From Zingiber officinale (Eukaryota; Streptophyta; Magnoliopsida; Zingiberales; Zingiberaceae): a stretch of DNA of 64,000 nucleotides. A program made the position numbers and the translations under genes. The notes beneath the pieces were generated by a model that saw only the letters and a list, made by a program, of their open reading frames with translations, did no database searches and was not told the origin of the DNA. The stretch lies in NCBI RefSeq assembly GCF_018446385.1, contig NC_055996.1, positions 124,965,750 to 125,029,749 of the forward strand, given 5' to 3'. Each line of letters starts with the position of its first letter. Within the stretch, counting starts at the first letter, position 1. Positions 1 through 64,000 of the stretch are shown piece by piece.

Positions 1-895
1 GATCTCATGGACCCGAGCCATATGATAAGCTTCCCAAGCTTAGCCGCACCAAGCTCCTCATGTATGTTTCACCAAGTCCTGCATGACTCAAACACATATC
101 AAAACAATATGAAAGTCTAACTTAAATTCTTTGACACCCACATCAAAATCATGATCGTACCGATCAAACTTAGGTCGATTGCACCAACAAGTATGGTAGG
201 CTAAACTGGTACATTAGAAAACACCAGGGACAAATTAGAAAAATCTCCAGAAGTTACGTATCTCCCAAATTTTTAATAAATCCAGTAGGTAGGAATTTAT
301 ACTGGGTTCCAAGATCATACTTAGATTAAAGTGTTATCATTCAATTGTTTAAAAAACCTAGATGTCTCAGAAAGAAAATTAAATATTTATTTTCTTTAAA
401 AGACTTTGTCTAGAAGTGGTTGTTATTCCAATATCCAAGAATGTCTAGTGTCTCACCACAGCCTAGAAGCCAATTATTGAAATTAATGTTTAATTGGCTA
501 ACTATTAAAATGTTTAACTGTTATAAAAATTTTCCACAAATAATTTTTTTTTGGTTAAATGTTTGTGTCAAAATTAGCCTACTGGTAATGTTTGTAATAT
601 ACCCCTAGAAATTTATTCAAATTTTAACACTTTATTATATTTTTTTTTAATTTTTTTTTATGTGATCAAAGGGGGAGATAAGTAAAAGTTCAAGGGGATT
701 AAGGGGGAGTTGGGGTTTTTAGATTTTAATCCTTATATTTATTTTGATTTTACAACTAACTTGTTTAAATTCATTGCTTTACTATCATTGCATAATTATA
801 GTTGTTATACCTTCATCATGTTATTATGTTTTTTTTATTATTTAACCATAACTCTAACTTGAACTTGGGTTGATGCGTATCAAAAAGGGGGAGAT
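1..895 (+). mobile_element. 3' internal end of a + strand LTR retrotransposon, non-coding
   Basis: This AT-rich stretch carries no convincing coding frame. It ends in a purine tract at about 881-893 (CAAAAAGGGGGAGA), followed directly by TGTTAG. That is the usual arrangement of polypurine tract and 3' LTR in plant Ty1/copia elements. The rest of the element lies outside the window to the left. Fossil; family assignment is inferred from the tract and the LTR that follows. Confidence 0.6.
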
Positions 896-3412
896 TGTTA
901 GCACCCGGGGTAGTTTTAATGTGGTCAACCAAGTTCAGCTAGGTTCTATTGTGTTTTGATCCTTGTGTCTAAGTGTGCAAGAGTTTAGGAATACAAGAAG
1001 TCGAACGGAAGACACAACTAACGAGAAAGATGGCACGGGAAGGGAGTCGACGAGCTCGGTGCATTCGGGGGATGAGGTGTTGCAGAAGAGTACACCGACA
1101 GATAAGAAGGAGACCCGCGGTAGTCCGAGGGATGAGAAGTCCTGGAGGATGGCTGCTAGGAGAAGACCGAAAAATGGGTTCGGGTGAGCCCTATTCTGAT
1201 TGACCGAAATCACCCAAGCGAGCGGAGTAACGGAAAAGCCAAAGTAGAAGCATGGAGCTTGGAAGTAGCTGCTGAACGCGCCTTCAATGGTATTGAAGGC
1301 ATCCTCACACCTTTCTGGTGGAAGGCACCTTCAATCTATTGAAGATGCATTCGAGCCTTTATGGAAGGCGCCTTCAATCACTTGAAGGCGCCTTAGACTA
1401 GGCAAAAATTGGCCGTTGGTGAGGATAAAATTTTATCCTTGCTTTCCTCGCTGGATGCGCCTTCTATCTTGTCGGAGGCGCCTTCCAACCTCGGATAGAA
1501 TTTTCCAGGGGCTGTAAAAAGACCCCAAGAGCTAGGTGTTAGAATTTGAGGGATGCCCTAAGGCAATCACCTTACGATTTTTTCTATTTATTTGATAAGT
1601 ATAAATTTACTATTTGAGTGAATATTATATGTTTGATTATCTTAAACTCATTTGCTAAATGTCTGTAATATAATTCATAGCATGAGAGAATTTGTGATTG
1701 GATCGCAACTAGTGATTATCTCTACATGTGCAATTATGAATATATTAAAATTTACCTAGTCGTCGAATTGATGTATTTGGACATTATCAATTCTATAAGA
1801 CTAGCACGGGTTATACTCTTTGGTTCGGCCAAGCAGCTATTTTCTCAATGGCTGAAGACATTGGGATGTCGAGAGTTAAACGTAGATGCTGGTTATGGTA
1901 ACTAGTTCATTGGAGTGACTCGTTGTAAGACTTCATATGGTTATATATATATATATGTCTATGAAGTTCTTACTGTAGCACGAGTGCAAGTTTCCTTCGA
2001 CTTGAGGTATACAAGTCATCTTGGTCATGAAGACTTATACTTTGACATCTTAAGCAAGCATCTCATTGAGGTGTGGAGCCTAAATAATTGGGTATAAGTT
2101 GAAGTGTCTGAAGGTGTTTGGATAACCCACAGAGGATTCACCGCTCCTTGTGAGGAGACGTATACCCTATGGTCACTCGTTAGGATTATTACTCAAAGTC
2201 TTTGGCCAAAGCATCACATGTTAAGAGTACGAGACTCTTGTACATATATACGAGTAATTTAAATCCATAGAATGAGGAAGTATTACTTAGGCTAGGTGTG
2301 ACGTAGTCAGCCTAGTGGGGATAAGACACATAGACCATATCCTGAACCAAGTAGATATAAGACGAGTGAAAGGAACGAGGCACGACTCACTGTAGCTACT
2401 GAAGGGTTAAGAATTAATTCTAAGAGCAACTGTAATTTTCTGACTAATTGGGGATCATGATGTATTACTATATGCCACTCTTGATCATTATATAATTAAG
2501 TGGTTAATTATGGACGACCAAGATAAACTGGAAACCTATTGGGTCACACACACTAATGAATCTCTAAAAGACGTAAAAGTAGTTAAAGAATAAGATTCTT
2601 AGATCAAGAGATAAATGTTTGGTTGGACCATATACAAGATAAATATGGAAATATTTGTCGCAATGGAAGTGCAGATGTGTCACATCTCTTATGGAAGAGT
2701 TGGACCATATTTGGTTTAATCATGAATTAGTCATGAACCAACTTGATTTAGTTGTGAATCAAACAAAGGGGTTAATGGGCTAATTTTTTGTTAAGGGATA
2801 ATGAGTTGGATTTAGACTTTCTAATCTAACTCATTAATGAGGATTATATATAGATGTAATTGGGAGAGAATTAGACACAATTTTCATTAGTTGGCTTGAT
2901 AGGGTTTTGGAAACTTTAACCCAACTTTTCTCTCCTCTCCCTTCTCACTTCTCGCAGCCAACAACAAGAGGAAACCCCTCTTGTTGTCGTGACCACTCTC
3001 CCTTGTGTGCTTCTCTTCTTCCTCTTGATCCCTCTTCTTCGTTCGTGGCTAGTAACTTCCGAAGGAGAGATTTGTACTCAAGGAGTTGTCTTGAGGATCT
3101 CGGTGTGGATATGAATAGAGGTGAGGTTCAACAACGTCGCTATGGTTGATGTTCTTCTCATTACAGGTCATCTGTAAGGTACACCTAGCGTAAATTTACT
3201 TTTCGTAAAAAAATTTAATTATGCGATCATGTTTGACATGTTGTATCCTTATATATGTGTGGAGCGTATGATGTAATAATTTAAGAATTATTATTGTTTT
3301 ATTTTCCTCTGCGCATGTTTACGAAATGTGTTTTAGCACACACCACATCGGGCATATCCCAACACTAGAAAATAGATATCAACTCTTGTATTCATTCCCT
3401 AGCAATTGTCTG
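896..3412 (+). mobile_element. LTR (family A), + orientation, split by a solo LTR
   Basis: The LTR starts TGTTAGCACCC at 896 just after the polypurine tract. It runs to 1536 and resumes at 3365 after an inserted solo LTR. It aligns by eye along most of its length with the antisense LTR at 6839-7650, for example at the segments TGGTCAACC, GTGTCTAAGTGTGCA and GGGTTCGGGTGAGC. The middle (about 1275-1495) holds several GGCGCC palindromes. The 3' edge is lost near 3412, so the end coordinate is approximate. Old and broken. Confidence 0.65.
1537..3364 (+). mobile_element. Solo LTR (family B) inserted in LTR A
   Basis: The 1828-bp block begins TGTTAGAATTTG and ends CATATCCCAACA, a standard TG...CA LTR. 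It is flanked by CTAGG (1532-1536) and CTAGA (3365-3369), a 5-bp target duplication with one later change. LTR A sequence continues on both sides. No internal region is present, so it is a solo LTR left by LTR-LTR recombination. Its 3' third is repeated at 61815-62499. Confidence 0.8.
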
Positions 3413-3814
3413 TTAAAAAAAATGAACATTTCCCCACTTTCAACTCAGATTAGTAGCAACAGTATAATTATAACAAGTAAATTATACAACTACAAAATAA
3501 AAGAAGCGACAAAGAAATTTACTTGGTTACAACCTACGTGGTTGTTAATCCAAGACAAATGAAAAACATTAAAAGTCCCTCTTGCTAGCCCACCTAAACT
3601 AACAGAACTCACCCAAACCCAACTTCGATCTTCTGCACGAGCAAATTTGCTCCCCGACTTCTCGTCCCTTGAATGCTCCGTGAGCGCCCTTCTCGTCCAC
3701 TGATGTACTGTTCCACAGTTTTTCATCCCTCGGATGCACCAAGCCCGTCGACTCGTTTCTAATGTCATCCTTCTTGTTCGCCACATCTTCCACTCGACTT
3801 CTTGTATTCCTAAG

Positions 3815-5042
3815 TATATGATCGAAAAGATGTTATAGGGGGGGTGAATAACATTTATCACTTTTTCTAAAATTAATAGTTAAAACAAATGCAGCGGAAA
3901 AGAGAAAGTAGAAAGAGCAAGTGTTAACACAAGTATTTTTTATTTGGTTCGGAGCCTTTGATGTTCTTACTCCAAGGCCAACACTCATTGAGTGCTTTCG
4001 TTGAGTAATCACTATAATATCGAAAAGATTACAAACAATTAAGTACAATATAGGAATAATAAAAGAATACCTACAACAAAAGGAAAGAAGCTTGGTTGTT
4101 GGTTATTGGAATAGCCTTTCGGTGTCGTAAGAGCCTTCTCAGAGAAGCGCGCAAGAACAAAAGTCAGAGCAGATGTTGTTTAGAAGTTACTGGTCGAAGG
4201 TCTTTTTATAGGCTATTTCCAGGCACCCGAACCACCCCCAGGCGCCTCCAATAGTGTCTGATCTGTTGTTGACTTATCCTCCTTCAGGCGCTCGGACCAC
4301 CCCTGGGCGCCTGGATTGCTGACGTGGTGACGCCTCGACAAAACTTTATCTCTGAAAATTTATCCTTCTCTCGGTGCTTGGATTGTGACATAGTTTGACC
4401 AATCAGCGTGTGCCACCTCATCTAGTCGCCTGCTGTTTCGCCTCCTTACCAGGGCGCCTGGACCCCCTACGGGTGCTTGGACTGTGTCCAAGCGCCTGGA
4501 GCCCCTTTTTCAGCTACATGATTTTCCTGCATCACAAGGTTAGCACAATAGACAATAATATGGAACAAAGAGTAATATTTGACAGTCTTCGAACTATCCA
4601 GTCTTGACTTTGAGTTTCGCTAAAACTCTAGGTCGGACCAACGCCTACAGTTTCCTCAACCGGAAATGCGTCCTCATTAGAGCTCTCCTCCAATTGCTTA
4701 CCTTTACTTACCATATGCAGTCACTTGACTCGCCTCTTGATCCACCAGGTCTTCTCGCTAGTTGTCAAGTCTACAGACTCAATTGGACTTTAGCCAGCTA
4801 TCAGGTCTTATAAACTCAATTGGACTTCCTACCAGATATCGGGTCACTCCTTGATCTATCTGGACTTCCCATCAACTATCAAGTCCAACAGACTTAGCTG
4901 GATTTCAACTTGGTGTTAGGTCCTCCAGACCCGTCAAGTCTTGCACACTTTGTTCAGAACATTAGATCACACAGAACCTAACTTTAACCATATATTATTC
5001 ATCAAAACGTAAGTTTAATCATTAGTACCAACTGCACTAACA
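3815..5042 (-). mobile_element. Solo LTR (family D) nested in the 3' LTR of element C
   Basis: On the + strand the block opens TATATGATCG with a G-run, the reverse complement of a typical LTR 3' end. It closes ACTGCACTAACA, the reverse complement of a TGTTAGTGCAGTTGG start. Perfect 5-bp target duplications CTAAG lie at 3810-3814 and 5043-5047, and family C LTR sequence resumes after them. The block is related to the LTR at 41854-43023 and shows worn versions of the same hairpin repeats near 4740-4930. Confidence 0.8.
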
Positions 5043-6132
5043 CTAAGTTCCTGTACATTCAGACACAAGGCATCAAAATCGGAGGACCTACCTTAACTCG
5101 GTTGACCACATCAAAACTAACTCGCGTTACTTCTAATCTTCCTCATTTTAATGTGCATCAATCCAAGTTCAATTAGGGTAAAACAAACAAGTAGAAAATA
5201 ATTATAACTTAAGTATGACAATTACACAAATTTAATTAAATTGTAAATAAATAATACAACTCCTCTTTAAAATCATAGCAAAAAAAATTAGGAAAAAAAT
5301 AAGTACATTTAGAAAAAAAAAAATCTCAAAATATTTCTCAGGGTCGTATACAAATATCCCAAAGTTGTGGATTTTACCAAAATTTATTCATAAAGGAATC
5401 AATTTTTAAGAATTTAAGTCTCAGATTTATCAAAAATAATATAAAAATTATTTTAAATTTTTTTGAAAAATATTGAAAATTTCATCAATGTCAAAGATAA
5501 GTCTGATCAATATAAAAATTTTCACAAACATACTATTTTCTTTCATTGTCAAAATAAATATTTAAAGAAAGATATATATATTTTAAAAATGTAATGTTAA
5601 AACTATTTTTATACTTTAAAAAATATTACTAATTTTTCTGAGCATATAAAATAAATTATTTATCCATAAAGAAAATAATTTTTTTAAAAAAATAATTTTT
5701 AATAATTTTTAATTATTTAAACATGATTTTCGATAAAAAAATTATAAAAAATAGTATAACAGTCCGAATATTTTAAATTTGTTTATGTTAACAGATAATA
5801 TTTTAATTTTTCACAAAAAAAAAATTGAACAAACAAAATGTGAATAGAAGGTCTACGAATTAAATTTTGCTAATAAATTAAAATAATTTAAATTAGCATA
5901 CACAAGAAAAAAGTTAACAATCTAGTACAGATTTTAGTGTCCAAAGTAAGTTTCTTCCTACCGGATCTATCAAGTATTTTATAGAATTATAATTTTTAGT
6001 TACTTTTGTAATTTAACCCCCTATGATTCTTAATATACTAATTTAGTCCTCTATTATTTTTAAAATTTAAAATTAGTGAAAAATTTGAACATGCATAATT
6101 CTTTTTCAGTAATTCTATTTACTCTTTTAATT

Positions 6133-6779
6133 TTATATTTTTATTTTTGTCAAAATTTCTACTAAGGAGGCAAGATTTTTCTTTGAATCTAAATATTTTG
6201 TTCTAGTTTTGCAAAGGCTTCTAGATAGCATCTTAATTGCATCATAAAGTAGGTCAGGAGGTAAGAGTCGTACCTCACGTACTATATCAAACATCGTTCG
6301 AAGCTCCCCCTTCATTAATATTCTTGATGCTCATCTCGGATGAGATTTCATCATTTTCAAGTAGGTATTCAGCTATCAATGTTGTTCTGACAATCTCCTT
6401 GGTCTCGAACTCTTCTGAACATAAATCGATATCTATTGAAGAGTTGGATTCTGCCTCTTTTGCTTTTTCATAGAGTTCCAAGAATTTTTCCTAAAGTTCT
6501 TTAACAGATTCATAGGCGCCGATTCTTTTGAGTTCTTGAGCAAGTAGCACACTCAGAAGATGGGACTTAAGCATTACCATTTGCCATAAATTCATCGCGC
6601 TGCCTGTTAGTCCAACAATGCTCCTCAAGTTCTTTTCCATCTTTGCTTTTGGATATTTCAAAACCATATTTAATTGTTAATAAAATATTAAAATCGGTTT
6701 TAAAAAATACCTCCATACGTCGATTCCAAAACGTGAACTCCCCCTCGAACACTGGTGGGTAGATACTCGATCTGGCCAT
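6133..6779 (-). pseudogene. gag relic of element C
   Basis: The antisense reading begins MARSSIYPPVFEGEFTFW, which resembles the N-terminus of plant copia gag proteins (Y/F-PP-x-F-x-G, then W). It starts about 35 bp inside the primer site, as expected for gag. The relic is broken at several points. In life such a protein forms the shell of the intracellular retroelement particle. Confidence 0.6.
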
Positions 6780-6838
6780 AGTCTTGTTGCTTTAGACGAT
6801 GGCTAGTCCTTCTAAAGTGATTGAGTTCTGATACTAAT

Positions 6839-7650
6839 TGTTGGTTCAGGTAGGCTGGAGAGAGGGGGTGAATAACCCTGAAATTAAAGTTAGACAAATT
6901 TCTCTTGCCTAGGTGGTTGTTAATCCAAAGCAGTTGAAAGCTCACTAAAAATCTCCTTCGTGAAAGAGTAGCCTCTAACAGTCTTTGAAAGATCAGAAAT
7001 AGGTAGGAAGATTAATACAATGGTTGCTGAATAATTTCTAACTCTAGGGGTCTATTTATAGTCTCTTGGAAAAAGTTATCATTGCTTAGAGGCGCCTACA
7101 AAGGGATCCGAGCACCTCCTAAGAGGATAATATTTATCTTCTTCTCAATGATTAGCCAACGACTACTGTTCATTGGAGGTGCCTCTAAGCTCCATGAGAG
7201 CACCTCCATCAAGAGGCGCAAGGGCGCCTCTAAGCTTCTTCACTTCCAAGCTCTTTCAGGGCGCGTCCAAACTCCTTTAGGGCATCTAGTTAACCTCCAA
7301 TCAGTTAACTCTTCCTCATGCTTCTTTGGGTGATGCTCCTACCATCTGGAGTTAAGCTCACCCGAACCCAATTCTGATCTTCTCCTCGAGCAGGCTTCCT
7401 CTCAAGCTTCTCACCCCTCGAATGCTTTGCACGCGCCCTTCTTGTCCACCGATATACTCTTTCACAACTTTTCATCCCTCGGATGCACCGAACTCATCAA
7501 CTCATTTTCCCTACCATCCTTCTCATTCCCCACATATTTTTCTCGATTTTTGGGTTTTCAAGTTCCTGCACATTCAGACACAAGACATCAAAATTGCAAG
7601 ACCTAACTTAACTCGGTTGACCATATCAAAACTAACTCGGGGTACTTACA
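6839..7650 (-). repeat. 5' LTR of element C
   Basis: On the + strand this block starts TGTTGGTTCAGG, next to the primer-site complement, and ends GGTACTTACA. It carries GGCGCC-type motifs around 7085-7270. The sequence beyond 7650 belongs to the LINE relic, so element C appears to have landed in that LINE. No matching target duplication could be found because the other outer edge of the element is lost. Confidence 0.6.
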
Positions 7651-7655
7651 GTTAC

Positions 7656-9640
7656 ATCTTCACACATATTATTAATTAGTTCAATATATGTTACACTAAC
7701 ATATCTCTTTTCTAGAATTCATCATATAATTATTCTTGAGACTCTATTATAAGTTTTTTCTAAGTCAATGAATACTATGTGTATATCTTGCTTTTGCTCC
7801 AGATACTTTTTAATTAGTTGTCTGAGAAGATGTATAGCTTCTATTGTTGACCTTCCAAGTATGAATCCAAATTGATTTTCGATCATCGTGGTCTCCTTCC
7901 TTAATTTTTTTATTACTCTTTTTCAAAATTTCATGGCATGACTCATTAGTTTAATATCTCTATAGTTTGCATAATTTTGTACGTCTCCCTTGTTATTATA
8001 TAAGGGCACTAGAATACTTATCCTCTATTCATTAGATATTTTTTAATTTTAAGATCATGTTAAATAATTATGTAAGTCATTTAATACCTTCTTTCCCTAG
8101 ACATTTCTATACTTCTATCGGAATATCATCAAGCCCAACTGTTTTTCTATTTCGCATCCCATTTAAATCTTGTTTTACTTCTGAAATTTAAATTTTGCGA
8201 TAAAAATTTAAATTTCTATACTCATTTGACCTACTTAAATTACCCAAGTTAATTGGTTACCTAAACCTTCATTAAAAAGTTGATAAAATACTTTTCCACC
8301 ATTTTTTTATTTTTCCACTATTTAATAGTATCTTATTACATTCATCGTTAATACATCTTGTTTAGATAAGATCTCTTATTTTTCTCTATTTCACTTTAGC
8401 TATTCTATAAATATCTTTCTTTTTTTTATCTAATTTTTAATATAACCATTCAAAAGTTTTATTTTTTACTTCATATTCACTGCTTTTTTACCCTCTTTCT
8501 TGACTATTTTATATATTTTTTTAAATTTTCCTCTCTCTTACAAATATATAATTTCTTATAGACTGGTTGTTTTTCCTTCACTTTCTCTTGTATTTTCTCA
8601 TTCCACTACCAAGATTATTTACTTATTAGCATATGTCCCTTTGACTCACCGAGTACACTTTTAACTATTATTTTCAACTTTGATATAATTTTATCCCATG
8701 TTGTATTAGAGTCATTGTATATTTCACCTAATATTTGTCATCCTATTTTCTCCTTAAATATATTTTGTTTTCTATCCTTTAACTTCCACTACTTAATTCT
8801 AGAAGTCATGTATATTTTCCTTCTATTGATATTATAAGTGAGGCGTATATCTAACATTACTAACATATGTTAGGTAGTTAAGATTTTTTTTGGAAATGAC
8901 GTTGTAATTTTTATAAATTTTTCTATCCTTCTTCCTAACCATAAGAAAGTTAATTTGTGATTTATTATTTTCACTTTTGAACTTAATCAAGTGTTCTTCT
9001 CTTTTTATAAAAACGTGATAGCTAATATAAGGTCATATGCTATCGAAAAATCCAATATAATTTTTTCTCTTCTTCATTTCTTATTCCAAACTCATAACCC
9101 CATAAACCTTCTCATATTCCTCATTTTCCACTCCTATATGCCCATTTAGATCGTCTCCTATTAAAATCATTTCATTTGGCGGAATATTTTATAATACTTC
9201 ATCTATGTCTTCCAAAAGTCTTGATTTGATACTTTTATCTAATATTACTTAAGATGCATATATGTTAATTACGTTCATAGTTTCTTAATCCACTACTATC
9301 TTGAGAGTTATAATTTTATTCCCTTTTCTAACTACTATTACAGCTTCATCCTTTAACAAACTATTTATAAAATTACCCACTACATTTCTTGTTTTACTCT
9401 TTTCTATGTACCATAAATAAAAATATGAGTTCTCTATCATTTTTATCTTCTTGCCTGCCCATTTTGTTTCTTGTACATATAAAATATAAATTCTTCTCCT
9501 AATCATTGTATTTATTATCTCTATTATTTTACCAATGATGGTTCCTTTGTTCAATATTTTAAATCTTATACTATTAGTTTCCCTATAATTTTTATTTTTA
9601 TCTAACCTGTGGTGTGAGAACTCTTACATATTTAATACTA
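7656..9640 (-). mobile_element. RTE-clade LINE relic (endonuclease plus start of RT)
   Basis: The antisense strand reads through an AP-endonuclease domain: VQETKW near 9470, then LIGDDLNGHIG near 9160, then KREEHLIKFKS near 8990. After poorly conserved sequence comes an RT block around 7750-7900 with ENQFGFILGRSTIEAIHLL and FIDLEKTYNRV. These are hallmarks of plant RTE-type non-LTR elements, in the order EN then RT. Many stops and frameshifts interrupt it. The RT is cut off at about 7656 by LTR element C, so the YADD region and 3' tail are missing. The 5' limit near 9640 is approximate. Confidence 0.8.
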
Positions 9641-10792
9641 CACACAAATTCTCATAGAGATGTAGCGATTCTTGTCGAGACGTTATAGTAGGACCCTGAA
9701 ATACATTACTTTCGGAAAGCAACTTAGCATTAGCACAATAGTTTAATGGATCAATTCATTGAATATTTGTAATAGTTTAATGCTGACAAACAATCTAACA
9801 CAACTCTCATCTTTTATCTGGGCTTGGGACCGACCATGACTAATTTCTCATGTGTCTAAAACAATATCGAAAAAAATAGAGGAAGATTTTCTTTTAGCCA
9901 TCACTTGTAAGATCGAACTCTACGTTAGAGGGAGCCAGGGAGGTGGATACCTTCCTAATGACTTTCCTAAGTTTCTTAGAAGCCTTAGTCACACAAGTCT
10001 CCTCAAAGTCAACTCTAAGGATAGCCTTCCTTGTAAATTTGACTTGACTTCTACACCTAGGGTTAATTTCATAGCTATATGAAACTCTGATATGAGGCCA
10101 CCTTGTTCTTGGACTTAGATTTGTACCTCAAACCCTTCTTGTTCATAGATGACCTTTGTTTTTCTAAATCTAGGTTTTGTTTCTTAGACCCTTTGATATT
10201 ATTTGTTATTTTCCAAAGGATCTTTTTTAATTTATCAAATATTGACCTCAAGACTTGATTTTTCATCATTATCTCCTCAACTTTTGATTTTTCTTGATAC
10301 ACAGGTACGACTCTACAAACACAGGTACGACTCTGCAAACCTTCAACTCCTCAAGACTTGATATTATTTGTTACTTTCGCTTCGGGCCCCGTCAAACATA
10401 AGTATGATTCTGCAATCCTTCAACTCCCAGCTGACTATACTTGGACTTATTTGTCAAACCTTTAGCTTATAGCTGACTCCATTTAGACTTGATTAACCTA
10501 GTTCCTAACTAGGACTTTCTTACTTGTTCCCAACCAAAACTTAGCTCCTATCTGATTCCCAATCAGGACTTCAATTACTTAGCTCACCTAGGTCTTAGTC
10601 AGTACCTAGTTTTTAACTATGACTTCAATTACCTAGCTCCATTAAAATTTAGTTACTACCAATTCTCAACCATAACTTCACAATATGTCAAGTAACATAC
10701 TTTTGCATACTTGACATAAACTCATTAGATCTCAACAAATTTAATTTTAATCTTAATCATATATTAAAATTTCGGATCTAATATTGTGCTCT
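9640..10792 (-). mobile_element. LTR-retroelement debris, antisense
   Basis: A Lys/Ser-rich antisense frame (10075-10338) resembles the basic C-terminal part of a copia gag, but only weakly. Between 10340 and 10790 there are degenerate repeats of the type CTTAGCTC/AACTAGGACTT, like those inside the solo LTR at 15631-17137. The right edge AGCACCAACA at about 10792 looks like the reverse complement of an LTR start. No target duplication was found and the limits are uncertain. Confidence 0.4.
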
Positions 10793-11681
10793 AGCACCAA
10801 CATTACTGAGATATCTTTTTTAAAAAATCCGGTCTCCATTTCAATTCGAAAATCCCCCTGCTCAAATATTTAATTGGGTTTAAAAAAACCGTCTATATCC
10901 TTAGCATCGGTTATCAAATTTTTCACAAGAAATGTCATTCCTATCAATAATACTTACCTGTAAAACAAATTAATTCTTTTTTATAATCTAGAGTCACTAG
11001 GCACCACCACAAAAGCTTTAGAAGCAGGGCAATCCTAATTACTAGACTTTATCGCTGCAGAATCGCACCTGAGTGAGTGAGTGAGAGAGAGAGAGAGGGG
11101 TCGTCGTCCCCACTCATCAAATTATACTGTTGCCGAAAAGGCTACAACATGGACAAAGGAAGCGGTTATCCAGATAGCTCATTATATACATGTTCCCCTA
11201 CTCTGCTCCCACGCAAAGACACGCCACATGGTAAAGTTTTGTTATGGCCTCCCTCTCCCACTTACATATGGCTTCACGACAAACGGAGAAACAGTGACCA
11301 ACTTCATACATATCCCACATAGATTTATATATACATATATTCTTTTTTTCCAACTTTATTTTCTCCTTGTTTTCTTTCTAATTCTCTACCATCTTCTCCT
11401 TTGTCCTCTCTGCATCTTCTACTCCGATTGAACAATCCATCTCCTTACCCCATCTCCCTACCCTTCTACTTTCTTTTTTAGGCTTCATTTTTCTTTACCT
11501 ACTTTTGTTGCCACATCGAGTTAACGAATCAAATCCTTCGCGATCGACAAAATTAAAACTGCAATTATACAAACATAATTACCTCTGAGAGGTTTTTTTT
11601 TTAAAAAAAAATATTATTGCTATATATATTTCGACATGAATGAGCTGAGACCTGACCTGTCTCCAGTACTTTTGCTCTGCG
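10793..11681. other. Intergenic region and GA3ox upstream sequence
   Basis: No gene is seen here. There is a short GT/GA microsatellite at about 11073-11099, a pyrimidine-rich stretch at 11390-11480, and two TATA-like sites (about 11324-11334 and 11621-11629) upstream of the GA3ox start. Which site is used cannot be told from sequence. Confidence 0.4.
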
Positions 11682-12804
11682 ATGCCTTCTCTCGCCACCC
11701 AATCCCCACCGGAGCTCACCGCCCTCGCCGCGGTGCCCGAAACCCACGCCTGGGTCGCCCTCCACGACCGCCCGTACGCCGACGACCGCGTCCCCGTCGT
11801 CGACCTCGCGCGCCCCGACGCCGCCCGCCTCATCGGCCGCGCCTGCGAGGAGTGGGGCGCCTTCCAGCTCACCGGCCACGGCGTCCCCGTCGAGCTGCTT
11901 CGCCGCGTCGAAGGTCAGGCGCGACGCCTCTTCTCCCTCCCCTCCGCTCACAAGCTCAGGGCCGCCCGCCGCGACGGCGGCTCCACCGGCTACGGCTCTG
12001 CCGCCATCTCCAAGTTCTTCTCGAAGCAGTTCTGGTCGGAGGGCTTCACCGTCATCGGCTCCCCTCGCGACGACGCCCGCAAGATCTGGCCCGACGATCA
12101 CGAAGACTTTTGGTACGTGACTTCGGTCGAATGAAATTGATTGGAGAGGGAGGGATCAGGATGAACCCGCTATCGATCGCCTTGCCTTGTTTCATTCATG
12201 CAGCGGAGCGATCGAGGAATACAGCCGGTTGATGAATGACTTGGCGCGGAGATTGATGCACTCGATGCTGTTTTCTTTGGGCCTCAGCGAGGAGGAAATT
12301 GGTTGGGCTGCCCCACTAAAAGCCCACCACGAGGGCATGCCTGCGCTACAGCTCAACTACTACCCCCGCTGCCCGGAGCCCGACCGAGCCATGGGGCTGG
12401 CGGAGCACACCGACTCCAGCCTCATCACCATCCTCCACCAGAGCAGCGGCGTCGCTGGGCTGCAGCTTCTGCGCCACGGCGGCGGAGGCCCCCGATGGGT
12501 GGCGGTGGAGCCGGTTACGGAGGCGCTGGTCGTCAACGTAGGCGATCTCTTCCAGCTGATGTCCAACGGTCGATTCCGGAGCGTGATGCATCGGGCGGTC
12601 GTTGACCGGACTCGAACTCGGATCTCGGTGGCTTACTTTTGTGGGCCTCCGCCAGAGTTGAAAATCTCACCCGTTGAGAAGTTGATGGGCCCCGACCAGG
12701 GCCCAGTGTACCGGGGAGTGACTTGGCCTGAATACTTACACCTGAAGAAGAAACTTTACAACGAAGCTCTCACGTCGCTGAGATTGTCGGGGGACAAAGA
12801 ATGA
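11682..12804 (+). CDS. GA3OX: Gibberellin 3-beta-dioxygenase (GA3ox)
   Basis: This 2-oxoglutarate/Fe(II) dioxygenase catalyses the last activating step of gibberellin synthesis, 3-beta-hydroxylation of GA9/GA20 to GA4/GA1, in the cytosol. Exon 1 is 11682-12112, the intron is 12113-12203 (GT-AG, 91 bp) and exon 2 is 12204-12804, giving 343 aa, normal for the family. The single intron splits the Cys codon in FCGAIEEY, equivalent to FCDVIEEY in known GA3ox proteins. Visible residues are iron ligands H212, D214 and H273, and the 2-oxoglutarate pair R283/S285 (RxS). Family signatures include WSEGFTVIGSP, AMGLAEHTDSS and LKISPVEKLMGP. The ATG at 11682 gives MPSL, a common GA3ox start. Exon 1 is extremely GC-rich, typical of monocot genes. 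GA2ox and GA20ox are less likely given these signatures. Confidence 0.93.
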
Positions 12805-15625
12805 GAACCCAGAAAAGATATCTGTATATGATGATTTGATTTTTTGATCTCGTGGATGGATCGATGGATGAAGAAAGAAAATCTGGAAGCTTTAGTTTAT
12901 TACTATAATTACTGAAATGGCAACTTTACTTTAATATATAATTTTATTCGGTTAAACAACAACAAAAAATTTCTCTATTTTCTTTTCTGTTTATATAAAA
13001 TATATATATATCAGAATCTCTTTATTTTATTTTTCTCTATTTGCCAATTGCGCTGTCGGACGATCTCCTCGACTTTGGGATTGACGCCTTCGGCTTCACG
13101 CGAGCGACTGCAGCAGGCTTGGTCGAAGTCGTTGTCGGCCAACTAGATCATCTGCTTTGCGCCGCCGCCACCCACTTGACAAAGGCGACAATTAGAGTCT
13201 AGCTAAGCTAGCTAACTGTAGGAGTATTCCAGCTACCAATCGAGGTCACCGCCCTACAAGCCCCGACCGACGAGCAGACGATTGGTAGCGCCACCTGGAT
13301 CAGATCAATTCTGTTAAACAGAAGCCTCGACCAGCAACACCGGCCGCTGAGTAACAAGTAACAACAGCGCCGTCACTGAGCTAACTAGCTAGCTAGTTTC
13401 TAATGAGACTTCGTAGTTTTGTAATTTAACATAGCAGATTTAGATAATTCCATATTAGCTTTTAAAAACTAAGTTACATACTAGACCTTATAATTTATAA
13501 GTTTTTTTAAAGAAATGTTGACTACTATTTCATCTGCACCTATAACGAACTGTGACCATCCGTCATCCTCGACTGACAAGACCGCTAAAGTCATAGACTG
13601 CCGACGTGATGAAGATGATGAAAGGATAAGGTCGAAAATAGTGTTAAATTTGACACATCATTCAATATTTTACTCGTGATTTAATATTGCAAGAGGTTTG
13701 TAATTTATTTGTGATTTTGTATCCTCATTCGGAATTCTACTTACTTAAAGGTAATAAATTGTTTTGCTAATCTACCCTAGAGCACTCTTCTGACATCATC
13801 TAAGTCCTCATTTTGGGATGAAAAGGGAAAAAAGGGGGAAAAAAAGGTATAAATGAAAGAAAAAGAGAAGTGGCAAATAAGGAGAAGAATGAGAAAGAAT
13901 CCAACTGACTAGTTTTACTCTGTTCCCAGTAGGATAGGGAGATGAGTATCACAAAGAATATATTCTAATTAATACAGCCGTCTTAGGTTAGTAAGAAGCA
14001 CCTACGTGATCCAAACTAGAGCGTGAGTGAATTGCGCAAGCAAGTGTTGATCGCCCGAGCACCCTAGCATAGATCACCCGACCATTAGAGCGTCGAATAA
14101 CTGAACATCTGAACGTAGAGCAATTGAGAGCGTAGACACCCGCGAACTTGAGCCCAATACCCGATCGCCCAAGTGTTTAAAAGTTAAGGATTATTATAGT
14201 TAAGAATTATGTAGAACTAGGTTTTTAAGATTTTATCTCTGCATTTACATTCCTTACAAAGAAGTGAATGCAAATGAATGGAAAATTAATTTCACATTAA
14301 AAATTTTTGGACAACATGATTGAGTTATATTCAATCTCTCAACTTTAGATATTATGAATAGGTATGAATTAGAGACTGTTTTTTGCACATGTGCCCATAA
14401 GGGAGTGCAGATCCAAATTATACTAATCAGTTGACTCATGAACGAATATGACTTGGGCGCATGGAATATTGGATTGATTAAGGCAAACAAAATTGCTCAA
14501 CCAGTCTAGTCAGCATTTTGTCACTTGGGATTATTTTTCCTAGCTACCTACCTCAAGTATGAAAAGACAAAACAATGACCTAATTAAAATGGACAACCAT
14601 TAATCGTCAACTGACATTTTGAACCAGCCGGTAGAAGAAAAAAATGGTCGACTAATGATCATTATGTGTTAGGATTAATGACTACAAGGATTTTGAGCTA
14701 ATCAAATCATCCACAAGTAACCACTCTTCCTTACTATTCTTTATCCATCTTTCTTGTTCCAGTGACAGTGTTGGAGTACATCTTCAATTCATCACAAACA
14801 AACAATGCTTAGTTGTGAATGTACTTGAACCGTTGAATCCTGAGAACTAAAGGTCCATATTTGAACTTCTATACATCAGAGAGGGGATGAATATGTTTAA
14901 AAAAAAAAAATGTTTAACACAAGCCTCGATAGGGCTTAGTAGAGCTCGAGTCAGCCTTTATAGCCTAATCTTCCCATCCAGGTATTGGATATCTATCCAC
15001 AATCTACTGGAGTGATAGTACTTATTTATCTATTAAGATGGCTTGAGCTGATAATCTCAGGTTGTCGGTCTGGATGGAATAGACTGATCACTAAGTTGAT
15101 GTGTCAGTGACTTCTCCGAGTGTCGCGTCGAGGACGCTGATGCCAACGGCTTGAGACGGACACCGAACAAATATAGGGTCTATGTCCGAGTTGTGCGAGG
15201 AGCGTCACCCGAGGATAAAGACGCTGAGTCCTGCAACGAGGTAGTCCTTTTAAAATAGATTCGTCTCCTTCGACAGTGCTAAGAGGTCACACTTGGATAT
15301 CTGTTTCCCAGGATAAAATGACGAGACCACGATACAACCTAGCACAAGTTGACATGACGAACTGAGTATATACCTGTACGCTATCACAAATATCTATCGA
15401 ACCAAAAATTGCTCAGAAGAAGACAAGAAAAAACTGAGGAATTTCTCATAATAGAAGCCTCTCTTTCTTTTATCTCTCTGCTCACGCTTACTTGCTCTGT
15501 GCTTCTCTTATGTTGCCTTCACCTTAAGATTAAGGCTTCTTATGAAGGCATGCTTAATAGCATGAGTAACCACCTTCAAGGCAGGTGGCCTATTCTGAGC
15601 ATGTCAAGTAGCTTACATGCACATC
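12805..15625. other. Intergenic region, no gene recognised
   Basis: The GA3ox 3' flank is AT-rich. A GC-rich patch at 13035-13400 has no sustained frame and no recognised similarity. From about 14880 to 15400 the sequence looks like worn LTR material (a G-run with GATGAAT at the left, unique-looking text after). No target duplications or coding sequence were found. Confidence 0.4.
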
Positions 15626-15630
15626 AAATG

Positions 15631-17137
15631 TGTATGATTGGTGCGGTTAGGAGAGAGAGAGGGGAGGGTGTAAATCTCAATTCGTTGCTTTCTTTTCATT
15701 TCATTGTGTGTTAGTTCTATCAGAGTAAGCATACAGCAGAATATATAAATAATATAATAAGACAGAAAGGTGAGATTTACTTGGTTCCTAACTCCCAGAG
15801 TCAATACATCCAAGCCCTAATCACGTGAGGCGCTCATCCACTAGTGATCTCCTTTCTGAAACTTTCTGGACACAGAGAAACCTGTTTTACAGTTTAGAGT
15901 ATAAGTACAAATAAGATATACAAATTAAGCGCAACTTATAAACAGAAAATTCAAACAAATTATTACGGCCGATTTAAAAGTCCTAAGCACAACACACCCT
16001 TCCTGGAGCTTTCCCGGTCACAGAGCTTCATAGCACGTTCATCTGAGCGCAGAGATAAAGAGTAGGATGAAGAATGAATTTCTTAAACGTAAAGCCTTTG
16101 TCTCTTTTTATAGAGTTGGATCAGATCTTTATCTAGATCAACTCTTATCTAAATGAAGTCATATTTAGATAAAGTCATATCTAGATCAAGATTTATCTGA
16201 ATCAAGTCTTATCTCTCTATCTATATCATCTGGCTTATCCTTATCCTCATCCAAATCATAAAAATAAACCAGATCTTTTGCCACATCATCTTCCATGTCA
16301 GCATTTCACAACTTAACAATTTGGACCAAACCCAGTTGATCTACCAAACCACTGGTTCGATCTACTAAATCAGTATAAGTCCAATTCGACCAGAGTCAAG
16401 TCTAGTTCACCTATTTACGTTTGTTTGCTCTCTGTTTTGCTTATAGCTCCAAGTTCTTATAAAACAATCATACAAAACAAAAACAAACAACCTAACCTAT
16501 ATTTGTAAGTCTATTTGACCTACTAGGGTTACCTTTTACTTAGAGGTTCATCCTCCAAGTCTATCACCTAAGGGTTAATCCCGTAGAATCAAGTCACACT
16601 TTTGTAAGTCTACCTAACTTACTAGGCTAACTTTTTTCTTGGATGTCCCTCCTCCAAGTCTACCACTTAAGGATTAATCCCTTAGGATCTGCACTCTTAT
16701 AAATCTACCCAATCTACTATGCTTCATGCTTGGAGTTCACTCCTCCAAGACTTCCCATTACCTAGAGTTACCTCTCCCTAGAGTTTTCTACTGTCTAACT
16801 TCACTCACTAGGGCTTTCATTACCTAACTTTACTCACTAGAGTCTAGTTTCATTACTAGAACTTCCACTATCTAGCGTCATTCACCAGGACTTCCACCAC
16901 TTAGCTTTACTTATTATGACCTAACTTCACTTACTAAGGCTTCCATTGCCTAGTTTTACTCATCAGGACTTTTCTTTGCCTAACCTTTAGTTATGACTTT
17001 TCCTTGCTAGTCATCTAGTACTGACTAGACTTCTCTCTTTCAAACATTAAGTCTTTTTTCGATCAACTCTTGGTCAAACTGACCAAACTTAGGTATATTA
17101 TCAAATATCAAAATCTTGAAAGCTTATTGCAGCAACA
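15631..17137 (-). mobile_element. Solo LTR, 1.5 kb, antisense
   Basis: The + strand block starts TGTATGATTGG with a G-rich run and ends TTGCAGCAACA. Perfect 5-bp duplications AAATG sit at 15626-15630 and 17138-17142. No gag or pol lies between. The right half (16540-17060) holds degenerate 20-25 bp repeats built from CTACTAGG/CTTCCACTA-like words. The clean target duplication makes the boundaries secure; the exact family is not recognised. Confidence 0.85.
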
Positions 17138-17384
17138 AAATGCACATGACCGTCATGCAAAGCAACAAGGTTGTTTTGCATGCAACGTGACACGCATGAG
17201 AAGCAACTCCATTGTATGCAAGTGATCACGTTAAGAATTCAAGAGAGGTATGAGAATTATGGACTGATGTACGTGGGCTCATTGTGCCCCGACTGCGGTC
17301 CACTTCGTGCAATAGTGTTTACATAAGAACCCTTGGGTTAGTGTAATCAAGATCCTAGGTTCACATCCCTTATCGACTATCGAT

Positions 17385-17602
17385 CAGTTGTAATGTCAAT
17401 CACTTGGTAAGTGATGGCATGCTTGCCACATGAGGTCGCGGGGTCGAACCGCAAGGTTGTCGGAGCGTAAATCCCTGGACCCTGTGCAACTCACTCCACC
17501 AGCACTTGCCCTCTCAGCTATCGTGATTTACCTCTCTCGTGATGACCTAAGGTCGGGTGTGGCGGGGATGCTGAGGACGAGCGATTTCACCTTTTGCCAC
17601 AT
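17385..17602 (+). mobile_element. tRNA-derived SINE, copy 1
   Basis: A box B-like GGGTCGAACC lies at 17441-17450, with a degenerate box A about 35 bp upstream. The body contains GTGATTTACCTC, and the tail is TTCACCTTTTGCCAC. Both match the antisense copy at 61351-61563, so this is one SINE family. It differs from the Au SINE at 32371. The 5' edge is approximate and no clear target duplication was found. Confidence 0.65.
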
Positions 17603-17624
17603 GTTTCCATTTACATTTTTCCAA

Positions 17625-17965
17625 CACCAGGTTAACCTTCCTAGCTCAACCTCCTTGCTAGAGACTTTCCCAACCTTACCTCCCTTCTAAGGCGGCTTAA
17701 CCTTCGTAGCTCAGTTTTCTTGCTTGGCCTCCCTATTAAGTAGCTCGGCCTTCCTAGCTCGTCGACCTTACCAGCTTAGCCTTCCCTCCTAGGCCTTCCT
17801 TGCTTGACAACTTTATCTTCCCTATTCGGTAGCTTAACCTTTCATGCTCGGCAGCTCAGCCTTCCCTTTTATGTCTTCTTTGCTTAGAAGCTCAAACATC
17901 TTATCTTGGCTTTCCTTGCTCGACTGCTCAACCTTTCTAAGTTGGTCATCCTGACATGGCCTTAA
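17625..17965. repeat. Degenerate tandem repeat (CTTCC-CTCGG type)
   Basis: About 15-20 imperfect units of 20-25 bp are built on words such as AGCTCAGCCTTCC and CTTGCTCGG. No frame is kept. It resembles the internal repeat zones of the LTRs nearby and is probably the remnant of one. Nothing else is recognisable up to about 18360. Confidence 0.5.
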
Positions 17966-18868
17966 TTCTCGCTGACAACATCCTATAAGAATTAGAGAAT
18001 CAATAGCAATAAGCCCAAGCTCATATATAGAACATCTAGAAACAATACTTGGAGCAAGAGATTCAATTAACAGAGATTTAGAAGTTGAAGTTTAACCTCT
18101 CCCATCAACCTCTCCCATCAAATAGATTTAGCTAGAGCTTTATAACATGATTTAAGTAACCCTCACTCACGGGATATCTGAGCAATTGGTCATGTTTTTC
18201 TTATAGAACTTCTCTCCTTATCATCAAATAATCACGCATTAATGCAATGCCAACATTATTTGATTTCAAATTTAGAGCAATGTCTTACTGTATCCTCTTC
18301 AAACTCTATTGATCCACGGCACGACCTTCCTAACTCGGCATTCCTGAATTCAAAAGTTCAAGCCCATCTCAATTGACTGATAAATCTAAATTTTTTAAAT
18401 TTTATAACTTTTCATTTTCTCTGGCTACCAACTACATAACCCTTTATTATTTTTATTAAGTTTAATACATCAATCTAACACATCATTTAAATTTCTTCCG
18501 AGACCTTAATGTAACTTAAAATATAGTACAATATATATTTTATAATAAAGTATAATATCCATCAAATATTTTGATTGTTGTTAAAATTACGTGACATTCA
18601 TTTGACACTTTTATCAATTTAGTAAATTGCATATTAGTGGCATGGTGGGGTGGCAAGAAACTTGGCATGAACATCATTGACACTATAATAGAGGCATCAT
18701 CAGATTAAGCAACGCAATAGAGGTATGCCTAAATGTTAAAATCCCTAAAATAGCTATTTTTTCTTCTTCACACCGTACTAGATTTAATAAAATTCATATT
18801 GGCTTTTCTAAATTTGCTAAACAAATATTAATTATATTAATTTAATAAACCCTAAACTAAACAGATGC
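17966..18868. other. Intergenic region upstream of the GT64 gene
   Basis: The sequence is AT-rich with no gene seen. It includes the short direct repeat CCTCTCCCATCAA at about 18096-18120. Confidence 0.35.
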
Positions 18869-18877
18869 TATATAAAA
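18869..18877 (+). promoter_or_regulatory. Probable TATA box of the GT64 gene
   Basis: TATATAAAA lies 186-194 bp upstream of the GT64 start codon, in otherwise undistinguished AT-rich DNA. Position and sequence fit a core promoter; no other element is clear. Confidence 0.45.
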
Positions 18878-19062
18878 AGCCTAATGTGTTAGTTGATCAG
18901 TTGAAAATAGTCTAGACGCATTGTCATTTTAATGAGAACTAGATGAACATTTGACGCATATTGTGTGGAATTTATAATTTCCTTAATGAGGGATGAGGGC
19001 TAACTTGAGTTTTAATCCTAATGCGCCGCCACTAACCAAACGAACCTGTTGGTGTCGCAGGG

Positions 19063-20043
19063 ATGTGGCGGAAGCTTCTTTTCCTCCTCGTCCTTCTGCT
19101 GTTTTTCAGTGTCTCGCCGCTACTCTCCTCTCCCGAATCCTATTCGGACGCCTGCGACCCCCGATCCCTTCCAGATCCGCTCACTCTCCGCCCAGATCGA
19201 CTTACCGTCCTCATCAACGGCTACTCCGAAGCCCGCCTTCCTCTCCTCAACACCCTCGCAGCCTCCTACGCTGCCCACCCGCTGGTCGATGCCGTCCTCG
19301 TCCTTTGGGGCGATCCCTCCACCCCCGCCGCCACCCTGGCCTCCCTCTCCTCCCAAGGCGGTGGATCCGCCTCCGTCTTTGTCGTCCGCAATCCCTCAAC
19401 CTCCCTGAACGCCCGCTTCCTTCCCCGGGCAGCCATCCGCACCCGCGCCGTGGCTGTCTGTGACGACGACGTGGAGATCGACTCCCGGACCCTGTCCTTT
19501 GCCTTTTCTGTTTGGGGCTCCCGGGGCGGGGTCGCCCTAGTCGGCCTCTTCGCGCGCTCCCACGATCTGGATCTGGAGAGGCGGCGCTGGATCTACGCCG
19601 TGCACCCGGACCGCTACTCCATCGTGCTCACCAAGTTCATGATCATGAGCGTGGACTACCTCCGGCAGTACAGCTGCTGGGGCAGGCTGAGCGAGGCACG
19701 GCGGCTGGTGGACCGGGAGAGGAACTGCGAGGACATCCTCATGAACTTTGTGGTGGCGAAGGCGAGCGGCGTCGGGCCGGTGCTGGTAGGCGGAAGGGTG
19801 CGCGACTGGGGCGATCCACGGAACAACGGAAGCGGCGGAGGGGCGGAGGTGGCGATGGGGCGGATGGGGCTGAGCGCAAGGCACGGGCACCGGAAGAAGA
19901 GGGGGGACTGCATCACCGAGTTCCACCGGATGCTGGGCGAAATGCCGTTGAAGTACAGCTACGGGAAGGTGGTCGATGGCGTCGGGGAGCAGGGATTATG
20001 TGAAAAGGGCGGAAAGCTCGTCCTCTGCGATCGCCAAAACTAG
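19063..20043 (+). CDS. Glycosyltransferase family 64 protein (C3-like), single exon
   Basis: Intronless, 326 aa. Residues about 4-24 are strongly hydrophobic (signal peptide or type II membrane anchor), so the enzyme should act in the Golgi/secretory lumen. A GT64 (exostosin C-terminal-like) domain fills the rest: TVLINGYSEARLPLL near residue 48, LVLWGDPS near 80, SLNARFLPR near 113, and the metal/sugar-nucleotide motif D134-D136 in CDDDVEID. Then come HPDRYSIVLTKFMIMSVDYL, NCEDILMNFVVA and the C-terminal KYSYGKVVDGVGEQGLC. Length and motifs match the short plant GT64 group (Arabidopsis C3 type) rather than the longer GT47-GT64 fusions. Relatives transfer mannose or GlcNAc to glycosylinositol phosphorylceramides; the sugar used here cannot be read from sequence. 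The 5' half is very GC-rich. A copia LTR starts 28 bp after the stop. Confidence 0.9.
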   Translation: MWRKLLFLLVLLLFFSVSPLLSSPESYSDACDPRSLPDPLTLRPDRLTVLINGYSEARLPLLNTLAASYAAHPLVDAVLVLWGDPSTPAATLASLSSQGGGSASVFVVRNPSTSLNARFLPRAAIRTRAVAVCDDDVEIDSRTLSFAFSVWGSRGGVALVGLFARSHDLDLERRRWIYAVHPDRYSIVLTKFMIMSVDYLRQYSCWGRLSEARRLVDRERNCEDILMNFVVAKASGVGPVLVGGRVRDWGDPRNNGSGGGAEVAMGRMGLSARHGHRKKRGDCITEFHRMLGEMPLKYSYGKVVDGVGEQGLCEKGGKLVLCDRQN

Positions 20044-20071
20044 GTTTAACCTATGCATCTGATCAGCGAAT

Positions 20072-20355
20072 TGTTAAACTCACTCAAAAAATTATTTGGG
20101 AAGAAATAAAAAAAAAATATAGGAGAGAATAATATGGAAGAGGAGGAGAATCTCTACATGGAAAATAAGGAGAATAAAATAAAATTCAACTTGTTTCATT
20201 CAACTTAGATAATCATGACATTTTTATTATTATTATTATTATTTTATCTTCACGAAATTTTTATTCCTATCATGATTGTCACCTCATCTATTCTATCTCC
20301 ACAAAACTTTATCAACAACTTTTATATCTAAAAAAAATAAGTTTAATTTCCAACA
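20072..20355 (-). repeat. 3' LTR of the copia element
   Basis: The 284-bp LTR aligns with 24450-24768 through AATATAGGAGA, GAGGAGAATCTCTAC and the shared end AGTTTAATTTCCAACA. It sits just beyond the GT64 stop codon, so that gene's 3' end may be formed within or across it. Confidence 0.8.
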
Positions 20356-23300
20356 CCCCCTCTTAAACTTAATTTTACGACTCCAAGCAAATATTGCATC
20401 TTGATGAAGTCTTCAAAATTGAGTGGCTTGGTAAAAATATCAGCAATTTGATCTTGAGACTTTATGTATTCCACTTGCACTTCTTTTCTTGTAATACACT
20501 CTTTGATATAGTGAAAGCGCGTATCAATGTGCTTGCTTCTATCATGGAAGATTGGATTTTTTGCTAGTGTTATTGTAGGTTTGTTATCAACTCGAATCTT
20601 GGTTGCCTCTTCTTGTGGTAAACTTAACTCATTCGACAAATTTCTGAGCCAAACAGCATGACAAACACATGAAGTCGTAGTTACATACTCCGCTTCACAA
20701 GAAGAAAGTGTGACAATAGATTTTTTTTTTCGACATCCAAGTGAAAGTTGTATCTCCCATAAAGAACACAAATCTTGTAGTGCTCTTTCTATTGTCTATA
20801 TATCCACCCCAATCATTGTTGCTATATCCTTCAAGTTTGAAGCGGTTAGATGTTGAATAAAGTAATCCAAAATCTATCGTACCTTTGATATAGCGCAAAA
20901 TTCTCTTAGCGATCTTAAGGTGGGTAGTAGTTGGATCTTCCATGTAGCGACTAACAAGTCCAACAGTATAAAGAATATCAAGTCTTGTGCACGTTAAGTA
21001 TCGTAAACTTCCAACCAAACTCTTAAAAAATGTTGGATCAACTTTTTCTTCTTCATCATGCTTTGACAGCTTGACTCCACATTCTACTGGGGTATTTATA
21101 GACTTACTATTATCTATCTTGAACTTCTTTAATATCTCTCTTGCATAACCTGTTTGTGAGATGAAGCTTCCATCTTCCCTTTGGTTCACCTCAATGCCCA
21201 AATAGTATGTCATGAGCCCAATATCAGTCATTTCAAACTATCTAGTCATCGCTTTTTTAAATTCTCCAAACATACTTGGATTGCTTCCTGTGAAGATCAA
21301 GTCATCCACATATATGCATACAATCAAAACATCTTTATCCTTACTCTGAATGTATAATTCATGTTCATAAGGATATTTGATGAAACCTTTCTTTTGCAGG
21401 TGCTTGTCTATTCAATTATTCCATGCCCTTGGTGCTTGCTTTAGCCCGTAGAGTCTTTTTCAATTTTAGAACTCTGTCTACTTGTCCTTTAACTTCATAA
21501 CCTAATGGTTGCTGAATATAGACTTCTTCTTCAAGAACTCCATTTAAAAAAGCAGATTTTACATCCATTTGATGTATTTTTCACTTATTTTAAGTTGCTA
21601 AAGCAATGATTAGTCTGACAGTTTCTAATCGAGCAACGGGAGCGAATATCTCATCATAATCAATGTCAAATCTTTGACTGTAGCCTTTTGCCACCAATCT
21701 TGCTTTATATCTTTCAACTTCTCCTTTGGCATTCTTCTTTATTTTGTACATCCACTTCACACCAATCGCCTTATGTCCTTTAGGAAGTGCAATTAACTCA
21801 CATGTGTCATTCTTCTCTATCACCTTAATTTCTTCATCCATTGTATCTTTCCACCTTTTGGTCTTTATAGCTTCTTGGAAATCTATAGGCTCGCAATCTG
21901 CAAAGAGACAAAATAAAGTGATATTATCTTGATTTTCAGTTACCTCATAAATGTCTCGTAAGCTTCTAAAGCATGGTACTCTCTCACTTAAATTTTCACT
22001 TGAAGTTGATGTAGATGAATTTCCTTGAGTACTTGATGTTGGTGTTTCTAGTGGAGTAGTAGGTTCCTCTCTTGTTTGCTCCACCCTTGGTTGCTCCACC
22101 CTTAGTTGATCCACATCTTCTTCTTCAAAGTATGGGAAGAAGTTGTAATCTTCATTTCGAGATTCCCAATTCCATTCTTCTTCTTCATTAAATATGACAT
22201 CTCGGTTGATGATTATCTTCCCAGTATCTGGATTGTATAGTTTATACCCTTTTGAGTTAGTATCATAACCAATAAAAATAAACTTCTTACTTTTATCATC
22301 CAATTTACTTCTTGCTTTATCAAACACATGAACATGGACTATACTTCCAAAAACTTTTAGATGAGAAATCTCATGCTTCCTTTTGCTCCACACTTCTTGT
22401 GGTGTCTTGCCCCACACACTCCTTGTTAGTGATCGGTTGGATAAGTATACTACACATGTAACCGCTTCTGCCCAAAGTTCCTTTGGTAGCCTCTTGCTTT
22501 TGAGAATGCTCCTTGTCATGTCAAGAATTGTTCGATTCTTTCTTTCTGCTACTCCATTTTGTTGAGGGGATCTTGGAACTGTTAAGTGTCGTCGTTTTTC
22601 TTTGACTTCATAAAATTCTTGAAATCCCTTTGAGGTAAATTCTCCTCCTCGATCAGAACGCATAGCTTTGACCTCGAGACCGCTCTCCTTTTCTATGGTA
22701 GCTTTAAATTTCTTGAATATGTCGAAGACCTCCGATTTTTGCTTCAAGAAGTATACACAAGTTTTCCGAGAAAAGTCATCTATGAAAAGAATGAAATAAT
22801 TACTCTTACCAAGTGAACTTGGCTTTATCAGACCGCAAACATCTGTATGTATAAGTTCAAGAGGCTTTTGAGCTCTTGAACTTGACTCCTTTGGAAAACC
22901 TCTTCTAAATTGCTTCCCCCGTAGACATGCTTCACATACTTGATCAGGATGTTTGATGCAAGGTAGTCCTCTCACCATCTCTTTCTTTGAAAGCAGTTCT
23001 AGTCCTCCGAAATTGAGATATCCAAATTGAAGATGTCATAGTCAAGTGATGTCTTTGTAACAAGCTTTGAGACAGTGACAATATCATTTTGAATATTAAG
23101 TAAGAACATTCTATTTTTTGACATAGGCACCTTAGCAATTTAGCAACCAATATGATCTTTCAAGATGAGCATACCATCTTTTAGATGAATATCATATCAT
23201 TTTTCCAAAAGTTGTCCTAAGCTTAGGATGTTGCTCTTCATATTTAGCACAAAGAAAACATTTGAGATAAATTCATGTTTTCCATTCTTCAAACGGATGA

Positions 23301-24449
23301 TAATGTTACCTTTGCCTTTTACCTCAATCTTTGATTCATCTCCGAAGGATACATTACCACCAATTGATTCATCAAGCTCTACGAACATGTTTCTTTTCCC
23401 ACACATATGATTGCTTGCATGCACCAGTGTCGAGATACCAAATTGTATCTTCTTCTTTCATCATCTTTATATGCTAGCAGTAGGGTGTCATCTTCTTCTT
23501 TTCTTTCTTCCATATAATTTGCTCTTTCATATACTTTATTCTTGGGCAATCTACATTCTTTTGCATAATGCCTAAATTTGTCACAATTATAACACCTAAC
23601 TTGAGATTTATCGTACCTCGAGTTTGTGTACCCTTTTCCACATCCTCTTGTTGAATGTTCTCCTCTTTCATTGTTGTTGTTGGAAACCATCCTTGCTCAT
23701 TAGGACGACCTCGTCCATATCCACGACCTCTTCCACGTTGACTTCTATTTATTACTGAAGCTTTTATCTTTCTTTGTTGGTTGAACAGTCGTCTTTAGGA
23801 GTTCTTGAGTAATTTCTTCATTTATCTTCTTCTTTTCTTCATGGGCTTGTAATGAACCCAGGAGTTGCTCAATCGTCATGACTTATAGATCCTTGGTCTC
23901 TTTGATGATGCTTGTAATGCTATCAAAATTTGAATCCAATGATCGAAGAATTTTCTCAATAATAGTTACTTCTTCTAGTTTCTCACCATTTCTCTTTAGT
24001 TGTTTGGAAATGGTAGAGACTCTAGAAAAGTAATCGGATACTAACTCACCTTCTTTCATACGAAGATCATCAAATTGACTTATTAATGTCTAAAGTCGTA
24101 CCTTTTTTACTTTTTCTTCTCCTTGATATGAGATTTGGAGCTTTACCCATGCTTGCTTGGCCGAAGTCGCACTTAGATTTTCTCAAAACCATCCTCATCT
24201 AAAGCTTGATAAGTGAGGAAAAGAGTCTTCTTGTCTCTCTTTCTTAAATCTCTTAGACTGTCTTTTTCAGTCAGAGTTAGCGACGAGTTGTTACGTGGCT
24301 CAACGTAGCCTTTTTCTACAACCTCCCAAACATCATGAGTTCCAAGAAGCGACTTAATCTTGATACTCAAATTGTCATAGTTACTCGTTTTGAGTACTAG
24401 AACTTGGAAGGGAACCATACCTCCATTAGCCATGGCTCTGATACCACTT

Positions 24450-24768
24450 TGTTAGAAAAAGAATTATTGAAGAAGAAATAAAAGAAAATATAGGAGAAAA
24501 TAATATGAAAGAGGAGGAGAATCTCTACGTGGAAGAGAAGAAGAATAAAACAAAACTCAACTTGTTTTATTTTTGAAAAAAAGTACATATTTAGAGGCTT
24601 ATTGGATAAACATCAAATTTAGATAATCATCATGACCTTTTTATTATTATTATTATTTTATCTTCACGAAAGTCTTGTGACTATCATGATTACCACTTCA
24701 TCTATTCTATCTCCACCAAATTTTACCAACAACTTTTATATCTAAAAAAACAAGTTTAATTTCCAACA
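24450..24768 (-). repeat. 5' LTR of the copia element
   Basis: The 319-bp LTR directly abuts the primer-site complement GGCTCTGATACCA on its left. It contains a short ATT microsatellite, also present in the partner LTR. Confidence 0.8.
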
Positions 24769-25984
24769 TCTCTCTCCTAAAAATACTTTTATTTCATCAA
24801 TTTTCAACAAATATCATTCAATATCAATTTAAATCATTATATTCACATCTAAAATATTAACAAGAAAAACAAATCAAAAGAAAAAACAAAAATAGAATTA
24901 AAACTTAAAAATAGAAGCGGGAAGGAAGCTCCGGCCATCTGTTTGTTAGAAAGGGCCCCGCAAGATGAGGTGGCCCCACACACAAGTGGAGCGACTCTCG
25001 CTCTGCTTCCCTCCTCCGTCCAATGCACAGCTAAAACCAACTGCGATGCATGCTAATAGAGAACGGGAAGAAAGGAGGAGATCGCTCCTCTTTGTCTCTC
25101 TCCGTCCCCATTCTCGAGTTCCCTCTCTTCCCTTTTCCAACTCCTCTTTTGTTTGGCCTTTCTCGTTTGTTGAGATTGGGAAGAGAAATCGCACCTAACT
25201 TCCGTGATCCGTTTGGTACTAGTATACTCCTTAATTAACTTCAAATGCTTTTGTCTGTATTATGTTAGGATTTTATTATTTTTTTAGCAATATCGAACTG
25301 GATACCTTTGCTTTGCCCTTTTCGATTCTACGATGGGCATTAAATCTAAGTTTTATTTAAATGTATTTACTGTTATAAGGTTTCCAATTTTCTCTTTATC
25401 TTTATGCTATCATTTGCAACGGTTGATTTAGAGGATGGAAAATACGATTTATTTAATTTTCTTTTATTCCACTTAAAAAGGTTCATTTTGGTCTTGTTAA
25501 TGCCATTTTTGGTTTGGCCAGTTTTATTTTCTAGGGATTATATTGAGTTTGTCATTTTGTGCATGTATTTTTTATTTATTTACTTTTTTTTCTTCTTCGA
25601 GGATGATGATGAAGAATTTTTGGACCGGAGCATGATTAATTTTATTATTGTTCTATTTCTTATTTTCTCTTTTTTATTTCTTTTTGCCTAATTAATTAGA
25701 CACATTTCTACCTTTCTTCTTCGATTTTGATCTAAGAAAGTAAATTGGATGCTCTGCCATAAATTATATACACGTCTGTTCAATAAATGCTCAATATTTA
25801 GTCGCGATAAAAAGGCTGAAAGCCAAGAAACTCTTTTTTGACAAACAAATTTATAGGGCTCAATCTCTTTTTGATATAAATGATTTTATATGATTGAAGT
25901 TATTGGAATCTGATGCTGAATTCTGCATTGGCTGTTACGGTTGTTGCATCATTGACCTTTATACATTGTGTACAACTTAAAGGA
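24769..25984 (+). promoter_or_regulatory. BOR upstream region and 5' leader
   Basis: A GC-richer, CT-rich block (24940-25200) looks like the transcribed leader of the boron transporter gene. It is followed by T-rich sequence (25250-25700) that reads like a 5' leader intron, though its splice sites cannot be fixed by eye. Immediately upstream of the main ATG lie short upstream frames at 25880-25897 and 25890-25913, and an in-frame ATG at 25913. Upstream frames are known to tune BOR1 translation in Arabidopsis; a role here is inference. Confidence 0.4.
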
Positions 25985-28900
25985 ATGGATCACTGCAACA
26001 CTCCCTTGAGTGGGATTATCGAGGATGTCAAAGGAAGATTATCATGCTATAAGGAAGACTGGAAATGCGGACGTCATACTGGCTTAAGGTATGATTTTAT
26101 ATTTTAACTTGTACTAATTTGCTAACTATTGTTCATTTGAATATTAATTTGATCATAGAAAAACCTTAGTTTTTAGTTAAATATGACTCTATTATTTTAT
26201 TTTATTTTTCAATTTCAGGATATTGGCTCCAACAATGTATATCTTCTTTGCTTCTGCACTTCCTGTTATTGCCTTCGGTGAACAACTAAGCAAAGATACT
26301 GGTAGGGATTCCTCATTCTGTAGAACAGATATCCTTCCTTGGCCTAATGTACTCTTGTTATTCATCGTGATATGCTACACCAATATCTTTAACCCATCAT
26401 TTATTCGCTTCTTGTAGATGGATCTCTAAGCACTGTGGAAACTTTAGTTTCTACAGCTATCTGTGGCATCATACATTCAGTGCTTGGTGGGCAACCAATG
26501 TTGATTGTAGGTGTGGCAGAGCCAACAGTAATTATGTACACATATCTGTACAGTTTTGCTAAAGGACGTGAAGGCCTTGGACCACGTTTATACTTGGCTT
26601 GGGCAGGATGGTAATGTGGTGCAGAGAAGATTTTTATTTTGTTACATGCATGTTTCTACATTGTTTTACGATTTAAAGTTTTTTCCTTCTTGTTGCTAGG
26701 GTCTGCATTTGGACAGCTTCTATTCTATGTTTCCTTGCAATTTTCAATGCTGCTTCAATCATTAGCAGATTCACAAGGGTTGCTGGAGAACTCTTTGGGA
26801 TGTTGATAACAGTTCTATTCTTTCAAGAAGCTATTAAGGTTTTCTTCTCTGTATATGTTGCAACCTATATTTCTCCTTGTGCTTGGAATTATAAAAGTTT
26901 ATTTCTAAATAAGTGAGGATCACAGGGAATTATAAGTGAGTTCAGACCACCTAAAGGAGAAGACCAAACGCTACCAGCCTACCAGTTCCAGTGGTTATAT
27001 ATAAATGGATTGCTAGGCATCATATTCACGTTTGGACTTGTTTTTACTGCATTAAGAAGCAGAAGCGCAAGGTCATGGAGTTATGGCACAGGCATGTCTA
27101 ACATTTTCATTTGTTTATGGAAGAAAATATCATGCAACATCTAACAGTACTGATGGTGCTGTGAAAGAATACAGGGTGGTTTAGAAGTTTCATTGCTGAC
27201 TATGGAGTTCCTTTTATGGTATTGCTATGGACAGCAATGTCATATGCTATTCCAAAGGAGGTTGAAACTGGAGTTCCCAGAAGGCTCTTTACCCCTCTAC
27301 CATGGGATCCTAAATCGTTGCACCATTGGACCGTTGCGAAGGTGCTACAAATTTAATCGTTTTTATTAATTATCATGAAGTGGATTTGATGCCTGTTAAA
27401 TCTAATGGCTCAACATTTTCTTTTGTGATCTTAGCACTATTGTGATCTGATGGAATTCATATTCAAATCTGGCAATAAAACCTTGAATATATCTCTCTAG
27501 TATTTGTTCAATGTAACAAGTAGTAGAGTAGAAGATGTAGACAGACTAAATAAATAATTTAATTGATTTGAATATTACTATTAATATGACTTTGCACAAA
27601 ACTAAATGGAGAGATAAGATCCATGTAGCTAGGTGACTTTAGATAGTTGGGGCTAATGCAGTTTGATGGTGCATGATTTTAGTATTGGAAAACATTAATT
27701 GATTAGTTCTTATGTCATTTTCAGTTGATTTGTTTGCTTAGAACTTCATGAGAAAAGCTCATTATATCTAAATTACATCCTTGTGACTTAATTTAGTATC
27801 TCAACTTATTTCCTTTCTGATTCGTTTGCTGAATAATTAATTTTGCAGGACTTGTTTTCTGTTCCTCCATTGTACATATTTGTCGCTATCATACCTGCTA
27901 TTATGGTTGCCGGACTCTACTTCTTTGACCATAGTGTTGCTTCACAGTTGGCACAACAGAAGGAGTTTAATTTGAAAAGGCCTTCTGCTTATCATTATGA
28001 CATTTTGATCCTAGGTTTCATGGTATTAACAATCAAAATAAATTCTATTTCATGAATTAAGAGAAATATTAGTTATCATATTTATTCTATTTCCCCAATT
28101 TTAGGTTCTTGTTTGTGGGTTGCTTGGTATACCCCCTTCAAATGGAGTTCTTCCACAGTCCCCTATGCACACCAAGAGCCTCTCGGATCTTAAGAGACAG
28201 GTTTGTAAAAGCGCTTTTGGTTTTCAATCTGCAACTATTTCTCCTCTCCTTGCCAAACAAGAGTTAGTTCTGTTCAAATATTTAATGATTTGTATAGGTT
28301 ATGCGCAAGAAGATGGTTGAAAGTGTGCAAGAAAGCGTGAAGCAAAATGCTAGTAAGTCAGAGATATATGGGAAGATGCAAGATATTTTCATAGAGATGG
28401 ACAAGGGGAATTCAGTAAGAGCACTTGCCTGTTTAGACTCTTAATGGATGAGAAAGAACACTATTTCTGTCATATAATATCAACAATTACGATTTGAGGC
28501 TAATAGTTAAAATTATCTGAAGATTCGTATATGCTTTCATATTTATAATTTTGGGAAAGATGATTGCCACTAGAATCACTCACAGTAAATCTTGGGCTTG
28601 ATTGTGCATTTTGAATAGGAATTTAATTGGACATGCTACACGCAGTTTGGCCATTTTTTCCCTTGTTGAATTATCGGAAACTCTTTTGCAGACCATGGAA
28701 GTAGATAAGGAATTGAAGAATCTGAAGGATGCAGTTATGAGCAACAACACAGCTGAAGAGGAGGCTAAAGAAAAATTTGATCCAGTAAAGCACATAGATG
28801 CCCACTTGCCTGTTCGGGTGAACGAGCAAAGACTGACCAACCTTTTGCAGTCCCTTCTAGTTGGAGCTTGTCTTGGAGCTATGCCTATCATCAGAATGAT

Positions 28901-29811
28901 ACCTACATCACTTCTCTGGGGATATTTTGCTTATATGGCTCTTGATAGTCTCCCTGGAAATCAGTTCTGGGAGAGGATACTATATTGCCTCGTCTCTCCT
29001 GGACGAAGATACAAGTAAACCTGTCGTTTCTTTAAACTACACACACAGACCACACAAAGACAGAACTTTTCAACCGTCATTTATAAGCTTCAATATTTAT
29101 GCAGGGTTTTGGAAAGCGTCCATGCTTCCTATGTGGAATCAGTGCCCTTCAAACAAATTGCCATCTTCACTGGTTTTCAGCTTGCTTATTTGCTGCTGTG
29201 CTTTGGTGTGACATGGATACCTATATTTGGAATCCTATTCCCACTGCCATTCTTCCTTCTCATTAGCATCAGAGAGCATATCATGCCTAAATTCTTCCAT
29301 GGACATCACCTTCGGGAGTTGGATGCAGCTGAATATGATGAAGCTCCTTCCGTCCATCGTCATGCCGCCTCGATCTCATTCTCTGTATATTCTCGTTCTT
29401 GGTTTCTGATTTTAATCTTTGCTACTTTCCTTACTTCTCCTTTTTCTTAAATTCAGGAAACAGACGCATCTCCAGACGGTAACGAGGATCAAATAGACAT
29501 ATGTGATGCTGAAATATTGGACGAGCTCACTACCCATAGAGGAGAACTCAAACATAGAACCAAAAGCATCAGCGAGGAGAGGTCCTCCCAGGTATCATCA
29601 AAGCTTGTTTCAGCTACGAACAAGAGCTAGGGAATGCTCCATGTTTATGCCATAGAGAGTTAACCTGAAAATTTCATTTATTGGATCTAACCCAGTTTCC
29701 ATTTCCCGTTTCCAAAGAGTCTCCACTTCCAATTTCTGCCTTTAATTGCTGTTCGATGTCTTCACTAAATTCTCCTCAATGTAGGTTTTCCCGAAGGAGC
29801 AAATGCAATGA
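25985..29811 (+). CDS. BOR1: Borate efflux transporter, BOR1 type
   Basis: SLC4-like plasma-membrane exporter that loads boric acid/borate into the xylem. Thirteen exons: 25985-26088, 26219-26301, 26418-26610, 26700-26838, 26926-27091, 27175-27341, 27849-28022, 28105-28200, 28298-28414, 28692-29014, 29105-29384, 29457-29591, 29785-29811; 667 aa in one frame. Intron 5 starts with GC (27092) rather than GT; the others are GT-AG. Family motifs are [12 protein letters not shown] (about 14-25), [19 protein letters not shown] (about 38-56), [20 protein letters not shown] (about 86-105), [20 protein letters not shown] and [19 protein letters not shown] (about 442-460). The tail [16 protein letters not shown] (about 631-646) is nearly the Arabidopsis BOR1 tail. 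The start [10 protein letters not shown] fits BOR N-termini; an in-frame ATG at 25913 would add 24 aa. Confidence 0.93.
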
Positions 29812-30531
29812 GAGCAACTACGCCCACAGTAGATCGCAAGGAACTCTAGTCCACGCGGCCTGGGGAACATCAGTTCAGATGATGCAAGAGAGGTCGACAA
29901 GTTTTTGTTATTTTTTTCTCGTCACAACCATTTATTGTATTCATTTATTAAAGTGAGCAATTGAATTGAGGGAATTGGACCAACAGATATATGCGTATCT
30001 ACACCTATCTCTGATGTACTAACGTCTGAAGATGCATATTAATTTAATTACAGTGTTAAATGATTAAAATCTGATCAATTAGAATACATATATATGCATA
30101 CATATAGTATTTTAATAATATCATATTTATATATTAATTATATGCACATGCATTACAATTCATTTCTAGAAATTTACTGTTAATTTAAAGGGGAAAAAAT
30201 AGCAATGTAAAGGATTTTGCATTTCCATTGAAGATATGAAGAAGATGAAACCATTCATCTCTGTAACTTCTTTAGAATCCCACACTCGAACACATCAACT
30301 GCTTCATTCTCGTCGTCCGCCCGCCCTCGTCTCGTTCGCCTCTCAAAAATTAAATATAAATTTAAAAATGTGACAATTTAGCCACGTTGATTTTTGGATC
30401 ATTTTTTGTTGCCCCGAGAAGCTTAAATCGGATCGGACCTTGATCCGTTAGAGCCACGTTGACCCGATATCTCAAGTGGAAGATGGATCAAGTTCTCAAT
30501 AGCTGCTGCCTATCGATGACCATCAATCATC
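29812..30531. other. BOR 3' flank and upstream region of the next gene
   Basis: The sequence is AT-rich to about 30290, then becomes more GC-rich towards the next gene. No coding sequence or RNA gene is seen. Confidence 0.4.
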
Positions 30532-33500
30532 ATGCGGCTGTCTCTCGCTCTACATCCTTCGTGCTATTCCTCCTTCTCCTCCTCCTCCGCCGCCGCCGCC
30601 GCATCATCTTCGTCCACCCTTTTCGTACGGCCACGCTTCCGCCCTGCTGCTAGCCCTAACGCTCATCATCTCCTCCCTTCTTCCTCCCCTCCCTTGGCTA
30701 GCCGGACTGAGGCTAATTCTCCTTTCCACCATCTCCGCCGTTCCTGCGTTGGCGCACCTTCGAGGCCCTCTGGCCTCAGGTTCTGCCCCAGAAGCGCCTC
30801 TAGACCCAGTCCTTCTCCTCCTCCTCCTCCCGGGGAGGATCGAAATTATATAGATGGTAAGTATGTCTTTCTCAGCTCCTCCATAATTATTAGTTTGCGG
30901 GAGTTTTTCTCCCGTGCTCTGTTGCCGTGACAATGGTGCTCTGTTTCTAACAATAAGAATTATGAAATATTGGATTGAGATTCGTGATAGTTAAATAAGA
31001 GAGATTCCGATTGCCAATAATTTGGGATTGAACTTTGTCCTTTTTTGCTAGATTATTTTTCATGCTTTGAATTCTTCATTTTTGAATTGTGATTATCGTT
31101 TAATTGGTTCCAGACAATCTCTACTTTGCTTCCGTGGTTTATGTAAAGTTAACGGACGTGCTTGAACCAGTTGTTTCGCTCTTAAAGAACATGTAATTGT
31201 GCAAGTAGCCTGGGGATGTGAATAGTGAATGAAATGGCCATTGCTTATACAAAGATTTATACTGGAAAATTGGAAGATATATTGGTATAATGCTTTACCT
31301 AGTAAAGTGAATTAGGTTTTTTCCCCAACAAGATTCAGACGTGTTTAGAAGAATGAAGGGTAATTGTGGCAATAGGGAGAGATGATAGATGCAGCAAAAC
31401 GTATGTGGTCGCTTTCTTTTCTGAGTTATCATTACAATATCATAAGAATGTTGATAGCCTTCACAGATCACTTTAACTTTGGAAAAAAAAACATAGGATA
31501 TTCAGATAGGAAATAGTAATATTTGGGCATTTTACCTAATCTGCAATCAATGGTGTCGAATGACATGTACTCGAACTTACCTAGTTATAGTTATTTTTCA
31601 AGTCTGAAGTACATCAGTCCTATAGGTTTTAAAGTTTTCATTGACTAGCACCTTATGAATCTCAATCTGAACTGGTAAAAGTACTTTATATAATGTTGTA
31701 TCAACACCTCAACTCCTGTAATTGCAAACAATCTAAATCGATGGAATTATAATCATAAAGCATACATCAATTTTTTATTCTTTGTGTCAGTTTTTCTGAA
31801 GCTTAAATCAAGATTTTTATGAGAGTGAGAGCTATTAGCCTATACAAAGACAAAGATGACGAGAAGTGTCAATTCTTTATTAGATCCAGACTTTTCCCCC
31901 CCCCCATAATGCTGACAATCACAATTTCTTCTTTTCTTGACATTTACAGACATAGATATCTCTCATTAGGTTTCCAATCGCATCCATGATTATGCCTTCT
32001 TTTGGTGAAAGTTTCTTATCTGATTGGTTTCCTTATTTATTTTGGTATCTATTTTTTGCATACTGGGATTTATACCATAACTAATAAGAGTTATTAGTTC
32101 TTTTCCTAGTAACAAATGCTTGAACAGAGTTGCTTATACAAGAAATGTATGGAGGTGTTGTTATGTAACGTTCTAGGATAGTTTTTTTTTTTTTTTTTGG
32201 ATGTTTTATGTCTTTATGCATTCTGCTTAGCTCCAATACTCTTACCATAAGGCCTGATTAGTCAAGCAACTGATGATATATCCTTTACTAGTGGCGATTG
32301 TTTTTGAAACCATTGATCAAAAAATAAGTCTGATGAATTTTGTTAGCTAGTGCTTATTTTTTTAATGAAGGGGAGCCTTGTCGCAACTGTAGAGTTGTTG
32401 CTTTGTGACCAAAAGGTCACTGGTTCGAATCCTGGAAACAACCTCTTGCAAAAAAACAAGGTAAGGTTGCGTACAATGGATCCTTCTCCGGGACCCCGCA
32501 TGGCAAGAGTTTCGTGCTCTGGGCTGCCCTTTTTAGTACTTCTTTTTACTATTGAGGGTGTTTTTTGTGCGAACTCTCTTACCAGCATGATTTATCTAGA
32601 AACCCCGAGTACAGATGAGTTAATGTTAATTCATCATTGAACTGCAAAAGGAGTGCTGCTACAAAGTCCTTTCTTTATATGTTAAAGTTCAGAAATAAGG
32701 TTAGACCATTCCTAGTTTGTGTCCTCAAAACTTGGAACAAGAAGTAGTTTATCCATCTGTCTGATTTGCTAGGCTGCACCACCTCTGGGCACGCTGTCTA
32801 ATTAAGATCACAGTTGCAAAGAATTCAAAGATAATCTGCTTCTAAAATGCCAAAGAAATCTTGGTACATTTGAGATTGTGTTTGTTATGTCAAGGCATGT
32901 AGGTCATTCTTTAGCTGGTGACAGCTGATGCATAAACATTGAATTCTGTTGATACTGCACCATGCTAAGTATTTAAATAGTGCAAACTTCTATTCAAAAA
33001 AATGTGGAACCGTCACATTAATGGCTCCCCTACAACGGCCCCACGTCGTATGGAGGGAGGTTCAACGGGAGCACAGGTGGCAAGCAAGGCTTCTATAGGC
33101 GGTGGTGAAACCCTAGGATCGACCTACCATGGAACATGTTCCAGGCTCAAACTAATATAGCAAACAATCAGTTAAGTGTGTGTTGTATTTCATTTTAATT
33201 GGCAAAGGCTTTTGAAACTGAACTGAGTGGGTGACTGCTGGCTCTCCCACTTCCCGATCTTGCTATATGAGCAGACATGCTAGTCAATGCTTCTGAAACT
33301 GAACCGGAGGGTGAGCTGCTCTTATTGAACTAGCCAAAAATCCGGTCCAACCAGATGGATAAAAAAATTGGAACAGGAATAGTTCTGCATCAGATTCCCG
33401 TGTTAACTAGTTTGACCTGCTGGTCCAATACAGTTTAGAAAACAGTGATGTTAGTTTGACCATTTTTTTCGTGACTACCGACTACTTGGATAGAAGATAT

Positions 33501-34161
33501 TAAGGCATTTACATACATCTGTTTCTCACTCTCTGTTCCTTATCCTTTTTTTGATTCAAGTAATAAGATCCTAAAGATTTATAAAATAGGTACAAAAAAA
33601 CAAATCCAAATACTTGAGTAAACAAATAAATAGATGTAAGAAAAAGATAATTGAATACGGATTAGGGTTAGGGAGCAGCCTATGATTTTTGTTCTGTGTT
33701 TTGGTAACATATGCTTCTCTGTTTCAAGCACAAAAGACATTTCTATTTTTATCTTTTTATTTTTTTTAAAAAAAAGTCAGATCATTTCTTTACTTTTTAA
33801 AAAAAAAAAGTTAGATCATTTCTTTACCCTACTCTACAGTAAGTTGCTATAGCAACTCATGCAAAAGTTCACTTCACGACATCAAATGGCGCTCTATGTA
33901 ATATAGGTGACAATGTGACATCCAGTTCCAGGCACTTAGCAATTTTACCTTTCGTTTTATTCTTTCTTCATACTCCTTGAAGGGTGCTCAATAAGTAATG
34001 TGATATTGTATTGCACAGGTATGCAGACAACCTTGACACGGATCCAGGATAGGCTGCGAATCTTCTTTGCTGTTCTTTTCTGGATGTCCTTGTTCTTCTG
34101 GGCAAGTATATACGATGGAAAAAATGATGCAAAAAAGAAGGGGCCATGGTTTCGAAAATGA
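30532..34161 (+). CDS. Unknown small organelle-targeted single-span membrane protein
   Basis: Exon 1 is 30532-30856, the intron 30857-34018 (3162 bp, GT-AG) and exon 2 34019-34161; together 155 aa. The splice splits a Gly codon. The N-terminal ~100 residues are rich in Ser, Ala, Pro and Arg and poor in acidic residues, like a plastid or mitochondrial transit peptide. Exon 2 encodes TRIQDRLRIFFAVLFWMSLF, a basic/amphipathic lead-in followed by one membrane span (about residues 121-140), then a short Lys-rich tail ending GPWFRK. I do not recognise the family. The conserved-looking part is probably exon 2. The clean splice junction and sharp change in composition support a real gene, but exon 1 alone is low complexity, so the start is less sure. 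The intron carries an Au SINE. Confidence 0.65.
32371..32534 (+). mobile_element. Au SINE in intron 1 of the small membrane-protein gene
   Basis: A tRNA-like head with box B GGTTCGAATCC (about 32421-32431) is followed by AACCTCTTGC, GTAAGGTTGCGTACAATGG, CCGGGACCCCGCATGG and the tail GGGCTGCCCTTTTT. This is the well-known plant Au SINE consensus order. It is close to full length and lies in the same direction as the host gene. Confidence 0.9.
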
Positions 34162-34840
34162 ATGCAGGTCAAACCTTGATCAATATGCTACCTTATTAGT
34201 CTGAGTAGAAGAAAAAAAAATCTCAAGGCTTTTACGTGGTTATAGTGTCAGTAGGTGTCAAATAGATATACAATGTGAATATATTTGATTCCAATCATTG
34301 TTAAAGTTCAATGGGGCGGTTGGCAGAACAATCTTTATATTCATGTTTTTCATGCAACCTGTGAGTGGTTTGTGATGCTACTCTTAAGGAATATCTTTCT
34401 TTCACCCCGATCAACTGCCTCGGCAGCATTAGAATTGTCCGAACTGTTCCTACTTGGAGAAGCTGTGGAAGTTGAGAGCTCCATCTCTTGTTTGATCGAT
34501 TGGTGTTGATTCCACGGTAAAACTCTCTTCTGTCTCTATGCTTTTGCAGCCAAGAATCATAAGAGAGAGACCTTGACTATACCTTGAAGCTGAAGAAGAA
34601 AAGAGTCCTCCCACATCTAATAGCATTGCAGATGCTGGTCATCAAAGGTTTCTTTTCACATCTTAGCTGAGTCTTTCCTGAGTGGAGATAGCATTCCACC
34701 ATTTATTGTGTCTTTAATGTTTACTGATCTGCATAATGGCTAACAGTTTGTTCATTGACGTTTTGAACTTTTTTCTGGGCAAAAAATGAATTGAGAGATC
34801 GATGGAACAGTTTGTTGAATTATTTTAATAAAGATCCAAA
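34162..34840. other. 3' flank of the small membrane-protein gene
   Basis: This is probably 3' untranslated and downstream sequence; splice-like AG sites (near 34166 and 34551) hint that the 3' UTR may be spliced. No coding sequence was recognised. Confidence 0.35.
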
Positions 34841-34844
34841 AAAA

Positions 34845-36112
34845 AATATATTTTTTCTATTAAAATTTAAGAAAAAAATATAAAAAAAAAAAGAATGAAG
34901 GTAAACGATTCTTTCTTCTCTTTCCAATATTTTATTTCTTGTACAACTCTTTATTCATTAATTTGTTTACATAAGTTATATAAGACTCTAAAGAATAAAG
35001 TATGAATATTGAACGTTAATTTCCTCTCTTCTTCTCCTTTTAATCTCTTCTAATTAAATCAGAAAGTTTATTCTTCAATTGAAATTTTAATTTTATCATT
35101 CATCAATATATAAACTTACAACATAAGTTACCTACTTATCTATATTTTTTTCTTATTGTCAATATTCAATATTAATTTTTAATATTATATTGGAGCCAAT
35201 ATTTTATAATTTTTCTTATAGATTTAAAAGAATTTAAATAAATCATCCCAATTTTAATCATCATATAATAGATTATATCGATTGATTCAAATACAAACTA
35301 GGCTTTATTGTTCTTTGATTATTATTTCCATTGCTTGTGTTTGTTTCATTATTAGTTTTGTTGCTGGTTTTGTGTATTTTATTTTTACACTTGAAATTTA
35401 TAGTATAAATATGTTTCCAAAGAAATATTAATCTTGGAGCAGAAAAGAAATAAAAGAAAAGTAGTGAAATAGATTATTAAAACTCATAAAGGTGTTCTTC
35501 ATAAGTTTTTTAAAATTAACTCTTCATTTAAAGATTCAGTTGATGAATTAAAAGAAGAAAGTCAAGAAAAACTAAATGATCATGCAACAAATGAGCAACA
35601 ATTGAGTAATCAAGAAAAACTAAATGATCATGCAATAAATGAGCGGGAAGAATTGACAGAAAATGATGATCATAATCATTCAATGAATGAGTAGGAAGAA
35701 TTAAGAGAAAATGATGATAATGATTTGAATGTAAATGGCTTGATAATTCTATATATCGAAAATGAGGTGTTAGAAAAACTTAATTTTGAAGACCTTATTG
35801 ATGATTTTACGTCTCAAAATTCTAGAAAATATAGATTTTTTCAATGATTATTTCATACTTTTTTTTTATATTGGTAGGTATTACACTCTTTAGAGAAACT
35901 TAGAAAATATATTTTATACGGTGTTGCACTTTTTGAAAAATTTTGGCAAATATATTTTGTATGGAGTTTATCATATTTTAAATAAAATATATTAATTTTT
36001 AAGTTTTTCTATTAAACTATATTTAAATTGTACATAAATAAATAAAAAAATCCTATAGAGACCCCTTTTCTCTTTTTGTCCAAGGGCCCCCAAAAGTCAG
36101 GACAGATCCTGA
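34845..36112 (+). mobile_element. hAT-type transposon relic with N-terminal transposase fragment
   Basis: From about 35410 the + strand encodes MFPKKY, then KGVLHKFFKINSSFKDSVD and an acidic Asn/Asp/Glu-rich stretch with two copies of QEKLNDHA. This resembles the N-terminus of plant TTF-zinc-finger hAT transposases (often annotated ZMYM1-like). Stops at about 35429 and 35690 and loss of the catalytic part show it is dead. The right end, GGGCCCCCAAAAGTCAGGAC at about 36084-36103, resembles a hAT terminal sequence. The left edge is not resolved and no target duplication was found. Confidence 0.5.
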
Positions 36113-36282
36113 TGCACAGAAGCATTTGCACTACGACATTCTAGCAAACTTTCTGAAGTTAAATCTTGCAAAAGAAATTCTTCCTAGTGATTGTAATACG
36201 TGTGACATTTATAATGTAATATAATGTAGCTTGTAATGTAATCAAATTTATAATGTAATGTAATGTAATCTTGATTATATTA

Positions 36283-36784
36283 CTACGTTTGGTAATGTAA
36301 TGTATGTAATCTTTGATTACAAGGGTGATTACATTCTTTTGTTTGGTGTCTATTATATTTTATAAGCAATATAATTCGTAATATTATAAAATGACAAAAA
36401 TATCTTGCGACCTCTACCAACAACCGCCTCAGTTCTACCGGCAACAACGACAACCGTTGGCGGCGGCGGCCGGCGATGGTCGCCGGCGGCCGGCGATGGT
36501 CGCCGGCGGCGACCGCGAGTGGCGGCGAGCGGCGGCCGCGAGTGCCAGCGGCCGTGATGAACTAGGGGTATATTCGACATTTAAATTTTGGTTAAATGGT
36601 GACCTCGTAATGTAATCGGATTACATAGTATTTATTTTTTAATCCAGATTACAAAACTTCACTACCTTTTGTAATCCAGATTACATTACATTACAAGTTT
36701 AAAATTTAACCAAACAAAATAATCAACCTTGTAATGTAATCCTGATTACATTACAAGGTAGATTACACCCTACCAAACGTAGCC
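36283..36784. mobile_element. MITE with CTACGTTTGGT termini and GC-rich core
   Basis: The left end CTACGTTTGGTA is matched by the right end ACCAAACGTAG. TTA precedes the left end (36280-36282) and follows the right end (36785-36787), as in Tourist/Harbinger elements. Arms are packed with GTAATGTAATC-like words in both directions. The core (36455-36560) is a GC-rich repeat of GGCGATGGTCGCCGGCGGCC type. No transposase. Confidence 0.6.
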
Positions 36785-36790
36785 TTAGAT

Positions 36791-38557
36791 CAGGGTCGGC
36801 TCAAGGCATAGGCCATTAAGGCCTATGCCTAGGGCCCAATTATATTGGGGCCCACAAATTATATATATATATATATATATATATAAATCAAATATAAATA
36901 TTAATTTAAAAACATATGAGTTTAGATATTAAATATTTAAAATTATAGTTAAAATAAATTTTAGACGAGATTTATTTTCATCGGTAATTTTAATTTTTTA
37001 TTAGCTAAATTATATTTGGCCAAAAATTTTAAATTTTTTATAGATTAAATCTGAATTGTTTTTATTTTTTTACTCGTGTTAAATTTAATTGATAATTTTA
37101 ATTTTTTACTATTAAAATTAGATTTGGTTGGTAATTTATTTTTATTTTTTTATTAAAATTTAATTAGTAATTTTAAATTTTTTACTGTTAAAAATTAAAT
37201 TTATTAATCAAAATTAAATTTTGCTAATAAATTAAAAATATTTATTGATTATACTTAATTAATATTTTTTTATAAAAATACTTTTCAAAAGTTAAAAACA
37301 TATTTAATATTGTAGTATTATTTCTTTCTTAATTTTTTTTCCATTTTTTAATAATTCACATATTTTCTAGCTAAATATTTTTTACTAAATACATTTTATT
37401 AATAATTTATCAAAGTTAAAATTGATAAAAAAACAGTTTAGCTCATGAAGCTCCCATCAATAATGGATTTCGAGGAAGAGTATATTATAAGTAGTGACTA
37501 TATCTAGTACTCAAAATTATTTCCTCTAGGTCACACAATAATTTTACCGCTATGTTGAGATTTTCCTTCCTTGGAGTTAAAAATAATTGATATTTTTTTA
37601 AAAAAAATTGTAATTAAAATGTATATTAATAGTATTACAATAATTTATTACTTGTTTCTAAATTAGTTAATATAAAATATTTTTTATTTTTTAGGTTTGA
37701 CATAAGATAAAATTATTGCTATGTGGCCTAGTTGGCCATTGCTTCGTATAAATAATCATTAGCAATATATGAAATTGTCGTTTTAAATTTTACTAATAAA
37801 AATAAATATCGCCCGAGGGGCATAGTTGAGTTGACTAATACATAATAGATATTGTTACAATGGGCAAGATATTGAATCTCGGCAAAACCAAGAAAAATGC
37901 TCTCCCCGTAGTGACCAACTACAGCTTCCCGATTTATCTCCTTACATATGCTTGTAGGGTCAGTCATGTTGGGCTGTTAGAGTGATAAAATTCACCTTTT
38001 GCTATAACTAATAAAATTAAATATTTATAATAATATTTATTTAAAAAAATATTAATTTTTTTCATGGTTTAAAGTGGCATGGTGAAACGGTCAAAACGGG
38101 CGAAACGTCTCGTTCCGCTTGGTGACCGGCACCGGCACGACCTCGGCACCACACCCACGACAGGTACGATGTGCTGCGCGACCTCGTGGTCACAGCGGAG
38201 GGGGCACTCGACCCTGCAACAGTAGTGGAGGGGTCGCATAACCCTTCCGTTGCCACCGCGGAGGCATCGTACAACCCTGCGGTCACTACAGAGGGGTCGC
38301 ACGACCAACGTGATCGCGCCGAAGGAGTCACGCAATCCCCGTGGCCATGGCTGGTCAGGCAACCCCCGCGACAACGCCGAAGTCGTGTGGGCTCGCGAGT
38401 GGTGTCGGATTTTCAGATTTTTTTTTTAATTAAACTTAGGTTAATTATTTTAATCAACTCCTAATTATGATAGAGATAATCTAAAGAGACTTTATTAAAC
38501 CCTAATAAAATTATCTAATTAATTTTATATTTTATTTATTTTAATTTAAAAATTATA

Positions 38558-38588
<31 letters not shown>

Positions 38589-38832
38589 TCATATCTTTTT
38601 CTTTTCAAAAGATTATTTTTTATCTGGTTTATTTTTTAAATATTTATATTAAATATTTTAGTTTTTAATTAATATATTTTATATTTAAAAAATATCGAAA
38701 CTATATCGGCACAACACGATACAGTACTAAAACCGTATCGTTCCGATCCAGGATCGAAATCTTGGCACGAGTCAAAATTTTAAACCTTGATTTTTTTCGC
38801 CTAGGGCCTTAAGAATGGTTGAGACGGTCCTA
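36791..38832. mobile_element. Non-autonomous hAT element with 8-bp target duplication
   Basis: It starts CAGGGTCGGCTCAA and ends with the inverse of TAGGACCGTCTCAA, 10 of 14 terminal bases matching. Perfect 8-bp duplications CCTTAGAT lie at 36783-36790 and 38833-38840. An 8-bp duplication and a CAGGG-type terminus point to hAT. The inside is AT-rich with an (AT)n run near 36860 and a second inserted element at 38063-38789. No transposase was found. Confidence 0.8.
38063..38789. mobile_element. TIR element nested in the hAT element
   Basis: The ends CATGGTTTAAAGT and (reverse complement of the right end) CAAGGTTTAAAAT are inverted repeats. Both sides carry ATTTTTTT (38055-38062 and 38790-38797), an 8-bp duplication, though of low complexity. 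The core at 38090-38400 is a GC-rich tandem array of roughly 30-36 bp units built on GAGGGGTCGCACGACC-like words, in strong contrast to its AT-rich surroundings. Confidence 0.6.
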
Positions 38833-38840
38833 CCTTAGAT

Positions 38841-39292
38841 GAATGCTGAATCTGGAGACGTCTAGTTAATTCTTTTTTAAACGATACAATAAATGCCATA
38901 GATCTCCTACATACAACCTAATCGTCATTCCTCCCATCTTGAACAAACATTACACGATCGATACGAAGCCATCTGAAGCGAGAACGGAAAACACAAGATT
39001 GTGAGAAATGGGGAAAATGCTTCCAGCCAAAGAGAACTACAATCCATGTGAAATTATACCTGATGAATTCCATGTGAGATCAATATTTCATATTTGCTTT
39101 AATTATGCCTAATTAAATAAAATATTATTAATTATAATCTTCTAAAATAGATAATTAATTTTTTATTACATCCTACATGAGGAAAAAGAAGGTTTTTTTT
39201 AACTTTACCTACTCAAATTGAACATGGATACAACAAACCATTAAAATTCATTTTTTAATGATTTTATCTAAATTTAAAAAAGGAGAAGGTGA
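38841..39292. other. Intergenic, no gene recognised
   Basis: Host-like AT-rich sequence lies between the hAT element and the nested LTR block. Nothing coding is seen. Confidence 0.35.
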
Positions 39293-39410
39293 GAGAGTGT
39301 TGGTGCAGGATGCACCAGATGATCAAACCTATATTTTGATTATGGCAAAGGGTTCAAAGTTAAAGTTATTTGTTGTCTTACAAGTATGAATGAGCTTGTA
39401 GAAAAGTCAT

Positions 39411-40523
39411 TGTTGGTGCGGTTAGTACTAACGATTTAACCCAGGTTTTGATGAATGACAAATAGGTTAAGTTAGGTTTGTCGTTATCTAATGCTTTGAT
39501 CGAGTATGCAGGCTAAGTCCAGACAGGTCGACGGGCTGACCGGATGTCTGGCACGAAGTCCAAGTGGGTCGACGGGCTGACCGAACTCTTGGCGAGAAGT
39601 CCAGCTAGGTCGACGGGCTGACCAGATAGCTAGCACAAAGTCCAAGCGGGTCGACGGGCTGACCGGAGGCTTGGCACGAAGTCCAGCTAGGTCGACAGGC
39701 TAACCGGATAGCTGGCACAAAGTCCAGACGGGTCGAAGGGCTGACCGAACGTTTGGCAGGTAAGTAAAGGTAAGTCACTGGAGGAGACTGACTGTGAGGA
39801 CGCATCCCAGTTAAGGGACCGTAGGCGTCGGTCCAGTTTAGGTCTATTTTGGATCCCTAAATTGAGACCCTGACTAGGTTCTGGTCTCGGGAAGACAGGA
39901 CCTAACTCATAAATCTATATAAAATATCTATACATATATTTTTCTAACTCTATTTTGTAGATACAAATGTAGAACTTCAAATTCTGCACGCGTAGCAACT
40001 GACAGAGCTTGATTCCGAGTTCGGAGTCAAAAGTTATGACCTTCGGAAGATGACTGTGTCAAACAAGTAGTTGGAGACGACTCGGATCAGCCAGATTCGA
40101 ACTCTCCTCATCTGATCCAAATTTTTGGGATCTGATAAGCTCTGGAGACCCCTCCAAAGGGCTATAAAAGGAGGGGGTGAGCAAGCTTCAAGGACACAAC
40201 TCTTAGAACGAAGAATCTGCTTCCTTGTGCTCCTGCTGCGCTGCGATCTCCGACAAGCTTTTCCTTGCTGTTCTAAGTCTTTTTATTGTCGGTAATTTTT
40301 CCTTATTAGCAATATTGTACTTAACTTGTAATCTATATTTCGAATTGCTAGTGAATTGCCAAACGAAAGTACTCACGGAGTACGGGCCTTCGAGTAGGAG
40401 TCGTCACAGGCTCCGAACGAAGTAAATCCACTGTGTTCAATTTTCTTATTCCGCTGCGTTTATACTCATTGTTTTTCGAATCGATATTCACCCCCCCCTC
40501 TATCGACGTTTCACGATCCAACA
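39411..40523 (+). repeat. 5' LTR of the 8.3 kb element
   Basis: This 1113-bp LTR has six tandem 41-bp hairpin units at about 39518-39760. A TATA-like CTATAAAAGGAGG at about 40161 fits a core promoter. The 3' end is a C-run followed by CGACGTTTCACGATCCAACA. Confidence 0.9.
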
Positions 40524-40791
40524 AGTGGTATCAGAGCAGGTACCGCTCTGATTTGGTGCAACCACCAATCAGACAGGGGGAGAAACATTTCTTTTAATTT
40601 TTTTTCGGCTTTCAGTTTTTCACATAATTCCAAACTGATATTATTACCTTTTTGAAATTATTTTTTCGTAATTAAAACTAAGTTGGTGCAACACCGATTT
40701 AGCTCTTTTTCATTACTCTTCTTTCTTCCCGCACTGCTAATCCAAGACCAAGTCTTGACACCACTTTTTAGTTTTCCATCTTCAGCATTCA

Positions 40792-41106
40792 ATGACTCTT
40801 CTAGAAGGACGGAACCCTCACGAACCACCATCATACGATCAAGATTTCAACTACTGGAAGCGATTAATGGAATGCTTCTTAGGAAGCTTAGATTTCGATT
40901 ATGTGCTAATATTGAGAAAACCCTCTCAGGACTCGGAACTGAATAAAAATGTAAGTAAAATTATTTGTAGTGTTTTACCTAACAATGTTTTATGCAGACT
41001 AGAAAAGTGCAAGAATGCGTGTGAGCTTTGGGCCCAGTTGATCAAGCTTCACGAGAAGCCGTTGGAGTTAGACGATCAAGCCAAAATTGAATCCGAACTC
41101 GAGTAA
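40792..41106 (+). CDS. gag fragment of the 8.3 kb element
   Basis: An open stretch of 104 codons starts about 250 bp after the primer site. It contains NYWKRLMECFLGS and CELWAQLIKLHE, typical of the N-terminal (DUF4219/UBN2-like) part of plant copia gag. It is followed by low-complexity, AT-rich sequence rather than a capsid-nucleocapsid-pol continuation. This is a relic of an autonomous relative and is not expected to work alone. Confidence 0.65.
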   Translation: MTLLEGRNPHEPPSYDQDFNYWKRLMECFLGSLDFDYVLILRKPSQDSELNKNVSKIICSVLPNNVLCRLEKCKNACELWAQLIKLHEKPLELDDQAKIESELE

Positions 41107-41853
41107 GATCCAACGGAGAAGCCTGCTGAATTAGGGGTTGCGCTCAAGGTTAGTAATATTTACCAAAACACCCTTCTAGTAGTAGTTTAAAATATGTGTA
41201 TGTTAATTTGGATATGTCTGAAAGTATATGTGAAAATAATGTACATGACAATACTTGCAAAAATGCCCCTAGGATATTTTCTGATAAAACAAATATAATT
41301 AATTTAGAAAATACAGAAAATCTGAAAATAATTAATAAATCTAAAAATTCGAATTTAAACCTAAAAAAATTTGGAAATTTATCTAATAAATTCCACTAAT
41401 TATATCAACTTAAAAGGTAAAGAAAATATAAGGATAAACTCTAACACTCTGATAAAATCAAAAATAAATTTAACAAATTTAAAATTAAATGTTAAAGATA
41501 ACATATTAAACAAAGATAATCTGAAAAATTTAAAATTAACGGTTAATAAAAGATTAAAAGATAAATCTTTAAAGAAATATAATTTAATTAATTCAAATTT
41601 AAAAATTAATAAAAACTCAATTAACGATAATCCATTAAATAAAGACAATTCAATTAACTTAATAAAATTAAAATTGAAAGAAAATTTAAATATTAAATAC
41701 ACTCTCTTAAAAAAAGGATAATTTAACCAATTTAATTAATTCAAAATTAAAAACTTAAATCTAAATTACAAATTAAAACTAAAACAAAAAAATCTTAAAA
41801 GGAAAATCAATAATTTAGGGGGAGACTCCAGAATAGCTGGCACCTCCAAAACT

Positions 41854-43023
41854 TGTAGGACCGTGATCGTTCGATAGAGGGGGGGTGAATATCGATTCGA
41901 AAACTCGAGTGTAAAAGTACGCAGCGGAAAAGTAAATGAACACAATTGATTTTACTTCGTTCGGAGCCTGTGACGACTCCTACTTGAAGGCCCGTACTCC
42001 GTGAGTACTTTCGTTGGGCAATCACTATCAATTCGAATATTACAGAGTTAAGTACAAGAATTGACAGATAAAGAAAATACCGACAATAGAATTAAAACAA
42101 AACCAGCACTGAGTCGGAAAGCTTTTCGTGGCGTCGCAAGAGCACAGAGCAGCAGATCTTGGATTCTTAGTTCTTATTCAAGCTCTACCCTTGCCCCTTC
42201 TTTTATATGAAGCTCAAGGCGCCCCGGATCCCTTCCAGGCGCCCTGGTGAGACGTGGCAGGTCCAACCAGTGAGCTCCACGTGGCGACGCGCAATCGGGA
42301 TAAAACTTGCCTCCCGGGCGCCCGGATCCTTTCCGGGCGCCCGGATCCCCTCCGAGCGTCCGGACCACCTTTCTCCAGAACAGGTCCTTCTCCTGCAAGA
42401 CAAGGTTAGTCCGAGGCAAGTATAATAAATTTCCTGCAAAACAAAGTGTTACCACAGTTCATGAGTTTGACATGAAAAAGTATGACTTAGATTCCGTCTT
42501 TCCGAGACCGGAATCTAGTCACGATCTCGACTTAGATATCCGAAATGGATCTAAACCGGATCGACGCCTAATGTTCCCTTCCCGGGAACGCGTCCTCATA
42601 GTCACTCCCTTCCAGTGACTTACCTTTACTCACCTGCCAGACGTCCGGTCAGCCCTTCGACCCGTCTGGACTTCTCGCCAGCTATCCGGTCAGCCCATCG
42701 ACCTAGCTGGACTTCTCACCAAGCGTCCGGTCAGCCCGTCGACCCGCTTGGACTTCTCGCCAGCTATCCAGTCATCCCGTCGACCTAGCTGGACTTCTCG
42801 CCAAGCGCCCGGTCAGCCCGTCGACCCGCTTGGACTTTTCGCCAGCTATCCGGTCAGCCCGTCGACCTAGCTGGGCTTCGTGCCAGACATCCGGTCAGCC
42901 CGTCGACCTGTCTGGGCTTCTCCTGCACACTCGATCAAAGTGTTAGACAACAACAGACTAACTTAACCTGATTTGTCATTCATCAAAACCTGGGTTAAAT
43001 CGTTAGTGCTAACCGCACCAACA
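41854..43023 (-). mobile_element. Solo LTR nested in the 8.3 kb element
   Basis: This 1170-bp LTR lies antisense to its host. The + strand starts TGTAGGACCGTG and ends AACCGCACCAACA. Perfect target duplications AAACT lie at 41849-41853 and 43024-43028. It is related to the host's own LTR, sharing the hairpin units (42645-42918), the GTACTCACGGAGTACGG zone and the start TGTTGGTGCGGTTAGCAC, but is clearly a different subfamily. It has GGCGCC/GGGCGCCC clusters at 42215-42365. Confidence 0.9.
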
Positions 43024-43489
43024 AAACTAACTTACCCGACAGGGTAATAAATAACTACTGTACCTAGCAGGGTAATTAGGACTAGTTCAAAAGGGATAAT
43101 AGTTTAACTTGACCAATGGTACTGGTGAAGTCTTGGATGATAGTACGTTAGGGAAGCTTAGTCTATGCAGGTCTAGGAAGATATGGTTTCGACCTGGTGC
43201 ATTTGGCTAAGTGGAACTGACCGAAGCTACCCTTTATGGATCCTAACCAGTTAGACCAAGGTTTTGTACTAAGTCCAGTGGATAGGACTATTTGGAAAAT
43301 CTCGAAGGCATGGTTACTCTAATGATGTCCAAGTGACTCACTATAGCTCAGAAATTTATCCAAAGAATGCCTATTTATTAGATCCAAAGTTAAACCTGAA
43401 TCTAACACAAAGTTAAACCAAACCCTAAAATGGATTCTAATTAATCTCACAAAATAATAAGATTCCCTGATTGATAATTTAGATCAAGT

Positions 43490-44560
43490 GAGATGACTAA
43501 GGACTTAAAATTTAAATTTAAATTAAAATTAAGTTAAAATTAAAATTAAAATTATTTTAAAAATATTTTTAATAAAAAATTAGTTTTAAAAAAAAATTAA
43601 CTTAAAAGAAATTATTTTCTTTAAAAAAAATCATTTTACAAACCTTTTAAAAATCCTTTTAAAAACTATTTTAAAAATAATCTAAAAAATCCTTTTAAAA
43701 ATTATTTTTTTAAAAAAAAATCTTTTAAAAATTCTATTTGAAAAAAAAACTATTTAAAAAATTATTTTTTTAAAAAAAATTGTTTTAAAAACTATTTTAA
43801 AAATCCTTTTAAAAATTATTTTAAAATTATTTTTAAAATCCTTTTAAAAATTATTTTAAAATTATTTTAAAAATCCTTTTAAAAACTATTTTTTAAATTA
43901 ATTTAAAAAACTATTTTAAAAATACTTTTAAAAACTATTTTAATTTTTTTTTTTAAAATAAATTAAAAATCCTTTTAAAAACTATTTAAAAATTATTTTA
44001 AAAAACTTTTTTTTAAAAAAAACTATTTTAAAAATCCTTTTAAAAATTATTTTAAAAAATACTTTTAAAAATCCTTTCAAAAATTATTTTAAAAATAAAT
44101 TCTTTTAAAAATCATTTTAAAAACTCTTAAAAATTATTTTAAAAAACTCTTTTAAAATCATTTTTAAAAATTATTTAAAAATTATTTTAAAAACTCTTTT
44201 GAAATTATTGAAAAATTATTTTAAAACTCTTTTAAAAATCATCTTAAAAATTCTTTTAAAAATTATTTAAAAAATCTTTTAAAAATAATTTTAAAAATTA
44301 TTTTAAAACTTATTTTAAAAAACTCTTTTAAAAATTATTTTAAATTTTTTTAAAAAATCTCTTTTAAAAATCATTTAAAAATTATTTTAAAAATTATTTA
44401 AAAACCATTTAAAAATTCTTTTAAAAACCTTTTTAAAAATTATTTAAAATTTACTTTTAAACTCTTTCAAAAATCAGTTTTTTTAAAAAAGAAGTCTTTT
44501 AAAAAATAAATGTTTTATAAATCATTTTGAAAAATTCTTCTTAATATTATTTTTCACTTT
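43490..44560. repeat. About 1 kb degenerate TTTTAAAAA repeat
   Basis: Dozens of imperfect 10-20 bp units of the type TTTTAAAAATTATTTTAAAA, nearly free of G, lie in the internal region of the 8.3 kb element where pol would be expected. The units vary too much for a simple microsatellite. Confidence 0.8.
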
Positions 44561-45779
44561 AATAAAATTTTGTTAATTTAAAAAAAAATTATTCTTATTG
44601 ATTATTTAAACTTTAAAAATTATTATTTAGATTTTAAATTTTTTTTACCTTAAACATTATTTTAATCTTAAAATTATTTTTAAACTTAATTTAACCAAAC
44701 TTAAATTAAAACTTAAATTAAAACTTAATATTGAAATTACAATTAAAAATTAAAAATTTAACTTAAACTTAAAACTTAAAACTTAAACCTAAATTAATCA
44801 CTGATATTAATTTAAATCTAAAATCAAAACTGAATTGAACGTATGTTAATTGTCATTAAATAATTATAAAAATCATTTTAAAATCCTTTTAAACACTATT
44901 TTAGAAATCCGGTTAGAAATCCCTTAAAAATAATAATAATAATAATTCTTTTAAATTCATTTAAAACTTAGACACCTAACTTAAAAACTTAAATTCCGTT
45001 AACTTTAACTTTAAACTTAATTATGTAATTAATAAGTAGAACTTAACTGTTTAAGTTTAACTTCATTTGAGAACTAAAATTGACTTGAATTAAACCTTAC
45101 TTAACTGTGTCTAATAATTTTAACTTCATGCTAACTTCAAACTAAATTAATCCCACTTAAAAGGAAGTAAATAAAAAAAATAGTTATAACTAACACTTTC
45201 ATTGACCAACTCAATCAATTAATATGAAATTTAAATTATTTTATTAAGTATTAAATTATTAAATCATGTAAAAATTAATCAATAAATTATTAATAATGGC
45301 CAACTGTTTTTGATTTAATAAAGTTTATCTTATTAAACCTTAAACTGAAGCTTAAGCGCCTGAATCTAATATTAATTATTGATTAATCAAACTCAAATAA
45401 ACAATTATATCAAGGATACAGTGATAAATATGTAAATAATATAAGTGTTACCAAATCCCCTAGAACACTTAGATAGACAAATGTATTAGGGCTTGAAATT
45501 TAACACACTCAAACCTTAGCATTATATTAAGGGGGAGTAATAAATAAGGAGGATTAATAAATTAAAGGAGTATCAAATTCAGGGGGAGGTTTATTTTTTA
45601 ATTATCTCCTTAAGTGTTATTTTTTAATCTTCTCTTTAAAATCTCTCTAGAAAATTCTACCTCAATTTTTTTTTAAAAAAAAATTCTACTTTGAATATTT
45701 TTAGCAAATATTTTCAAAATTTTATGTCAGGTTCAGGGGGAGGAATTAATTAAAATTTTCCCTTTATTTAAAATATTTT

Positions 45780-46390
45780 AAAATTTGTGTTTGAAAAATG
45801 TTTTCTTAAAAATTTCTTAAACCTATTTTTGAAAACTAACTCTTATAAAACTAAGTTGTTTTTAAGAATTGAGTTTTACTTTTTATTGAAAATTGATTTT
45901 GAAAATTAGATTTAACTTAGTTTTGAAAATTGAATTTAAAAATCTAGTTCTTAAAATTTGATTTTACTTAATTTTGACAATTTGATTTGAAAGTTAAATT
46001 TTACAAAAATTAGTTTTAAAAATTACTTTGTTATTGAAAATTGTGGAAATTAGATTTTTCAAAACTTAAGTTTACAAACTAAGCTTCTCAAAATCATTTT
46101 CCTTAATTTTGAAAATTGAATTTTTTACAAACTTAGTGTTGAAAAATAAATTTCAATCAGTTTTAAAAAATAGATTTTTCAAACTTAGTTTTGGAATTTT
46201 GATTTTGAAAACTTATGTTTGAAAAGTGTTTCAAAGTTGAAACTTGTTTTGAAAATTTAAAACTTGATCTTGAAATTTAGAACTTATACACTTATGTTTG
46301 AAAATTAGACTATCTAAACTTAGCTATTTTTCTAAAAGCTAAAAGCTAATGCTTTAAACAAGTTTTCAAAAGTTTAAACTCCCCCAGATT
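45780..46390. repeat. Degenerate TTTGAAAATTGA repeat
   Basis: Imperfect units of about 12-25 bp based on GAAAATTGA/TTTTGAAAAT and CTTAGTTT occupy the 3' internal region of the 8.3 kb element, just before its polypurine tract. They are distinct in unit and base composition from the 43490-44560 array. Confidence 0.6.
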
Positions 46391-46619
46391 AACTTGACAT
46401 TATTTCTTACTTTGTCTGAAGTCTGTATTTATGCTTACTTAATCCATGCTTACTTTTGATGAATGTCAAAGGGGGAGGGTTAAGTGGTTAAGTTAGCTAA
46501 ACCAAACTGAAAATACAAACTAACTTAAAAATCACATAAATGCATGTTGTTACTTGTTTTTTCTTGCATATGTTTTCACTAACTTAACCAGGTTGTCATT
46601 CCATCAAAAAGGGGGAGAT

Positions 46620-47733
46620 TGTTGGTACGGTTAGCACTAACGATTTAACCCAGGTTTTGATGAATGACAAATAGGTTAAGTTAGGTTTGTCATTATCTAA
46701 TGCTTTGATCGAGTATGCAGGCTAAGTCCAGACAGGTCGACGGGCTGACCGGATGTCTGGCACGAAGTCCAAGCGGGTCGACGGGTTGACCGGATGCTTG
46801 GCGAGAAGTCCAGCTAGGTCGACGGGCTGACCAGATAGCTGGCACAAAGTCCAAGCCGGTCGATGGGCTGACCGGACGCTTGGCACAAAGTCCAGCTAGG
46901 TCGACGGGCTGACCGGATAGCTGGCACAAAGTCCAGACGGGTCGAAGGGCTGACCGAACGTCTGGCAGGTAAGTAAAGGTAAGTCACTGGAGGAGAGTGA
47001 CTGTGAGGACACATCCCAGTTAAGGGACAGTAGACGTCGATCCAGTTTAGGTCCATTTTGGATCCCTAAATTGAGATCCTGACTAGGTTCTGGTCTCGGG
47101 AAGACAGGACCTAACTCATAAATCTATATAAAATGTCTATACATATATTTTTCTAACTCTATTTTATAGATACAAATGTAGAGCTTCAAATTTTGCACGC
47201 GTAGCAACTGACAAAGCTTGATTCCGAGTTCGGAGTCAAAAGTTATGACCTTCGGAAGATGACTGTGTCAAACAAGTAGTTGGAGACGACTCGGATCAGC
47301 CAGATTCGAACTCTCCTCATCTAATCTGAATTTTTGGGATATGATAAGCTCTGGAGACCCCTCCAAAGGGCTATAAAAGGAGGGGGTGAGCAAGCTTCAA
47401 GGACACAATTCTCAGAATGAAGAATCTGCTTCCTTGTGCTCCTGCTGCGCTGCGATCTCCGACAAGCTTTTCCTTTCTGTTCTAAGTCTTTTTATTGTTG
47501 GTAATTTTTCCTTATTAGCAATATTGTACTTAACTTGTAATCTATATTTCGAATTTCTAGTGAATTGCCCAACAAAAGTACTCACGGAGTACGGGTCTTC
47601 GAGTAGGAGTCGTCACAGGCTCCAAACGAAGTAAATCCACTGTGTTCAATTTTCTTATTCCGTTGCGTTTATACACGTTGTTTTTCGAATCGATATTCAC
47701 CCCCCCCCTCTATCGACGTTTCACGATCCAACA
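46620..47733 (+). repeat. 3' LTR of the 8.3 kb element
   Basis: This 1114-bp LTR is about 96% identical to 39411-40523 and carries the six hairpin units at about 46727-46968, better preserved than in the 5' copy. Confidence 0.9.
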
Positions 47734-47779
47734 GTCCTAAGTGTTCTTAGGCAAAAGTTCTAGTAAATTCTAGACAGGT

Positions 47780-47946
47780 GGAAAATCCTAGGGGGAGGTA
47801 ACCCTAGATCTTAGGGGGTGGTAAACCTAGGTTATAGAAAACCCTAGGGGAAGGTAACCCTAGGTCCCAGAGGTGGTAACCCTAAGCTATGGAAAACTCT
47901 AGGGGAGGTAACCCTAGCTCCTAGGGAGTGGTAACCCTATGCCATC
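47780..47946. repeat. Three 56-bp tandem units (CCTAGGGGGAGGTAACCCTAG)
   Basis: Each unit contains a GAGGTAACCCTAG half and a GTGGTAACCCTA half. The three units differ at several bases. They are part of the split solo LTR 39298-50082. The AACCCTA words recall telomere repeats but the period is wrong. Confidence 0.7.
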
Positions 47947-48197
47947 GAAGTCTTGGCAGGTCAGGCACTTTGGGCGAAATTCTAGAGTCGAGGACTTTAA
48001 GTGAAAATCCTGGTGGTCGCGGACCAGGTGAAAGTCTAGACGAGTCGTGGAGCGGACGTTTAGCATGAAGACCTGAAGTTTCGGACGCTGAACAAAAGTC
48101 TAGTCGGTCTAGAAGATCAGTCTGACAAAAGATAAACTCTCTTGAGAGGAGTAGGCGAGGACACGTTCCCCGTTGAGGGAACAGTAGACGTCGATTT

Positions 48198-49169
48198 TGT
48201 TGGAGCAATCCCAATGGTCCGTATGACCATGCATTTTGGTGTTTAAGCAAAGGTTTTAAGTTAGGTTTACTCTTGTTATTTGATATGTGTATGTGAGTGT
48301 GCAGATTTGCAGGATACACATATGACTTAGTTTGATGACTTTGGGTCCGGTGAAGGATGGAGCATCCGAGGGACCGTGGACAAGGCAGCAAAGATAAGGC
48401 CCGAGGGAAACGACTTCGAGGCATACGCGAAGGATGACATTGGGGACGAGCCATGAGCTTGGATGCATCCGAGAGATGAGAGCCAAAGGAAATATGCTTG
48501 AATGCAAGAGGTCAAGGCTGCAAAGAAGAGTCAAGTGAGTCGTGAGGGTACGAGTGCATGAGAGATTGTATTCAGGGAAAAATCCTGAGTGGTACTGTAG
48601 TAGTCAACGGGGGAACTGCAGCAGTCAACGGGTGTTGTAGCAGTCGACAGCACTGTAGCAGTCGACTGGTGTACTGTAGCAGTCGACTGGTAGAGAGCTG
48701 TTAGGCTGACACGAGTCGACTGGTGCAAGGACCAGTCGACTGGTAATGGTAAAATAGTATGACTATTTTCTTTCAAGCTCTATAAGGAGCTTGGGATGAC
48801 CGGCCAAGATGACGAAATTAGAGTTGGTTAAAGCCTAATTAGTAGTCACTAAATGCTTAAGGTTTCCCTTGTGTCCAAGTGTTTTTGGTGAGTGTTGTGG
48901 TGAAGTTTCTCCACCCATAAGGAGGTTTGAGTTAACCGGAGTTTCCGGGGACTAATCCATCGATAGATTGAGGGATCGTCCACCTTACAGACAGTCGTGG
49001 AATATGAGCCCTAATCTCTGAACCACGTTACATCGATGTGTTAGCGGTTTGCATTTCCTTTCTCATTGTATTTAACTTTTGTATTTCACTGTGCTAACAT
49101 TGTAGGAAGCAATCGATTTGGGGGCGCCGTCTATCCACCCCTCTTCTAACCGGTCACCGATCCCCTACA
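48198..49169 (+). mobile_element. Solo LTR inserted in the split LTR
   Basis: This 972-bp block starts TGTTGGAGCAATCCC and ends CCGATCCCCTACA. Perfect duplications GATTT lie at 48193-48197 and 49170-49174. It contains a run of AGTCGACTGGT palindromes (48595-48745) and a TATA-like CTCTATAAGGAG at about 48778. It has no internal region. Confidence 0.9.
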
Positions 49170-50094
49170 GATTTTACCTAGGGGTTTTGATGAAATTTGA
49201 AAATTAGAATTGGACAGTCTGATGACTATCAAAACAAATTTTACTTCACATGTTATATGTCTATTTTCTAATGCCTGTTTTGCAGGAGACTAATACTTTT
49301 GCTGGGTTAGGTTCAGCTTTGATCGGTCAACCAAACTTGAGATCAGTCAACCGAACCTCCAAGCAAACAGATTGGATTTTCAGCGAGCTGATTAGGTTCG
49401 ACCAAGGGATCGATCGACCGAACTTGGGGTTCAATCGACCGAACCTGGGGTTCAGTTAACCGAACCTGGGGTTCGGTCGACCGAACAGTGGATATGCATC
49501 GACGTGGTCTAGCAGAGTTGATCGGACTAAATGAGTTGGGGATCGGTCGACCGAACGAAGACTTTTATCCAAGCAGCAAAATCTGAACGGGAAGCCGAGC
49601 TGATTCAGGTAGGATTAGTCGACCGAACGATGGGATCGGTCAACTGATCAGCGACGAGTCAAATCTGATCCCGAGATCAGTGGATCTGGATAAGGTCTAG
49701 CTTGGCTATTTAAGGAGGGTTCGATCAGTTGCTTCGACAAAACACTTTCTAAGATCAAGAACGAACAACTGTTGTTCTACTTCGACAATCAACGAACGAC
49801 TTTTATTTCTATTATTGTCGATAACTTTATTATATTGCTGTTGTACTTCAAATTTGTAATCTTTGTTCGAACTATTAGTGATTGCCCACCGAAAGCGATC
49901 AATGATCGTGGGCCTTGGAGTAGGAGTCGTCATAGGCTCCAAACCAAATAAAAGAAACCTTGTCAGCATTGCTAGCTCCTCGTCTCTTTCTATCTTCCGC
50001 TACGTTATTCTGTGTTTTACGAAACTAGTGAAAAAGACACGAGTACTATTCACCCCCCTTTCTAGCACACATCGATCCTATAGAGAGTTGAGTG

Positions 50095-50580
50095 ATCGGA
50101 CACATCAAGGAGACGAAGAGAACCCTCTCTCTCTAAGTCTAGATCTTTTAGTCCTAATTTTTGGTCCTTTTTATAATTTGCATGTTAGATTATGATAAAA
50201 ATTCAATTAAAATTGACTGCGATATTCTCTGGATTCACGTTCCCACCTAGGTTATAGTTTTAGGTCGAGTTAGGCGGCCAAAGGCCATCGATGGTTGGCG
50301 GACTGTATGGTACCAAGCAAGGGTGGCCTGCCCACTACCGGTGGTCTCCAATCACCTAGCTCGACCCAAAACTATAACCTAGGGTGGGAAGGTGAACCCA
50401 GGGGAGATTATAATCAATTTTGGTTGGATTCTGACTACGATACGACATATAAATTTTAGAAGGGACCAAGAAGAAATCAAGGATTGCTGACTAGAGGATC
50501 CGATCTCTCCCTCTTCAGACAGTTTGGATTTGCTTTATCCATAATCTCTAGTCTCATCTTGGTCCCTTCTCTCATTTGCA
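50095..50580. repeat. Foldback (inverted-repeat) DNA, two hairpins
   Basis: Left arm about 50150-50275 pairs with about 50350-50475, e.g. CTAGGTTATAGTTTTAGGTC against GGGTCGAGCTAGGTGA-side sequence containing CTATAACCTAGGGTGGGAA. A second hairpin pairs GAAGGGACCAAGA (about 50461) with TCTTGGTCCCTTC (about 50558). A third copy of the GAAGGGGCCAAGAGGA motif lies near 50853. This suggests a foldback/MITE-like element; no target duplication was fixed. Confidence 0.6.
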
Positions 50581-51339
50581 CTTTGGATACTATTTTATTT
50601 ACGTTCAAACTTCTATGAAATACTACCTATACTTATTAGTGACACACTTAAAATGAAATTCACTCTATCAAGCTCAAATCTAAATTTAATTAAAACATTC
50701 TCACTTGCATAAAAAATAATGAGTTCACCTGAAAAAAAATAAAAATAGATAAACTTTAACTACAAATTATCTAAGTGTGCTACTAATGAGTTAGGTAAGC
50801 TTTTAGAAAAGTTGGAGCATAAATAAGATGATATTCCAAGTATAAATAAGAGAAGGGGCCAAGAGGAAGAGGAGATTAAAGATTGTGGACTACGAATGCT
50901 CTCGGACACTGATGATTAAGGATTGATAAGCAAAAAAAAAAAAAAAAAATCGAAATAATTTTAATCAAATAAAAAATATTTTGAATGTAATAATTTTAAT
51001 TAAATTAAAAAATATTAAATAAATTTTATAGTAGTTATGTCTCTAGTAGTTATATATTCTACTAACTAGCGTATTTGTTGCGGACATGTTATAAACCCTA
51101 ATTTTCATCCCCCCAACAGAAGCAATTGTTCTTCTCGACGATCCGCGCATCGTTGATACTTGAATCCCATTGGCACGCCAATCAAATCTTCTTTCCGGCT
51201 AAACAAATAAGAACCCAAACCCTCATCTTTCACTTCACTCCCTTGTCTCCCTTCCCTTTCCTCGCTTCTCTCTTTCTTGTTCGAAGAGGAAAGACAAATT
51301 GAGGTCCAGGAGTAGGATTTAAGGCGAAAGAAAAGGGAT
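50581..51339 (+). promoter_or_regulatory. HDAC upstream region and 5' leader
   Basis: AT-rich DNA with an A-run at 50934-50949 gives way near 51100 to CT-rich leader-like sequence before the HDAC ATG. No clear TATA box is present, as often for housekeeping chromatin genes. Confidence 0.4.
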
Positions 51340-54300
51340 ATGGAGATCGGTGGCGGCAACTCCCTGCCGGGAATCGGTCCGGCGGCGAAGAAGCGGAAGG
51401 TGTGTTACTTTTACGACCCGGAGATCGGGAACTATTACTACGGGCAGGGGCATCCGATGAAGCCGCATCGGATGCGGATGACCCACGCGCTGCTCGCCCA
51501 GTACGGCCTCCTCGGCCACATGCAGGTGTACAAGCCCAACCCTGCCCGCGACCGCGACCTCTGCCGTTTCCACGCCGACGACTACGTCACCTTCCTACGC
51601 TCCGTCACCCCCGAGACTCAACAGGAGCAGATCCGCGCCCTCAAGCGCTTCAATGTCGGCGAGGACTGCCCCGTCTTCGACGGCCTTTACTCCTTTTGTC
51701 AGGCCTACGCGGGCGGCTCAGTTGGTGGCGCTGTCAAACTCAACCATGGGCACGACATTGCCATCAACTGGGCTGGCGGCCTTCACCATGCCAAAAAATG
51801 CGAGGCCTCAGGTTTCTGCTACGTTAATGACATCGTGCTAGCCATCCTCGAGCTCCTCAAGCGCCATGAGGTGCGTCCATTTTTTTTTTTTTTTTTGTAG
51901 GTTCCGAGGTTTTCTTTTCTTCGTTCTTATTTTTCGATCTCCATAATGGATTGTGGCTAATAATGTTAAGTTGTTAATACTCATGCTGTTATGACTAGAG
52001 GTTGCATCTGCTCCTATGTATTGCTTGTAGATTGGGAAGATCTTTCAACAATGAACATAGCGGTGGCAAAAATATAAATAGGTATTCATTAACACTTCAA
52101 TTCATACAGCTACAAGGAGGTAACTGAGGAACTTTGTTGCTCTCATAGGATGACATGCTAGGTCCTCAAGACAGATTGGGACTATTATGAGTTTCTTAGC
52201 TGCATTAGATTTAGAACTTACTTCTAGATATATTTTTCTTTATAATGATATTTCTTTGTGTTGTTAGAGCAATAACAGTTCCCTGATTCATATGCAAAGA
52301 TGGCTTTCGCCTTACAGATTGCTTTTTGAGTTGTTAAGCTTTAGTAGCATGCAGATATAAATTGATGGTCACCAAAATGTAACCATCATGACATTCATTC
52401 CTAGTTTTATTGAATCACCATTACAAGTGTCATCATGGAAGTTAGGATATTACTTTCCTTACTTTTTTCATGCAATGGTTTTATTATTCTAGGACATTTG
52501 TATACAATTTGGATGTATCACATATTGTGTAAAGTGAAATTATATACATGTCCCCACATAAATGGTATTTTAGGTTACTGAGAGTGAATAATATGAAGTT
52601 CTATTAGCATATCACCATGTTTTATATATATTTTTTTCGACTAACGCTATGTTTCAACTCAATGCTGACATGACTTCCTATTGGAACTCTATGCAAGGCC
52701 CGTGAAGATTTTTTCACTGTCTTATCGGATCTAAGAAAAATCAATCCTGAATCCAGTTTTTGTATCATGATCTTGTTATATTAAACTTAAATTTTGCTAG
52801 ATTTTTGAAGCTAACCTACAAGTTCTCTTTACATCTCTAAGATTCTTTTGCTTATTTACCTATTTTTAAAAGAAAATACTGCTGTTAAGATGCATGTTCT
52901 CTCATTTATCTGTATAGACACATACACACACAATGCACATATACAGAATTAGTTGTGTGCATGAATAAATTATAAACATATTTGCACAATCACATCAGTT
53001 CCATCAAAAGGTATATTTATTTCTTCCTCTGAGTTACCTTTGGAACTTAAAAAATACAGTAAACATGGCATCTATTGACCTGACTATTTTTGAACAGTTG
53101 ATCTTGTTCAAGCATACACTAATTGTTCCGTCTATTGACCTGCCTATTTTGATTTGATGAAAAATTGAATGTTGTTTGATGATTGTATATATATGTATCT
53201 AAATCCTCAGAAGTGGAATCTTAGGCTGCATTTATTTTGGACAATTTTCCTGGTTTCCTATATTATTTTATAATAAATTATTCTTTTATGTAAATGTGTA
53301 AAGGGTTGTAAACAAGCTAAGCCGAACCAAGCTTTGGGATGTTCAAGCTTGTTTGATAAGGTAACCGAGCTGAGCCTAAAATGAATCAAGGCATTGAAAT
53401 GATTGTTCAAGCTTGACTTGGTCTACTTTTTATGAGCTAGAGCTTAGTTTAAGCTTGGCTTGAGCTTGGTTCGTTTAGATGTTATCGAACTCTCAATTCA
53501 AGCTTGTTTGATTGTTTGAAACTTTTGTTTGTTTGATTGATTATTGAGCTTGTGTTAATTTTGAACTTGTTTGTTCATTTTAAAAATTTCTTTGTTTATT
53601 AAGTATATTGATAAGAGTTTTATTAATGAACATGGTTTGTGAAACGACTGTTGTTCATGAACATTAACGAGTTGAACATATATGTGTTCAAACTTATTTG
53701 TTTAGTTTAACGAGTTGTTCAATCATATTTATTTAATTGATCTTGTGTGTATTGAACGATTATAAATAAGCTCTTACCATGTCGAACACCTAGCTTGTTT
53801 ATGAACGTTTGGTTCATTTACAACCTTTATGTGTTTGATCATAATTTTTCAAAAAAAAAAATGAGTACAATCAAAATAATAAATAAGTAATTTTTTCTTT
53901 ACCTTTTTTGGGAGATCAATCATTCTTTTATAATAAATATTTCTTATTTTATATAGAGATGAAAAAGACTGTAACAAATATATCCCTTTTCACTTTTCAT
54001 TTTTTTGGATTTTAATTTTTATCTTGGGAAAGGAAAATTAGGAAAATTTTCTGGAAATAAACAGCCTTAGAATTTCCTGCAACGTCTCAAAATTTTGACC
54101 TAGAGAGAGCCTAATCGTTCACTTAACTATACTGCACTATTTCCATTCTTTGAGATTGATTTGACTGACTTAACAGTGGTCATTAGCTTGTTTCAGTGTT
54201 CTCCTAATGTCTGATATTTTTGTTGTTTGACCATAAATTTTTATGCACTCATCTACAGCGTGTATTATATGTGGACATTGATATTCACCATGGAGATGGT

Positions 54301-57300
54301 GTGGAGGAGGCATTCTATTCCACAGACAGAGTCATGACAGTTTCATTTCATAAATTTGGAGACTACTTTCCTGGAACAGGAGACATACGTGATATTGGAT
54401 ATGGGAAAGGGAAATACTACTCACTCAATGTCCCATTAGATGATGGGATAGATGATGAGAGCTATCAATCTCTCTTCAAACCTATCATGGGAAAAGTTAT
54501 GGAAGTTTACCAACCTGGCGCCGTGGTCCTTCAGTGTGGTGCTGACTCATTATCCGGAGACAGGTTGGGATGTTTTAACCTTTCCATCAAAGGTCATGCC
54601 GAATGTGTGAAATACATGAGATCTTTTAATGTGCCACTGTTGTTACTTGGTGGTGGTGGATATACTATCAGGAATGTTGCTCGATGTTGGTGCTATGAGG
54701 TATTGTGGTAAACAAACCCTCTCTTTCATTAAATTGCCGAATCATCTAGCACCTTTTTCCTGATTCACATATTTTCGATCACTGAACTATGAATTTTATA
54801 ACATTTTCTAAAAACAGCACATATACTATTTTATTGTTGTTCCATTTTGCTCACTACTTATTTATATCAACATATACATAATCATGTAGGAAGTTTTTTA
54901 ATGATTATTCAGTTTTTTCAGCATTGTAAGTGTAAGATTCTTGTTGCTTTGTAATTGTACTTTCATTAACAATATGTATTGTTTGGATCTGTTCTAAAAC
55001 GCCTGATAAAAGTTGCGTTCATGGACAAAGCAATCTCTTGTTATTGTATGTCAATAAGCACAAGTTAAACTTCCTCATCTCTAGGTGTACTTTATTTGCC
55101 TTGTGTTATATCAATCCCATCTCATTGGTACTAGTTTAATGTGTTCTAACTTTGTTCGATCTCACTTGGGCAGACTGGAGTTGCCCTTGGGTTAGAAATT
55201 GATGACAAGATGCCTCAAAATGAATACTATGAGTATTTTGGACCGGATTATACTCTTCATGTTGCACCAAGTAATATGGAAAACAAAAATTCGTATCAGC
55301 AATTGGATGATATTAGATCAAGGCTTCTAGACAATCTCTCAAGGATTCAACATGCTCCTAGTGTCCAGTTTCAAGAACGACCTCCTGATACAGAGATTCC
55401 TGAGGTACTTCTCACTTAATGGAATGTCATGTTTTTGAAGGTTGCGTTATCTTTGACCTGATTTTATGACACTTCTCTTTTATGGTTGAAGTTTATTTGG
55501 TACCTCACTATAACTTTACATGCAACCCTGGTAAGAGATGATTGAGCATGTCTTATAAAAAAACAAATAGATGGGTCATTGGAAAAATCATGGAAAAAGT
55601 TTCTCTGGTTTGTAAGATAATACTTATTAATTATCAATTCATCTTCTGATTCTTATTAATTGTAGAAAAAAAATACACGCAACCTATGAGGATTTGATGA
55701 TGATGATGATCATCATCATCTATGATTGTTCCATCGATCTGAGGATGGTTGTATGGATCACCCCTCAATGAGCTCTTTGCAATACTATATCATCATTTGT
55801 CATCTAGTATTTGAATATGTGCAAGGCTATAGCACTAGTAATGTTCAAATTAATTAAATTATTATTATTAATTTTTATCAGTTTACTTTCACTTTGCTCA
55901 ACCTTTTTCACTTTCCACTCTGATAGTTTCAAAGTTAACCATAGAATATATTGTTACCTTTGAACATATCCATACAATGTCAACCTAATTTCTTGCATTT
56001 TATCAATCTTTGGAGTTGTATCTAGTTGCTTCCAAATAATAGTTTTTTTATATAAATAAATTGTCTATTTAGCATTTTCATCTCTAATAATTAATATTTT
56101 GTATGTCTTTTGAAAATTAATTAAAGAAATGATTCAATGAGCATTTCCTGTGTTAGCTGTGACCATTGAAATCAAAAGTGACATATCGACTTTTGCATGT
56201 GTCTTATGGCACTAGAGGATACTTAGGGGGCGTTTGGTTTGCGTTTTCCACGCTGTTTTCTATTTTCATTTTCTGAGAAAATGGAAAACGTGTTTGATTT
56301 GCCTTTTCCACGTTCATTTTTAAGAAAATGAGAGAGCGTTTTCTAAGAAAACGGAAAACGCGGAAAAGTCATTTTCTAAAAAACGAAAAACACGCGTTTT
56401 TCAGAAAATGAAAATGAAAATGGGGCAAACCAAACGCACCCTTAGCTTCTTCACCTGTTGAATACATTGTTGATTCCACTCTATGTAAAGCTGGCTGTAT
56501 CCATAAGCATGTTGTCAAGGAAAAGATGATATTGGATCTGAAAATAATAATAGTAAAATTGATCTGTTAACAAGGTCGAGGTCAAATAAGTTGTTTTCTT
56601 TACACCAAGCATTAACATGGCATGTGTTTTCACCAGTAGTTGTGCCACTTCCTGAATGAATATGAAATCCAAGAATTGTTCTGAACCTGATACCCACTAC
56701 TATACCCCTTTAATCCACTACTTTTGAGTAAATATCAAATCTGAGGCAATGCACCTTTATTTGGAACCACTTTACTATCTCTTTGGATACATTTGATACA
56801 AACATAACAACATGTTTCTTATTGAGGACTTGTTGGATTGATAAGTACATATAAGAGATTAGCATGGGAATTATATGGTTAGCTGTTTAAGAGAGTAATT
56901 ACTTTGATGATATCCAGCCTGATGAAGATCATGCAGATCCAGAGGTAAGGCATGATCCTGATTCAGACATGGAGGTTGATGACTCCAAGCATCCAGATGA
57001 GTCAGTAAGGTAGTTATTTTGTTACTTCTTCGGCTTATTTTCTCCATCGGACCACTTTATGCATTCTCCTGACTCATGTTTGATTGCAGAAAACCGTTTC
57101 CTATTAATATCCAGAATGTGAGAATCAAGAAGGAAACCAAGGAAGGTGATGTAAAATATCAGGTACATTATTCTGATATGTTTCCCCTTCACTTTTAAAC
57201 ATATGAAAGTATATCTTCTGTATACAGAAAATTTATTAATGATTTATTTTGCTGTATATGGTCATCTTACTATCATGTATAGTAGGCTGACATTTCTGAT

Positions 57301-57653
57301 ACCTTAGTTGAAGGGCTGAGCATTTTCTGGATTTAATCACAAATTTCGTGGTCCTCTTTGCCTTTGTTGATTTTCAGGAAGATCAAAAAATTACAGATCA
57401 TTTGAAAGCTGTAGAAGCAGTTGTTGAAGAAATCTCTGGTTTCAAGGTAGCATGTATATCCGATGAAAAGCGGCTTCTAATCATAGATGAAATTTGCTGG
57501 AAGTCTTATTGGTTTTTGTTTTTGGTTATTGCATAGTAGGCTTCTGATGTTGGATCCACGGCGATAGATGAACCCAGGAGTATAAAGATGGAATTGGAGA
57601 GCAAGATTAAGTTGTCCGATGCACTAGAAAGTGCAGGCAAACACCAGTTTTAG
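51340..57653 (+). CDS. HDA19: RPD3-class histone deacetylase, HDA19/HD1 type
   Basis: Zinc-dependent class I lysine deacetylase of nuclear co-repressor complexes. Exons: 51340-51870, 54259-54699, 55174-55404, 56918-57009, 57090-57162, 57378-57446, 57540-57653; 516 aa, matching HDA19/maize HD1 length. Introns are GT-AG, intron 1 being 2388 bp. The deacetylase domain spans about residues 18-325. Charge-relay His pair H149/H150 is in GGLHHAKK; zinc ligands are D185 and H187 in [10 protein letters not shown] and D273 in [13 protein letters not shown]; the catalytic Tyr is Y312 in GGGGYTIRN. All are present, so the enzyme should be active. The C-terminal tail is acidic ([10 protein letters not shown]), then Lys/Glu-rich, as in HDA19. 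An HDA6-type call is less likely because of this tail. Exon 1 is GC-rich, the rest AT-rich. Three MITE insertions lie in the introns. Confidence 0.96.
53224..54066. mobile_element. Tourist-like MITE in HDAC intron 1, carrying a second insert
   Basis: The left end GGCTGCATTTATTTTGGACA pairs with the right end, whose reverse complement is GGCTGTTTATTTCCAGAAAA; both lead into TTTTCCT. TTA flanks both sides (53221-53223, 54067-54069), the PIF/Harbinger target. Without the insert at 53300-53828 it is about 314 bp. Confidence 0.75.
53300..53828. mobile_element. Second TIR element nested in the intron 1 MITE
   Basis: The ends AAAGGGTTGTAAAC and (reverse complement of the right end) AAAGGTTGTAAATG are inverted repeats. 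ATGTGT lies on both sides (53294-53299, 53829-53834). Inside are many GTTCAAGCTTG/GAACGTTTGG-type words. Non-coding; superfamily unsettled. Confidence 0.65.
55696..55720. repeat. (GAT)n/(ATC)n palindrome in HDAC intron 3
   Basis: TGATGATGATGATGATC followed directly by its inverse forms a perfect microsatellite hairpin. It is probably a replication by-product. Confidence 0.7.
56226..56441. mobile_element. Tourist-like MITE in HDAC intron 3
   Basis: This 216-bp element has ends GGGGGCGTTTGGTTTG and (reverse complement) GGGTGCGTTTGGTTTG, flanked by TTA at 56223-56225 and 56442-56444. The interior is largely GTTTTC/GAAAAC words in both directions, so the whole element can fold. Removing it would leave an intact intron. 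Confidence 0.85.
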
Positions 57654-59370
57654 TTGACTTGGCGTGGGTGGACAGTTTTAGTTAGCGCCGGAAGATCAGC
57701 CGCACTATTTCATGCTAGTACCGCAGATTTGGAAGTCCAGTCTGGTGTTTAAGATACATCTACTAATGTGATTCTGGTATTATTCTGTTAAATTGAAACA
57801 TTATGCTTAAACTATCTATTTACCAATGTGATATTATTTGTACAGGCAAATTGAAATATTATGCTGAGAGGTTCCTGGTAAACTCAGAACACAATTTCTA
57901 GTCCACCATGACGCCTTTTGTAGACTGTAGTTGTTAAATCATCACAATTTTGGTTCAAAATTATTTGGGTAAAAATTAAAAGGGTTTGTCAAATTAAATA
58001 ATGTAGTGAATGTGATGAAGTTTCTTTAGGTTGTCTTGCTCATTGAATTTTAAATTAGGTTATTACTTTCTAATAAATAAAATCAACATAAAATAATAAT
58101 GTTATTGTAGAAATTAACAATCGTATAGTAGCTATTTATGATTAAATAATATTTATTTATAATGTAAGGAGTGTTATGGAGTTATCTTAGTTTGTTTGTT
58201 TATTGAAATATTATTTTAAGAAGGTTATTACTTTTTAATAAGCAAAATGAACATAAGATGATACAAGAAATTAGTAATTAACTGCTACATATTGTAATAA
58301 TTATCTATTAGCTTCTAAACAGTCGATTGTGGTAAGAAAATGTTCATTTGAATTGTAGTAATGCCATAAAATCTTTTTAATTTATTTTATTTATCAAAAT
58401 ATTATTTTAATTATATTATCATTTTCCAATAAGTAAAATCAACATAAAATAATAATTTTATTATGGAAGTTAACAACCAGTTACTACATTCAGGACTATG
58501 GTATAATGATAAAATACTACATTTAGGACTATGGTATAATGATAAAATATTTAAGTTATCATTCATATATTTAGAGTTTAATCCCTAATTATATCATATG
58601 TTACACGTTGAAGTTAGCAATCAATTATTACAACTTAAATTTTTAAAATTAGTCTTAGATAGTTTAGTTTAAATGGGATGTGTATTTGACTGTAATTAGA
58701 AAAAGAAACATCTATTTGAAAATTTGTCAAATGATGACGCTCTTTTATTTTTGTCCAAATTATTTTGAGTCTTTTGATTATTAAAATACTTATAAGCCAT
58801 TTGCATATTTGATCTGAAGTGCTGATTCGGTCGGCATTTTCCCAACTCGATGCTTTGTATTGCTCTTTGCTTATATCAACTTAAGTTTTAAATTGTTTCT
58901 GCCTTATCTAAACTGAAGCGACAAAGGTCCATTCTTTCATCAAGTATTTTTCCTAAAAGTGCGTAGAGGTCTTGCATTTAGTATTTTTATACTTTTAGTA
59001 TTCATCTTAGTATATCCATCTTCTTTTTAAGTTTTTAGTCCAAATAGTTAACGATATTAAAGATGATAAATTCATGTCTATTAGCTATCATTACAATTTT
59101 TTTAGTGGCCTTCTATGGTCCATTTATATTATTCTTTTTAAATTTTAAAGTACTTTGGCAAAAATGTTTAATAATATAAAGGTCTCCGAATGATATCAAA
59201 TATCATAGCACTGATAGTCTTTGAATTGATTTATGCAACAATTTTGATTAGAACTGCTCAAATTGCTATTTGGATAATCAAACTTATTTCATCAGAAACA
59301 TAGTTAGATTATAATAAATTTTAAAGAAATAAATTATCATATAATAATTTAAAACAAATTATCATATAAT
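57654..59370. other. HDAC 3' flank, AT-rich with imperfect repeats
   Basis: No gene is seen. A block with TAATAAATAAAATCAACATAAAATAATAA-like sequence recurs near 58070, 58235 and 58430 with drift. A 33-34 bp tandem pair around ACTACATTTAGGACTATGG lies at about 58480-58550. Confidence 0.5.
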
Positions 59371-59880
59371 ATAATTCAGATCTATCGTGGCAACCTTGGT
59401 ACTCAGTGGCTTGAGAACCTCTACCCGACATCCTTTGTGCCGACAGCTTGAACACCTTCATCATTCTTCAGATTGTTCAGTAGCCTAAATGTCTTTCTTT
59501 CTCTCTAGAGTGTAGGATAGTTTGAGTACTCGACCTTTCAATTATCTTAACTAGCTCAGTTGTTTGTGTACCTGATACAATTAGGCATCTCAAGTTACAC
59601 GCAACCTAACTTTTCGAGTCCATTCACGAGACTTGACTATCTAAGTAACTTCTATTGCTTGGCCATTCAGAATACCCTATGTCAAGCTCCATAGTTAGCT
59701 CTCCCCTTCGAGTATGCTGGGTTTCCTCAATCCCCTTATGAGGGGTCTAACTTTTGACTATAGGCTTGGGCCTATCCTTGGGCATAGCCTTGATAGGGAG
59801 GGAGCCATGGAATATAATAGTCTGGATTGGTACCAACCATCACTTGTTAGAACCTTCTTGTAATTTATATGGATATAGTA
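59371..59880. other. Unassigned sequence, possibly retroelement debris
   Basis: It is more GC-rich than its neighbours, without a sustained frame and without a recognised family. It may belong to the antisense LTR unit to its right, but nothing proves that. Confidence 0.3.
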
Positions 59881-60000
59881 GGATGTGGTATGTGTTAGGA
59901 TCTGTGTCAGTTAGAGAAGGTGAATAACTTCACATTGAGTGGATGTGGTATGTGTTAGGATCTGTGTCAGCTAGAGAAGGTGAATAGCTTCACATTGAGT
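59881..60000. repeat. 60-bp tandem duplication at an LTR edge
   Basis: 59881-59940 and 59941-60000 are the same 60-bp unit with two differences (starting GGATGTGGTATGTGTTAGG). The unit spans 12 bp of flank and the first 48 bp of the LTR, so the junction itself was duplicated after insertion. Confidence 0.9.
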
Positions 60001-61255
60001 TGATTGAGCAAACAAAATTTGAACAAATTGACAACACAATGCAAATAGGTCGGTTTTACTTGGTTCATCATCTTCCAAGTTGACTACGTCCAAGGTCTAG
60101 TCCTAATGACTACCAACATTATCCTTCTCGGTTATCTTCCGGATGCAGAGAAGTCTTTTACAATCTAATTTCTATAACAAATACAAACCAAACACAAAAA
60201 TATAAATGAATTCAAAAGAAATCGAAATAAATACATTTACACAAGTGAGTTTTGCTTTGGATGCTTTTTGTTGCTTTGAATTACCTTTTATTTGGTCTGA
60301 AAATACAACACTTCATCTTCAAACTCCCAACAACCAACTTCCTTGTGCTTCCTTGAAATCCTCTTTTATAGGATTGTTGTCAAGCTAATTTCTACTTATC
60401 AGTTGATTGATCATACTCATTAGTCGATTACTCCATTATAGATTCGAACATTGCTTTGACTTATCAGCTCAATGGCTCAATCCATCTCAGAATCAGTTGA
60501 CTGAACATTACCATCAGTTGACTGCTACCTAATTAGTCAAATCACACAATTGAATTCTGAATTCTCTTTTCGTTTGAATAGATATCAGCCGATTGATATA
60601 CTTCATCAGTTGACTGATTATGATCAGTCAAAATTTTCAATCAATTTATGAAGCTTTTGTTCAGTGTCATCAATTAACTAATTAAACCTATTAAGCGGTT
60701 GTTATTTTAGCAAACCCTAAAAATACCTTGAATCCCAATTTTAGAGTTTAGGGTTTATTAGTTGACCGATAACCTTATCAATCGACTAATACTCATGTTT
60801 TGGCCTAACCAAGATTGAATTCTTATCTTTCTTGATATCCAATTGACCTTAATCTACCATGATTCCATTATCCAACATTCAGTCAACTTTGACTTGCCGA
60901 GACTTCTTTTTTCCTAGTATATAGTCAACCTTAATTCTACCGGGCTTTCATCGTTGTCTAGCATTCAATCAACCTTGACCTACCAAGACTTCATCACTAT
61001 CTGACATCTAGTTACCCTCGACCTATTGAGACTTTCTTATTATCTAGTATACGGTTAATAATAACATATTATGACTTTAAACTTCTCATGTCAAGTCTCT
61101 GTTGAATTTCTAGCCTTCAAGTATCCAGTCAATCATAACCCATTTGAGCTTTCCTCTTGCTAACCAACAATTGATTAAATATAGAAACTCAATCTCGAGT
61201 CACATTGAGTTTAGTCAATCTAGTCAACTTTGACCATAGATTAATTGCACCGACA
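59893..61255 (-). mobile_element. LTR, antisense, about 1.3 kb
   Basis: The + strand starts TGTTAGGATCTG with a GGTGAATAACTT zone and ends TTAATTGCACCGACA. It contains many worn CAGTTGACTG/TAGTCGATTA palindromes (60395-60790) and repeats of the AACCTTGACCTACC type (60850-61060). No internal region adjoins. No target duplication was found (right flank GTCAT), so a solo LTR is likely but not shown. Confidence 0.6.
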
Positions 61256-61350
61256 GTCATATTGATCCAACAGGGCATGGTTTGAAAAAAAAATCCAACC
61301 ATTAATTATTAGAACTGCCTCAACATTAATATTGATTAGACCTTCCTCAC

Positions 61351-61563
61351 GGTGGCAAAAGGCGAATACGCTCACCCCCAACGCCCCCACCAACCCATCC
61401 TAGGGCCAACACGGAGGAGGTAAATCACGGACGACTACTAACCTTTGGAATAGTGACTAGCACATAAGGAAGACATTTACCTCGGCTTTGTCGAGATTCA
61501 AACCCTAGACCTCATGGTGGCAACACCTCATGTGCTAGCCACTAGACCGTCCCGAGGGGACAA
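61351..61563 (-). mobile_element. tRNA-derived SINE, copy 2, with target duplication
   Basis: On the antisense strand: box A-like TAGTGGCTAGCACATGAGG, box B-like GGGTTTGAATCTC, body GTGATTTACCTCC and tail TTCGCCTTTTGCCACC. A perfect 9-bp duplication CTTCCTCAC lies at 61342-61350 and 61564-61572. It is the same family as 17385-17602. Confidence 0.85.
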
Positions 61564-61572
61564 CTTCCTCAC

Positions 61573-61814
61573 AATCTATATTGATATGGTTCATGATCCT
61601 TAGGGCTCAACAACCTTAACATGGTTCTATGAAAGGGTAAAGTAAGTATTGGTAAGGGGTATCTCTCATTATCTTTAATGCTCTCTCTCTATTTTATTTT
61701 CTCTCACAAACACTCCCTCAACCAAAAGTGATATTATCAGAATCAATGTCTAAGGGGGAGGAATTTGACCAAGAATAAAGGAAAGCTCAAGTCAAAGGGG
61801 AGCTTGATGGGCTA
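61573..61814. other. Unassigned sequence with a purine tract
   Basis: A CT-rich run at about 61680-61715 and TCTAAGGGGGAGGAATTTGACC near 61748 (AAGGGGGAGG resembles a polypurine tract) precede the LTR B fragment. This may be the 3' end of a + strand element. Confidence 0.35.
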
Positions 61815-62499
61815 CATCTCTTATAGTAGAATTGAACCATATTTAGTTTAATCATGAATTAGTCACGGATCAATGTGGTTTAGTTGTAAACCAAACCAAG
61901 GAGTTGATGGGTTAATTTTTGATTAAGGGATAATGAGTTTGATTTGGACTTTCTAATCTAACTCATTAAAGAGGATTATATATAGATGTAATTGGGAGAT
62001 AATTAGTAACAAATTTCATTATTTGGTTGATTGAATTTTAGAAACTCAATCCTCCTTTCCCTCTCCCCTCTCTTTGTCGCCACCCACAACAAGGAGAAAT
62101 TATTCTCCTTGTTGTCGTGATCACCAAGCAAGGAAGAGACTCTTCCTTGTTTGCTTCTTCTTCCTCTTGATCCCTCTTCTTCACTCGTGGTTAGTAACTT
62201 TCGAAGGAGAGGTTTATACTCAAGGAGTTGTCTTGAGGAGCTCGACGTGGATACGAATAGAGGCGAGGTTCAAAAATATCGTTACGGTTGATGTCCTTCT
62301 CATTACAGGTCATCCGTAAGGTATACCTAGTGTAAATTTACTTTCTGTAAAATTTTAATTATGCGATCATGTTTAGCATGTTGTATCCTTGTATGCGTGT
62401 GGTGTGTGATGTAATAATTAGGAATTATTATTTTATTTTCCACTACGCATGTTTACGAATCGTGTTCTAGCACGCACCCACATTGAGCATATCTCAACA
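61815..62499 (+). mobile_element. 3' part of an LTR of family B
   Basis: It aligns closely with 2690-3364 through TAATCATGAATTAGTCA, GATGTAATTGGGAGA, TCTTGATCCCTCTTCTTC, AAGGAGTTGTCTTGAGGA and the end GCATATCTCAACA. The 5' two thirds of the LTR is missing, so it is a fragment. Frames inside it are accidental. Confidence 0.8.
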
Positions 62500-62559
62500 A
62501 TTGGTGCTAACTGCACCAACACACATAACAGTAGTGCGTATCAATTTTTTGTACATGAG

Positions 62560-64000
62560 TCACAAATATCGGATATACACAAGAAGTCGATAATAGAATC
62601 AAGAAATATCTCATTCTTTGAGCATGTACTTCCGAATAATACTCGAGAGAAAGCTAGCTTCTCTAAATAGACATATGAAACACAAGAAGAAGAAGAAGAA
62701 GTACCAATTGAGGTTGATCTGAGATGAAGTAAAAAAGCTCGAATGAAAAAATCCTACCGAATGAATTTTATCACTTTTATGTTGGAAAGTGAGTCTCACA
62801 GTTTCTCAGAAGCAGTAACTCTTCTGATGACCTCACTGGAAAGAGACAATTACATCTGAGATAGACTCTATCTTGTAAAATTACACCTGGAAACTTGTGG
62901 GCCTTCCTTAGGGAAGCAAATCACTAGGTTGCAAGTAAATTTTCAAGAAGAAAATAAAAGCATATTGCATGATTGATAAGTACAAGGCTAGATTGGAAAT
63001 CAAAGGATACTGACAACGAGAAGACATTGATACATATTTTTCAGTATTAAGAATAACTTCCATTAGAATATTATTATCTATCGTCGCTTTATGGAATCTA
63101 AAAATATATCAGATGGATGTAAAGACAACCTTTCTAAATTGAGATTTTAAAAAAGAAATCTACATGGAGCAACCTAAACGATTTTTTATGTCATGGTAGA
63201 AAAATAAGGTTTATAGATTAGTAAAGTCATTGCATGACTTGAAATATGTACCAAAACAGTGACATGAAAAATTTGATAATGCCATAAAGGAATATGGATT
63301 CAAGATCAATGAATGTGATAAATGTGTCTACATAAAAGTCACAGAGAATGACTATGTCATCTTATTCCTATATGTAAATGACATACTTATCATCAAAAGT
63401 AGTGATAAGATAATCAAATTCACTAAAGATATGTTGAATTCAGGATTTGGCATGAAAGACATAGGTGTAGTTGATGTGATTCTAGGAATCAAAATTCTTA
63501 GAATAGCAGAAGGACTTGTTCTTAGTCGGTCTCATTATGTGAACAAGCTTCTTGAGAAATTCATAAATGGTGATATTGCATTGGTATAATCACCAATAGA
63601 TACTTGTCAACATCTATCGAAGAATCAAAGAGAAAGTATCTATTAGATAGAGTACTATCGAGTGATTGGAAGTCTAATGTACCCGATGAGTTGTACACGA
63701 CTAGACTTAGCTTACATAGTGAGTAAATGAGTAGATACATAAGTAATCCTAGTGTTGAGCACGGAAAAGGGATAACAAGAGTACTAAGGTACTTGAGGTA
63801 TACTCATCAATATAGACTGCACTAAACGAGATATCTTGCTGTGACAAAAGGATACAGTGATGCGAATTGGATATTTGGCATGAAAGACTAAAAGTTTATT
63901 TGTAGATATGTATTCACTTTGAAAAGTACAATCATTTCATGAAAATCTTCTAAGCTAACCGTAATAACTAGATCTACGATGAAATCTGAGTTTGTAGCTT
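62560..64000 (+). mobile_element. Ty1/copia pol relic, running off the window
   Basis: The + strand shows the linker and RT of a copia polyprotein: a KYKARL-like motif near 62960, VALWNLKIYQMDVKT near 63085, then FLYVNDILII near 63370 (the RT catalytic box region) and DIGVVDVILGIKIL near 63460. RNase H-like GYSDANW lies near 63850, and the sequence ends in KSEF at the window edge. It is broken in many places and belongs to a different lineage from the 20072-24768 element. The 3' end lies outside the window. Confidence 0.8.

Follow-up and report, generated by a model that had tools for sequence, protein, structure and literature searches.

Long terminal repeats (LTRs) of a retrotransposon in the genome of ginger (Zingiber officinale) carry tandem hairpins whose arms differ from unit to unit yet remain complementary, which raises the question of what maintains the pairing. 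We analyzed a 64,000-nucleotide stretch of contig NC_055996.1 (positions 124,965,750 to 125,029,749), referred to here as the window. Our best explanation, put forward tentatively, is that the hairpin array and a downstream domain of four hairpins form a cis-acting folded region in the U3 of Sirevirus-type LTRs, functioning more likely as RNA. The positions of the features are listed in Table 1.

Bousios et al. (2010, PMC2829016) give as hallmarks of Sireviruses a polypurine tract (PPT) 10 bp before the 3′ LTR with an AT/TG junction, a primer-binding site (PBS) junction CA/A(T/G)TGG-TATCAGAGC, a poly-C run approximately 21 bp from the LTR end, multiple identical PPTs near the 3′ LTR, an inverted repeat flanking the PPT/LTR boundary, and a TATA box near the middle of the LTR. 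Judged by its sequence, the ginger element appears to possess every hallmark tested (PPT, multiple PPTs, inverted repeat, PBS, poly-C, and TATA). The PBS junction AGTGG-TATCAGAGC is located at 40524–40537, with AGTGGTATCAGAGC directly after ...CAACA. The PPT octamer occurs 14 times in the window: as the terminal tract, at 45530, 45581, 45735, and 46470, which puts five copies within the 1.1 kb that precede the 3′ LTR, at 40575 and 41817 inside the element, and seven times elsewhere. The inverted repeat, recognized by eye, is formed by CATTCCATCAAAA right before the PPT and TTTTGATGAATG within the LTR, with one gap. The 3′ and solo LTRs contain poly-C runs comparable to that of the 5′ LTR.

The two LTRs of the element (1113–1114 bp) are 95.9% identical, and the element is flanked by a 5-bp target duplication with one mismatch (GTCAT/GTCCT). 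By eye, it sits inside another LTR, which begins at 39298 and resumes at 47734 (the interrupted LTR). The element itself contains a nested solo LTR of a related subfamily. No Pfam match at E 0.01 was found for three frames of the gag region, and two pol frames of another copia element in the window had no match in 40524–46619. The element may therefore be non-autonomous or decayed and, as far as this one family of pol queries goes, its internal region may retain little besides cis-acting sequence. Part of the interior (43500–44800) is filled by a long AT-rich run of approximately 12-bp units of the AAAAATTATTTT type. A solo LTR-like insertion (by eye) at 48198–49169 within the interrupted LTR is flanked by an exact duplication, GATTT, and carries repeated AGTCGACT-type palindromes at about 48560–48745, with 15 perfect 6-bp stem starts versus 1.27 in shuffles. 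Elsewhere in the window, an open frame at 51316–51900 presumably resembles a plant histone deacetylase, as judged by eye.

Table 1 Positions of the LTRs, hairpin arrays, folded domains, and associated signals in the window.
Feature	Position	Strand	Details
5′ LTR, Sirevirus-type element	39411–40523	+	1113 bp; TG...CA ends
Hairpin array of 5′ LTR, 6 units of 41 bp	39515–39758	+	LTR positions 105–348 of 1113
Folded U3 domain, four hairpins Ha–Hd, 5′ LTR	39759–39907	+	Consensus of three copies
Hb hairpin GACGC..TCCC/GGGA..GCGTC	39795–39832	+	Most widely shared part of the domain
Second TATA-like match CTATATAA	39915–39922	+	157 bp 3′ of array; LTR position 505/1113
TATA-like box CTATAAAA	40162–40169	+	404 bp 3′ of array; LTR position 752/1113
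Poly-C run close to LTR end (Sirevirus integrase signal)	40491–40498	+	25 bp from end
Terminal PPT AGGGGGAG	46610–46617	+	Followed by AT/TG; LTR begins with TG at 46620
3′ LTR	46620–47733	+	
Hairpin array of 3′ LTR, 6 units	46724–46967	+	
Folded domain, 3′ LTR	46968–47116	+	
Nested solo LTR, related subfamily	41854–43023	-	Exact 5-bp target duplication AGTTT
Hairpin array of solo LTR, 7 units	42643–42922	-	All 49 outer pairs Watson-Crick
Folded domain, solo LTR	42483–42634	-	
Eroded array, older LTR	4740–4945	-	Best unit 4828–4867, CCAGATA/TATCTGG; structure model 28.5 bits, E 2.6e-6; sequence-only model 10.8 bits, E 0.034
Hairpin unit CCAATTG/CAACTAG, older LTR	4754–4790	-	Two pairs non-standard
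Domain counterpart, older LTR	4574–4676	-	Domain model 29.7 bits, E 3.4e-5
Hairpin unit CTAGTCA/TGACTAG, outer stem only	17003–17032	-	Structure model 22.1 bits, E 2.3e-4; not in sequence-only model at E up to 10
Hairpin unit CTTGGAG/CTCCAAG	16725–16753	-	Structure model 12.2 bits, E 0.21, not significant; perfect 7-bp stem
Hairpin unit CTAGACG/CGTTTAG (one G-U), interrupted LTR	48032–48067	+	Structure model 21.2 bits, E 4.1e-4; two inner pairs non-standard
Hb-like hairpin GTTCCC/GGGAAC, interrupted LTR	48156–48195	+	Domain model 16.2 bits, E 0.044

The six units of about 41 bp that the original prediction placed in the 5′ LTR are present. Each unit is composed of AAGT (AAGC in two cases), a 7-nt arm, GGTC, GACGGGCT, GACC, three nucleotides (mostly GGA), a second 7-nt arm, and a 4-nt spacer. 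The unit folds into a 7-bp outer stem, a 4-bp GGTC/GACC inner stem, and an 8-nt loop, with a 3-nt asymmetric bulge on the 3′ side; the prediction described both stems but left out the bulge, which is present in 19/19 units of the three arrays. GGTC is found in 19/19 units and GACC in 17/19, and A precedes GGTC in 10/19, which therefore lack a 5′ CGG there. Set in a variable stem, the near-constant core GGTC GACGGGCT GACC resembles a recognition site displayed on a hairpin. The core GGTCGACGGGCTGACC, with up to three mismatches, has 19 matches in the window, all within the three arrays, where 0.03 are expected. The array period is 41 bp, and an 82-bp dimer scores higher. Kissing via a loop palindrome was dropped, as the 8-nt loop GACGGGCT contains no palindrome by eye, and an antisense open frame through the array (46693–46983) was set aside, as the 41-bp period is no multiple of three. 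The window has no Rfam match at the gathering score, and the array pattern has none in viral contigs, genome contigs, and plasmids, none of which is a collection of plant genomes.

The 5′ arms of the 5′ LTR are, in order, CCAGACA, CCAAGTG, CCAGCTA, CCAAGCG, CCAGCTA, and CCAGACG; the second is CCAAGCG in the 3′ LTR. Three or four stem types occur among the 19 units, with CCAGACA first, CCAGACG last, and CCAGCTA and CCAAGCG alternating between them. The arrays of the two subfamilies have identical first and last stem types and differ in length by one middle unit, an additional CCAGCTA unit in the solo LTR. By stem type, the solo array reads P Q R Q R Q P′; because this order is mirror-symmetric, the array can also fold as a single long nested hairpin, which is the predicted minimum on both strands.

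The outer stems contain Watson-Crick pairs at 38/42 positions in the 5′ LTR (plus one G-U and three mismatches) and at 40/42 in the 3′ LTR (plus one G-U and one mismatch), and are complete in the solo LTR. The inner stems are Watson-Crick at 23/24, 24/24, and 27/28 positions in the 5′, 3′, and solo LTRs, respectively. Altogether, 97.5% of the 198 paired cells of the 18 distinct units are standard pairs. The observations that the stems differ between units yet stay paired, that the 3′ LTR keeps the pairs better, and that the antisense solo LTR has the same arrangement are thus borne out. Sliding the partner columns by 1–3 positions lowers the pairing to 12–38%, and the covariation score of the array is 0.382 versus 0.165 in shuffles, none of 500 of which reach it. 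Four of the seven outer pairs have changed on both sides, one deviates only via an unpaired cell, and two are invariant.

Perfect 6-bp stems were counted in 15 stretches and compared with 200 dinucleotide shuffles each. Shuffles with counts as high numbered 5 for the 5′ array, 0 for the 3′ and solo arrays, 4 for the array of the old LTR, 8 for a second old stretch, and 11 for the interrupted LTR. The downstream stretches gave 22 (5′), 14 (3′), 0 (solo), and 91 (old LTR), and the stretches at 49330 (repeated motifs) and 48560 gave 15 and 0. One of the R/U5 controls also stands out (solo, 5), next to 69 for the 5′ LTR and 176 for the old LTR.

By themselves, the 19 units are weak evidence for paired change, because their stem types are linked, inherited, and common to units, and thus represent few independent events. 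Neighboring pairs within a stem type differ as a block, and neither doubly changed pairs (274/500 shuffles as high) nor further pair types (500/500) exceed the shuffles. These two results and the small number of stem types are what chance or mere duplication would produce, with the units being recent copies and the apparent covariation inherited from a few founders. This origin of the pairing is nevertheless highly improbable. It is already disfavored by the different paired stems of other LTRs and by compensated pairs at orthologous sites of the downstream domain. The notion of copies without independent paired changes, named in the original prediction as a refutation, largely fits the 19 units, with their linked types, but is disfavored beyond the array.

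Units with other stems are present in older LTRs. A structure model of the 19 units, searched over the window, identified four further places at E < 0.001: 4828–4867 and 4754–4790 in the older LTR, 17003–17032, the surroundings of which resemble an old LTR by eye, and 48032–48067 in the interrupted LTR. Only 4828–4867 among them is listed by a sequence-only model searched over the window up to E 10; the contrast is only a guide, as the effective sequence numbers of the models are 6.81 (structure) and 14.03 (sequence-only) and the E-values are rough. The CCAGATA/TATCTGG stem of the older LTR is fully paired, as predicted, and the other units of this LTR contain mismatches. Inner stems are wholly or partly absent in three of the four places. 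The distant units alter pairs that have a single standard type in the 19 units, for example the second pair from C-G to T-A. AAGTC anchors start a fully paired 7-bp stem in 4/12 cases in the other arrays (the remaining 8 are without such a stem) versus 2/144 elsewhere (Fisher P 2.9e-4), and in a looser test 10/28 overlapping anchors were at p < 0.05; the three other arrays were picked after the structure-model matches, so these tests are not fully independent. One of the two pairing control anchors (42533) is located in the downstream domain of the solo LTR itself.

The 150-bp downstream domain adjoining the array does not figure in the original prediction. The RNAalifold energy of its three copies, compared with column-preserving shuffles, has z-scores of -5.50 on the sense and -6.31 on the antisense strand. 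The corresponding values are -2.87 and -4.86 for the array, -2.25 and -1.26 for the LTR head, -2.66 and -2.90 for the LTR middle (two copies only, which are non-homologous between the subfamilies), and -1.36 and +0.39 for the R/U5 control. Single copies of the domain fold with z-scores of -5.59 in the solo LTR (42465–42634), -2.41 in the 3′ LTR (46968–47134), -1.56 in the 5′ LTR, and -1.00 in the older LTR. A model of the domain matches the older LTR and, weakly, the interrupted LTR (48156–48231, forward strand), where the domain is judged on Hb alone and another insertion directly adjoins. Hb is free of non-standard pairs in the older LTR, where Hc has 4 among its 16 and deletions interrupt Hd. 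Two Hb pairs are missing from the interrupted LTR, as they are from the 3′ LTR, and the inner stem of Hb varies among LTRs by eye (TCCC/GGGA, GTTCCC/GGGAAC, TTTCC/GGAAA).

A comparison of the 3′ LTR with the solo LTR shows 13 substitutions at paired sites of the domain; four pairs are hit twice, where 0.82 are expected, and 4/4 remain Watson-Crick (P 0.001 for the number of double hits and 0.0008 for that of pairs kept). For the 5′ and solo LTRs there are 15 such substitutions, and five pairs are hit twice, where 1.28 are expected (P 0.0009 and 0.0002). Both tests use a structure derived from the same sequences, which favors the structure; the z-scores given above are free of this bias, as the shuffled alignments were refolded. 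Across the three copies, double changes occur at five pairs, which belong exclusively to Hc and Hd, and 2/500 shuffles are as high; Ha and Hb contain no such pair. Further pair types are not above the shuffles (500/500 as high). Paired changes as a sign of a fold, proposed originally for the array units, hence find support in the distant units and the compensated downstream pairs.

The pairing seems to be preserved only in the lineage that moves, and decays once a copy has inserted. Comparison of the 5′ and 3′ arrays reveals 13 differences, eight in stems and five outside. The eight stem differences touch six pairs; each leaves at least one of the two copies with a non-Watson-Crick pair, and compensation is seen in no case. 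Five of the six pairs are still Watson-Crick in the other LTR, and the pairing was therefore near complete at insertion; for the sixth, the other units suggest an intact initial state. The solo LTR, with its complete outer stems, is younger, since it is nested in the element. Some of the differences between the 5′ and 3′ LTRs may instead stem from exchange between elements, because the 3′ LTR has a few states in common with the interrupted LTR. One pair of the downstream domain (39831 and 39868) is G-C in the 5′ LTR and A-T in the 3′ and solo LTRs, owing either to chance, to exchange between elements, or to a paired change after insertion, which is not significant between the two LTRs of the element (P 0.11–0.24).

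Stems that are nearly intact at insertion and remain so only in the moving lineage, adjacent pairs that differ as a block, and the single apparent paired change could also result from structure-based copying. A reverse transcriptase or repair polymerase would switch templates in the hairpin and copy one arm from the other, generating perfect stems without selection; such quasi-palindrome mutation has been studied in yeast (PMC3820800). We consider this mechanism unlikely, as the 3-nt bulge is asymmetric in all 19 units and the four doubly changed pairs that distinguish the 3′ from the solo LTR all involve transitions reachable via G-U or A-C. Moreover, unrepaired wobbles persist between compensated pairs in both subfamilies, and stepwise compensation therefore fits better than the copying of tracts.

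Whether the fold acts as RNA or DNA is addressed by folding of each strand. On the sense strand, RNA of the whole array has a z-score of -3.49 in the 3′ LTR, -0.25 in the 5′ LTR (77/200 shuffles as good), -1.61 in the solo LTR (12/200), -0.66 in the older LTR (49/200), and -0.69 in the interrupted LTR (25/100). RNA folding, suggested in the original prediction as a check, thus singles out the 3′ array, but the other arrays are unremarkable on this strand. The antisense z-score is -4.75 for both the 3′ and solo arrays, and that of single-stranded DNA of the 3′ array is -3.77. Sense RNA, antisense RNA, and single-stranded DNA fold about equally well, without a clear strand preference. The sense array alignment (-2.87) is barely better than the LTR middle (-2.66), and the local hairpins compete with unit-unit pairing, several having near-zero probability in RNA. 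The downstream domain's two longest helices, which are predicted on the sense strand, have 84/84 cells paired on that strand; the seven non-Watson-Crick cells, in four pairs, are all G-U and none is A-C, which mildly favors sense RNA.

It is also conceivable, but rather doubtful, that the array regulates transcription as double-stranded DNA, with dyad-symmetric U3 boxes binding dimeric transcription factors and the pairing being mere dyad symmetry. The same has been proposed for the repeated motifs of Sireviruses (PMC2829016), and the position of the array in U3, upstream of both TATA-like boxes, its GC content of 0.61–0.64 versus 0.36 in the window, and the lack of a clear strand preference are in line with it. 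A fixed factor site would, however, retain its letters, whereas the arms change jointly yet stay complementary, and a simple dyad is interrupted by the 3-nt bulge and the 8-nt loop. The observed/expected CpG ratio of the array (0.96–1.02) is above that of the window (0.73) but not above that of the rest of the element (0.93–1.19), and the array thus has no CpG enrichment of its own. The G-U pairs within the long helices of the downstream domain also speak against a DNA site.

We tentatively infer that the fold acts mainly as RNA rather than as double-stranded DNA. In retroelements, the genomic RNA contains U3 solely at its 3′ end, directly after the polypurine tract. Folded U3 RNA at this site could have a part in packaging, stability, or the initial steps of reverse transcription. 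As long as the lineage transposes, selection would keep the fold, because a single stem change is either lost or compensated.

Small-RNA hotspots have been reported at the palindromes of maize Sirevirus LTRs (PMC10760457, PMC5311732), and a hairpin-rich U3 might chiefly template host small RNAs that silence the element, its structure being retained incidentally through another function. Inverted arms of 304 nt, 88% complementary, are provided by the antisense solo LTR together with the 3′ LTR. Such a role is very unlikely to explain the pairing. Stems of 7 + 4 bp are short for Dicer-like enzymes, and silencing would favor loss of the pairing, not its retention. Separately, an element transcript spanning the inverted arms (42575–42878 and 46724–47027) could form a long duplex and feed silencing.

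Palindromic repeats in LTRs are a published feature of Sireviruses (PMC2829016), which was missed in the original statement that the function is unknown. The repeated motifs (RM boxes) described in that paper have a CGG-CCG core, lie upstream of the TATA box, start 200–400 bp into the LTR, and number at least eight per element. The ginger array resembles them in being composed of GC-rich palindromic repeats in the upper half of the LTR, upstream of a TATA box, and in its GGTC/GACC half-sites, which are also found in Osr10 CGGTCTGACCG and Vitis CGGTCGACCG (PMC2829016). The array units differ from RM boxes in that they are longer, bipartite, and 41 bp in period, with a bulge, an 8-nt loop, and a stem that varies from unit to unit. 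Furthermore, the array has six copies per LTR (seven in the solo LTR), fewer than the minimum of eight for RM boxes, begins 105 bp from the LTR start, and is 157 or 404 bp from a TATA-like box, further than the average given in PMC2829016. RM-like palindromes are present in addition to the arrays: CCGGGCGCCCGG occurs twice in the solo LTR, and CGGTCGACCG, identical to the Vitis motif of PMC2829016, is found at 49474 and 49544 in the interrupted LTR. In both LTRs, these palindromes lie 3′ of the hairpin array. The array with its domain thus seems to be a second module, located upstream of the RM boxes and distinct from them.

The palindromes of maize Sirevirus LTRs (Bousios et al. 2016, as quoted in PMC5311732 and PMC10760457) are likewise clustered in a cis-region with predicted secondary structure, and the palindrome region of Sirevirus LTRs is highly variable in sequence (PMC5311732). 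In contrast to the ginger units, the quoted maize motif CACCGGACNNNGTCCGGTG has fixed arms (PMC5311732, PMC10760457). The word 'compensatory' is absent from PMC10760457, which leaves open why transposons such as Sireviruses keep palindromes that may draw small RNAs and conjectures a tug of war. The U3 repeats of Tnt1, a plant Copia-type retrotransposon, are also tandem or symmetric, but the passages on them in PMC2829016 and PMC3601003 treat them as transcription regulators and do not mention covarying stems. A literature search limited in scope, mostly to titles, yielded no paper recognizable by its title as dealing with paired change in plant LTRs. Palindrome arrays are thus already known in this group of elements; new here are this version of the array and its paired changes, although Bousios et al. 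(2016) may already describe paired changes.

A more specific form of the favored reading, which we regard as possible though doubtful, is that Sirevirus LTRs contain a conserved folded U3 RNA module distinct from the RM boxes, with stems that compensate across several LTR families, and that the module functions, as part of the genomic RNA, in packaging or reverse transcription. Sirevirus-type elements are abundant in some plant genomes, and the downstream domain is a compact, alignable object for testing. Covarying stems offer a direct way to separate selection on a fold from selection on a protein site.
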